Below are positions 1 through 34,496 of a DNA stretch of 34,496 nucleotides, one piece after another. Each line of letters starts with the position of its first letter. Positions within the stretch are counted from its first letter, which is position 1. Source of the DNA: a virus. A program made the position numbers and the translations under genes. The stretch is from the IMG/VR virus record IMGVR_UViG_3300031884_000080, positions 1 through 34,496 of that record. One strand, 5' to 3'. The notes beneath the pieces were generated by a model. The model was not told the origin of the DNA, did not search any database, and worked only from the letters and a program-made list of their open reading frames with translations.

Positions 1-65
1 CATTAAGAATGTTCTATTTGTATAATAGGTGACTAGCATATATAGTAGGGTAGCGAGATAGATCA

Positions 66-443
66 TTAGATCTCTCCCGCCCCCTCATCTTCATCCTTAT
101 TTAGAATTTGATTTCTCAAATCCGTGACATCTCCGTGTATGTGAGACAGTAAATCATAAGTCTGTTTTGTCAGCTTTATGTTTCTGGTTGATAACAACCG
201 ATCCCTGTCAGATTCCGTCTCTGTAGCAAGGAGAATGAGGCTGGAGATTAGAATAGCCTCTAGCGAAACTATCATGGTTAGAAGTCCATAAGGGAATGAT
301 TCAACGTTGAATATAATCCAACATGCAAACCATATAATATGCCCAAGGATAAACCAAGGATTGCCTGCTGCTCTCGCAGCGACAGTAGCAAATTCCTCTA
401 TAGAGTTCTCTATATATCTTATTACTTTTTTCAGTTCATTCAC
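66..443 (-). CDS. DUF1003-like small membrane protein
   Basis: Small inner-membrane protein. Two adjacent hydrophobic segments (about residues 28-47 and 50-73 of the short form), the second containing MIVSLEAILISS followed by a polar stretch with repeated Asp and Arg, match the layout of DUF1003 proteins, whose function is unknown. The frame stays open to a GTG at 476, but an extended -10 box (478-486) ends next to that codon, so the transcript would begin inside the longer reading frame. I therefore prefer the GTG at 443, although its GAAGAG element is very close. The start is uncertain. The C-terminus is very acidic. Confidence 0.6.
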   Translation of the reverse strand: MNELKKVIRYIENSIEEFATVAARAAGNPWFILGHIIWFACWIIFNVESFPYGLLTMIVSLEAILISSLILLATETESDRDRLLSTRNIKLTKQTYDLLSHIHGDVTDLRNQILNKDEDEGAGEI

Positions 444-477
444 CTCTTCAGCACAAGTAAAAACTAGTGCTAGCACT

Positions 478-486
478 ATTATATCA
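478..486 (-). promoter_or_regulatory. Extended -10 promoter (TGATATAAT) for the DUF1003-like gene
   Basis: Minus-strand TGATATAAT, the same element found upstream of the SSB-like, nucleotide-sugar dehydrogenase, hsp20 and 34138-start genes. Predicted start of transcription is near 471. Confidence 0.5.
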
Positions 487-508
487 GTGAATGATTAATT
501 AATTAAAT

Positions 509-745
509 CTATTCAAGGTTGGTTTTGAAAGTATCTGCCTTTGCAAGCTGAACCTTATTCATAGTATCATTGAAATTTGCCATATAACTGTTGATAATAA
601 ATACTACATCATCAACAACATCTTTAATGACCTCTTCTGTTGTCTCTTCAAGAACACCATTAATTGCCTTATGTTCAATATATTCAACAGCAACGCTATA
701 AATAATGCTATCCAAGTCTTGCGGACTCAAAGGTACTTCTGCCAT
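509..745 (-). CDS. Hypothetical acidic protein, 78 aa
   Basis: Not recognised. Predicted helical protein without Cys or membrane segment, rich in Val, Ile, Glu and Asp. The start is well supported by AAGGAGA six bases or so upstream of ATG. It follows the 54-aa ORF by about ten bases and is probably cotranscribed with thyX. Confidence 0.65.
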   Translation of the reverse strand: MAEVPLSPQDLDSIIYSVAVEYIEHKAINGVLEETTEEVIKDVVDDVVFIINSYMANFNDTMNKVQLAKADTFKTNLE

Positions 746-755
746 TTACTTCTCC

Positions 756-920
756 TTATTTCCTTGTTCTAACATTTTCTGCAATCCACATTTTGAGATT
801 AAGTATTTGCTCTACTGTGAGTGGATCTAATTCATTAACTAATTCCTGTGAGATTAGAATTTCATCAATCTCATCTGCAATTTGTGCACGGGTCTCTGCC
901 CTAATCTCATCCTCGTTCAA
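756..920 (-). CDS. Hypothetical 54-aa protein overlapping the end of thyX
   Basis: Open frame of 54 codons filling the gap between thyX and the next gene. It starts at a TTG at 920 preceded by GGAGAG (inside the thyX coding end) and overlaps thyX by 14 bases, the same coupled overlap seen at 5027/5040. Helical, acidic first half (several Glu and Asp), ending in a short basic tail. No family recognised. The fit between the flanking genes and the ribosome-binding site is the evidence. Confidence 0.5.
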   Translation of the reverse strand: MNEDEIRAETRAQIADEIDEILISQELVNELDPLTVEQILNLKMWIAENVRTRK

Positions 921-1608
921 TTTCTCTCCAAATATTCATAGTCTCTGGAAATGCTTTAGTAGTTAATTCATTAACTGCCTTTGCATATTCTTGAATTTCA
1001 ACCTGTGCATCATGTGGCAATCTCTGTCCTAGGAATGTCATGACACCTTGAAGGCTTACTGTCCACCGCCATCTTACATACATACCATATGCGGGTAAGA
1101 ATAGTCTGGCTAATTCTGGTGCTACTCCGTGATCAATTGCTTCGTGATAAAGCCTAATACCATGCTCTACTAAATCAAATAACTTATTGCTAAAATCTCT
1201 ACCCATGTCAGAATTTAATGCAGGTCCAGAACCCTGTTTAGAATTTTCAGGCTTTGATCTCCATGAGTAATAATCTGGAATATAAAATTCTTCTTGCTCT
1301 GTAATATAGCGACGAGAAGATTCATTCCAACCATTTTGATCATCAATATGTGTAGATGCAACTGCATACTTCCACCATTGACGGGCTACCATCAGTGGGG
1401 CGTACACTTCAAAAGTAAGAGCAGCGTGGCGGAGTGGTGATGTGTGTTCCTCCCTAATCAAAAAATTGATTAGCTTAACATCTTTTTCATTAAACTCCGC
1501 CGATTCCTTGTCATAACTGACACGGGCTGCATTTACTATAGATAAGTCATCACCAAGAACATCAACTAGGCGAACGTATCCCTTATCTAAAACTGAGATT
1601 TTATCCAT
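907..1608 (-). CDS. thyX: Flavin-dependent thymidylate synthase ThyX
   Basis: Makes dTMP from dUMP using FAD, NADPH and methylene-THF, securing thymidine for phage DNA. 233 aa, normal for ThyX. Family signs are HTSP with a following His (residues 55-61), the substrate-binding region around RQWW (76-79) through NESSRRY (95-101), LARLFLPAY (166-174) and RLPHDAQVEIQEYA (196-209), which matches the conserved R-x-x-x-HAQ-x-EI tail of the fold. The usual ThyX motif RHRx7S is altered: the position of RHR reads KYA and about six extra residues lie before NESSRRY. The ATG overlaps the stop of the upstream DUF4406-type gene by one base. Confidence 0.9.
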   Translation of the reverse strand: MDKISVLDKGYVRLVDVLGDDLSIVNAARVSYDKESAEFNEKDVKLINFLIREEHTSPLRHAALTFEVYAPLMVARQWWKYAVASTHIDDQNGWNESSRRYITEQEEFYIPDYYSWRSKPENSKQGSGPALNSDMGRDFSNKLFDLVEHGIRLYHEAIDHGVAPELARLFLPAYGMYVRWRWTVSLQGVMTFLGQRLPHDAQVEIQEYAKAVNELTTKAFPETMNIWREIERG

Positions 1609-2612
1609 TAATCAATTATACCTTCTGGACTTTCATCTGTCCACTTATCCCAATATGGAATACCTTTGTCATCATAATCATCCCATAGGGCATTATCTAA
1701 ATCATATTTGGCTCGGGCTTCTTCAACAAAGTCAACGATTCTTTGACGACGCATTCTCTCATCTTCCCGTACCTTACGAGACTTTTTCAACAACTTCTTA
1801 TTTTGTTTAATTGAGCTTTCAAGTTTCGATTCTGCTTTCAAAGAAAGGCGGGCACGGCGATCTGCTTCCTGGCGGACCATATCTAGCGTTTCAAAGTATC
1901 CTGCCCCATCTACTCTATTATCTCTTTTGGGCTTATTGACTTCTCTGCTAATTTTGAGTCCTACCATACATAATGAGACTTGCTCGGCACTAACAGGAAT
2001 ACCTAAAATTGCTGACCAAATTTGGGCTGTACGGCTAAAATCATCATATGGATGACCATATGCTGACCCTCTATCACCATGCACAAGTCTTTGTGCTTCT
2101 TCCAATATGGTCTCATGATCTGTATCCGTAGTATCTACAGTATTTTTATGTGAGACATAATCACCAAATTCTGGCGAACCTTGAATTTTTTGGATTGTTT
2201 CTGTTTTCGGCTCACTGCCTTTCACATACATATCCATAATATTTTGCACCATATCACGAGCATTGTCTGAATTCTTAAATAGTCTTTGTACTTGTCTTGT
2301 GTTTGTATACAAAAATACGTTCTTCCCAGTGGAAACGGCTACCAAAAGCTCCATGATGCATCCAACGCTTCTCTCCCACCCTTCCATGACAACAACGGCT
2401 GCAGAGTCTAGAATAGCCTCGTAATCGTGTTCCATGTAGGTTGTCCAAGCTAAGTCAGTCTTGCCATTGAACGATTCAGCTGGATTAAATACAGTGTAGC
2501 CATTCTTGCGAAGGTGCTGTGCTGCTTGATGAAATGCTGGAAAGTTGAAGTCATCACGACCCGTCATTGGGCCTGACAAATAAAAGTGATTAGTTAGTTT
2601 CTTTGACATCAT
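1608..2612 (-). CDS. Fusion of DUF4406 (deoxyribosyltransferase-like) and DUF6378-like domains
   Basis: Residues about 10-105 carry YLSGPMTG (11-18), a conserved NPAE and ERSVGCIMEL (80-89), as in DUF4406 and the nucleoside 2-deoxyribosyltransferase superfamily, which bind and cleave nucleosides or nucleotides. Residues about 168-255 (HGDRGSAYGHP at 178-188, then a Lys/Arg-rich stretch ending DGAGY) match a phage domain that I believe is DUF6378. A charged coiled-coil-like segment follows and then an acidic, Trp-rich tail. Phages often encode the two domains separately. Spacing from AAGGA favours the second ATG (2609). Next to thyX it fits a nucleotide-metabolism role, but the reaction is not known. 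Confidence 0.75.
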   Translation of the reverse strand: MMSKKLTNHFYLSGPMTGRDDFNFPAFHQAAQHLRKNGYTVFNPAESFNGKTDLAWTTYMEHDYEAILDSAAVVVMEGWERSVGCIMELLVAVSTGKNVFLYTNTRQVQRLFKNSDNARDMVQNIMDMYVKGSEPKTETIQKIQGSPEFGDYVSHKNTVDTTDTDHETILEEAQRLVHGDRGSAYGHPYDDFSRTAQIWSAILGIPVSAEQVSLCMVGLKISREVNKPKRDNRVDGAGYFETLDMVRQEADRRARLSLKAESKLESSIKQNKKLLKKSRKVREDERMRRQRIVDFVEEARAKYDLDNALWDDYDDKGIPYWDKWTDESPEGIID

Positions 2613-2817
2613 CTTCCTTAGTTGTAGGTCTTAGATAATCTTGAATGAATTTTGTGCCTGCTGGATCAGATTCCTTTAGCTTCAAATCTTTTCCATACTT
2701 ACCCATAAGCTTTACAATGTATTCTAGGTTAGTTACAGTCTTATGTTTCTTTGCGACTACCTTTGCTCTACGCTTATGGCCACGAGCCTGAGCCTTCTTA
2801 CCAATTCCTTTTTTCAT
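2590..2817 (-). CDS. Hypothetical basic protein, 75 aa
   Basis: Not recognised. The first 27 residues are dominated by Lys and Arg, suggesting nucleic-acid binding, and the rest looks helical with an acidic end. It overlaps the following gene by 23 bases and touches the groES stop codon, so it sits in a tightly coupled operon. Confidence 0.6.
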   Translation of the reverse strand: MKKGIGKKAQARGHKRRAKVVAKKHKTVTNLEYIVKLMGKYGKDLKLKESDPAGTKFIQDYLRPTTKEDDVKETN

Positions 2818-3122
2818 TATTCCTCATATCCAAATAGAACACTGCTGTTGATAAAGTAATACTTCTTACCTTCTGAATCCTTAATCTCTGTTGCATGATT
2901 AGGAGAGTAATATACTACCATCCCCACCTTTATTGTGTCAACTGGGTACAAGTTGCCGTTAAATCCGCTTACTTCACCTGGGCCAATGTCAACTACAACT
3001 CCCTTATGAAGATCTTGCTCTGTTGCTGATGATGTCAATACGAGTCCAGATGCGGTCTTTGACTCTGTTACTTCAATCTCTTCAACTAAAATAAGCTTAC
3101 CTAGTGGTTTAATATTCGTCAT
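2817..3122 (-). CDS. groES: GroES-like co-chaperonin
   Basis: 101 aa, the usual Cpn10 length. It begins with IKPLGKLILVEEIE, continues with TASGLVL, corresponding to the mobile loop, then HKGVVVDIGPG and a C-terminal strand ending in VLFGYEE. GroES caps the host GroEL ring, and phage versions (T4 gp31 is the classic case) allow folding of phage proteins. No GroEL is seen here, so it would work with the host chaperonin. It overlaps the upstream zinc protein by 14 bases. Confidence 0.88.
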   Translation of the reverse strand: MTNIKPLGKLILVEEIEVTESKTASGLVLTSSATEQDLHKGVVVDIGPGEVSGFNGNLYPVDTIKVGMVVYYSPNHATEIKDSEGKKYYFINSSVLFGYEE

Positions 3123-3339
3123 TTTCTTCCTCTTCTTCCATTTCCATTTCTATATAATCTGGGTTGTCCAGTGGTGTTGCTATAGTATATCGTGTTGCAC
3201 ATTCAGCACACAAGCCATCTGTGCCATACATGCCAATTTCATAGTCATCTGGGTCTATAGTAATCCATGTCATGAATCTCTTTGAATTACAATTAGGGCA
3301 TTCTGATGATGGAATGCCTGTATAGTCTATCCCGCTCAT
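3109..3339 (-). CDS. Small zinc-ribbon protein, 76 aa
   Basis: Two CxxC pairs, CPNC near residue 14 and CAEC near residue 44, are spaced as in a zinc ribbon. The C-terminus is a run of Glu with Met. Target unknown. It overlaps its neighbours by a few bases on both sides, as part of the same operon. Confidence 0.65.
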   Translation of the reverse strand: MSGIDYTGIPSSECPNCNSKRFMTWITIDPDDYEIGMYGTDGLCAECATRYTIATPLDNPDYIEMEMEEEEENDEY

Positions 3340-3521
3340 CCTAGGTATTTTATCCTAGCGACAGTCATGCACGGATCCCCGCCTTCATCCCATTCTGCAA
3401 GTTCATCTTCATTCATGTAGTTATATCCACCATCATGAGTTTGACAAAATGGTTCTGTAATCCAATCATTTGCAAGGCCAATACGGTACCAATCCTCAAA
3501 GGATTTATCTTCATTTTCCAT
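3336..3521 (-). CDS. Conserved-type phage protein, 61 aa
   Basis: A short protein with W-YRIGLANDWI, FCQTHDG and DEGGDPC, a combination I know from small uncharacterised actinobacteriophage proteins. Two Cys and one His could bind a metal. Function unknown. It is coupled (4-base overlap) to the downstream zinc protein. Confidence 0.65.
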   Translation of the reverse strand: MENEDKSFEDWYRIGLANDWITEPFCQTHDGGYNYMNEDELAEWDEGGDPCMTVARIKYLG

Positions 3522-3533
3522 GATTATTCTTTT

Positions 3534-4082
3534 CTACTTGATATTCTTATTTGCTTTTTGCTGTCTTACTATTTGAAACGGAGCAGATGTATAAACATCG
3601 TTGTTAGCAGCAATCTCTAGTGCCTTCTCTACAGAAGCACCAGCGTACAACGCACCAATGGCAATCGGTGAGCCTGAGCCTACACCGTAAATCCCGTCAC
3701 CATTCAGGATAACACTAAAATCATCACCTATATCAAAGATCTCACCATCAAATGCGAATAGCATATTGAATCCACTGTCTTTGTCCTCTTGATTAGGCTT
3801 CCAACCATTCTCTTCCAAACATTCTCTCATGGCTGGAACAAACTTGGTAATCATAAAATGATACAAATCTTTTCTGTCTGAAACTGTTGGGACTGGTGGA
3901 ATAAAGATATGTTGTAGGATGTCGCATGGTTGAACATCACCACTTCCTGCAATCAAGAAACCATTCTTCTTAGATATCTTTTCCATTAATGCATGATTAT
4001 GTCTACGGGTACCGTCAGTCACCTGAGTGTCTGCCCCCATAATTACATTTCCATTCTTAGCCACACCAACAATTGTTGTCAT
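3534..4082 (-). CDS. Proteasome beta / HslV-like N-terminal nucleophile hydrolase
   Basis: 182 aa, the size of HslV. The sequence opens MTTIVGVAKNGNVIMGADTQ: removal of Met would expose Thr1, and Asp18, Lys35 and the later AGSGD and YGVGSGSPIAIGALYAG blocks match catalytic and structural elements of the proteasome fold. LEIAANNDVYTSAPFQIV resembles the end of beta subunits. It has no propeptide, like HslV. No ATPase partner (HslU, Mpa) is in the window, so it may act alone, with a host unfoldase, or as a virion-processing hydrolase. It lies beside GroES and thioredoxin. Confidence 0.82.
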   Translation of the reverse strand: MTTIVGVAKNGNVIMGADTQVTDGTRRHNHALMEKISKKNGFLIAGSGDVQPCDILQHIFIPPVPTVSDRKDLYHFMITKFVPAMRECLEENGWKPNQEDKDSGFNMLFAFDGEIFDIGDDFSVILNGDGIYGVGSGSPIAIGALYAGASVEKALEIAANNDVYTSAPFQIVRQQKANKNIK

Positions 4083-4083
4083 T

Positions 4084-4362
4084 TTACTCCTTAGATTTAA
4101 TTAATATGTCTATGCCATCCATGTCAATTGTTTTATCAACTATCTTCATGGTCATCGGAGATGACATTTTATTCAGAATCGCAGATAATGTTTTCTGTAT
4201 TAAAGCTAAAGAACCAACGATTGAAACACATACGAAGAACACTAAATCAAGTTCAATGCTCATATGATGTCTTACATGGTAAGACCCATAAATAGCGGGT
4301 GCCACAAACATGGCTGCTCCCACCAATGCATCTAATGACTTAGATACTGCTGATCTCTTCAT
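4084..4362 (-). CDS. Small membrane protein, about 92 aa
   Basis: Two hydrophobic segments (around ALVGAAMFVAPAIYGSY and LDLVFFVCVSIVGSLALI) with short loops, no recognised family. The frame extends to 4410, but that would overlap thioredoxin by 71 bases. The ATG at 4362 has GAGG six bases upstream and leaves a 23-base overlap, so I use it. Confidence 0.6.
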   Translation of the reverse strand: MKRSAVSKSLDALVGAAMFVAPAIYGSYHVRHHMSIELDLVFFVCVSIVGSLALIQKTLSAILNKMSSPMTMKIVDKTIDMDGIDILIKSKE

Positions 4363-4639
4363 GTAGATCCTCGTAATTTCTGCCCTTAAGCCTCTTTGAC
4401 TCTTCGCCATTTTCTAGAACAAATATCTGAGGAATACTTTGAATGCCATATTTATTTAAATAAGTAGATTCAATCTTATCCACATCAACTACATAGTAGT
4501 TATTTGCATCATCTTGCATAGCTAATTTAGCATATTGTGGCTTTAATTGCTTACAAGGGCCACACCATTCTGCTGAAAAGTATACAATAGCTTTCGGGTC
4601 CTGGCTAATTTTAGCCATATCATTGGTAATTTCTAACAT
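4340..4639 (-). CDS. trx: Thioredoxin
   Basis: Thiol-disulfide reductant. The active site WCGPC is at residues 25-29, preceded by YFSAE, and the cis-proline loop SIPQIFV has Pro70, both at the normal spacing. 99 aa is the usual length. Phage thioredoxins serve ribonucleotide reductase or phage redox control. No reductase gene is visible here. A TATAAT at 4651-4656, inside the end of the upstream gene, may give an extra promoter, and AGGAA precedes ATG. Confidence 0.92.
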   Translation of the reverse strand: MLEITNDMAKISQDPKAIVYFSAEWCGPCKQLKPQYAKLAMQDDANNYYVVDVDKIESTYLNKYGIQSIPQIFVLENGEESKRLKGRNYEDLHEEISSI

Positions 4640-4651
4640 AATATATTCCTA

Positions 4652-4882
4652 TTATACTATAAGTTCATTCGCAAGGATGTCCTCGCCTAAATATCTACGT
4701 TTTAGGATGAAATCCCGCACATATTCTGGGCCTTTTTGCCTTCCAGCCAGCACTACAACCCATCTTGGCTCCATCTTATTCTCCAAGCAGGTTGAGCATA
4801 GAAAAAGGTCAACTCCATGCAACAATTCGGACTTCTTTGCGTTCAGGTCATTTTTCTGTTTATTACAAGAAAAACACTTCAT
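4652..4882 (-). CDS. Small zinc-finger phage protein, 76 aa
   Basis: CFSC at residues 3-6 and CSTC about 27 residues later form a zinc-finger-like pair of knuckles. The rest, MEPRWVVVLAGRQKGPEYV then YLGEDILANEL, resembles a recurring actinobacteriophage family of unknown role. Its ATG overlaps the stop of the 52-aa ORF upstream (TAATG). Confidence 0.7.
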   Translation of the reverse strand: MKCFSCNKQKNDLNAKKSELLHGVDLFLCSTCLENKMEPRWVVVLAGRQKGPEYVRDFILKRRYLGEDILANELIV

Positions 4883-5040
4883 TATATTCCCTCTTCCAGA
4901 TCATCATCTAAAAATTCGATTTCTTCATTTTCTATAAACACATCATACTCAATGCCACCGTAATAATACTTGACACGAGATGCATGTGCACCTTCGGTAA
5001 CTAACTCAGCATACAATTGTTCCTCTTTAAGAAACACCAT
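4882..5040 (-). CDS. Hypothetical acidic protein, 52 aa
   Basis: Fills the gap exactly: starts 14 bases inside the upstream gene and ends at a TAATG junction with the zinc-finger gene. Sequence begins MVFLKEEQLYAEL and ends in a run of Asp and Glu. No family recognised. The ribosome-binding site is weak, so translation probably depends on coupling. Confidence 0.55.
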   Translation of the reverse strand: MVFLKEEQLYAELVTEGAHASRVKYYYGGIEYDVFIENEEIEFLDDDLEEGI

Positions 5041-5293
5041 TCTGCTTCTTGGCATATCTAACTCCCTCTAGTTCACAACGAGTTCCATAAGATTCAATTA
5101 CTTGCTTGCACAAAAGAAGATATTCCATGATATCTGCTCTTTTATCTATATCGTATTGCATTACATTTTCTTCAAATACGCATAGTGCTACCCAATCAGG
5201 CATAAGTTTTACTTGAAGTTTAAGATCCTTTACAGGCTTCCTAACACCTCTAATAGCCTTAGCCATCTCTACATTATAAAATACTTTTGCCAT
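5027..5293 (-). CDS. Hypothetical protein, 88 aa
   Basis: Not recognised. Mixed helix and strand composition with a basic N-terminal third and two Cys. It overlaps the whiB 3' end by 20 bases and is probably translated by coupling. Confidence 0.6.
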   Translation of the reverse strand: MAKVFYNVEMAKAIRGVRKPVKDLKLQVKLMPDWVALCVFEENVMQYDIDKRADIMEYLLLCKQVIESYGTRCELEGVRYAKKQNGVS

Positions 5294-5594
5294 GTATCTT
5301 TCTTAACTGTGCCCATACTTCTTTTGTCTTATGTACATTGTTTTGCCTATCTGTGCGCCCAAGATTCATAAAAATCCCGCCCCAGACACCTTTTTCTTTG
5401 TTAGATACGCCCTCTGCATAACACTGTTTGATTACAGGACAGCTTAGGCAGACTTGATCAGCAGTTTTTGCAATTACTGGGTCAGTCTCATAGTCATCAT
5501 AGAACCAATTGATGTTCATGCCCTTGCATGCAGCAATATGATACCAGCGAACGTCTTCTGGGTCAATGCCCAGATCTTTAAGTATTTGTGACAT
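5274..5594 (-). CDS. whiB: WhiB-family iron-sulfur regulator
   Basis: Four cysteines at C23, C49, C52 and C58 (pattern C-x25-C-x2-C-x5-C) and GVWGG at 69-73 are the hallmark of Wbl proteins, which carry a 4Fe-4S cluster and bind the primary sigma factor region 4. The family is confined to Actinobacteria and their phages, so it is the best host clue in the window. The basic C-terminal end would contact DNA. It probably redirects host or phage transcription, as reported for the mycobacteriophage TM4 WhiB. Confidence 0.93.
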   Translation of the reverse strand: MSQILKDLGIDPEDVRWYHIAACKGMNINWFYDDYETDPVIAKTADQVCLSCPVIKQCYAEGVSNKEKGVWGGIFMNLGRTDRQNNVHKTKEVWAQLRKIHGKSIL

Positions 5595-5811
5595 ATTTTA
5601 CAGGTAACTTCCAATTCCCTTTCTCTGTCAGAGGAAACTTATTTGCATAACCCCATTTGCCATTCTTGAAAAGACCATTAGGCTGTGTATAACCATTATG
5701 TCCTGGAGACCACTTAACAATTGTGTAACCATCCCAATAAAATCCTTTATTCTTATTTTTCTCCACAAACTCATGTGCTTGTGCGTAGTTAAGCTCTACG
5801 ATATTTGACAT
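5578..5811 (-). CDS. Hypothetical protein, 77 aa
   Basis: Not assigned to a family. Rich in Tyr, Trp, Gly and Asn (FYWDGYTIVKWSPGHNGYTQ), suggesting a small beta-sheet domain. It overlaps whiB by 17 bases and its ATG overlaps the stop of the 39-aa ORF (TAATG). Confidence 0.6.
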   Translation of the reverse strand: MSNIVELNYAQAHEFVEKNKNKGFYWDGYTIVKWSPGHNGYTQPNGLFKNGKWGYANKFPLTEKGNWKLPVKYVTNT

Positions 5812-5930
5812 TATATTCCTTTTTCTAGTTTATTGGACTTTTCTTTTTCCTGCTTTTGCATAATTTCTGCAATTATACGTAGACTCTCTGCGATTTCTCT
5901 TAGAGAACGTTGTATCATTATATCACTCAT
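5811..5930 (-). CDS. Hypothetical 39-aa helical protein
   Basis: ATG at 5930 preceded by AAGG at about eight bases. Ends at TAATG with the next gene. The sequence is one amphipathic helix, first Arg/Glu/Ile-rich and then Gln/Lys/Glu-rich, probably coiled-coil. No family recognised. Confidence 0.5.
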   Translation of the reverse strand: MSDIMIQRSLREIAESLRIIAEIMQKQEKEKSNKLEKGI

Positions 5931-5948
5931 ATATATACCTTGTCAATC

Positions 5949-6326
5949 CTATTCTTCATAAATTGCTGCTGGAATACCAAACTCTTCTAGTAGTTTGATA
6001 GTTGTTCTAGTTCTACGGTCTCTTGTTGAAAATACAATGGCAGCATCCGCCCCATTTTCAATCATATAATAATCATTTAATTCAGGAGATTTGTTCTTTC
6101 TAACTATCTCTTCTTTGATTTTGTACCCATTGTCACGGATCATTTTTTCCACTTTGCCAATGTATTCAGTGACCATGTTTTCAGCACCAACTGACCCAGC
6201 ATGGACAAATATCAAGGATTTGTCATCTGGACGTGCTTCTTTTGCATCCTGAATTAAAATAGTCATATACCGCATCAAATCGGTATAGCTCTTCCATTCT
6301 CTACTACCTATTACAAGTATCTTCAT
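5949..6326 (-). CDS. SLOG / YspA-like Rossmann protein (DUF2493-type)
   Basis: Starts MKILVIGSREW, the nucleotide-binding first strand and loop of the SLOG superfamily, with a second conserved FVHAGSVGAENM near residue 40 and an ending DAAIVFST..T..TI typical of the same fold. SLOG proteins bind or process nucleotides or nucleotide-derived signals. In phages these short versions are common and unassigned. GAGAGG precedes ATG. It has its own promoter with a hairpin at the predicted 5' end. Confidence 0.75.
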   Translation of the reverse strand: MKILVIGSREWKSYTDLMRYMTILIQDAKEARPDDKSLIFVHAGSVGAENMVTEYIGKVEKMIRDNGYKIKEEIVRKNKSPELNDYYMIENGADAAIVFSTRDRRTRTTIKLLEEFGIPAAIYEE

Positions 6327-6344
6327 AACTGCCTCTCATAAACA

Positions 6345-6370
6345 CAGAAGATCGGTTGCCCGACCTTCTG
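6345..6370 (-). other. 5'-leader hairpin with GNRA tetraloop
   Basis: In the minus-strand RNA, 11 pairs (CAGAAGGUCGG with CCGAUCUUCUG, one G-U) close a GCAA loop. Its base coincides with the predicted transcription start of the SLOG gene. No U-tract follows, so it is more likely a 5' stabiliser than a terminator. Confidence 0.65.
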
Positions 6371-6376
6371 ATGTAT

Positions 6377-6385
6377 ATTGTATCA
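6377..6385 (-). promoter_or_regulatory. Extended -10 promoter (TGATACAAT) for the SLOG gene
   Basis: Extended -10 element; the seventh base downstream is about 6370, the foot of the hairpin at 6345-6370. No clear -35. Confidence 0.5.
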
Positions 6386-6397
6386 TTGTTGTTTTTA

Positions 6398-7348
6398 TTA
6401 ATCTACTGGAACAAAAAATCCGCCCCATGCTGACTTAGCCATATTCTTAGTCCAGTCATCTGGTAGCAAACTTGTCTTACCCATAGCTTTTGCACGGGAA
6501 ATGATATGGGCCTTAGCCTTATCATAATCCTTTGCTCTTCCAACTGCCTGAATAGCATTCTTTAAATCTTCTTCGCTCTCAATTGGGAATGATCCGTCTG
6601 GCATTGCCTTCTTATCATGTGCCAATTCTTTGCGACGGCGATCTGAGAATTGCTTCTTCGCAAAATAATTTTCAGCATCATCAGCAAGCTTTTTCATTTC
6701 TTGCTCTTTAGCCTCATCCTCTGATGATTCAGATTCTTCTTCCTTTGCTGACTCTGCCTCGCCTGCAGACTTTTCAATCTCTGTTGTATTTTCTGTAGTT
6801 GAGTCAGAACCATCAGCAGGGGCACTCTTAGACATCCCATCGCATGCACACAAGTGCATAGCTTTGTTGCAATCTGGACAAGCATCGCCACCGCATGATT
6901 GGCATACGCTTGCTGCTTTAGCCATAGGCTCTGTAGTTTCGCCAGATGCTGGTGCTTCTGTTGTAGTGTTAGCAGTTGTTCCAACTGTAGTTGGCTCAAT
7001 CTCTGCTGATTTTGTAATAGCAATTTGACTTTGTGGGTCTGGTTCTGTAGTTGATGTTCCAGCCATATTATAAGCTGTCTCTGTTGTTGTAGATGTCTCC
7101 ACATCTAGTGTTTTTTCCGTTGTCATTGTTTCACCGCCATTCGTAAATAAGTCTGAGTTAAACATTGAAGAAATATCTTCATTTGTAGTTGTGACATTTT
7201 GTTGAACATAATGCTCTAAATGATTATCGCTAGGTTCGCTGTGACTGCTACTAGATGAAGAAAATGGAGAGACAACGCCTGGATTTGATGTCCAGGATTT
7301 TAAAATTTCTGCAGTTAACTTTACTACCTTGCCGTATATACTCTCCAT
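6398..7348 (-). CDS. Thr/Ser-rich protein with Cys cluster and C-terminal DUF6582-like domain
   Basis: 316 aa in three parts. Residues 1-145 are low-complexity, Thr/Ser/Glu-rich and probably disordered. Residues 149-169 hold six Cys in CxxC-like spacing (C149, C152, C157, C160, C167, C169), likely a zinc site. After an acidic linker, residues about 236-300 carry ELAHDKKAMPDGSFPI and DLKNAIQAVGRAKDYDKAKAHI, a domain I know from the ends of phage capsid, protease and portal-associated proteins (DUF6582-like). A virion or head-assembly role is an inference. The gene starts at 7348 with AGGAGGAA upstream. Confidence 0.7.
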   Translation of the reverse strand: MESIYGKVVKLTAEILKSWTSNPGVVSPFSSSSSSHSEPSDNHLEHYVQQNVTTTNEDISSMFNSDLFTNGGETMTTEKTLDVETSTTTETAYNMAGTSTTEPDPQSQIAITKSAEIEPTTVGTTANTTTEAPASGETTEPMAKAASVCQSCGGDACPDCNKAMHLCACDGMSKSAPADGSDSTTENTTEIEKSAGEAESAKEEESESSEDEAKEQEMKKLADDAENYFAKKQFSDRRRKELAHDKKAMPDGSFPIESEEDLKNAIQAVGRAKDYDKAKAHIISRAKAMGKTSLLPDDWTKNMAKSAWGGFFVPVD

Positions 7349-7363
7349 TGTTCCTCCTTCAAA

Positions 7364-7612
7364 TTATGGGCGTGTTGCGTTTTCTACGCTACCCTGCTCG
7401 GTTGACACGATTGGTCCGCCGAATGCTGCACCTGTTGTCATTGAAACATCTGCTCCTGACAATGGGCTTTGCACTGATGCTCCAGCCAAAGTCTTTGGCT
7501 CGTTTACTCCAAGATTTGTTACTGGTGCTGATGCTTGATGATCAGGAGAAGTAGCTGCTGTTACTTCTGGATTTGCTGCTGCCTGATCTGGTGTTTGTTG
7601 GTTATTATCCAT
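7364..7612 (-). CDS. Hypothetical Ala/Thr/Ser-rich protein, 82 aa
   Basis: Low-complexity sequence rich in Ala, Pro, Thr, Ser and Gln, probably disordered. No family. The open frame reaches a GTG at 7621, but GGAGG abuts that codon and lies eight bases before the ATG at 7612, so 7612 is the start. It likely pairs functionally with the Thr-rich protein downstream. Confidence 0.6.
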   Translation of the reverse strand: MDNNQQTPDQAAANPEVTAATSPDHQASAPVTNLGVNEPKTLAGASVQSPLSGADVSMTTGAAFGGPIVSTEQGSVENATRP

Positions 7613-7634
7613 ATTTTTCACCTCCGTCCTTTAT

Positions 7635-7640
7635 ATTATA
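7635..7640 (-). promoter_or_regulatory. -10 box (TATAAT)
   Basis: TATAAT about 22 bases upstream of the 7612 start. No convincing -35 seen. Confidence 0.35.
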
Positions 7641-7652
7641 CCGCATTATTGC

Positions 7653-7976
7653 TTAATCTGCGAATGGAAAATTAGGGTTATCCCTCATGGCCTCAGACAT
7701 CTTTTGGCCCTTTTCAGTAAGCCTAAATTGTGCCTCTAGGTCTTCTGTATATTCAACCTCAACCAAGCCGTCTTTATACAAAGAAATTAAATCTTCATTA
7801 ATTTCATTCATCATCATCTCAAACAATGGAGGACATACTTCTTGCAAGACATCCAAATCAAATCTAAACATGGCTTCTCCATCTTCAGCCACGCCCTCCC
7901 AAATTAATGCCTTTTTCTCTTCAAGCCAACCAATCATTGCCTTGTCGTCATCTCCAAAATCGGGCATATTATCCAT
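7653..7976 (-). CDS. Hypothetical acidic protein with winged-helix-like end, 107 aa
   Basis: Not recognised by name. The C-terminal half, LISLYKDGLVEVEY...LEAQFRLTEKGQKM, has the helix-wing-LTxxG pattern of a winged-helix domain. The N-terminal half is very acidic. It could be a DNA-binding or DNA-mimic protein; that is inference only. It overlaps the upstream glycosylase gene by eight bases. Confidence 0.6.
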   Translation of the reverse strand: MDNMPDFGDDDKAMIGWLEEKKALIWEGVAEDGEAMFRFDLDVLQEVCPPLFEMMMNEINEDLISLYKDGLVEVEYTEDLEAQFRLTEKGQKMSEAMRDNPNFPFAD

Positions 7977-8448
7977 TATTTCTCCTAGCGTGTGTTGGCC
8001 AATAATAATTGCATTTTTCGCAACATGGCTTATTCCATTTATTATCTACATATTTAGCAAATTCAGCATAATACTCTGGGTCTTTAATATACAATCTTGC
8101 TCTGTGAGTAGCAACAAGACGACTTATCTCTGGATCGTTGAACCATTTGGGCTTACTTTTACCCCAAAAATGACTGTACTGTGTCTTTAACTGTGTAAGA
8201 TTATTACGATTTTTATCTACCTTAATGCCACGTAGTTTGGCTTCTGCAATCATAGTCATAGCGTATGAGTGCAATGCATGTTCATGACCCTCCCACATGA
8301 GAACTGCAGGATGATTCCTCCAAGCCTTACCGTTAGTAGATAGAACTTTGAGGATTTGATATGCTTCAAGGATTTGTTTGTTTAATCGCTTGCTGTCTAA
8401 ATACATAGCAGACCAAAGTATGTCGCTAGATGGTAAGAATGTTTGCAT
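7969..8448 (-). CDS. Pyrimidine-dimer DNA glycosylase-like protein (MSMEG_6728 / DenV family)
   Basis: Begins MQTFLPSSDILWSAMYLDSK then RLNKQILEAYQIL and NHPAVLMWEGHEHALHSY, the signature of the MSMEG_6728 group related to T4 endonuclease V, which starts repair of UV-induced pyrimidine dimers. The frame is open to 8523 but that would run into tRNA-Arg. The ATG at 8448 has AGAAAG upstream and gives the family N-terminus. The C-terminus adds a CxxC-x-Y-Y knuckle followed by basic residues. It is transcribed together with tRNA-Arg(UCU). Confidence 0.8.
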   Translation of the reverse strand: MQTFLPSSDILWSAMYLDSKRLNKQILEAYQILKVLSTNGKAWRNHPAVLMWEGHEHALHSYAMTMIAEAKLRGIKVDKNRNNLTQLKTQYSHFWGKSKPKWFNDPEISRLVATHRARLYIKDPEYYAEFAKYVDNKWNKPCCEKCNYYWPTHARRNNG

Positions 8449-8477
8449 CGTTTTCTTTCTACTAGTAGTTAGTGTTG

Positions 8478-8549
8478 TGCCCCTGAAGAGATTCGAACTC
8501 CTGGCCTGATGGGTAGAAACCATACGCTCTTCCGCTGAGCTACAGAGGC
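8478..8549 (-). tRNA. tRNA-Arg (anticodon UCU)
   Basis: Cloverleaf of 72 nt: acceptor GCCTCTG/CAGGGGC, D stem GCTC/GAGC, loop TTTCTAC with anticodon TCT, T loop TTCGAAT, A73, no encoded CCA. The 27-43 pair is a mismatch. It stands alone ahead of the DNA glycosylase and reads the AGA codon, frequent in AT-rich phages. Confidence 0.88.
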
Positions 8550-8555
8550 AAATAC

Positions 8556-8581
8556 AAAAGGATCTATTACTAGACCCTTTT
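8556..8581 (-). terminator. Terminator-like hairpin before tRNA-Arg
   Basis: Minus-strand RNA AAAAGGGUCUA - GUAA - UAGAUCCUUUU: 11 pairs with one G-U and a GNRA tetraloop, ending in UUUU then GUAUUU. It lies between the 8614-8643 promoter and tRNA-Arg. A second copy of its 5' arm (AAAAGGUCUAU) just upstream could pair with the same 3' arm. Confidence 0.6.
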
Positions 8582-8613
8582 GGTGGATAGACCTTTTACT
8601 TCGCAATATGTAT

Positions 8614-8643
8614 ATTATAGCGTATTTGTTAAATTGTTGTCAA
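8614..8643 (-). promoter_or_regulatory. Consensus promoter TTGACA-N18-TATAAT for tRNA-Arg unit
   Basis: Perfect -35 (8638-8643) and -10 (8614-8619) hexamers, 18-base spacer. The same architecture occurs at 12825, 17032 and 17641. Confidence 0.8.
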
Positions 8644-8646
8644 TGA

Positions 8647-9090
8647 TTATGCAAGTGTTGATTTGATTGTTGAAGTTAATTGCCAGTTCCATTTTTGATG
8701 CATAGATTCTCTAATTTCAAGATCACTTGCAATACCAATTTGTCCGACTTCTTCCGCTGCCTCGTGAGCATTTCTAATATCATTAATAACTATTTCATTA
8801 GACATTAAGAAACTTTCAATTTGATCTTTTGGATTATTGCCAAAATAGATTGAAGTAATATTCCTATTTTCCATAAATTGTTCAAGCATATGTGGGGCTG
8901 GAGTATTTAACTTACGAAGCATTTCGGAGATATCGTCAATAGATTCATAAACATCCTCATAGATTTCTAGGAATTTGGCATGCATCTCTGGGAATAGCAT
9001 TCCCTCAACATTCCAATGATACCCGTGTATCTGAAAATAAGCAGTGATTACGTCTGCCTGCAAAATTTTTAGTGATGTTTCTAGTTCCAT
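8647..9090 (-). CDS. Dps-like ferritin
   Basis: 147-aa four-helix protein. The ferroxidase ligands of Dps are all present at the canonical spacing: His25 (in YHWNVEG), His37, Asp52 and Glu56. Dps oxidises and stores iron and protects DNA from peroxide, as a shell between subunits. Phage Dps homologues are known in actinophages, possibly for DNA protection on infection. AAGGAGA precedes the ATG. It overlaps the DUF2061 gene by ten bases. Confidence 0.85.
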   Translation of the reverse strand: MELETSLKILQADVITAYFQIHGYHWNVEGMLFPEMHAKFLEIYEDVYESIDDISEMLRKLNTPAPHMLEQFMENRNITSIYFGNNPKDQIESFLMSNEIVINDIRNAHEAAEEVGQIGIASDLEIRESMHQKWNWQLTSTIKSTLA

Positions 9091-9287
9091 ATCTTTCTTT
9101 TCTCCTTAATCCATACCCAAAGATGTTCATGCCAGTAATATAAGAATGTTTCAAATATCATCTCGGCTGAAGCTAATTTAACTCCCACCGTCCATTCGCT
9201 GGTAATTATTGTACCAAGAAGTGTTACCATGCAAAAATGGAACAGATACCAGCTAATAGTCTTAAGTAGAATTAAATTCTTTTTCAT
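9081..9287 (-). CDS. DUF2061-like small membrane protein
   Basis: 68 aa with two hydrophobic segments. KTISWYLFHFCMVTLLGTII and EMIFETFLYYWHEHLWVWI match the DUF2061 pattern (K-T-x-S-W ... E-x-x-x-x-x-x-YY-x-HE-x-x-W). Function unknown. The ATG is exactly six bases after a TATAAT box with no ribosome-binding site, so the mRNA is probably leaderless. Confidence 0.75.
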   Translation of the reverse strand: MKKNLILLKTISWYLFHFCMVTLLGTIITSEWTVGVKLASAEMIFETFLYYWHEHLWVWIKEKRKIWN

Positions 9288-9293
9288 ATCAAT

Positions 9294-9299
9294 ATTATA
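9294..9299 (-). promoter_or_regulatory. -10 box placing transcription start at the ATG
   Basis: TATAAT, six-base gap, then ATG at 9287; predicted leaderless transcript of the DUF2061-like gene. No matching -35. Confidence 0.45.
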
Positions 9300-9302
9300 C
9301 CA

Positions 9303-9542
9303 TTAATTACTTGATTGCGAAGGCTTTTGGTTGATATAATGTCTTTCATCAACGATTTCATATGAGCTGTGGTTCAATTTATCTGAATATTTATTATAGT
9401 GGTGTCCGCAAAACACCAATTCTCCAGACAAGAGCTTGACTAGGACGAATGCCTGAGACCCGCAGGAATCACAACGATCTACGACTCTTAGCTGTCTTTC
9501 TTCTACTTCTTGCTCTTTTTGAACTTCTTCTGTCAATGTCAT
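9303..9542 (-). CDS. DUF7455-like zinc protein, 79 aa
   Basis: RCDSCGSQAFVLVKLLSGEL followed by VFCGHHYNKY gives a C-x2-C ... C-x-HH metal site typical of a small protein family common in actinobacteriophages and Actinobacteria. Function unknown. It is preceded by AGGAAAG and its own -10 box. Confidence 0.75.
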   Translation of the reverse strand: MTLTEEVQKEQEVEERQLRVVDRCDSCGSQAFVLVKLLSGELVFCGHHYNKYSDKLNHSSYEIVDERHYINQKPSQSSN

Positions 9543-9589
9543 ATCTTTCCTGTTCAGTAGTAGTTATATTCCTATTATACAGGAAAGAT
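9543..9589 (-). promoter_or_regulatory. -10 box inside an 11-base inverted repeat
   Basis: TATAAT at 9574-9579. The sequence ATCTTTCCTGT and its exact complement lie at 9579-9589 and 9543-9553, flanking the box; the inner arm carries the AGGAAAG ribosome-binding site of the 9542-start gene. Either an operator or, in read-through RNA, a hairpin hiding that site. Confidence 0.45.
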
Positions 9590-9603
9590 TAAAACATTAC
9601 CAG

Positions 9604-10101
9604 TTAGCCAACGTTATAAACCGTCAAGTTAGCACTTGGAGATGCTGGTCTTGTTGGATTTGTTCCAGCTGCTGTAGCCAACAATGACATTCCCGCTGCA
9701 CCTGACCACCAATGAAATTGAATATAATCTCCTGCAGCGACAGTGATTGGTGATTCAATATTTGCCAATACTTGAGAACCTTGAGCACTTGTAGTTGTAA
9801 ATGTAAAAGAAGATGATGGTACATTTACTCCATTTTTAGAAAACCAAGTTGTAATATTATAATTAGATGCTCCGCCAGTAAAATTAAACTGACCCAAAAA
9901 ATTAAGATTATACGTACCTGGATTTGCAAAAACAATTTTGCTTGCATCTCCACTATTAATTGACATACCTTTTGAAAGATTTGTCATATCCCAAGATATA
10001 ACATTATCTGTTGTTGTACCGCCCGATGCCATATTTGTTGAACGTGCAAAGTTTCCGTAATAAAGAATTTGAGCGGGAACTGTTGAAACTTGAATGCTCA
10101 T
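9604..10101 (-). CDS. Jelly-roll (C1q/TNF-like) virion surface protein
   Basis: 165 aa of short Gly/Asn/Thr-separated strands, including FANPGTYNLNFLGQFNFTGG, ITTWFSKNGVNVPSSS and ITVAAGDYIQFHWWSG. This order of strands is seen in C1q-like phage proteins on tails or capsid decorations. No Cys, no signal peptide. The frame is open to 10119, but GGAGG seven bases before the ATG at 10101 fixes the start. The partner gene upstream (10103-10385) has the same kind of composition. Confidence 0.65.
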   Translation of the reverse strand: MSIQVSTVPAQILYYGNFARSTNMASGGTTTDNVISWDMTNLSKGMSINSGDASKIVFANPGTYNLNFLGQFNFTGGASNYNITTWFSKNGVNVPSSSFTFTTTSAQGSQVLANIESPITVAAGDYIQFHWWSGAAGMSLLATAAGTNPTRPASPSANLTVYNVG

Positions 10102-10102
10102 A

Positions 10103-10385
10103 TTAAACCTCCGCTGCAAACACTGCTACGTTTGGTGTACCAGATGCTGCTACCGCATAAAGAGTGTCACCAGAGAGCAGGTCAACTGTGTACACTTGCC
10201 CTGGCAGAAGTGCGAATCCATATGATGATGAAGTTATTGTTGAGTCACCCAAGTAAACAGTTATTCCATTATCTAAATTTTGTACTGAAAATGAAACTTT
10301 GCTTTCATAAGGGATCTTGCTCCTCTGGAATACTAATTAATGTTGCTGTTGTTTGTACTGCTACGATCTGATGTGCTATTGCCAT
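10103..10385 (-). CDS. Virion surface-type protein, reading frame broken by a +1 shift
   Basis: The first frame starts at ATG 10385 after AGGAGG, encodes MAIAHQIVAVQTTATLISIP and stops at UGA after 26 codons. Moving one base forward at GAT CCC T/TA TGA gives ...QDP-YESKVSFSVQNL, then VYLGDSTITSSSYGFALLPG, to a stop at 10103. The joined 93-aa product has the beta-strand pattern of small phage decoration proteins (IQN-type, GDS-x-x-TSSYG). Either a one-base indel in the CCC run, making this a pseudogene or sequencing error, or a +1 programmed shift at CCC-U. Function inferred from pattern only. Confidence 0.65.
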
Positions 10386-10403
10386 AATAAACCTCCTGGA
10401 TTT

Positions 10404-10409
10404 ATTATA
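10404..10409 (-). promoter_or_regulatory. -10 box between tRNA array and surface-protein genes
   Basis: TATAAT ten bases after the last tRNA of the array and about 19 bases before the ATG at 10385. No clear -35. Confidence 0.4.
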
Positions 10410-10418
10410 CAACATTTG

Positions 10419-10491
10419 TGCCCCAAGACAGATTCGAACTGTCGCTTGATGGGTTTTAAATCCATTATCTCTACCGCTGGATTATTAGGGC
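10419..10491 (-). tRNA. tRNA with Leu anticodon UAA, short variable loop
   Basis: 73 nt: acceptor GCCCTAA/TTGGGGC, anticodon loop TTTAAAA (TAA), T arm GACAG-TTCGAAT-CTGTC, A73. A31-C39 is a mismatch. The variable loop is only five bases, unlike the long arm of normal tRNA-Leu. Confidence 0.75.
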
Positions 10492-10492
10492 G

Positions 10493-10564
10493 TGTCCCCA
10501 ACTGGATTTGAACCAGCGACCTATCGGTTAAAAGCCGAAAGCTCTACCACTGAGCTATGGAGAC
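10493..10564 (-). tRNA. tRNA-Lys (anticodon UUU)
   Basis: 72 nt, acceptor GTCTCCA/TGGGGAC, loop CTTTTAA, T loop TTCAAAT, A73. Fully paired stems. Confidence 0.92.
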
Positions 10565-10568
10565 TTGG

Positions 10569-10642
10569 TGTGACGTGTGAGATTCGAACTCACGGTAACT
10601 GGGATCACAACCCAGTGCCTTAAACCACTTGGCGAACGCCAC
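10569..10642 (-). tRNA. tRNA-His (anticodon GUG)
   Basis: 74 nt, acceptor GTGGCGT/ACGTCAC, loop TTGTGAT, T loop TTCGAAT. A G precedes position 1, as needed for the His identity base; position 73 is A rather than the usual C. Confidence 0.9.
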
Positions 10643-10644
10643 CG

Positions 10645-10717
10645 TGCTCTAAGTAGGATTTGAACCTACGCTAACTAGTTCCTAAGACTAGTGCCTCTAC
10701 CGCTGGGCTATTAGAGC
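10645..10717 (-). tRNA. tRNA with Leu anticodon UAG, short variable loop
   Basis: 73 nt, acceptor GCTCTAA/TTAGAGC, loop CTTAGGA (TAG) with perfect stem CTAGT/ACTAG, variable loop TTAGC only, T loop TTCAAAT, A73. Confidence 0.8.
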
Positions 10718-10721
10718 TTTG

Positions 10722-10792
10722 CTCCCTCCCCTGGATTCGAACCAAGATTACCAGAGCCAAAATCTGGGGTCCTACCGTTGGACGAAGAGGGA
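10722..10792 (-). tRNA. tRNA-Gln (anticodon UUG)
   Basis: 71 nt, acceptor TCCCTCT/GGAGGGA, loop TTTTGGC, four-base variable loop, T loop TTCGAAT, G73 as in bacterial tRNA-Gln. Confidence 0.9.
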
Positions 10793-10796
10793 ATAG

Positions 10797-10869
10797 AGGC
10801 AATAGTTGGAATTGAACCAACAAGCATCGGTTTTGCAGACCGTGACATTTACCATTCTGTCATATTGCC
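10797..10869 (-). tRNA. tRNA-Cys (anticodon GCA)
   Basis: 73 nt, acceptor GGCAATA/TATTGCC, loop CTGCAAA, T loop TTCAATT, U73, the Cys identity base. Confidence 0.9.
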
Positions 10870-10874
10870 ATTGG

Positions 10875-10947
10875 ACTCGCTAGTAGGAATCAAACCTACA
10901 ACCTTTTGGTTCGTAGCCAAATGTTCTATTCATTGAACTATAGCGAG
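10875..10947 (-). tRNA. tRNA-Arg (anticodon ACG)
   Basis: 73 nt, acceptor CTCGCTA/TAGCGAG, loop CTACGAA, T loop TTTGATT. A34 would need host TadA to become inosine. T73 is unusual for Arg. Confidence 0.88.
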
Positions 10948-10951
10948 TTGG

Positions 10952-11033
10952 CGGAAGGTGAGGAAGTCGAATCCCCAAGAGTGTTACCTCTGCTGTTTTC
11001 AAGACAGTTTCGCTTGCCAATGCTGAACCTTCC
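10952..11033 (-). tRNA. tRNA-Ser (anticodon UGA)
   Basis: 82 nt class II tRNA: acceptor GGAAGGT/ACCTTCC, loop CTTGAAA, long variable arm (AGAG/CTCT), T loop TTCGACT, G73. Confidence 0.9.
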
Positions 11034-11037
11034 TTGG

Positions 11038-11110
11038 TGCTTCTCGTAGGACTCGAACCTACACTGATCGGTGTTTGAAGCCGATGCCTCTACCATTGGG
11101 CTAGAAAAGC
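11038..11110 (-). tRNA. tRNA with Leu anticodon CAA, short variable loop
   Basis: 73 nt, acceptor GCTTTTC/GAGAAGC, loop TTCAAAC (CAA) with a C31-A39 mismatch, variable loop TCAGT, T loop TTCGAGT, A73. D arm is nearly identical to the UAG tRNA at 10645. Confidence 0.75.
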
Positions 11111-11114
11111 ATTG

Positions 11115-11194
11115 TGCCATACCTTGGAATCGAACCAAGCGTGTCGTAGACGACGGATTTACAGTCCGCTGCCCCACCCTGGAGCATGTATGAC
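11115..11194 (-). tRNA. tRNA-Tyr (anticodon GUA)
   Basis: 80 nt class II tRNA: acceptor GTCATAC/GTATGGC, loop CTGTAAA, variable arm with CGTC/GACACG, T loop TTCGATT, A73. Confidence 0.9.
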
Positions 11195-11198
11195 TTGG

Positions 11199-11283
11199 CG
11201 GAAGATGTAGAATTCGAATCTACGGTACATTTCTGTACGTCGGATTAGCAATCCGCTGCCTTAAGCCTCTCAGCCAATCTTCC
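11199..11283 (-). tRNA. tRNA-Ser (anticodon GCU)
   Basis: 85 nt class II tRNA: acceptor GGAAGAT/ATCTTCC, loop TTGCTAA, long variable arm (GTACA/TGTAC), T loop TTCGAAT, G73. Confidence 0.92.
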
Positions 11284-11284
11284 G

Positions 11285-11357
11285 TCGGAATAGAAAGAAT
11301 CGAACTTTCGTTATGCTGGTACCCAAAACCAGTGCCCTACCATTAGGCGATATTCCG
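11285..11357 (-). tRNA. tRNA-Pro (anticodon UGG)
   Basis: 73 nt, acceptor CGGAATA/TATTCCG with the C1-G72 pair expected for Pro, loop TTTGGGT, T loop TTCGATT, A73. Confidence 0.92.
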
Positions 11358-11361
11358 TTGG

Positions 11362-11432
11362 TAGATCCAGAAGGTACTGCCCCTTCTTCTCCAGATTAAG
11401 AGTCTGGAGCATCACTTTAATGCTTCGGATCC
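11362..11432 (-). tRNA. tRNA-Lys (anticodon CUU), degenerate D and T loops
   Basis: 71 nt with all four stems intact: GGATCCG/TGGATCT (G-U at both ends), GCAT/ATGC, CCAGA/TCTGG, GAAGG/CCTTC, and loop CTCTTAA. The D loop TAAAGTG lacks the GG pair and the T loop GGCAGTA lacks TTC, so the normal D-T loop contact cannot form. A73. Function is uncertain. Confidence 0.65.
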
Positions 11433-11433
11433 G

Positions 11434-11505
11434 TAGGAGTAGAAGGATTCGAACCTCCGACTTTCTGTATGTAAGACAGACTTTCTACCGCTGAATTATA
11501 CTCCC
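11434..11505 (-). tRNA. tRNA-Val (anticodon UAC)
   Basis: 72 nt, acceptor GGGAGTA/TACTCCT, loop CTTACAT, T loop TTCGAAT, A73. Confidence 0.92.
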
Positions 11506-11573
11506 GAGCGGATAGTTTTTACTTTTTCACAAGATTACGCCCTTGTGTCAGTCACTATCAAAACTGACTCTCG
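11506..11573 (-). other. Structured 68-base spacer between tRNA-Val and tRNA-Phe
   Basis: Too long for a normal spacer here (most are 2-5 bases). Contains two hairpins in the minus-strand RNA: AGUCA/UGACU and CACAAG/CUUGUG. I could not fit a cloverleaf. It may be a decayed tRNA or a processing element. Confidence 0.4.
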
Positions 11574-11644
11574 TGGGAACACTAGGACTCGAACCTAGAT
11601 ATCTCGGGCTTCAACCGAGTGCTCTTCCTTTGAGCTATATACCC
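11574..11644 (-). tRNA. tRNA-Phe (anticodon GAA)
   Basis: 71 nt, acceptor GGGTATA/TGTTCCC (one T-T mismatch), loop TTGAAGC, T arm CTAGG-TTCGAGT-CCTAG, A73. Confidence 0.88.
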
Positions 11645-11648
11645 TGAG

Positions 11649-11719
11649 TGGAATATAAGGGAATCGAACCCATACTGTCACATTGCAAGTGTGATGTTCT
11701 ACCGTTGAACTAATACCCC
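11649..11719 (-). tRNA. tRNA-Ala (anticodon UGC)
   Basis: 71 nt, acceptor GGGGTAT/ATATTCC with two G-U pairs, loop CTTGCAA, T loop TTCGATT, A73. First tRNA after the terminator at 11728-11754. Confidence 0.9.
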
Positions 11720-11727
11720 AAAACAAA

Positions 11728-11754
11728 AACCCCGCCTTTTTTATTGGCGGGGTT
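11728..11754 (-). terminator. Intrinsic terminator / attenuator ahead of tRNA-Ala
   Basis: Minus-strand AACCCCGCC ... GGCGGGGUU (9 pairs) followed by UUUGUUUU, only a few bases before tRNA-Ala. Its 5' arm can instead pair with GCGGG at 11774-11778, which begins in the stop codon of a 23-codon mini-ORF. Confidence 0.85.
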
Positions 11755-11777
11755 GTAAAGTTAATACAATTATCCCG

Positions 11778-11849
11778 CTACATTTTTGGCACGAAAAATG
11801 AAGGCTTGATCGCCTGGTGTAGTTGATAACTGCGTAAGCAACTGTTCAT
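11778..11849 (-). CDS. Putative 23-aa leader peptide
   Basis: ATG at 11849 has AAAGGA seven bases upstream. The frame ends at UAG directly followed by CGGG, part of the possible antiterminator. Sequence starts MNSCLRSYQLHQ and shows no single enriched residue. A different frame also stays open through the segment, so coding is uncertain; the placement between promoter and terminator is the main evidence. Confidence 0.4.
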   Translation of the reverse strand: MNSCLRSYQLHQAIKPSFFVPKM

Positions 11850-11882
11850 CTTTCGTTCCTTTCTTGTAGCTGATATAAGATA

Positions 11883-11911
11883 ATAATAACACATTGTTAT
11901 TACTTTGTCAA
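11883..11911 (-). promoter_or_regulatory. Promoter TTGACA-N17-TATTAT for the tRNA-Ala unit
   Basis: -35 at 11906-11911, -10 at 11883-11888, placed immediately behind the 3' end of tRNA-Ile(GAU). Starts a leader of about 120 bases before the terminator. Confidence 0.65.
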
Positions 11912-11913
11912 AG

Positions 11914-11988
11914 TAGAGATAAATGGATTTGAACCAATGACTTTCTGTGTATCAGACAGACGCTCTGACCAAACTGAGCTATACCTCT
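11914..11988 (-). tRNA. tRNA-Ile (anticodon GAU)
   Basis: 75 nt, acceptor AGAGGTA/TATCTCT, loop CTGATAC, T loop TTCAAAT, A73. Confidence 0.92.
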
Positions 11989-11989
11989 A

Positions 11990-12065
11990 TGGAGCCTAAT
12001 ATCAGAGTCGAACTGATGACCCTCCGCTTACAAGGCGGATGCTCTGGCCACTGAGCTAATCAGGC
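11990..12065 (-). tRNA. tRNA-Thr (anticodon UGU), CCA encoded
   Basis: Acceptor GCCTGAT/ATTAGGC, loop CTTGTAA, T loop TTCGACT, T73 followed by an encoded CCA (11990-11992), which most tRNAs of the array lack. Confidence 0.92.
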
Positions 12066-12066
12066 G

Positions 12067-12138
12067 TAGCTGTAATTGGAATTGAACCAATACCCTCTCC
12101 GTTATGAGCGGAGCGAACAACCATTGTTCTATACAGCT
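12067..12138 (-). tRNA. tRNA-Met or tRNA-Ile2 (anticodon CAU)
   Basis: 72 nt, acceptor AGCTGTA/TACAGCT fully paired (so not initiator-like), loop CTCATAA, T loop TTCAATT, A73. CAU could be elongator Met or, after lysidine modification, Ile. Confidence 0.88.
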
Positions 12139-12139
12139 T

Positions 12140-12215
12140 TGGAGCGAATAGCGGGACTCGAACCCGCACAAAAACTTTGGAAGAGTCTGATGCTTGCCAA
12201 TTACATCATATTCGC
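12140..12215 (-). tRNA. tRNA-Gly (anticodon UCC), CCA encoded
   Basis: Acceptor GCGAATA/TATTCGC, loop CTTCCAA, T arm GCGGG-TTCGAGT-CCCGC, T73 then encoded CCA (12140-12142). Confidence 0.9.
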
Positions 12216-12216
12216 G

Positions 12217-12288
12217 TACCCCCAGAGGTACTCGAAACCTCTTCGCCAAGATGAAAGCCTGGCATCCTAACCTATAGACTATGGGGGC
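12217..12288 (-). tRNA. tRNA-Glu (anticodon UUC)
   Basis: 72 nt, acceptor GCCCCCA/TGGGGGT with G1-U72, loop CTTTCAT, T arm GAGGT-TTCGAGT-ACCTC, A73. Confidence 0.9.
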
Positions 12289-12369
12289 ATGTGGCCTGAT
12301 ATAAATTAACTAGTCTTTATACCAGTGCCGTCCTGCAATTCGCTTCAACTTAGTGAACCCCTTGCATTG
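12289..12369 (-). other. Structured 81-base spacer between tRNA-Glu and tRNA-Asp
   Basis: Minus-strand RNA has a 10-pair hairpin CUGGUAUAAA/UUUAUAUCAG with loop GACUAGUUAA (12294-12323) and a smaller GCAAU/AUUGC stem before it. No cloverleaf fits. A 12-codon frame starting at TTG after AAGGGG stops at a UAG in the large loop. A decayed tRNA or a third leader-like element is possible. Confidence 0.45.
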
Positions 12370-12443
12370 CGATCTCAACGGGACTTGAACCCGTAGCCTC
12401 TACCGTGACAGGGTAGCGATCTAACCGATTGATCTATGAGACC
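12370..12443 (-). tRNA. tRNA-Asp (anticodon GUC)
   Basis: 74 nt, acceptor GGTCTCA/TGAGATC, loop CTGTCAC, T loop TTCAAGT, G73 as expected for Asp. Confidence 0.93.
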
Positions 12444-12447
12444 TTAG

Positions 12448-12523
12448 TTGCGGATGAAGGATTTGAACCTCCGATCTCCAGCTTATGAGACTGGCGGGAA
12501 TAACCGAACTTCCCCAATCCGCC
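12448..12523 (-). tRNA. Initiator-like tRNA-Met (anticodon CAU)
   Basis: 76 nt. Loop CTCATAA, T8-G9, T loop TTCAAAT and the end CCGCA-A match tRNA-fMet. Position 1 is G and 72 is A, an unpaired end as in bacterial initiators (C1-A72 in E. coli). The anticodon stem lacks the usual three G-C pairs of initiators, so the role is likely but not sure. Confidence 0.8.
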
Positions 12524-12535
12524 AAGTTTAAATGG

Positions 12536-12606
12536 CATGGGCGGTAGGAATTGAACCCACTCCAAGAGGTTTGGAAGCTCTTGTGCTACCATTACACTAC
12601 GCCCAA
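12536..12606 (-). tRNA. tRNA-Trp (anticodon CCA)
   Basis: 71 nt, acceptor with T1-T72 mismatch then TGGGCG/CGCCCA, loop TTCCAAA with C31-C39 mismatch, T arm GTGGG-TTCAATT-CCTAC, G73 as in tRNA-Trp. The mismatches lower confidence in the anticodon. Confidence 0.72.
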
Positions 12607-12607
12607 G

Positions 12608-12679
12608 CTGGTCATCTTGGATTCGAACCAAGAACCACCCGATTAACAGTCGGGTGCTCTGCCGTTGAGCTAATGACCA
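12608..12679 (-). tRNA. tRNA-Asn (anticodon GUU)
   Basis: 72 nt, acceptor TGGTCAT/ATGACCA, stem CCCGA/TCGGG, loop CTGTTAA, T loop TTCGAAT, G73 as in Asn. First tRNA of the long array; its 5' end directly follows the terminator U-tract. Confidence 0.93.
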
Positions 12680-12680
12680 A

Positions 12681-12711
12681 TAAAAAAACCCCGTCTATTT
12701 TATGACGGGGC
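12681..12711 (-). terminator. Intrinsic terminator / attenuator ahead of tRNA-Asn
   Basis: Minus-strand CCCCGUC/GACGGGG (7 pairs plus a flanking G-U), then seven U. The alternative stem GGGGUUU (12725-12731) with AAGCCCC (12707-12713) uses the same 5' arm, so the two folds exclude each other. Confidence 0.85.
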
Positions 12712-12731
12712 TTAATAAAACATAAAACCCC

Positions 12732-12818
12732 TTACGATTCAATTGTCCAATCGGCAATTGACATGTTTCCATTATCATTGCCTGTATTCATTGTGGTGTA
12801 AGCGTTTTTCTCGTTCAT
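12732..12818 (-). CDS. Putative 28-aa Asn-rich leader peptide
   Basis: ATG at 12818 is exactly six bases after TATAAT, so the transcript would begin at or next to the start codon (leaderless). The 28 codons include Asn at positions 2, 5, 11, 14, 16 and 18. The UAA stop is directly followed by GGGGUUU, the possible antiterminator strand, and then by the terminator and tRNA-Asn. The order promoter, peptide, alternative hairpins, tRNA-Asn matches amino-acid-operon attenuators. Translation is not proven. Confidence 0.55.
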   Translation of the reverse strand: MNEKNAYTTMNTGNDNGNMSIADWTIES

Positions 12819-12824
12819 GTCTTT

Positions 12825-12854
12825 ATTATAGCATACTCAATATAATAATGTCAA
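12825..12854 (-). promoter_or_regulatory. Consensus promoter TTGACA-N18-TATAAT for the tRNA-Asn array
   Basis: Perfect hexamers at 12849-12854 and 12825-12830, abutting the stop codon of the cupin gene. Predicted start at about 12818. Confidence 0.8.
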
Positions 12855-13379
12855 TTAATAGTTGGTCTGGCAATATGAAATTGCTGCACGTGGAGTTTTA
12901 GCAAGAATTTCATGCCATGTACCCTTTGGTACATAAATTACATCTCCTGGGTTAAGTTCATATGCCACTCTGTTTGCACGATCCCCACCAATCATCCAGT
13001 TGACTGTACCAATACATTGCCAATAAAATACATCAGTAGGGTCATTGTGCAAGTTTGTACTTGGCTCTCTTGTAGTAAAACTTACAATAGAAAATGATGT
13101 GGAGATATTTGGATTGACTTTTTGAATAACCTCCATATTTGTCTGAGCCTGTGGGATAGTTCTATGAGAATGATCTATAGTTGCTGTTAATTGATACCAC
13201 CAATGGGCATAACCATATGTCTGATGCACTTCTCTAACACCCTCATCTGGCTGAAATGTGGCATATTGAATGTGATCTATAAAGCTTTGCCATTCTGGTG
13301 TATTATCAAATAAACCTTTAAAAACAACAACTTCGCCATTTGCTCTGGCTTGATCAATATTCTCTTTTGTAAACTCCAT
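12855..13379 (-). CDS. JmjC/cupin-type Fe(II)/2-oxoglutarate oxygenase
   Basis: 174-aa double-stranded beta-helix protein. Metal ligands fit H111-x-D113 in LHNDPTDVFYWQ and H156 in VPKGTWHEI; NPGDVIYVP is the classic cupin turn. JmjC hydroxylases modify proteins, nucleic acids or small molecules; the target is unknown. It follows the sugar genes and has GGGGAA before its ATG and a TTACAA-N17-TATAAT promoter in the end of the SGNH gene. Confidence 0.78.
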   Translation of the reverse strand: MEFTKENIDQARANGEVVVFKGLFDNTPEWQSFIDHIQYATFQPDEGVREVHQTYGYAHWWYQLTATIDHSHRTIPQAQTNMEVIQKVNPNISTSFSIVSFTTREPSTNLHNDPTDVFYWQCIGTVNWMIGGDRANRVAYELNPGDVIYVPKGTWHEILAKTPRAAISYCQTNY

Positions 13380-13402
13380 GATATTCCCCTATCTATACTA
13401 TA

Positions 13403-13431
13403 ATTATAGCACTTCTTTTATTTTATTGTAA
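13403..13431 (-). promoter_or_regulatory. Promoter TTACAA-N17-TATAAT for the cupin gene
   Basis: -35 at 13426-13431 and -10 at 13403-13408, overlapping the 3' end of the SGNH hydrolase gene. Confidence 0.5.
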
Positions 13432-14369
13432 TACATTTCTGCCCAGTGCAAATGTCTATGATATCCAGAATGTGGCAGCCTCATGGATACATCTGGTAAG
13501 TTGTAATGATAGTCATATGCATAATGGAATGGATAGTCTTCCTGTGTTTTATATTCCTGGTGGCATCTAATATCATCCCAGCCCCTCATTTTAAAATCAT
13601 TCAAAACGACGGACATATCATTATCTGGGTTGTCATAGCCACCACCCTCTAGGCCGTTAGGAAAATCTATTCTTGTTGAATCTGGCAGATAATATTCAAA
13701 ATGTTTTTTAACAAAATCTTCGTATTCATCTTTAATTTTAACAGACCAAGTTGACCAAATTAATTTAATGTTATTCATCTTGCAAAAAACTTCTAACATT
13801 TTTATATGATCAAGGTTTGAATAATATATCCATTCCACTGGCAAGATGTTTTCATAATCATATGGGTACTCATCTTCAAATTTGAATCTGTCTTTTGACC
13901 AAAATATGTCTGCAATATAACTGTTATCTCTAAAAAAATTAGCTCTTTCAAAATTAGCAAAGTTGCAAATTACATATTCTGGAAGGTAATTATATTTATT
14001 TATGAAGCCAAAAAACGCTGAAATATTTTTCATTGGTGAAGCACCATTGTAAGATATGTTGCCTACTCTAAAATCAATTTTATTTTTTAATTTATCTTGT
14101 AATATATTTGGCCAGATCATGTCTGTTGGAAGGCCCAGTCCAAATGTTACAGAACAGCCCATAGTTATTACATTCGGTTTTGTTGATAAGTCAACTGTCC
14201 TAATCCCATCAGAATTAAATTGGTAATTGTAGTTTTCATTTGGGTTTTCAGAATGTTGGGATACAATATTTTCTGTTCTTGAAAAATCAAAATTTAATAA
14301 TGGATTACCGTCAGTTAAATACTGTCCGCCATGTGGTGGATGGTGTGGGGTAAAATACCTAAACAGCAT
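13404..14369 (-). CDS. SGNH/GDSL-like hydrolase
   Basis: 321 aa. NVITMGCSVTFGLGLPTDMI (about residues 66-85) is GDSL block I with the nucleophile Ser, GNISYNGAS supplies block II Gly and Asn, and the end SGYHRHLHWAEMYYNKI provides the late His. SGNH enzymes de-esterify or O-acetylate/deacetylate sugars. With the neighbouring sugar genes it may decorate or trim surface glycans of the host or virion. Its ATG overlaps the stop of a small basic ORF (TAATG). Confidence 0.7.
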   Translation of the reverse strand: MLFRYFTPHHPPHGGQYLTDGNPLLNFDFSRTENIVSQHSENPNENYNYQFNSDGIRTVDLSTKPNVITMGCSVTFGLGLPTDMIWPNILQDKLKNKIDFRVGNISYNGASPMKNISAFFGFINKYNYLPEYVICNFANFERANFFRDNSYIADIFWSKDRFKFEDEYPYDYENILPVEWIYYSNLDHIKMLEVFCKMNNIKLIWSTWSVKIKDEYEDFVKKHFEYYLPDSTRIDFPNGLEGGGYDNPDNDMSVVLNDFKMRGWDDIRCHQEYKTQEDYPFHYAYDYHYNLPDVSMRLPHSGYHRHLHWAEMYYNKIKEVL

Positions 14370-14455
14370 TAATATATGACCTTTGAACTTTTGATCTTTC
14401 TGTATTTAAGTTTAAACTTTATCTTATTGATTATTCGCTTTATACGCTTTTTCAT
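14369..14455 (-). CDS. Very basic 28-aa ORF
   Basis: ATG overlaps the stop of the fucosyltransferase-like gene (ATGA) and its TAA overlaps the next ATG (TAATG), so it is coupled at both ends. About half the residues are Lys or Arg (starts MKKRIKRIINKIKFKLKYRK). Helical and cationic; could bind nucleic acid or membrane, or merely be a coupling ORF. Confidence 0.5.
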   Translation of the reverse strand: MKKRIKRIINKIKFKLKYRKIKSSKVIY

Positions 14456-15486
14456 ACTCTTAATTTGCTCTCTACCCAATCTCTTTCCCAGGTGATTCCT
14501 TGTGCGTTCTTAGACCATGAGTAAGGCTTATAGTCTTTATCGTAAACATCAAATGGAGATCCCGACCCTGGATAATATTTATAACTTTCATCTATTATAT
14601 TATTTCTAAGTTGAAATATCATGTTGCCAAAAGTTGATCTTGGAGTTGCCACAAAGTCTTCTGATTTGACCATTACAAGCATACTTATCAATGCTAGTAC
14701 AATTTCATTGTGAAATGGTAGGGCTTTAAAATCTTCCGCAAAATTTTCAAGTATAACATTTTCTAATGATATTAAATTATAATCAGAATTGCTCAATATT
14801 GGATTGTCAAAATTATCTACGCTGCATATGATTGGTAGACTCTTATCATTAAACTTTTCAATTCCCGCATCAAAATTTTCTTTTGTAAATTTATAATATT
14901 GGTGATGATCGTACATGATTCTAATGTGCGTACCATTATATCTGCCCAAACTCTTGGAAACTTTGTCAGCTAATTCAACATATGGCTGCTTAAATTTCAA
15001 TCTACTTATAGACTCATCCATTTCAATAGTTCTATTAAAAAAGAATCTACTATAAGGGATTAAAGTCAAAGTTAAAATATTATCCAATTCATCATTTATC
15101 TTAAATTGTTTTTTACCAGAAGCAAATATATCAATGTTTGTTTCGTCTTCTGTGCAATTCATAAAATGATGCTGAGTATTAACCATGTTTACATTTAATC
15201 TATCTTTAATATACAAATCATTTGGATGAATAACTACATTATCATATGAAAAATCCACTAAATCAAATAAAGATGGATTGCTTGAATCAAGTATACTATT
15301 TAATTTTGATACATCTGTATTGTTTATATCTTCTGTTTGAGGGTTTTGTATGCTTTGTCCATTATCATTCCAAACTAAATCTATTTGATCATTTTTAAAC
15401 AATCCAGCGAATCCCGCCAAAAGTTGCAGGCTGTAAAATTGATTACCTAGTCCGTTGTTTGAATATCCTATAAAAGTTAATCTCAT
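14452..15486 (-). CDS. Fucosyltransferase-like glycosyltransferase
   Basis: 344 aa. Starts MRLTFIGYSNNGLGNQFYSL; GLGNQ near the N-terminus, HIR in GTHIRIMYDHH and SEDFVATPRSTFGNMIFQLR near the C-terminus form the pattern of GDP-fucose-type transferases (GT11/GT23-related fold). The sugar donor is not certain. The frame is open to 15564 but 15486 gives an ATGA overlap with the dehydrogenase stop and the family N-terminus. Codon use is AT-rich like the rest of this module. Confidence 0.62.
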   Translation of the reverse strand: MRLTFIGYSNNGLGNQFYSLQLLAGFAGLFKNDQIDLVWNDNGQSIQNPQTEDINNTDVSKLNSILDSSNPSLFDLVDFSYDNVVIHPNDLYIKDRLNVNMVNTQHHFMNCTEDETNIDIFASGKKQFKINDELDNILTLTLIPYSRFFFNRTIEMDESISRLKFKQPYVELADKVSKSLGRYNGTHIRIMYDHHQYYKFTKENFDAGIEKFNDKSLPIICSVDNFDNPILSNSDYNLISLENVILENFAEDFKALPFHNEIVLALISMLVMVKSEDFVATPRSTFGNMIFQLRNNIIDESYKYYPGSGSPFDVYDKDYKPYSWSKNAQGITWERDWVESKLRV

Positions 15487-16766
15487 GAATATGGCATCTT
15501 TCCTGGGAATACACTGAATACTCCGTACTGAAGCGGTATAGTTGGAACTCCATGATATCCCCAAACATCTATTACCATTGAATTAATTGGTATTGATATC
15601 TTCTTAAATATATCGTGGGGTGTACCGATAAAAAATATTTTTGGTTGATCTACATTCAATATCTCATCTTTAACAATTGGATCAAATACAATAAAATCAA
15701 CGCCTAACTCTGTCAAATAATATTCTAGGAGTTTTACGGGGCTTCCTACCGTTAGATTGATATTCTTTTTATACGCCTCTCCCAAAATTACAACTTGTTG
15801 GTTTCTTCTGTCTTGGTGTCTTTTGATAAACTTAGCCATTTCATATGTCTGATCATCTCTAGTCTTAGCAACAAACTCAAAAATATTTGATGATAAGTCA
15901 AGTTTTGTAGCTAGGTAAGACATGGCTATCTGGTCTCTTGGGTGGCATCCTCCACCATCTCCCAATCCTGCTCTCATGTAAGCTGGGGATATAATTCTCT
16001 TATTTGCAGATGTGATAACATTTATCACTTCATCAACATCTCCGCCATTTTTTCTTGTCATCTCTGCTAGTGCGTTAGCGAAAATAATCTTCATACCAAT
16101 AAATGTATTATAAGCTACTTTAGCTAATTCAGCAGATTCTATTCTCACAACATGGATAAACGCTTGAGTGATGGCTCTGTATAAATTTGCAATTTCGTGG
16201 GGATATGGAGCGTCATCTTCTTTACCGATAAGTACAAATTCTGGATACAAGAAATCTTCAATTGTAGTGCCCATGGCAATAAAATATGGGTTGTAAAGAA
16301 TGTTAACTCTATCACGAATATTTTGGTAGATAGGCAGGATATTGTCTCTCATAGTTCCTGGAAGCATTGTTGATATCACAACAATGTTTATCTTTTTGTT
16401 TGGATTTTGATCAAGAATAGCCTTTATGTCTTGGTTACATTTAATAATATATGAATAATTAAAGTCTTGAACGTCATCTGGGACAGGGGTAATCCCCTCA
16501 AATTTTTCTTCATGGGGAGTTTGAACAGCAATAAAAACTGTATCTGAATTGACAATTACTGATTCTAAATTATCTTGAAAGTTCACTCTTCCAGAGTTTA
16601 AATAAATATCTATATCTTTTTCCATATAAGGAACTTTTTTATTCTCTATATAGTTTTTTACTTCTGGATTTAAATCATATCCAAGTATTTCAGAGTTTAA
16701 TGCTGTGCTCATGGCTAATGCACAGGGCAAACCTAATTTGCCTAAGCCTACGAATCCAATATTCAT
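15483..16766 (-). CDS. UDP-glucose/GDP-mannose dehydrogenase family enzyme
   Basis: 427 aa, full length. Rossmann motif GFVGLGKLGLPCA (4-16), VISTMLPGTM (130-139), ESAELAKVAYN with Lys216 and Asn220, and the catalytic GGGCHPRDQ with Cys274, then the C-terminal domain. The family oxidises a nucleotide sugar twice to a uronic acid with NAD+. The substrate (UDP-glucose, UDP-ManNAc or GDP-mannose) cannot be told. It lacks a ribosome-binding site and starts only nine bases after TATAAT. Confidence 0.87.
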   Translation of the reverse strand: MNIGFVGLGKLGLPCALAMSTALNSEILGYDLNPEVKNYIENKKVPYMEKDIDIYLNSGRVNFQDNLESVIVNSDTVFIAVQTPHEEKFEGITPVPDDVQDFNYSYIIKCNQDIKAILDQNPNKKINIVVISTMLPGTMRDNILPIYQNIRDRVNILYNPYFIAMGTTIEDFLYPEFVLIGKEDDAPYPHEIANLYRAITQAFIHVVRIESAELAKVAYNTFIGMKIIFANALAEMTRKNGGDVDEVINVITSANKRIISPAYMRAGLGDGGGCHPRDQIAMSYLATKLDLSSNIFEFVAKTRDDQTYEMAKFIKRHQDRRNQQVVILGEAYKKNINLTVGSPVKLLEYYLTELGVDFIVFDPIVKDEILNVDQPKIFFIGTPHDIFKKISIPINSMVIDVWGYHGVPTIPLQYGVFSVFPGKMPYS

Positions 16767-16775
16767 GTTGTTTAT

Positions 16776-16784
16776 ATTATATCA
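16776..16784 (-). promoter_or_regulatory. Extended -10 promoter (TGATATAAT) for the sugar module
   Basis: Predicted start about 16769, three bases before the dehydrogenase ATG, so the mRNA is essentially leaderless. The run of eight A upstream may act as an UP-like element. Confidence 0.55.
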
Positions 16785-16819
16785 CAATAACATTTTTTTT
16801 TAGTAAAACATTTAAAAAG

Positions 16820-16894
16820 TCCGACAGGCTGGATTTGAACCAGCGATACATACCTTATAAGAGTACTTCCAAAACCAGGCTAGAATACTGTCGG
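16820..16894 (-). tRNA. tRNA-Ile (anticodon UAU)
   Basis: 75 nt, acceptor CCGACAG/CTGTCGG, stem GTACT/GGTAT, loop CTTATAA, T arm GCTGG-TTCAAAT-CCAGC, A73. It reads AUA directly, without lysidine, a codon common in AT-rich genes. Follows the candidate ncRNA by 11 bases. Confidence 0.88.
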
Positions 16895-16905
16895 TTAAAA
16901 GTAAG

Positions 16906-17025
16906 GTACGGTAAGCAATTCCAGCACATTGAATGGCTGCCCTATCTATCCACATGAACTCATTCACGCTCACACGGGTATGTATATGTAACTATAACAT
17001 CCTAAGAAAGTGTTGCTTACCGTAC
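16906..17025 (-). ncRNA. Candidate structured ncRNA, about 120 nt
   Basis: Bounded by a perfect 13-base inverted repeat, GUACGGUAAGCAA (17013-17025) and UUGCUUACCGUAC (16906-16918). The promoter at 17032-17061 places the transcript start at the first paired base. Inside are a GCGUGAA/UUCAUGU hairpin and small stems. After the closing stem come CUUACUUUU and then tRNA-Ile(UAU). No protein frame is convincing. I do not recognise an RNA family; Y RNA and 6S RNA features were not found. Confidence 0.6.
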
Positions 17026-17031
17026 TCTTAT

Positions 17032-17061
17032 ATTATACTATAATGTATTATTTAATGTCAA
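17032..17061 (-). promoter_or_regulatory. Consensus promoter TTGACA-N18-TATAAT for ncRNA and tRNA-Ile
   Basis: -35 at 17056-17061 within the hsp20 end, -10 at 17032-17037. Same spacing as the tRNA-Asn, tRNA-Arg and hsp20 promoters. Confidence 0.8.
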
Positions 17062-17581
17062 TAAGTCTTGGACGCTCTTCTTTTGGAAGTTCACGTACAA
17101 GCTTGACTGTTAGAATTCCGTCTTCAAATGTAGCAGATCGGACTTCAACATATTCCGCCAAAGCAAATGCACGAGAAAATGAACGGGTTCCAATGCCCTT
17201 ATGGGCATAATTCTTTTCACCATTCTCTTTAATTGATCCTGTAATGATCAATGCATTTTTTTCTTGCTCAACTGAGATGTCTTTCTTGGAGAATCCCGCC
17301 ACTGCAAATTCAATAAGGAATGTATCTTCATCCTCTTTGACTACATTGTATGGTGGGTAATTGCCAGAATTTTTGACAATTTTTTCCCCAATTTTTTCTA
17401 GATTCTTTACTTGCTCATCCCATCCAATAAAATTACTGGAGATGTTTGAGCCATTATATACTGTGTATACTGCTGGAGATGCAGTTGCTGTTGTTGTGAT
17501 TGATGTGCCAAATGCATTCAAAGTGCTATTTGTTCCTGCTGTATACATTGCGAAGGCAGAGTTGCCGTTTAGTTGTGTCAT
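17048..17581 (-). CDS. hsp20: Hsp20 / alpha-crystallin small heat-shock protein
   Basis: 177 aa. The alpha-crystallin domain spans about residues 75-165 (NYPPYNVVKEDEDTFLIEFA, GFSKKDISVEQEKNALIITG, GIGTRSFSRAFALAEYVEV, FEDGILTVKL) and an IDI motif sits at the C-terminus for oligomerisation. It keeps unfolded proteins soluble. IbpA-type Hsp20 is frequent in phages. The Thr/Ser/Asn-rich first 50 residues are unusual and perhaps disordered. It has its own strong promoter and a UUCG hairpin at the predicted 5' end. Confidence 0.9.
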   Translation of the reverse strand: MTQLNGNSAFAMYTAGTNSTLNAFGTSITTTATASPAVYTVYNGSNISSNFIGWDEQVKNLEKIGEKIVKNSGNYPPYNVVKEDEDTFLIEFAVAGFSKKDISVEQEKNALIITGSIKENGEKNYAHKGIGTRSFSRAFALAEYVEVRSATFEDGILTVKLVRELPKEERPRLIDIK

Positions 17582-17612
17582 TTTAACCCCTTTCAGCGAG
17601 TTAGTTTAGTTT

Positions 17613-17633
17613 CGGAATCCCGAAGGCATTCCG
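17613..17633 (-). other. 5'-leader hairpin with UUCG tetraloop (hsp20)
   Basis: Minus-strand CGGAAU-(G)-CC-UUCG-GG-AUUCCG: eight pairs, one bulged G, C(UUCG)G loop. Its base sits at the predicted start site. Confidence 0.65.
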
Positions 17634-17640
17634 TATATAT

Positions 17641-17670
17641 ATTATATCAAATAATTTGATTATTTGTCAA
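17641..17670 (-). promoter_or_regulatory. hsp20 promoter TTGACA-N18-TATAAT with palindrome in spacer
   Basis: -35 at 17665-17670, extended -10 TGATATAAT at 17641-17649. ATCAAA-TTA-TTTGAT at 17646-17660 is an inverted repeat within the spacer and could be an operator. Confidence 0.75.
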
Positions 17671-18410
17671 GGAGTTGTGTTATTTGAGGAGCGATTGCCG
17701 TATCCAGCACTTGGCTTACCATCATTTTCATATGTGGCTTTTGATGGGAAGTAATATCTATCGTCTTGATTTTGTGAATGGAATCCTGGATCAAATATAC
17801 CATGGCTAGCGGGTGAGAATACTCCATCCCAAATTGATTTATTTGTATCTGGAATTACATCATGATCATTTCCAAGATCACCGCATCCGCATGTCATGCA
17901 TTTGTGCACATTTGAATCTGCATATTCTGATGGAGATTGTGCGGTTCTTGTTTCATCACCCAGTAGGTTAACCTGTGGGTTATTTAATCCTTCAAGGGCT
18001 TTTTCAGCTTCTTCTTTTGTTAAGTAACAACCCGATGATTGGGCTGTTCCGCTTTTCATGACTGCCCATCCGTGTTGACAATCAGGGGTATTAAATTCTA
18101 TATACCAACCATCCCCGCCAGTTAATAATAATTTTTCCATAGCTTTTTTAGCTGGAATGCAATTTGGGACAGTCTTACCATCTTGTTCTTTTGTACCAGC
18201 ATACTCATACCCATCCCAGCAAGGCCCCTGCCCCTTTTGCAAGCAAGACAAACACTTTAATGTTTTTGAACTTGCCTCTGGAACATTAGAATACAAAGCT
18301 CCTAACTGAGCTTGTGCTTCTGCTTTATTTGGGTGGGAACCAACAACTTTACCAGTGGCATCTACCACTACGTTGTATTTTGATCCTGATCTAGCTATAT
18401 GATATGGCAT
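17667..18410 (-). CDS. Phage protein with KTG-type N-terminal domain and Cys-rich middle
   Basis: 247 aa. Residues 1-45 (HIARSGSKYNVVVDATGKVV ... KAEAQAQLGALY) match the short domain found at the end of many phage capsid-maturation and structural proteins. Then CLSCLQKGQGPCWDGYEYAG and VPNCIPAKKAM, another phage structural pattern, a central GWAVMKSGTAQSSG region and CMTCGCGDLGN. A virion-related role is inferred. ATG lies six bases after TATAAT with no ribosome-binding site, so probably leaderless. Confidence 0.62.
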   Translation of the reverse strand: MPYHIARSGSKYNVVVDATGKVVGSHPNKAEAQAQLGALYSNVPEASSKTLKCLSCLQKGQGPCWDGYEYAGTKEQDGKTVPNCIPAKKAMEKLLLTGGDGWYIEFNTPDCQHGWAVMKSGTAQSSGCYLTKEEAEKALEGLNNPQVNLLGDETRTAQSPSEYADSNVHKCMTCGCGDLGNDHDVIPDTNKSIWDGVFSPASHGIFDPGFHSQNQDDRYYFPSKATYENDGKPSAGYGNRSSNNTTP

Positions 18411-18416
18411 ACTCTA

Positions 18417-18422
18417 ATTATA
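18417..18422 (-). promoter_or_regulatory. -10 box placing transcription start at the ATG of 17667-18410
   Basis: TATAAT, six-base gap, ATG at 18410, as for the DUF2061-like gene and the Asn-rich leader. Confidence 0.45.
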
Positions 18423-18425
18423 CCA

Positions 18426-18905
18426 TTACTGATATATAAGAACTTCAGCCAAATCGCCTGGAGTCACTAAATATTCTGGCTTATTAACTAATTGAATTCC
18501 AGCAGCTGCATAACAGATTGCTGCAAATTCAGAACAAATGATTCCTTGTCTGACAGCCAACTTTTCAACAAGCTTACCCTTCAACAACTTCAAGCCCAAA
18601 ATTCTGAGAGCTAGAACAGCAATGTCTAGGAAACCATATACTGTTCCTATTAGGCTTTGAGCCTTCTTGAATATAATATCTCTTTGCTCATCTGTCAAAT
18701 CTTGATGTTGATTCCATGCAATTTTTTTATATTTGTCTACATGGCTGATTATAATACCTTTGCCTGGGGTTGCTTCAGCAATTAATCCATTCCCCAAATA
18801 TACTACTACATGGTTCCATCTTGACAGATTTCCGACTTGTATAAGTCTAGCTGCTGCCCCATTTGTTCTTACTACTCCAAAATCACCTTTACGTGGTTGG
18901 TACAT
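18426..18905 (-). CDS. Permuted NlpC/P60 (YiiX-like) papain-fold hydrolase
   Basis: 159 aa with the circularly permuted order: RKGDFGVVRT, then His32 in WNHVVVYLG, and the nucleophile Cys124 in GIICSEFAA late in the chain. Members cleave peptide or amide bonds in cell walls or acyl groups. It lies in the lysis block with a CHAP endolysin, so a cell-wall role is likely but unproven. No signal peptide. Confidence 0.78.
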   Translation of the reverse strand: MYQPRKGDFGVVRTNGAAARLIQVGNLSRWNHVVVYLGNGLIAEATPGKGIIISHVDKYKKIAWNQHQDLTDEQRDIIFKKAQSLIGTVYGFLDIAVLALRILGLKLLKGKLVEKLAVRQGIICSEFAAICYAAAGIQLVNKPEYLVTPGDLAEVLIYQ

Positions 18906-19347
18906 TTTTATTATCTCCTTTTGTTATTATTTCTGCTGCAGGGGCAGTCCCGTTTTTTCTAAATCTTAAAGATTCCCACAGTGCGTGTGGTAATGAATGA
19001 ATCCCATAGTGGGTTCTGTGGTGATTGGTACAAAGTACTTCAAGGTTGCCTGGGCTTTCCAACCATTCAGCAAATTCTTGGTCATTTGTAAAATGTAAAC
19101 CAAAATACTCTTCAATCTTTGTCTTATCAGCATTTGGAATTTGGCTGAATTCCACGTAAGTATGATGCAGTTCTGGCTGTCCACCACAAAGATCATCATT
19201 AATTACACATTTCCAAAGTCCTGCCTTTTTAATTTTTCTTTTGGCAGCATTGAAATATTTATAATTTGGATCCTTTTCTCTAGGATCGTGTTCTGGAATG
19301 TGAGCCAGAATGTTTAGTGTTATTTTTTGATCATGTGCGTCTGTCAT
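18889..19347 (-). CDS. HNH-like endonuclease
   Basis: 152 aa. PELHHTYVEF and GNLEVLCTNHHRTHYGIHSL supply the HH ... N ... H-x-x-x-H of the HNH fold, with a Cys that may bind zinc. It could be a packaging-associated nuclease or a free-standing homing-type enzyme. Position next to lysis genes, not next to terminase, gives no clear choice. Overlaps its downstream neighbour by 17 bases. Confidence 0.72.
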   Translation of the reverse strand: MTDAHDQKITLNILAHIPEHDPREKDPNYKYFNAAKRKIKKAGLWKCVINDDLCGGQPELHHTYVEFSQIPNADKTKIEEYFGLHFTNDQEFAEWLESPGNLEVLCTNHHRTHYGIHSLPHALWESLRFRKNGTAPAAEIITKGDNKNVPTT

Positions 19348-19682
19348 TTTATCAATCCGCTGTTAATTTTTATAACTTCTTTAACATCGGCTCCTTCTGA
19401 TTTATATGTATCTGTAGATATAGGCTTTGGGACATCATTGCTTTTATCATCAATATTATTTACATAAGGCGTTTGTATGTGAGAGTCTGGCATTACATTT
19501 GGACTCATAGAAGAATTGTGTGAAACTAATCCTCCAGTTACAAAACCAATTAATACATAGCCTAGATGTGGTAAATCTCTTTGGAATCCCGTCGCTGCCC
19601 ATGTGCTGAATGCTCCCATGAAAGCGATTGACAATTGTTTTGCATCTGCTATATGAAATTTGAAATGATGTTTTAGGCTCAT
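19344..19682 (-). CDS. Putative holin or small membrane protein, 112 aa
   Basis: Residues about 13-53 hold one or two hydrophobic segments (LSIAFMGAFSTWAATGF, LGYVLIGFVTGGLV), followed by a hydrophilic Asn/Asp/Ser-rich tail. It overlaps the endolysin gene by four bases, a usual place for a holin. Confidence 0.6.
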   Translation of the reverse strand: MSLKHHFKFHIADAKQLSIAFMGAFSTWAATGFQRDLPHLGYVLIGFVTGGLVSHNSSMSPNVMPDSHIQTPYVNNIDDKSNDVPKPISTDTYKSEGADVKEVIKINSGLIK

Positions 19683-20530
19683 AGTGACCCCTTCAATGTA
19701 TCATAAACTATTTGTGGGACTGCCCCACCTTGAACTATGATACCAGCTTTTTTGTCAAATACCTTTAATGCTGCTTCAGTTTGAGTATTCATTGTTCCAG
19801 TAACGTATTTAGATGCCAATAATCCCTTTTTAAATAAGGCTTTCTGAACTGTCATAACAGCATCATTAGTTTGTCCTAATGCAAATGATTGCTGTGTACT
19901 TGGAAATGGTGGTGCGATAAATACAGTTTGTGATGGAGAAGTTACAGTAGTTCCATTTGTTGTTCCAGGGTGAGTGTAGAGCAATCCGCCTGTGAGTACT
20001 GTTGCGGTACCTGTTACTCCTGCCACAGCTTTCTTGCTTGCTGATACTGGTGCAGTTGGCTTTAATGGAACTGGATACCTTGGTCTAATTACTGCAATGA
20101 CAAAAAGATAGTTTCTGTGAACTCTCCAACATCCCTCTTTTGTTGGATCATTTGGGTTGCCAGTATTGAAGGCAATTGTGGTGAATCCTCCTGGACTTGC
20201 TGCTTCACACAGCTCTACGTGGTCCGTAACCCCATCGCCGTTCCAATCATACATAACCAGATCACCTGGTTGCATGGACATTTTGTTTACAACAAGCCCT
20301 TGCATTTGAAACCAATGTAAGGCTGCTGGATTAAATGAAAATCCTTTAGGAGTTTGTGCAGCAATTAAATGTGATAGTCCAACTTGAGCAAAACACCAAC
20401 TCAATCCCATGGCACAATACGGAGCTGACGGAATTCCGTACCAGTCCCCGTATGGGTTCTCATTTGAGACTCCTTCATGAAAACCTATTTGAGTTCTAGC
20501 GACATTTAGTACATCTAATGCGGTAGCCAT
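19679..20530 (-). CDS. Endolysin: CHAP domain plus peptidoglycan-binding domain
   Basis: 283 aa. CHAP hydrolase at residues 1-145 with Cys39 in APYCAMGLSW and His104 in VTDHVELCE, plus PGDLVMYDW. A linker with a hydrophobic stretch (about 170-190) follows and then a PG_binding_1-type domain (about 215-283: AVMTVQKALFKKGLLA ... TEAALKVF). The enzyme cuts peptide or amide bonds of peptidoglycan at lysis. No signal peptide, so it depends on a holin; two membrane-protein genes flank it. Confidence 0.87.
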   Translation of the reverse strand: MATALDVLNVARTQIGFHEGVSNENPYGDWYGIPSAPYCAMGLSWCFAQVGLSHLIAAQTPKGFSFNPAALHWFQMQGLVVNKMSMQPGDLVMYDWNGDGVTDHVELCEAASPGGFTTIAFNTGNPNDPTKEGCWRVHRNYLFVIAVIRPRYPVPLKPTAPVSASKKAVAGVTGTATVLTGGLLYTHPGTTNGTTVTSPSQTVFIAPPFPSTQQSFALGQTNDAVMTVQKALFKKGLLASKYVTGTMNTQTEAALKVFDKKAGIIVQGGAVPQIVYDTLKGSL

Positions 20531-20820
20531 TATTTACCCCTTTTATTTGAAACATCAGTAATTGCATCTAGTAGTATGCTATCTGGAGTATTAGGCTCAT
20601 TGTCTACATAAATAGCACTGATAGTCTTCTTGTCTTCAGCTCTTTGAGCGGATTCTCCAAAACCGATCACCAAGGCACCAAAAAACATGACTAGGCCTAG
20701 GCTTCTAAAATTATACATCTTGTTAATAATCAAGGTGAACGTAGCAAAATAGCCAGATGCCCTGGCTGGGTTTCTGGCTACATATTTTCTTAATGCTCTA
20801 TGATATTTACGTATGCTCAT
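20530..20820 (-). CDS. Small membrane protein, lysis-block candidate holin, 96 aa
   Basis: Basic N-terminus (MSIRKYHRALRKYVARNPAR), one or two hydrophobic segments (about 24-55) and an acidic C-terminus. It touches the endolysin start by one base. Not matched to a named family. Confidence 0.58.
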   Translation of the reverse strand: MSIRKYHRALRKYVARNPARASGYFATFTLIINKMYNFRSLGLVMFFGALVIGFGESAQRAEDKKTISAIYVDNEPNTPDSILLDAITDVSNKRGK

Positions 20821-20854
20821 ATATGCTTATTTTACCATAAATAAGCCATAAAAT

Positions 20855-21121
20855 CTATTTTTTTCTAAAGATATGTATATGGAAACGACTCTTTAGTGAT
20901 TTGGCTTCAGTTAACCATTTGTTAATATTAAGCAGGTATACAGATATATAAATGGTTGATCCAAATATAAATCCCCATTGCTTTGTTACTATGCTATATG
21001 CAACCCAAGCACATTCAGTTACTATGCCTACTGCATATCCCCGCCAATTCTTGCGACCAGTCAAATAGATGCCAATGACACCTATAATTGATAATCCCCA
21101 AGACCATAATTCATTATTCAT
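20855..21121 (-). CDS. Small multi-pass membrane protein, 88 aa
   Basis: Two to three hydrophobic helices with GRKNWRGYAVGIVTECAWVA and QWGFIFGSTIYISVYLLNIN, a pattern of short phage membrane proteins that resembles part of PnuC. Could be holin-like. GGGGG precedes the ATG, and a TATAAT at 21131-21136 follows the terminator upstream. Confidence 0.6.
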   Translation of the reverse strand: MNNELWSWGLSIIGVIGIYLTGRKNWRGYAVGIVTECAWVAYSIVTKQWGFIFGSTIYISVYLLNINKWLTEAKSLKSRFHIHIFRKK

Positions 21122-21130
21122 ATTACCCCC

Positions 21131-21136
21131 ATTATA
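21131..21136 (-). promoter_or_regulatory. -10 box for the lysis block
   Basis: TATAAT directly after the terminator at 21142-21168 and ten bases before the ATG at 21121. Confidence 0.45.
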
Positions 21137-21141
21137 CCAAA

Positions 21142-21168
21142 TAGGGCGAGTTTATTCAACTCGCCCTA
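21142..21168 (-). terminator. Terminator after the secreted-protein gene
   Basis: Perfect 11-pair stem UAGGGCGAGUU/AACUCGCCCUA with five-base loop, followed by UUUGGU on the minus strand. It separates the secreted-protein gene from the lysis block. Confidence 0.75.
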
Positions 21169-21185
21169 CCCAGTTGTACTAAATG

Positions 21186-22298
21186 CTACTTAGTCGTAGC
21201 GAACTTGTACTTCTTAGCCTTAGCGTTGTAAAGCTTAACAAGTGCATTGTACTTTGCCTGAGCCTTTGCTAGATCAGATGTATGTGCTGTCTGTTCTGCG
21301 GTAAGAGCTGCAGTTGCATTTGCCAAATCTGTTGCATGTGCAGTCTTCTCTGCATTAAGTGCATTTTGTGCAGCAGTTAGGTCAGATGCATGAGATGCCT
21401 TTTCTGTCGCAAGATCAGCAAGTGCAGTCGCAAGATCAGCCTGAGCCTTTGTAAGCGTTGCATTTACAGTTGCCAATTGTGCATTAAGCACTGCAATCTG
21501 GGCATTAAGATCTGCTACTGAAAATGTTCCAATTGCAGTCTTTACAGGTGCAGGTAGTCCAACTGCGTTTGAGCCGATTCCTGTATCTGTTGCAACAACT
21601 GTAACTGTTCCACCAGAAAGTGGAGACAATGTGCCTGTTGCTGAACCAAGTACAGTTACTGGGGTTACGCCCGCTGCAGATGTTACTGAAGAAGTTGTTA
21701 TAACCTTAGTAATTGATGAATCAGAGAACGATGCTCCGATTAGTGTTACAGAGATTGGCTCTGATGCCACTGGGTTGCCAAATACGTCAGTTGCTGAAAC
21801 TGTGAATGTTGGAGCAGTATTAACTGCTGCTGTAGCAGGTACAGATAGTACTACATTAGATGCAGGACCAGCACTTCCCTTGATGTATACAATCGTTGAA
21901 TATGCACCATTTGTAATGGTTACTGAACCAGTGTTTGTGCTGGTTGTGTATGCATAAACTGTAATTGCTGCACCAGTTGATGTTGCAGAAATTGCTGACA
22001 CTCCACTGGTAGATGATACTGGGATAGTTGATGTATTAAGTGCTGAAACAAGCTTTACGCCTGAGCCAACAAATGATACTGCTGTTGCTGTGTCTGCAGT
22101 AGCAGTAAGAGCAACGGTATCCGATCCATCAATAACGTTTGATGTTGGAACTGCAACTACTTGTGGAGCTGCAGATGTTGTTGTGTTAGCAACTCCAGCC
22201 ACTGTCACCGAAAGCGGTGTAGCATGAGCTGATGTTGAAATTCCTACAAATGCTAGGGCTGCAGCAGTAGCAATTGCGATCTTTTTTGTTGTTTTCAT
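21186..22298 (-). CDS. Secreted surface-type protein with signal peptide and coiled-coil
   Basis: 370 aa. Residues 1-26 are a textbook Sec signal (Lys-rich start, Ala-rich core, cleavage after SAHA). Residues 30-250 are Ser/Thr/Val/Ala-rich beta domains, with an invasin-like Ig pattern around TFTVSATDVFGNPVASEPIS. Residues 258-350 form a coiled-coil of degenerate repeats (such as DLANATAALTAEQTAH). The end LVKLYNAKAKKYKF is basic. The composition fits actinobacterial S-layer or envelope proteins, so it may be host-derived and act on the outside of the infected cell or virion. AAAGGAAAA precedes ATG. Confidence 0.72.
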   Translation of the reverse strand: MKTTKKIAIATAAALAFVGISTSAHATPLSVTVAGVANTTTSAAPQVVAVPTSNVIDGSDTVALTATADTATAVSFVGSGVKLVSALNTSTIPVSSTSGVSAISATSTGAAITVYAYTTSTNTGSVTITNGAYSTIVYIKGSAGPASNVVLSVPATAAVNTAPTFTVSATDVFGNPVASEPISVTLIGASFSDSSITKVITTSSVTSAAGVTPVTVLGSATGTLSPLSGGTVTVVATDTGIGSNAVGLPAPVKTAIGTFSVADLNAQIAVLNAQLATVNATLTKAQADLATALADLATEKASHASDLTAAQNALNAEKTAHATDLANATAALTAEQTAHTSDLAKAQAKYNALVKLYNAKAKKYKFATTK

Positions 22299-22316
22299 TT
22301 TTTCCTTTTCGTTTGG

Positions 22317-22547
22317 TTATTTTCCTAGGTTTTTACCCAATAGTTTAGGTAAATCTAATAGCCCTTGCTTTAGGGCTGTAAGTTCTTCTTTTAAAGTTTT
22401 ATTTTCTTTACGGAGCTTTTCCGCAATAGACTCAATTGTATCACATTGCATTTGTTTTGTCTCTAAGGCATCAATGTACCAGCTTAATTTTTGCTGAGAA
22501 TCGTGATACAACTGTTCATAATCAATTTCTTTTTTACGCTTAAACAT
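22317..22547 (-). CDS. Hypothetical coiled-coil protein, 76 aa
   Basis: Charged helical sequence with heptad-like Leu/Ile spacing (about 10-65), no other features. It is placed between the terminase and the secreted protein. Function unknown. Confidence 0.6.
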   Translation of the reverse strand: MFKRKKEIDYEQLYHDSQQKLSWYIDALETKQMQCDTIESIAEKLRKENKTLKEELTALKQGLLDLPKLLGKNLGK

Positions 22548-22555
22548 AAGTTACT

Positions 22556-24391
22556 CTACAGTATTGTGAAATTGTCTACAAATGAACGCTCTGGATCAGT
22601 ATCTTCCAGACCTAAATATTCTCTAAGATGAGAAGGCATTTGTCTCTGTTTCGGCTGTCTGATTACATTATCATCATACTTCACAGGTTCATCCCCTTCA
22701 ACATCTTCATCAAACTGATCATATGAATAAATATGAACTTCATTATCGCCTTTAGGTGTTAATGATATCGCATTATAAATTGCACCACAAGTCGCATCCG
22801 CCAAGTCTTTTGAACCTTTTCGTGGGTGGTCAACTTTGTCCTTCTTTATAATTCTAAGTTGTAGTAATTCATCAATAAGCAGTGGGATTCTTGGACCATT
22901 TACCCGCTCTTCCATGACAGTCAAAAGCATGTCTTCATAATGCTTTTTGGCTACAGATAGAATTTCACAATTCATACCCTGAGCTTTTAATTGTTCCATC
23001 ATATCGTATGAATTCCAGCGGTCAAATGTTACTCTGCGAACATTAAAGCCACGCTGCTTCAAAGAAATAATATAATTCTTAACCTCAGTAAAATCAACTA
23101 CATTTTCTTTACTTGGTGTCCAGTATCTTACTGCATCTACTACAACATATGGAGCAGCATCAGTCATGGCTCCCGCCATCTTCATAGTAACCCATTTGTC
23201 AACGTGAGCCATTGTTACTGCACAATGGTCATGCTTTTGAGCCAAGTCAACGTGAATGTAATAATATTTATCTGGGTCTGGTTTAAACCAATCTCTGAAA
23301 GCATTATTTTCATCTAGGGCTACATTCAAATTGCTAAATGCATGCTCTACCTTTTCACGGGATGAGAACATAGCATCTACAGCCTCTGGTGGCATGCAGG
23401 CAAATCTAGCCAAGGCATCAATTGGGTTGGTGTAGAAGTTCATTGCCAGATCTGAAATTTTAATAGTTGGATTAATTTCCCATGTTGGCCTTCTCAATGC
23501 AAATGTTTTTGGAACGCTATAGTTTAAGATATGGTCTTCTTCCCATTGAATTGTAAATTCGTTACCCTCAGTTCCATCTGGAAGATCTTCGTCAACCTTA
23601 AAGGTATGGGTTCTTGTTACAACTTCCTTGTCCGCAATCACTTCATTGTATCTTTGTTGTATAAAGTCATTCTTGAAACGTGGGAACGACAGCAAAATGA
23701 TTTTACCAAACTGTGGAAAACGTGAGTCTACGGAGTTTTTAAACATGTTGTAGATGGCTGAAGCAGTCTTTGCCTGCTCGTTTCCGCTTGTAGATTCCAA
23801 ATCAAAGCCTGAAATCTCATCAAGTACAGCAAACAAAAGGTTGTATCCTTCCCAAGATTCTCTTTGGGAGTGACCAGAGTGAACCGTAATGCTTTTAGAA
23901 AACTCTACGCTTCCTACCTTTTCATTATATTTGCCATCAAACCAGCGACATCTGGTTATTCTATTCTTAAAGCCTTTAAAGAAAACTTGTTGTGCCTGAA
24001 CAGCGTTAACAGCAACGTTAATAATATCAATGCTGTCTCCTGGAGGCTTGCCATAATATCTTGCTGGATCTTTAAGACACAGCAATAGGTAAACTACATA
24101 AGAACATGCAATTGTTGATGTGTAGTCTTTACCAGAACCCTTACCTAGTTGAAAGATAACTTCCTTACAGGTCTGCTTCCAACGTTTTTCGCCTTCTATT
24201 TCACCGTAAAGTTTTATAAGAGTTTCTCTTTTATAAATTTGAGTTGAAGCCTTAATCATCATATATTGATAATCAGAAAGCGGAGGTAGTCCTAAATAGT
24301 CTTTGGACGTTACAAATTCTTCAATCTCAACTGGTATTTCTTCAAAAGCATCTTCTTCAAGTGCTTCAAGAAAATCACTAAAATCAGTCAA
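22556..24391 (-). CDS. terL: Terminase large subunit
   Basis: 611 aa. Walker A FQLGKGSGKDY (81-90) is the deviant P-loop of phage terminases, Walker B LLFAVLDEIS (185-194) ends in the catalytic Glu. The C-terminal nuclease half begins around YYYIHVDLAQKHDH with a metal-binding Asp and ends with DLADATCGAIYNAI carrying another. It pumps DNA into the procapsid and cuts it. It overlaps the small-subunit gene by eight bases. Confidence 0.93.
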   Translation of the reverse strand: MTDFSDFLEALEEDAFEEIPVEIEEFVTSKDYLGLPPLSDYQYMMIKASTQIYKRETLIKLYGEIEGEKRWKQTCKEVIFQLGKGSGKDYTSTIACSYVVYLLLCLKDPARYYGKPPGDSIDIINVAVNAVQAQQVFFKGFKNRITRCRWFDGKYNEKVGSVEFSKSITVHSGHSQRESWEGYNLLFAVLDEISGFDLESTSGNEQAKTASAIYNMFKNSVDSRFPQFGKIILLSFPRFKNDFIQQRYNEVIADKEVVTRTHTFKVDEDLPDGTEGNEFTIQWEEDHILNYSVPKTFALRRPTWEINPTIKISDLAMNFYTNPIDALARFACMPPEAVDAMFSSREKVEHAFSNLNVALDENNAFRDWFKPDPDKYYYIHVDLAQKHDHCAVTMAHVDKWVTMKMAGAMTDAAPYVVVDAVRYWTPSKENVVDFTEVKNYIISLKQRGFNVRRVTFDRWNSYDMMEQLKAQGMNCEILSVAKKHYEDMLLTVMEERVNGPRIPLLIDELLQLRIIKKDKVDHPRKGSKDLADATCGAIYNAISLTPKGDNEVHIYSYDQFDEDVEGDEPVKYDDNVIRQPKQRQMPSHLREYLGLEDTDPERSFVDNFTIL

Positions 24392-24911
24392 CTGATATTA
24401 CCTCAACTTTATTAGTTACGGCAGATAATCTTCTGGCTACTTCTTGTTTGCAATTTGGGCAGGTAGAGGTAACGTCACGAAGAATTCCAACAAGAACTTC
24501 TTGCTTTCTTTCAGTCTCAAGTATTTGATCTGACATTTCATTCTTTTCAATAACGCCAGCTTTTTGCAACATGTCAATTCTCTTTGACTCAACGTCAGCA
24601 ATTAGCTTTAAAGCCTGAGATTTAATATTAAGTGCATCCTGATCGTCTGCTTGCTTTACTGTTTTCCAAGCTTCCTGTATAACCATAGAGTAATGTTGAT
24701 CAGCTGCTCCCAAGGCTTCCTTAGCTCTCTCACGAATACCATTATCACCATGCATCAATTCACGCCAAGTATTAAGCATGTTTGATACTTGTATTGGCTT
24801 TAAGTCAAATTGCTTAGCGATAGCATTCACATTGTTTCCTTTAATAAATTCAGAAACAACTTTATTCATCTGCTCAAAACTATCTGCTAGTTCAATGGCA
24901 TTGTCACTCAT
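24384..24911 (-). CDS. Putative terminase small subunit
   Basis: 175 aa with a helix-turn-helix near the N-terminus (VNAIAKQFDLKPIQVSNMLN) and long helices after it, ending in CPNC. Position directly before terL supports the DNA-recognition subunit. The frame is open to 24959 but AGGAGG five bases before the ATG at 24911 fixes the start. Confidence 0.7.
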   Translation of the reverse strand: MSDNAIELADSFEQMNKVVSEFIKGNNVNAIAKQFDLKPIQVSNMLNTWRELMHGDNGIRERAKEALGAADQHYSMVIQEAWKTVKQADDQDALNIKSQALKLIADVESKRIDMLQKAGVIEKNEMSDQILETERKQEVLVGILRDVTSTCPNCKQEVARRLSAVTNKVEVISVD

Positions 24912-24912
24912 A

Positions 24913-25089
24913 TTATCCTCCTGTTGAATAAAACCCTTTGGCATTAAAATGTATACCAAAAGTATTAAATACCCTAGTCATGTTATAACCACACTTAGGG
25001 CACGGCGGGGTTTTTTCTTCTTCATCAAAACTTCGTCTGACTTCTGTCTTTGTATCACATGTGACACAATTATATTCATATGTAGGCAT
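24913..25089 (-). CDS. FmdB-like zinc-ribbon protein, 58 aa
   Basis: Starts MPTYEYNCVTC and continues RRSFDEEEKTPPCPKCG, ending FNAKGFYSTGG. This is the complete FmdB/CxxC_CxxC_SSSS family pattern with two CxxC pairs (C8, C11, C30, C33). The family is found across bacteria and phages with unknown regulatory function. The gene ends one base before the terminase small-subunit ATG and overlaps the HTH gene upstream (TAATG). Confidence 0.8.
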   Translation of the reverse strand: MPTYEYNCVTCDTKTEVRRSFDEEEKTPPCPKCGYNMTRVFNTFGIHFNAKGFYSTGG

Positions 25090-25235
25090 TACTTGATCTT
25101 TCCTATTCCATACTTTTCTAAATATCTAATTATAGTCATTCTGCTACAACCAGCCTCTTTTGCAATTTCATCAAGGCTTTTCTTTTGTACAAGATATCTC
25201 TTATATAGCCATTCTTTACTTTCATACAATTTCAT
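25089..25235 (-). CDS. 48-aa helix-turn-helix protein
   Basis: SLDEIAKEAGCSRMTIIRYL is a compact helix-turn-helix of the resolvase or homing-enzyme accessory type; WLYKRYLVQKK before it completes the three-helix domain. Overlaps ruvC by 14 bases and fmdB by one (TAATG). A DNA-binding regulator or a remnant of a larger HNH enzyme are both possible. Confidence 0.65.
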   Translation of the reverse strand: MKLYESKEWLYKRYLVQKKSLDEIAKEAGCSRMTIIRYLEKYGIGKIK

Positions 25236-25776
25236 TTACAGCATACCAAGCAATTCCAACTGCATCTGCAACATTGTCACTATTTGTGCCAACGCCTTTT
25301 GTTTGTGCAAACTTAATTGTTTTGCCCTTTCTAATTTCTCTTATCTTAGCCTTATACCAGTTCTCCGATTTCCCAGGAAACTCTTTGCGTACCGCTTCCT
25401 TTTCAACCTTGGTAAAATTCTTATTACCAATATAAGACTGCCATGTAATAGGGTGGACTTCAACCACCTTGATATTATCATGCATAAGCTCACCCATAAT
25501 TGTACCAAAAACGTAAGCCATTTTCAACCCAGTTGCGACTGATTTTACTGAAACGGCTGCTTCAATTGCAATAAAATCATATTCAAGCATCTGTTTAATT
25601 GCTTTTACTTTGTTCTTGGCATCAAGTATTCTATCGTATACTGTCTCTCCAGTAAATTCGATTTCCCCCCATTTGTTTACTTTATGGTTGTCCATCAAAC
25701 AAAATGCTATGCTATTTGTACTTGCATCTATACCAAGCACTTTGCTTGGCGTTCTACGAAGATCAGCTAACCCCAT
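25222..25776 (-). CDS. ruvC: RuvC-like Holliday junction resolvase
   Basis: 184 aa, RNase H fold. Catalytic acids fit Asp17 in VLGIDASTNS, Glu72 in FIAIEAAVS, and Asp167/Asp171 in SDNVADAVGIAWYA. It resolves recombination or replication branches before packaging, probably with RecA and the Cas4-like nuclease. Confidence 0.87.
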   Translation of the reverse strand: MGLADLRRTPSKVLGIDASTNSIAFCLMDNHKVNKWGEIEFTGETVYDRILDAKNKVKAIKQMLEYDFIAIEAAVSVKSVATGLKMAYVFGTIMGELMHDNIKVVEVHPITWQSYIGNKNFTKVEKEAVRKEFPGKSENWYKAKIREIRKGKTIKFAQTKGVGTNSDNVADAVGIAWYAVNEIV

Positions 25777-26047
25777 TTAGCATCTCCAATATAGATTTAC
25801 GCTCAGCAGCAGCCTTTTTAGCCTTGCAAGATTCACATTCTTCACTGCTACTATATCTATTCAAGATTTGATCGCAGCCACGATTCTTGCATATAAACTT
25901 AACTCCAGCCCTACGAGCTTTGGTATTCTGATACTTTTCTTTGATTTTTAAGTTTGTTGCTATCTTGCAACATTCATCTGAACAGTATTTTTGATTATGA
26001 GTCTTTGCCTCAAACTCGTTGTTGCATTCTTCATAGGCACAAATCAT
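25763..26047 (-). CDS. Cys-rich zinc protein, 94 aa
   Basis: Two metal sites visible: CAYEEC ... YCSDECC (N-terminal third) and CKNRGC ... CESC (C-terminal third), with a basic middle. The frame is open to 26137 but the ATG at 26047 with GGAGA upstream avoids a long overlap with the Cas4-like gene. Function unknown, probably nucleic-acid binding. Confidence 0.65.
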   Translation of the reverse strand: MICAYEECNNEFEAKTHNQKYCSDECCKIATNLKIKEKYQNTKARRAGVKFICKNRGCDQILNRYSSSEECESCKAKKAAAERKSILEMLNGVS

Positions 26048-26838
26048 ATAGTTGTCTCCATCATTGGATAGTCTACATCGCCTATATCTAACTTCATCTC
26101 TTTCCAACAAGTTTTCTTTACTGGGCAATATGAGCATGGCATTCTAGTCTTGCTCTCACCCGCTCTGCTTGGCAAAGTTTTCTCTTCATAAAGCTTATAT
26201 ACTCCACGAAGCCAGTCAAGAACATATTCAACTAATTTCTTATTCTGCTCGTCCATTTCAATTACAATAAGTAATGGCTCTTGGTCATTCTTATTCTCAT
26301 AGAAGAACACACCAGTATCATGACCCTTTGTGTACATATAGATCAGAAGCTGAATCATGTGGTTTTCTTCTGGCTTCTGAGATGATTGCTTATAAACAAA
26401 TTTGTCATCCTTCATTGATTTAATCTCAAAAGGAATTTCAATATTATTTTCAACATCTAGAATAAGTGTATCTCTAAAGCCACGAATTGGTGGATCTTCA
26501 ACAAGAATCTCTGCCTCATGGTCAATGACCTTATAGCTCTTATTCATTTTACTTAATCTTGATTGAAGTCTATCGTGAACAAAGGTTCCATTTTCCATAT
26601 TGGCTTTACCCTTGTAGTCAGCAGTATCTTCAAACTCTGCACCATTAAATGCTAAATACCAATATCTAGCACACTTACCATGACCATAACCAATTGTACT
26701 AGGGGCAAATGTTTTCTTTTGAGTGAACCCAGCCTTGCTCTCATATGTATCCTTAAACTCTTGTAAGAATTTATCCTTATCAAAAGTTCCAGACTTAGGC
26801 TTATACTGCTTATATTTAAGCTGACCTATTGATCCCAA
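26044..26838 (-). CDS. Cas4/RecB-like PD-(D/E)XK nuclease with Fe-S cysteines
   Basis: 264 aa. RecB-type motifs: His88, Asp123 in IRGFRDTLIL and E138-x-K140 in PFEIKS, then a QLLIYMY motif IV. Cys56 and the C-terminal CSYCPVKKTC supply four Cys for a 4Fe-4S cluster as in Cas4 and AddB. No cas1/cas2 or CRISPR is present, so it most likely processes ends in phage recombination. Confidence 0.82.
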   Translation of the reverse strand: MGSIGQLKYKQYKPKSGTFDKDKFLQEFKDTYESKAGFTQKKTFAPSTIGYGHGKCARYWYLAFNGAEFEDTADYKGKANMENGTFVHDRLQSRLSKMNKSYKVIDHEAEILVEDPPIRGFRDTLILDVENNIEIPFEIKSMKDDKFVYKQSSQKPEENHMIQLLIYMYTKGHDTGVFFYENKNDQEPLLIVIEMDEQNKKLVEYVLDWLRGVYKLYEEKTLPSRAGESKTRMPCSYCPVKKTCWKEMKLDIGDVDYPMMETTI

Positions 26839-27171
26839 TTAAACACCATACCTTGCTGAATACTTTAATGCATCTACTAACTTATCAATTGTATCTGCTG
26901 CAGTATAATAAGTATTCTTTTTCTTTGAGGAATCCCCGCCCTTTTCAAAGGTAGTGTAATATCTTGCCTGCATAGCAAATTTAGCACTGATTGCTTGTAA
27001 CTTTACAATTAGATCAGGTGCTTTATTTGAAGGTACATCTGGTTTTGTAATTAATTTAATAATCAATTCAAGAGCTGTGTCCAAATCTTTATCCTGCATA
27101 AATTCACACATATCATTAAACTCTGTTATAGAGCTGATTTGTTCAACTACTGTTCCTGTTGTTTCCGCCAT
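26839..27171 (-). CDS. Hypothetical protein, 110 aa
   Basis: Not recognised. Helical, acidic at the N-terminus, Lys-rich with Tyr toward the end. Adjacent without gap to the Cas4-like gene, so likely a partner or unrelated operon member. Confidence 0.6.
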   Translation of the reverse strand: MAETTGTVVEQISSITEFNDMCEFMQDKDLDTALELIIKLITKPDVPSNKAPDLIVKLQAISAKFAMQARYYTTFEKGGDSSKKKNTYYTAADTIDKLVDALKYSARYGV

Positions 27172-27458
27172 GCTTCCTCCATCTGTTCAAACATTGCCCA
27201 CTCAATTACGGCTAGTCGTGTCTTTTGGCCTTCTTCGCCCAATATAAGTTTAAGTACTGGATATTTATCACGTGATACTTTAAAAGTGTCCGTGCAAATT
27301 TTTGCCCAAATTTCTTTACTAATGGAGATTGACTTAGAGTACTCTTTATAATCAACGACAAAATCATTCCATATAGCATCACCCTTTTGGTAATCACCAC
27401 GTCCTGAATTCTTTTGTCCTTTGGCTCCGTCACGTTTAATCTCTCCTCTTTCAGACAA
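27147..27458 (-). CDS. Putative small nuclease-fold protein, 103 aa
   Basis: The pattern GDAIWNDFVVDYKEYSKSIS followed by VLKLILGE...RLAVIEW resembles the core of small PD-(D/E)XK or Holliday-resolvase-like proteins, with D-x-K in VVDYK. This is a pattern-level guess. The basic Gly-rich N-terminus could bind DNA. It lies between RecA-linked genes and Cas4. Confidence 0.55.
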   Translation of the reverse strand: MSERGEIKRDGAKGQKNSGRGDYQKGDAIWNDFVVDYKEYSKSISISKEIWAKICTDTFKVSRDKYPVLKLILGEEGQKTRLAVIEWAMFEQMEEAWRKQQEQ

Positions 27459-27639
27459 GTTGATGTTCCGATCTATGATTTTGAGAACATATCCAAACTA
27501 TCTTTAATTCATCAACGTCCCAATATGCAAACTCTACATCTTCCCTGCAATGCTTACATCCATAATTACCGTACATCTTTTCATATCTGGTCATATCCTT
27601 ACCAGACTTCTTGCTTACAAAATCATTAATCTTACTCAT
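27451..27639 (-). CDS. Small zinc-ribbon protein, 62 aa
   Basis: CKHC with a later C-x-x-N-H gives a likely zinc site. The ATG at 27639 overlaps the recA stop and has AGGAAAG upstream; the longer frame to 27666 is unlikely. Function unknown. Confidence 0.6.
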   Translation of the reverse strand: MSKINDFVSKKSGKDMTRYEKMYGNYGCKHCREDVEFAYWDVDELKIVWICSQNHRSEHQLV

Positions 27640-28630
27640 ACAAACTTTCCTGTAGTGTTTTAACAATTTCTGGATTATCTCTTAAATAATCCAAAGCCTT
27701 ATTTCTTCCTTGGAATCTTTCCTCACCTATAGTATACCATGCCCCGCCCTTTTGAATTTTACCCATCATCTCGGCAGCATCAAGTACTTCTCCTACGAAG
27801 TCAACTCCTACACGATCTCCTTGAAAATAGAAGTCGTATTGTCCTGATAATCCCATAGGCCCTAATTTGTTGTAATCAACAATCCAATTGACTGGCCTTC
27901 CAACCTTTTGTTCAATAATCTTATCGCCAACCTGGACTCCAGACTTAATAGCATTTGCATCAGCTTCGGATGCCCATAGTTTGATGACTGTGCTGGAGAA
28001 AAACTTAACCGCCATCCCCCCTGTTGGGATGTGACTTGCATGCATGCTACCGAATTGATTTCTCTGCTGAGAAATAAGAACTAGTAACGTATTTTTATTG
28101 GCGTAGTTGAGCATTTTAACTGCATGAGTCATATCCTTTGCTTCTGCACCAATCTGCTTGGTGTCTTCAAGTTTCTTTAATTCATCACTATCTTTTTCAA
28201 AATAGATTGCTGGAAGCAATGCTGAAATAGAATCAACAACGATAATATCAACTCCCGCCTCCATTAATTGTGTAGCAACATCTACCATATCATTAATGGT
28301 CTTTGCTGAGGAGTAAATAAGAGAAGAGGAATCTACTCCCAAGCCTTCAGCCCACTTAGCATCGTAAGATGCTTCCGAATCAATCCAAGCACAAGTCTTT
28401 CCCTCTTTCTGGGCTAGACTGATCATTTGCAAACAGAATGATGACTTACCAGCAGATTTATTGCCCCAAATCAAAATTTGTCTTCCATAGCCTAGACCGC
28501 CTTTAAGTGCAAGGTTCAAACCTATGCTCGGGGTCTTTTGTCTTTCCGAACTTACATCTGTCGCAAGTTGAATGCGTTGTCTAGTTTTCGGATCAAGTTT
28601 TGATAATATTGCCTCTGATGGATTAGTCAT
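27632..28630 (-). CDS. recA: RecA-like recombinase
   Basis: 332 aa. Walker A GNKSAGKSS (56-64), catalytic-strand region CAWIDSEAS, Walker B ADIIVVDS-type stretch, L1/L2-like loops around GSMHASHIPTGG. It forms filaments on ssDNA for strand exchange and repair. The group of RecA, SSB-like, Cas4-like and RuvC genes gives the phage its own recombination set. Confidence 0.92.
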   Translation of the reverse strand: MTNPSEAILSKLDPKTRQRIQLATDVSSERQKTPSIGLNLALKGGLGYGRQILIWGNKSAGKSSFCLQMISLAQKEGKTCAWIDSEASYDAKWAEGLGVDSSSLIYSSAKTINDMVDVATQLMEAGVDIIVVDSISALLPAIYFEKDSDELKKLEDTKQIGAEAKDMTHAVKMLNYANKNTLLVLISQQRNQFGSMHASHIPTGGMAVKFFSSTVIKLWASEADANAIKSGVQVGDKIIEQKVGRPVNWIVDYNKLGPMGLSGQYDFYFQGDRVGVDFVGEVLDAAEMMGKIQKGGAWYTIGEERFQGRNKALDYLRDNPEIVKTLQESLYE

Positions 28631-28640
28631 TTATTCCTTA

Positions 28641-28880
28641 CTATTCTTCTGATTCTACTTCTGCTTGTTGCTGTGGGACTTCAGTCAACTCAAATGTTAC
28701 TGATTTATCTTCATTTTGTGTAACAGCAATGCTGTATCCACCGTAATTTGCGATCAAGTCTTCCAATGGAATTGTAACCTTGCCCTGATGCTTCAATGTT
28801 GCTGCAAGAATCTGCTCAATACTAATATTAATATTTTGCTCTTCTGGAGCTGCATCCGTATTCTGTACTTCGTCTGTCAT
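28641..28880 (-). CDS. Hypothetical acidic protein, 79 aa
   Basis: Acidic, Gln/Glu-rich ends around a central hydrophobic core (IEQILAATLKHQGKVTIPLE). No family recognised. It overlaps the dnaE stop by four bases and lies before recA, so may be a replication accessory protein. Confidence 0.6.
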   Translation of the reverse strand: MTDEVQNTDAAPEEQNINISIEQILAATLKHQGKVTIPLEDLIANYGGYSIAVTQNEDKSVTFELTEVPQQQAEVESEE

Positions 28881-31800
28881 GCTATATCCTTTACATATTT
28901 AGTTCCGTCATCTAATTGTGCGACGGTTGGTGAACAGAAAGACCCTGCCTTCATCTTTCCTAATGCCAAAGGGTAGACCTTTGGAAAAGCAATTGCACGA
29001 TATAACTCTTTATCTTCATCAGAATAAATTATATGTGCCATCATTTTACCCTGTTTTGTTTTATAGTGTGTGAAATCAACCACAAACTTTTTATCTTCAG
29101 GTACATTTAAATCTTGAGAGTTTAGGTAATCAATAAATGGATCTCCCTTTTTATTAATTACATCTTCTATTGTAACATATCTATGAATTCTATTGTCGCC
29201 TACAAGGAAGAAGTACATGTTACCAGTCTCAATTTGTGTATTTTCTTGATGGAAGATACCAATGGAACCAGTATCATCTACCAACTCAACACGAGACCAT
29301 CCCTTGCCCTTCTTAATTTGTTTAACCATAGCCATAAGAATGTAACAACCCTCTTCAAGAAAATCTTGCAATGGTGTAATCTGAGATTTGATGTATGGCG
29401 TTATGCCACGAGTATCAAATTTAGGAATATTTAGATATTCATAATAGTTCTGAGATTCATTTCCAGTTCTTGGATTATCGTCAAATGTTGCCCCACCAAT
29501 AAGATTAAGTGATGCTATAGCTCTTGAGTTGATCCCTGACTTTTTCGTCCCCGCAATTTCTTGTAGGTGAGCAAATGAATTATATGGTCTAGAAGCGATG
29601 AGCTTCTTTCCAATATTTTCTGAAATAAATTTAACATTCGCAAGACCAAATCTAATGGAGTTACCTTGGATACTGAAATCAAGGTCTGATTCATTGACGT
29701 GAGGGAGTAGGATTTTAATCCCGAGTCTTTTAGCTTCAAGTAGATATTCTGTTCTCGCATCCTTGTCGCCTTCGTTTTTGAGAAGAGCAAATACGAATTC
29801 AAGCGGATAATAATGCTTAAGCCAAGCAGTCCAATAACCGAGCATGCTGTAAGCAACAGCGTGGGAACGGTTAAAAGAATACCCAGCATGCGCCTCAAAA
29901 TCATGCCACAAGTGCTCAGCATCTTCCTTTGAGATGTAATTTTGTGCTCCGCTAACGAACTTGTCACGGAATGTGTCAAACTCTCTTGCATCTTTCTTCT
30001 TTCCAATAATCTTTCTAACCTTATCAGCTTCAGACCAAGACATACCACCTAAGTGTACGCAGGCTTGCATAACCTGTTCCTGATAGATAATAACTCCATA
30101 AGTTCTTTCAGTAAATGGCTTCATGATAGGATGGACATAAGTTACCATCTTTTCTCCACGCTTGCGACCAAGATACTCTGCACCTACAGTGTTCATAGCA
30201 CCTGGACGGACTAGAGCATTTGATGCTACCATATCCTCAAAATTATCTACACCCATCTTAATCAAAAGATTGGTATAGGGAGTCGCTTCTGCCTGGAATA
30301 CACCCTTAGTAAAACCATTTGATAGGTCATAAAAGATATTCTTATCGTCCAATGGCAACGCATTAAGATCAATTGTCTTCTTATGTCTTACCTTGATAAT
30401 ATCAACAGTATCTTTAATAACAGATAATGTCTTAAGGCCAAGTACGTCAAACTTAATCAATCCGATATCTGCTGCTTGATCCATGTCATATGCAACAACT
30501 GGAACTCGTCCAGAAACCTCATCAGTAGCATCCTTACGTGTTTCAATAGGGGCATACTTAGAAATATCTTCATTCGCCACCACAACACCAGCAGCATGCA
30601 TTCCAACTGAACGGATTCTTCCACGCAAATCAGAACCAAACTTGATTACTTCTGGATACTTGTCACGGAACCATGCAGAGTTTGGATTTGTCTCAAACTC
30701 TTCAAAAGTCTCAATGCCCTTCAAAGCCTTATTAACTTCTCCCAATGGGACATCAAAAACTCTCGCTGCATCTCTAACTACGCCCTTATCCTTAAAATAC
30801 TGATAAGTGGAAATTGATGCAACATTTTTAAACTTCTTACGTAGATAATCTTTAACCTCGCCACGGCGACGATCCATAAAGTCTGTATCAATATCTGGAA
30901 AGTCATTACGCTCTGGATTAATAAATCTGAAGAACAGCAAGTCATATTTAATTGGGTCTACTTCTGTAATACCCAATAAATAACAGACTAGAGATCCTGC
31001 TGCAGATCCACGTCCTGGTCCAACAAGGATTTCATTGTCTTTCGCCCAGCGAACCATATCGCCCACAACAAGAAAATAGCTACTAAACTCTTTGTCATGA
31101 ATGACGGAAAGCTCTTCTTCAAGCCTCTCTTTGTACTTCTCATCTTCTAAACCTTTTTCTTTTAAGGAATCATTGCACATCTTGACCAGTTGCTTATGCG
31201 GATCAGACTTAGGCTTTGGAAGCAACTGTAAATTTTCATAAAATTCATAATCTTCAATTTTGTCTGCAATTGCCTGTGAATTAGTATAGATGTCATCTGG
31301 CCATTCACTGCCAAAGTCAGACTTAAGCTCATCAATATTTTGAATGTAAACATTGATGCTTTCAAAAGAGATTGGGCGGTTTGGATACAAGTGGTTAAAT
31401 CGCTCAAAGATATCCTTGAACTTCTTGCCAGACTCATAGTCAACACCGTCAGCCAAATTAGGCTTAGTTGATAGAATCAAAAGTGCTTCTTCTAGTGCCT
31501 TCTGCTCTTTTGTTGCATAGTGACAGTCACCCGTTGCGACCAATTTAATACCGAGAGTATCTCCAATGGCCAACAAAGCACCGTTAATTTCTTTTGGATT
31601 GTGTGATTGAACCTCTAAATAGAAGTCATCTCCGAAACGGTTAGCAAACCAGTTGGCATATTCAACTGCCTTATCCATATCTCCACGTTCAATAGCCTTG
31701 CAAATAAGACCATTTAAGCATCCAGATAAAACAATAATATCGTCGCCATATTCATCAAGAATCTCTAAATCAATTCTAGGCTTGCGATAATATCCTTCTG

Positions 31801-32146
31801 TCCATGCCAATTGGGAAAGCTTTTGTAAATTCTTCAAACCATTTTGGTTTTTAGCAAGTAGAATAATGTGATTGAATACCTGAGTATTATCATCACGCTC
31901 TTTAATATCACGCTTGTCAAAACGATCTGTAGAAGAAATGTATGCTTCAAGACCGAGTATTGGTTTCATTCCCAGCTCTTTTGCTGCAATCTGCATATCT
32001 CTATGAGATGCCAGAGTTCCATGATCTGTTATAGCCATAGAGGTCTGTCCAGCATTTTTAGCTGCAGTCAATAGTTCATGTGGAGAGCATAGCCCGTCCA
32101 TCAAAGAATAATGACTATGCACATGTAGATGTGTAAAATTCACCAA
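28877..32146 (-). CDS. dnaE: DNA polymerase III alpha subunit (DnaE)
   Basis: 1089 aa, near the length of bacterial DnaE. N-terminal PHP domain opens THLHVHSHYSLMDG (5-18). The palm has VGPGRGSAAGS (375-385) and the catalytic PDIDTDF (417-423), and IKFDVLGLKTL provides the third Asp. A helix-hairpin-helix and OB region follow toward the end. It is the phage replicative polymerase. No separate beta clamp is seen here, so it may use the host clamp. Confidence 0.95.
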   Translation of the reverse strand: MVNFTHLHVHSHYSLMDGLCSPHELLTAAKNAGQTSMAITDHGTLASHRDMQIAAKELGMKPILGLEAYISSTDRFDKRDIKERDDNTQVFNHIILLAKNQNGLKNLQKLSQLAWTEGYYRKPRIDLEILDEYGDDIIVLSGCLNGLICKAIERGDMDKAVEYANWFANRFGDDFYLEVQSHNPKEINGALLAIGDTLGIKLVATGDCHYATKEQKALEEALLILSTKPNLADGVDYESGKKFKDIFERFNHLYPNRPISFESINVYIQNIDELKSDFGSEWPDDIYTNSQAIADKIEDYEFYENLQLLPKPKSDPHKQLVKMCNDSLKEKGLEDEKYKERLEEELSVIHDKEFSSYFLVVGDMVRWAKDNEILVGPGRGSAAGSLVCYLLGITEVDPIKYDLLFFRFINPERNDFPDIDTDFMDRRRGEVKDYLRKKFKNVASISTYQYFKDKGVVRDAARVFDVPLGEVNKALKGIETFEEFETNPNSAWFRDKYPEVIKFGSDLRGRIRSVGMHAAGVVVANEDISKYAPIETRKDATDEVSGRVPVVAYDMDQAADIGLIKFDVLGLKTLSVIKDTVDIIKVRHKKTIDLNALPLDDKNIFYDLSNGFTKGVFQAEATPYTNLLIKMGVDNFEDMVASNALVRPGAMNTVGAEYLGRKRGEKMVTYVHPIMKPFTERTYGVIIYQEQVMQACVHLGGMSWSEADKVRKIIGKKKDAREFDTFRDKFVSGAQNYISKEDAEHLWHDFEAHAGYSFNRSHAVAYSMLGYWTAWLKHYYPLEFVFALLKNEGDKDARTEYLLEAKRLGIKILLPHVNESDLDFSIQGNSIRFGLANVKFISENIGKKLIASRPYNSFAHLQEIAGTKKSGINSRAIASLNLIGGATFDDNPRTGNESQNYYEYLNIPKFDTRGITPYIKSQITPLQDFLEEGCYILMAMVKQIKKGKGWSRVELVDDTGSIGIFHQENTQIETGNMYFFLVGDNRIHRYVTIEDVINKKGDPFIDYLNSQDLNVPEDKKFVVDFTHYKTKQGKMMAHIIYSDEDKELYRAIAFPKVYPLALGKMKAGSFCSPTVAQLDDGTKYVKDIA

Positions 32147-32165
32147 TACCCGCCCTTAAATTATA

Positions 32166-32837
32166 TTACCACTCAACAGAAGAAGATGTAGATGACTCTA
32201 CTGCTTCCTCAGAGACGATACCCTTGTAAAAGTTCTCTTGATCTGAATATGGAACGTTGCGAACTGCAACATTCTTCAAATCATACAACTCATACTTTGA
32301 TAGGTCAAGTACTGTTGCACCAGCAGTTGGAAGTGGAATTATGCTATAGTTAGTATCCTTCTCTGTTCCTGTACGCTTAATCTTCCAATCAAGATTGGTG
32401 ATGCTTGCAGTCTCTGCTGCATACTGGCTGATTTCTGCAGTGGCACTCTTAGGGCCAATACCCTGTGACATGATTGCCACATATGGCTCTTCCTTTCCAT
32501 CATTAACTAGTACGTTAATGTAGAAACGTGGCTTAGACTTCCAGCCTGACTTTGGATCACGACGATATTCTTCGCATCCATAGCATTGACCTTCATCTTC
32601 AATTGTGCAGACAGCCTTACGCTTGTAGTCTTTTGGATTTTGATGTTCAATTGCAACGATGCCTAGATCAGCTTCGTTGTTGTAGTTTGGTGAGTCAGGA
32701 TCAATCTCCTGAAGAAAACGGATCTTCAAACTCTGTCCGTCATTTACCTTAAGCCAACGGCCCTTTGGACCGTCATTTGTGTAGTTTGGTTGTTCAATTG
32801 CCTTATTAATTGCATTTAAACCTGTTACGATACCCAT
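32166..32837 (-). CDS. Candidate ssDNA-binding protein
   Basis: 223 aa. An OB-like centre with IRFLQEID, CTIEDEGQCYGCEEY (zinc-type Cys as in gp32-like proteins) and RFYINVLVND, then a Ser/Glu tail ending SSVEW. Position between primase and polymerase fits an ssDNA-binding protein of the T4 gp32 kind. The assignment rests on layout and Cys pattern, not a clear motif. AAGGAGA precedes ATG. Confidence 0.6.
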   Translation of the reverse strand: MGIVTGLNAINKAIEQPNYTNDGPKGRWLKVNDGQSLKIRFLQEIDPDSPNYNNEADLGIVAIEHQNPKDYKRKAVCTIEDEGQCYGCEEYRRDPKSGWKSKPRFYINVLVNDGKEEPYVAIMSQGIGPKSATAEISQYAAETASITNLDWKIKRTGTEKDTNYSIIPLPTAGATVLDLSKYELYDLKNVAVRNVPYSDQENFYKGIVSEEAVESSTSSSVEW

Positions 32838-32857
32838 ATATATTCTCCTTAGTATAG

Positions 32858-32876
32858 AGGGCGATACTTGTGCCCT
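32858..32876 (-). other. 5'-leader hairpin of the SSB/dnaE transcript
   Basis: AGGGC - nine-base loop - GCCCU, starting about four bases after the predicted transcript start. No U-tract after it. Confidence 0.5.
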
Positions 32877-32886
32877 TTGTTATCCT

Positions 32887-32895
32887 ATTATATCA
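32887..32895 (-). promoter_or_regulatory. Extended -10 promoter (TGATATAAT) for SSB, dnaE and recA genes
   Basis: Overlaps the primase stop codon. Predicted start is about 32880. Confidence 0.55.
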
Positions 32896-33855
32896 TCTAT
32901 TAATATATTCAAAATGCGATTCCGCATTCTTTATACATCTTTTTATTTCTTCTTCTGTCAAATCACCCATATCTTTTGCATTATGTGGATATATTACAGA
33001 ATCATCATACACTGCCCAAGAAACATCTTTGTTCTTTAGAGCATTTGCTATTTGGCTTCCTAGTTTTCTACCAGCCTCGTCATTGTCTGTTGCTATAATT
33101 ATAGAAGATGCATATTTGCTTAAATTAGCTAGGTTAGTCTTTGATATGCTACCGCCTAGTGTTGCCACTACATTTGGAAAACCAGCTTGATGAATTCTAA
33201 TCGCATCAAAACAAGATTCAACAACAATAATTTTACCGCCCATTTTTTTTGCTCTATGCAGATTAAACATTGTTTTTTGACGTGGCAAGTTAGTGCTATT
33301 CTTAAAACGTTTTCCTTCTATTGATCTTCCAACAAGCCCGACTGGCAAGCCAGTGGGACTATGGACTGGCACAGTAACCATGCCCAAGTTTTCTGAATAC
33401 CCTAAAGAAAAGTGTGCAATTGATCCTAGGTCAATCCCTCTTGATTCAAAATAGTCTTTTGCTTCTTGACTTTTAAGTAAATCATTATATAGTTTTATAA
33501 GTGTTTCTTCTGGAAACTCTTCAAATTCAACTTCTTCGTCCATAAGCTTAATAAGCTCTTCATCAAAATGCTCAATTCTACTTCTTTCAATAGAAAGTAT
33601 CATCTTGTTAGCCTCTAAACCATTTACCTGACCCACCTTTTCAATAAGGTCTCTTAGGTTTCCCTTTGCATCACAAGATGGGTTATAACAAATATAAAGG
33701 CCTTTGGAATAGCTGACTGCAAATGACGGAGATCTTCTGTTTGAATGGAATGGGCAAAGGCATAAAAAATCTGTAGATGTTTCAGAAACAATCTTCACAC
33801 CAATAGTCTGAAGAACCTCCCGCAATTGCGGTTGGTTATAAGTTTCAAGTATCAT
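32893..33855 (-). CDS. dnaG: DnaG-type primase
   Basis: 320 aa. CHC2-type zinc finger at residues 34-61 (Cys34, His37, Cys56, Cys61; CPFHSNRRSPSF), then TOPRIM with IIVVESCFDAI and IIIATDNDEAGRK as the Glu and Asp-x-Asp metal motifs. It makes RNA primers for the phage polymerase. It lacks a C-terminal helicase-binding domain, typical of short phage primases. Confidence 0.9.
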   Translation of the reverse strand: MILETYNQPQLREVLQTIGVKIVSETSTDFLCLCPFHSNRRSPSFAVSYSKGLYICYNPSCDAKGNLRDLIEKVGQVNGLEANKMILSIERSRIEHFDEELIKLMDEEVEFEEFPEETLIKLYNDLLKSQEAKDYFESRGIDLGSIAHFSLGYSENLGMVTVPVHSPTGLPVGLVGRSIEGKRFKNSTNLPRQKTMFNLHRAKKMGGKIIVVESCFDAIRIHQAGFPNVVATLGGSISKTNLANLSKYASSIIIATDNDEAGRKLGSQIANALKNKDVSWAVYDDSVIYPHNAKDMGDLTEEEIKRCIKNAESHFEYINR

Positions 33856-33859
33856 TGAT

Positions 33860-34138
33860 TTACCTTTTTATAAACTGTTGTCCAGAGAACCCTATGTACT
33901 CTAGAGCCTGCTTCTTACCTAAGTATACACCAAACATAATTAGCGTAAACCCATAAGCGTCTTTCTTTTCTTGATAACTAATTTGCCACTGAGTTTCCAT
34001 ATCTAAAACTGGAACATATCCTCTGGCTTGCATATCTTGTACTAAAAGACGCTCATGCATTTCTCTTAAGCGACTTATATCCTTGTCGCTTTTAATCTGA
34101 CCCGCAGTCATAAACTGATGTATAGTTTTCTTAAGCAT
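33860..34138 (-). CDS. Hypothetical protein, 92 aa
   Basis: Not recognised. Helical with Gln, Lys and Met; no Cys. It stands between the helicase and primase genes with its own promoter, so it may be a replication accessory protein. Confidence 0.58.
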   Translation of the reverse strand: MLKKTIHQFMTAGQIKSDKDISRLREMHERLLVQDMQARGYVPVLDMETQWQISYQEKKDAYGFTLIMFGVYLGKKQALEYIGFSGQQFIKR

Positions 34139-34146
34139 AATGTCTC

Positions 34147-34162
34147 CGTATTTAGTTATACG
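34147..34162 (-). other. 5'-leader hairpin of the 33860-34138 gene
   Basis: CGUAU - AACUAA - AUACG; its base lies at the predicted transcript start (about 34161). Confidence 0.5.
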
Positions 34163-34167
34163 TAGAA

Positions 34168-34176
34168 ATTATATCA
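34168..34176 (-). promoter_or_regulatory. Extended -10 promoter (TGATATAAT) for the primase transcript
   Basis: Located between the helicase tail and the 92-aa gene. No clear -35. Confidence 0.55.
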
Positions 34177-34200
34177 TGCATGAGTGTTAGCACCTAAATT

Positions 34201-34496
34201 TTATGCAGGTGGCTCATACAACTCTTTGATGATACCACGATTCAAATCCCAGTCTAGATAGAAATCAAAATCTGTACCATGACGATTTTTGCGACTTACA
34301 ATCTCCATTACATTTGTATCTGCTGTCTTATGAACAGCAATTGATATATCAGCATCATATTCGATTGCCTTTGACCATGCAACTTGTGATAGCAATGGTG
34401 GTTCATCTTGAGATGAGGCATCATCCATCGTTGCAGCAGTAATATCAATAATAGGAATATTATTTCTTACAGCAAGATTCTTAAACTCACGAGAAA
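34201..34496 (-). CDS. DnaB-like replicative helicase, C-terminal part (cut by window edge)
   Basis: The frame enters from the right edge: SREFKNLAVRNNIPIIDITA, then AWSKAIEYDADISIAVHK and IVSRKNRHGTDFDFYLDWD, as in the last part of the RecA-like domain of DnaB helicases. The Walker motifs lie outside the window. It would unwind the fork ahead of DnaE and recruit the primase. Confidence 0.75.
   Translation of the reverse strand, partial: SREFKNLAVRNNIPIIDITAATMDDASSQDEPPLLSQVAWSKAIEYDADISIAVHKTADTNVMEIVSRKNRHGTDFDFYLDWDLNRGIIKELYEPPA

Follow-up and report, generated by a model that had tools for sequence, protein, structure and literature searches.

Predicted trp-type attenuators ahead of phage tRNA operons encode leader peptides that sample the amino acids of the operons' own tRNAs

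Introduction

In the attenuators of the trp, his, thr, and ilvGMEDA operons, a leader peptide carries the test codons, its stop codon lies near the antiterminator strand, and an intrinsic terminator precedes the first gene. Of these, the leaders of ilvGMEDA and thr each test at least two amino acids. In the E. coli pheST attenuator, a leader peptide regulates a tRNA-charging gene, and the product feeds back on the quantity that is tested. T-box riboswitches likewise sense tRNA charging and control transcription termination, but they bind tRNA directly and have no leader peptide.

Here, we describe phage tRNA units that share the leader peptide, the arrangement of stop codon and antiterminator, and the terminator of the biosynthesis attenuators. 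They differ in that the genes under their predicted control are tRNAs, which would make the product the very molecule being sensed. In addition, one leader in the phage analyzed here samples as many as 12 amino acids, and many phage leaders seem to be nearly leaderless. The units resemble pheST in their product feedback, but pheST controls an aminoacyl-tRNA synthetase and tests a single amino acid. With T-boxes they share the tie to tRNA charging and termination, although not the direct binding of tRNA.

What phage tRNAs do has been debated for decades. In the portions of two papers available to us (PMC10264068, PMC11555353), phage tRNAs are supplied where host defenses hit tRNAs. This anti-defense supply is a likeness to the units described here, but the available portions of these papers treat tRNA function instead, and the PMC10264068 text does not mention promoters, attenuation, or terminators. 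Among open PubMed Central papers, as far as their accessible text goes, we found none that describes a tRNA operon attenuated through a leader peptide.

Results

The window, by which we mean the whole 34.5-kb (34,496 nt) IMG/VR record that we analyzed, is judged by a WhiB-like gene to derive from an actinophage. Its tRNA array lies on the minus strand and contains two units, each with a promoter, a short ORF, an antiterminator/terminator pair, and tRNAs:

12825-12854, minus strand: predicted unit 1 promoter; TTGACA, 18-nt spacer, TATAAT (12/12 consensus), with TG ahead of the −10 box
12732-12818, minus strand: predicted leader ORF 1; 28 codons, MNEKNAYTTMNTGNDNGNMSIADWTIES; all 8 unit 1 amino acids present
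12704-12731, minus strand: predicted antiterminator 1; GGGGUUU immediately past the stop codon with AAGCCCC of the terminator 5′ arm
12680-12713, minus strand: predicted intrinsic terminator 1; AAGCCCCGTC-ATAAAATA-GACGGGGTTT and a T tail, adjoining tRNA-Asn
11913-12679, minus strand: tRNA unit 1; Asn, Trp, Met, Asp, Glu, Gly, Met, Thr, Ile (ARAGORN, Rfam RF00005)
11883-11911, minus strand: predicted unit 2 promoter; TTGACA, 17-nt spacer, TATTAT (11/12 consensus)
11778-11849, minus strand: predicted leader ORF 2; 23 codons, MNSCLRSYQLHQAIKPSFFVPKM, with AAGGAACGAAAG just before; all 12 unit 2 amino acids present
11747-11778, minus strand: predicted antiterminator 2; pairing of GCGGG at the stop codon with CCCGC, and also of UUGUA with UACAA
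11720-11754, minus strand: predicted intrinsic terminator 2; AACCCCGCC-AATAAAAAA-GGCGGGGTT and a T tail, adjoining tRNA-Ala; −16.8 kcal/mol
10418-11719, minus strand: tRNA unit 2; Ala, Phe, Val, Lys(CTT), Pro, Ser(GCT), Tyr, Leu(CAA), Ser(TGA)-like, Arg, Cys, Gln, Leu(TAG), His, Lys(TTT), Leu(TAA) (ARAGORN and Rfam)

An initial annotation had described unit 1 as a perfect promoter, a 28-codon ORF with six Asn codons, a GGGGUUU after its stop codon that can pair with AAGCCCC, and a terminator adjoining tRNA-Asn(GUU), and we recovered each of these parts. The Asn codons are codons 2, 5, 11, 14, 16, and 18, and the TAA stop codon (12734-12732) is immediately followed by GGGGUUU. Folded alone, the GGGGUUU/AAGCCCC hairpin has an energy of −9.8 kcal/mol, which 4 of 200 shuffles equal; the terminator hairpin has −16.5 kcal/mol, which none of 200 equal. 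The T tail reaches the edge of the tRNA-Asn(GUU) gene (12679-12607, minus strand; ARAGORN). Since the leader ORF ATG, at 12818, is only 6 nt past the −10 box, a leaderless or near-leaderless unit 1 transcript is plausible.

The same annotation had overlooked unit 2, which extends from the promoter at 11911-11883 to tRNA-Ala, the first tRNA of the unit, beginning at 11719 on the minus strand. Antiterminator 2 folds alone at −10.6 kcal/mol, and 5 of 200 shuffles equal it. ARAGORN missed two genes of this unit. One, Lys(CTT) (11362-11432, minus strand), matches RF00005 with 36 bits, while the sole match of the other, Ser(TGA)-like (10953-11033, minus strand), is to the tRNA-Sec model, below the cut-off. 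We read the identities of both from their anticodon arms, and adding them leaves the amino acid set of unit 2 unchanged. Two minus-strand gaps of 67-80 nt between array tRNAs (12289-12368 and 11506-11572) match no tRNA model.

The amino acids served by unit 1 (N, W, M, D, E, G, T, I) and unit 2 (A, F, V, K, P, S, Y, L, R, C, Q, H) do not overlap and sum to all 20. Each leader peptide follows the set of its own unit: 21 of 27 residues of peptide 1 belong to the unit 1 set, with 8/8 members present, and 19 of 22 residues of peptide 2 belong to the unit 2 set, with 12/12 present. In tests run post hoc, as the match had already been noticed (the tests on other phages described below are independent of it), the division of peptide residues between the two tRNA sets (21/6 and 3/19) gave a Fisher p of 9.5e-6. 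When 200,000 peptides were sampled from the amino acid composition of the proteins that this phage encodes, the joint probability was 5.5e-5 for peptide 1 and about 5e-5 for peptide 2, and coverage of all 12 amino acids by peptide 2 had P = 4e-4. Of real protein segments from the window, 0 of 5,010 carried the complete set 2 (12 amino acids), 1 of 5,005 had at least 21 set 1 residues, and 102 of 5,005 carried the complete set 1 (8 amino acids).

Thus, the leaders match the whole tRNA set of their unit, not Asn. The earlier proposal that the unit 1 leader senses Asn specifically is not supported, as peptide 1 has residues for every one of the eight tRNA identities of unit 1, and Asn is just one among them. 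Codon choice for Arg, Ser, and Leu in the window leaders showed no significant agreement with the isoacceptor box, so isoacceptor-specific sensing is not supported.

We examined whether other viral tRNA clusters share this design using two IMG/VR scans for a GC-rich terminator immediately ahead of a tRNA T-arm, each returning at least 120 matches. Leader ORFs were picked mechanically (ATG, 10-45 codons, stop codon within 75 nt of the terminator, longest kept); some picks are probably wrong (e.g., L277, L270) and were left in the test. In all, the pattern scans added more than 100 non-redundant multi-tRNA units built in the same way as those of the window. Among the matches listed, own-set residues made up 41.7% of the leaders of 88 non-redundant multi-tRNA units, compared to 24.6% when sets were shuffled among leaders. 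With the window left out (86 units, among the matches listed), the values were 40.7% and 24.1% (z = 15.7, 0/10,000 shuffles). Frames +1 and +2 of the same leaders carried no signal (z = −0.8 and −0.6), and a control segment upstream of the leaders of the 86 units gave z = 2.2. Again among the matches listed, all 20 amino acids were commoner, by 1.5- to 4.2-fold, in leaders whose unit has the corresponding tRNA. Of 103 units tested singly, 73 reached p < 0.05 and 36 reached p < 0.001. A third viral scan, with another terminator pattern and the procedure unchanged, replicated the match (35.9% versus 18.9%, z = 8.7).

Examples include Gln-only units whose leaders contain Q runs (L322, L345) and a unit with Asp, Asn, and Phe tRNAs preceded by the leader MKTINFNFDFDNRT (L257). 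In two huge-phage records, LR745206 and LR756501, we found two such leaders and one, respectively. Three tRNA units with matching leaders occur in Tunturi_5, a cultured phage that infects Tunturiibacter psychrotolerans X4BP1. Own-set residues in these leaders number 16/31, 25/36, and 37/48, and all set members are present in each; leader 1, whose ORF spans 231156-231254 of PP885688, came from the standard procedure and leaders 2 and 3 from reading the sequence upstream of the tRNAs. This phage also codes for a tRNA nucleotidyltransferase and a tRNA splicing ligase. The available text of the Tunturi_5 paper gives 43 tRNAs and does not mention leaders, attenuation, or terminators. In GTDB genomes, a small sample of just 4 non-redundant multi-tRNA units with an ORF was recovered. 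One GTDB contig, SDZD01000028.1 (L502), has a Phe and Met tRNA unit with the leader MSRSMFMSFMGQFIGRDGTHRKTEA.

The own-set excess depends on position. Counted from the start, codons 2-3 show no excess, the ratio is highest at codons 7-15 (about 2.4-2.6), and over the last six codons it is down to 1.1-1.2. Stalling attenuation predicts such a gap at the end, because a ribosome halted there would continue to mask the strand at the stop codon. Among the matches listed, the stop codon lies 15-31 nt upstream of the terminator in 87% of 86 units.

The region of the stop codon is also unusually complementary to the 5′ arm of the terminator. Our first test, of contiguous stems with one mismatch, gave a weak signal (mean z 1.29, 23% at p < 0.05). 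The test that we quote came second and used duplex energies allowing bulges (mean z 1.56, p = 2e-14, 36% at p < 0.05), with a median of −10.9 kcal/mol at the stop region compared to −5.5 kcal/mol for a control segment further upstream. Taken singly, with the 5′ strand alone shuffled, the window antiterminators were not significant (p = 0.16 for unit 1 and 0.12 for unit 2), and minimum-energy folds of the full window leaders show the terminator.

Boxes resembling a −10 element occur 6-11 nt ahead of the ATG in 28 cases, compared to 10 in a control region, and Shine-Dalgarno-like sites are scarce (20 of 118). Together, these features suggest that the leader messages are near-leaderless.

The support for this design comes from other phages that share it, and not from copies of the same sequence. 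The expectation that close relatives would conserve the unit 1 leader was not borne out: ten relatives found with a Dps-like query (L129-L138), the nearest of those retrieved that carry an array, lack both a leader ORF and a terminator ahead of tRNA-Asn, and their arrays begin with a different structured RNA or directly behind a gene. In two records with 100% terminase identity to the window (L004, L006), the contigs stop short of the array. Searches with a cupin-like protein query, with tRNA-Asn patterns, and with leader DNA against the terminase relatives returned no close copy of the window leader. In homologous pairs, own-set residues were not conserved significantly better than other residues (109/156 versus 156/246, p = 0.20).

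Discussion

We conclude that trp-type ribosome-mediated attenuation very likely governs these tRNA operons, with leader peptides that sample the amino acids of each unit's own tRNAs. A predicted short translatable ORF lies ahead of each window operon (12818-12732 and 11849-11778), its test codons are tied to the products of the operon in both the window and the class, and an intrinsic terminator separates the leader ORF from the first gene. Across the class, a predicted alternative hairpin, whose 5′ strand a ribosome at the stop codon would cover, shares the 5′ arm of the terminator, although the window hairpins are individually weak. The trp-leader logic of the initial annotation is therefore strongly supported by two units in the window, more than 100 elsewhere, and position-specific codon enrichment; its Asn specificity is not.

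In the mechanism that we infer, each half of the window array is one attenuated operon. RNA polymerase would start just upstream of the short ORF and meet the terminator right before the first tRNA. The ORF would serve as a test message, composed mostly of the amino acids of the operon's own tRNAs. A ribosome that reaches the stop codon would cover the strand there, allowing the terminator to form, and no tRNA would be made. Should any of the tested aminoacyl-tRNAs be scarce, the ribosome would stall within the ORF and leave that strand free to pair with the 5′ arm of the terminator, and the tRNAs would be transcribed. The tRNA genes of this phage thus probably sit behind a stop signal that is opened only by ribosome stalling on the test message. 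We prefer stalling followed by readthrough because it accounts for frame, position, and complementarity together.

Of the other explanations, the one that fares best keeps the same parts but takes the signal to be a general failure of translation, in which an untranslated leader would form the 5′ antiterminator first and the tRNAs would be made. The layout agrees with this, since an antiterminator placed 5′ of the terminator would fold ahead of it as transcription proceeds if no ribosome arrives. However, this explanation leaves the match between leaders and their own tRNAs, which extends to all 20 amino acids, unaccounted for, and we regard it as unlikely.

Far less probable is that each terminator merely ends transcription of an upstream gene and the ORF occurs by chance. 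Some tRNAs next to a terminator indeed have no matching leader (L145, L425, L430), and single-tRNA units in the third viral scan showed no own-set match (z = 0.6). For the class, this explanation is already contradicted by the strength of the multi-tRNA match, its replication, and the silence of the other frames, and both window terminators are preceded by a promoter-like site and an ORF of their own.

Two further explanations are, in our judgment, barely tenable. T-boxes regulate aminoacyl-tRNA-related genes by codon-anticodon pairing, and the leader RNA could similarly bind tRNA anticodons directly, without a ribosome. Yet the signal is limited to one frame between ATG and stop codon and shows no dependence on the isoacceptor box, and an Rfam scan of the whole window at the gathering threshold gave tRNA only and no T-box family. 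Nor is the peptide likely to be the product, a small protein acting in infection, for although short phage ORFs often yield functional peptides, leaders of the same set, such as the Cys-Val-Leu leaders L276, L288, L305, and L487, resemble one another more in composition than in sequence, and the own-set excess tails off around six codons before the ORF ends.

If stalling attenuation is correct, tRNA genes join the targets of ribosome-mediated attenuation, in a feedback loop that senses its own product. Phage genomes themselves would then tell what their tRNAs respond to, with each leader a readable, testable sensor, making it possible to test directly what phage tRNAs respond to, be it codon demand, amino acid shortage, or tRNA-cleaving defenses. 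As more than 100 unrelated viral tRNA clusters look alike, many phages may make tRNAs only when translation is short of them. More tentatively, and with somewhat less than an even chance in our estimation, a leader could report the loss of any tRNA that its operon replaces, such that cleavage of host tRNAs by anti-phage nucleases would induce the matching phage tRNAs.

Such leaders may have been overlooked because six phage genomes lack them in the stretches that we checked: upstream of the tRNAs in these stretches of T5, XacN1, BillNye, Yucca, C48C1, and RN05-S, we found no terminator-like hairpin.

We also noted an RNA of ~115-130 nt that is closed by a covarying stem and carries CTTAGGATG..ATAGTTACA as a motif; it occurs in the window (16905-17035, minus strand), L006, L012, L085, and L129-L136. 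Scans of the window and of L124-L128 at the Rfam gathering threshold gave no match for this RNA. In the relatives, it sits between a promoter and the first tRNA, and in the window, it precedes tRNA-Ile(TAT). Recurrent stretches of ~150 nt that contain TCTGAACAA and look structured lie between the tRNAs of L129, L137, and L138.
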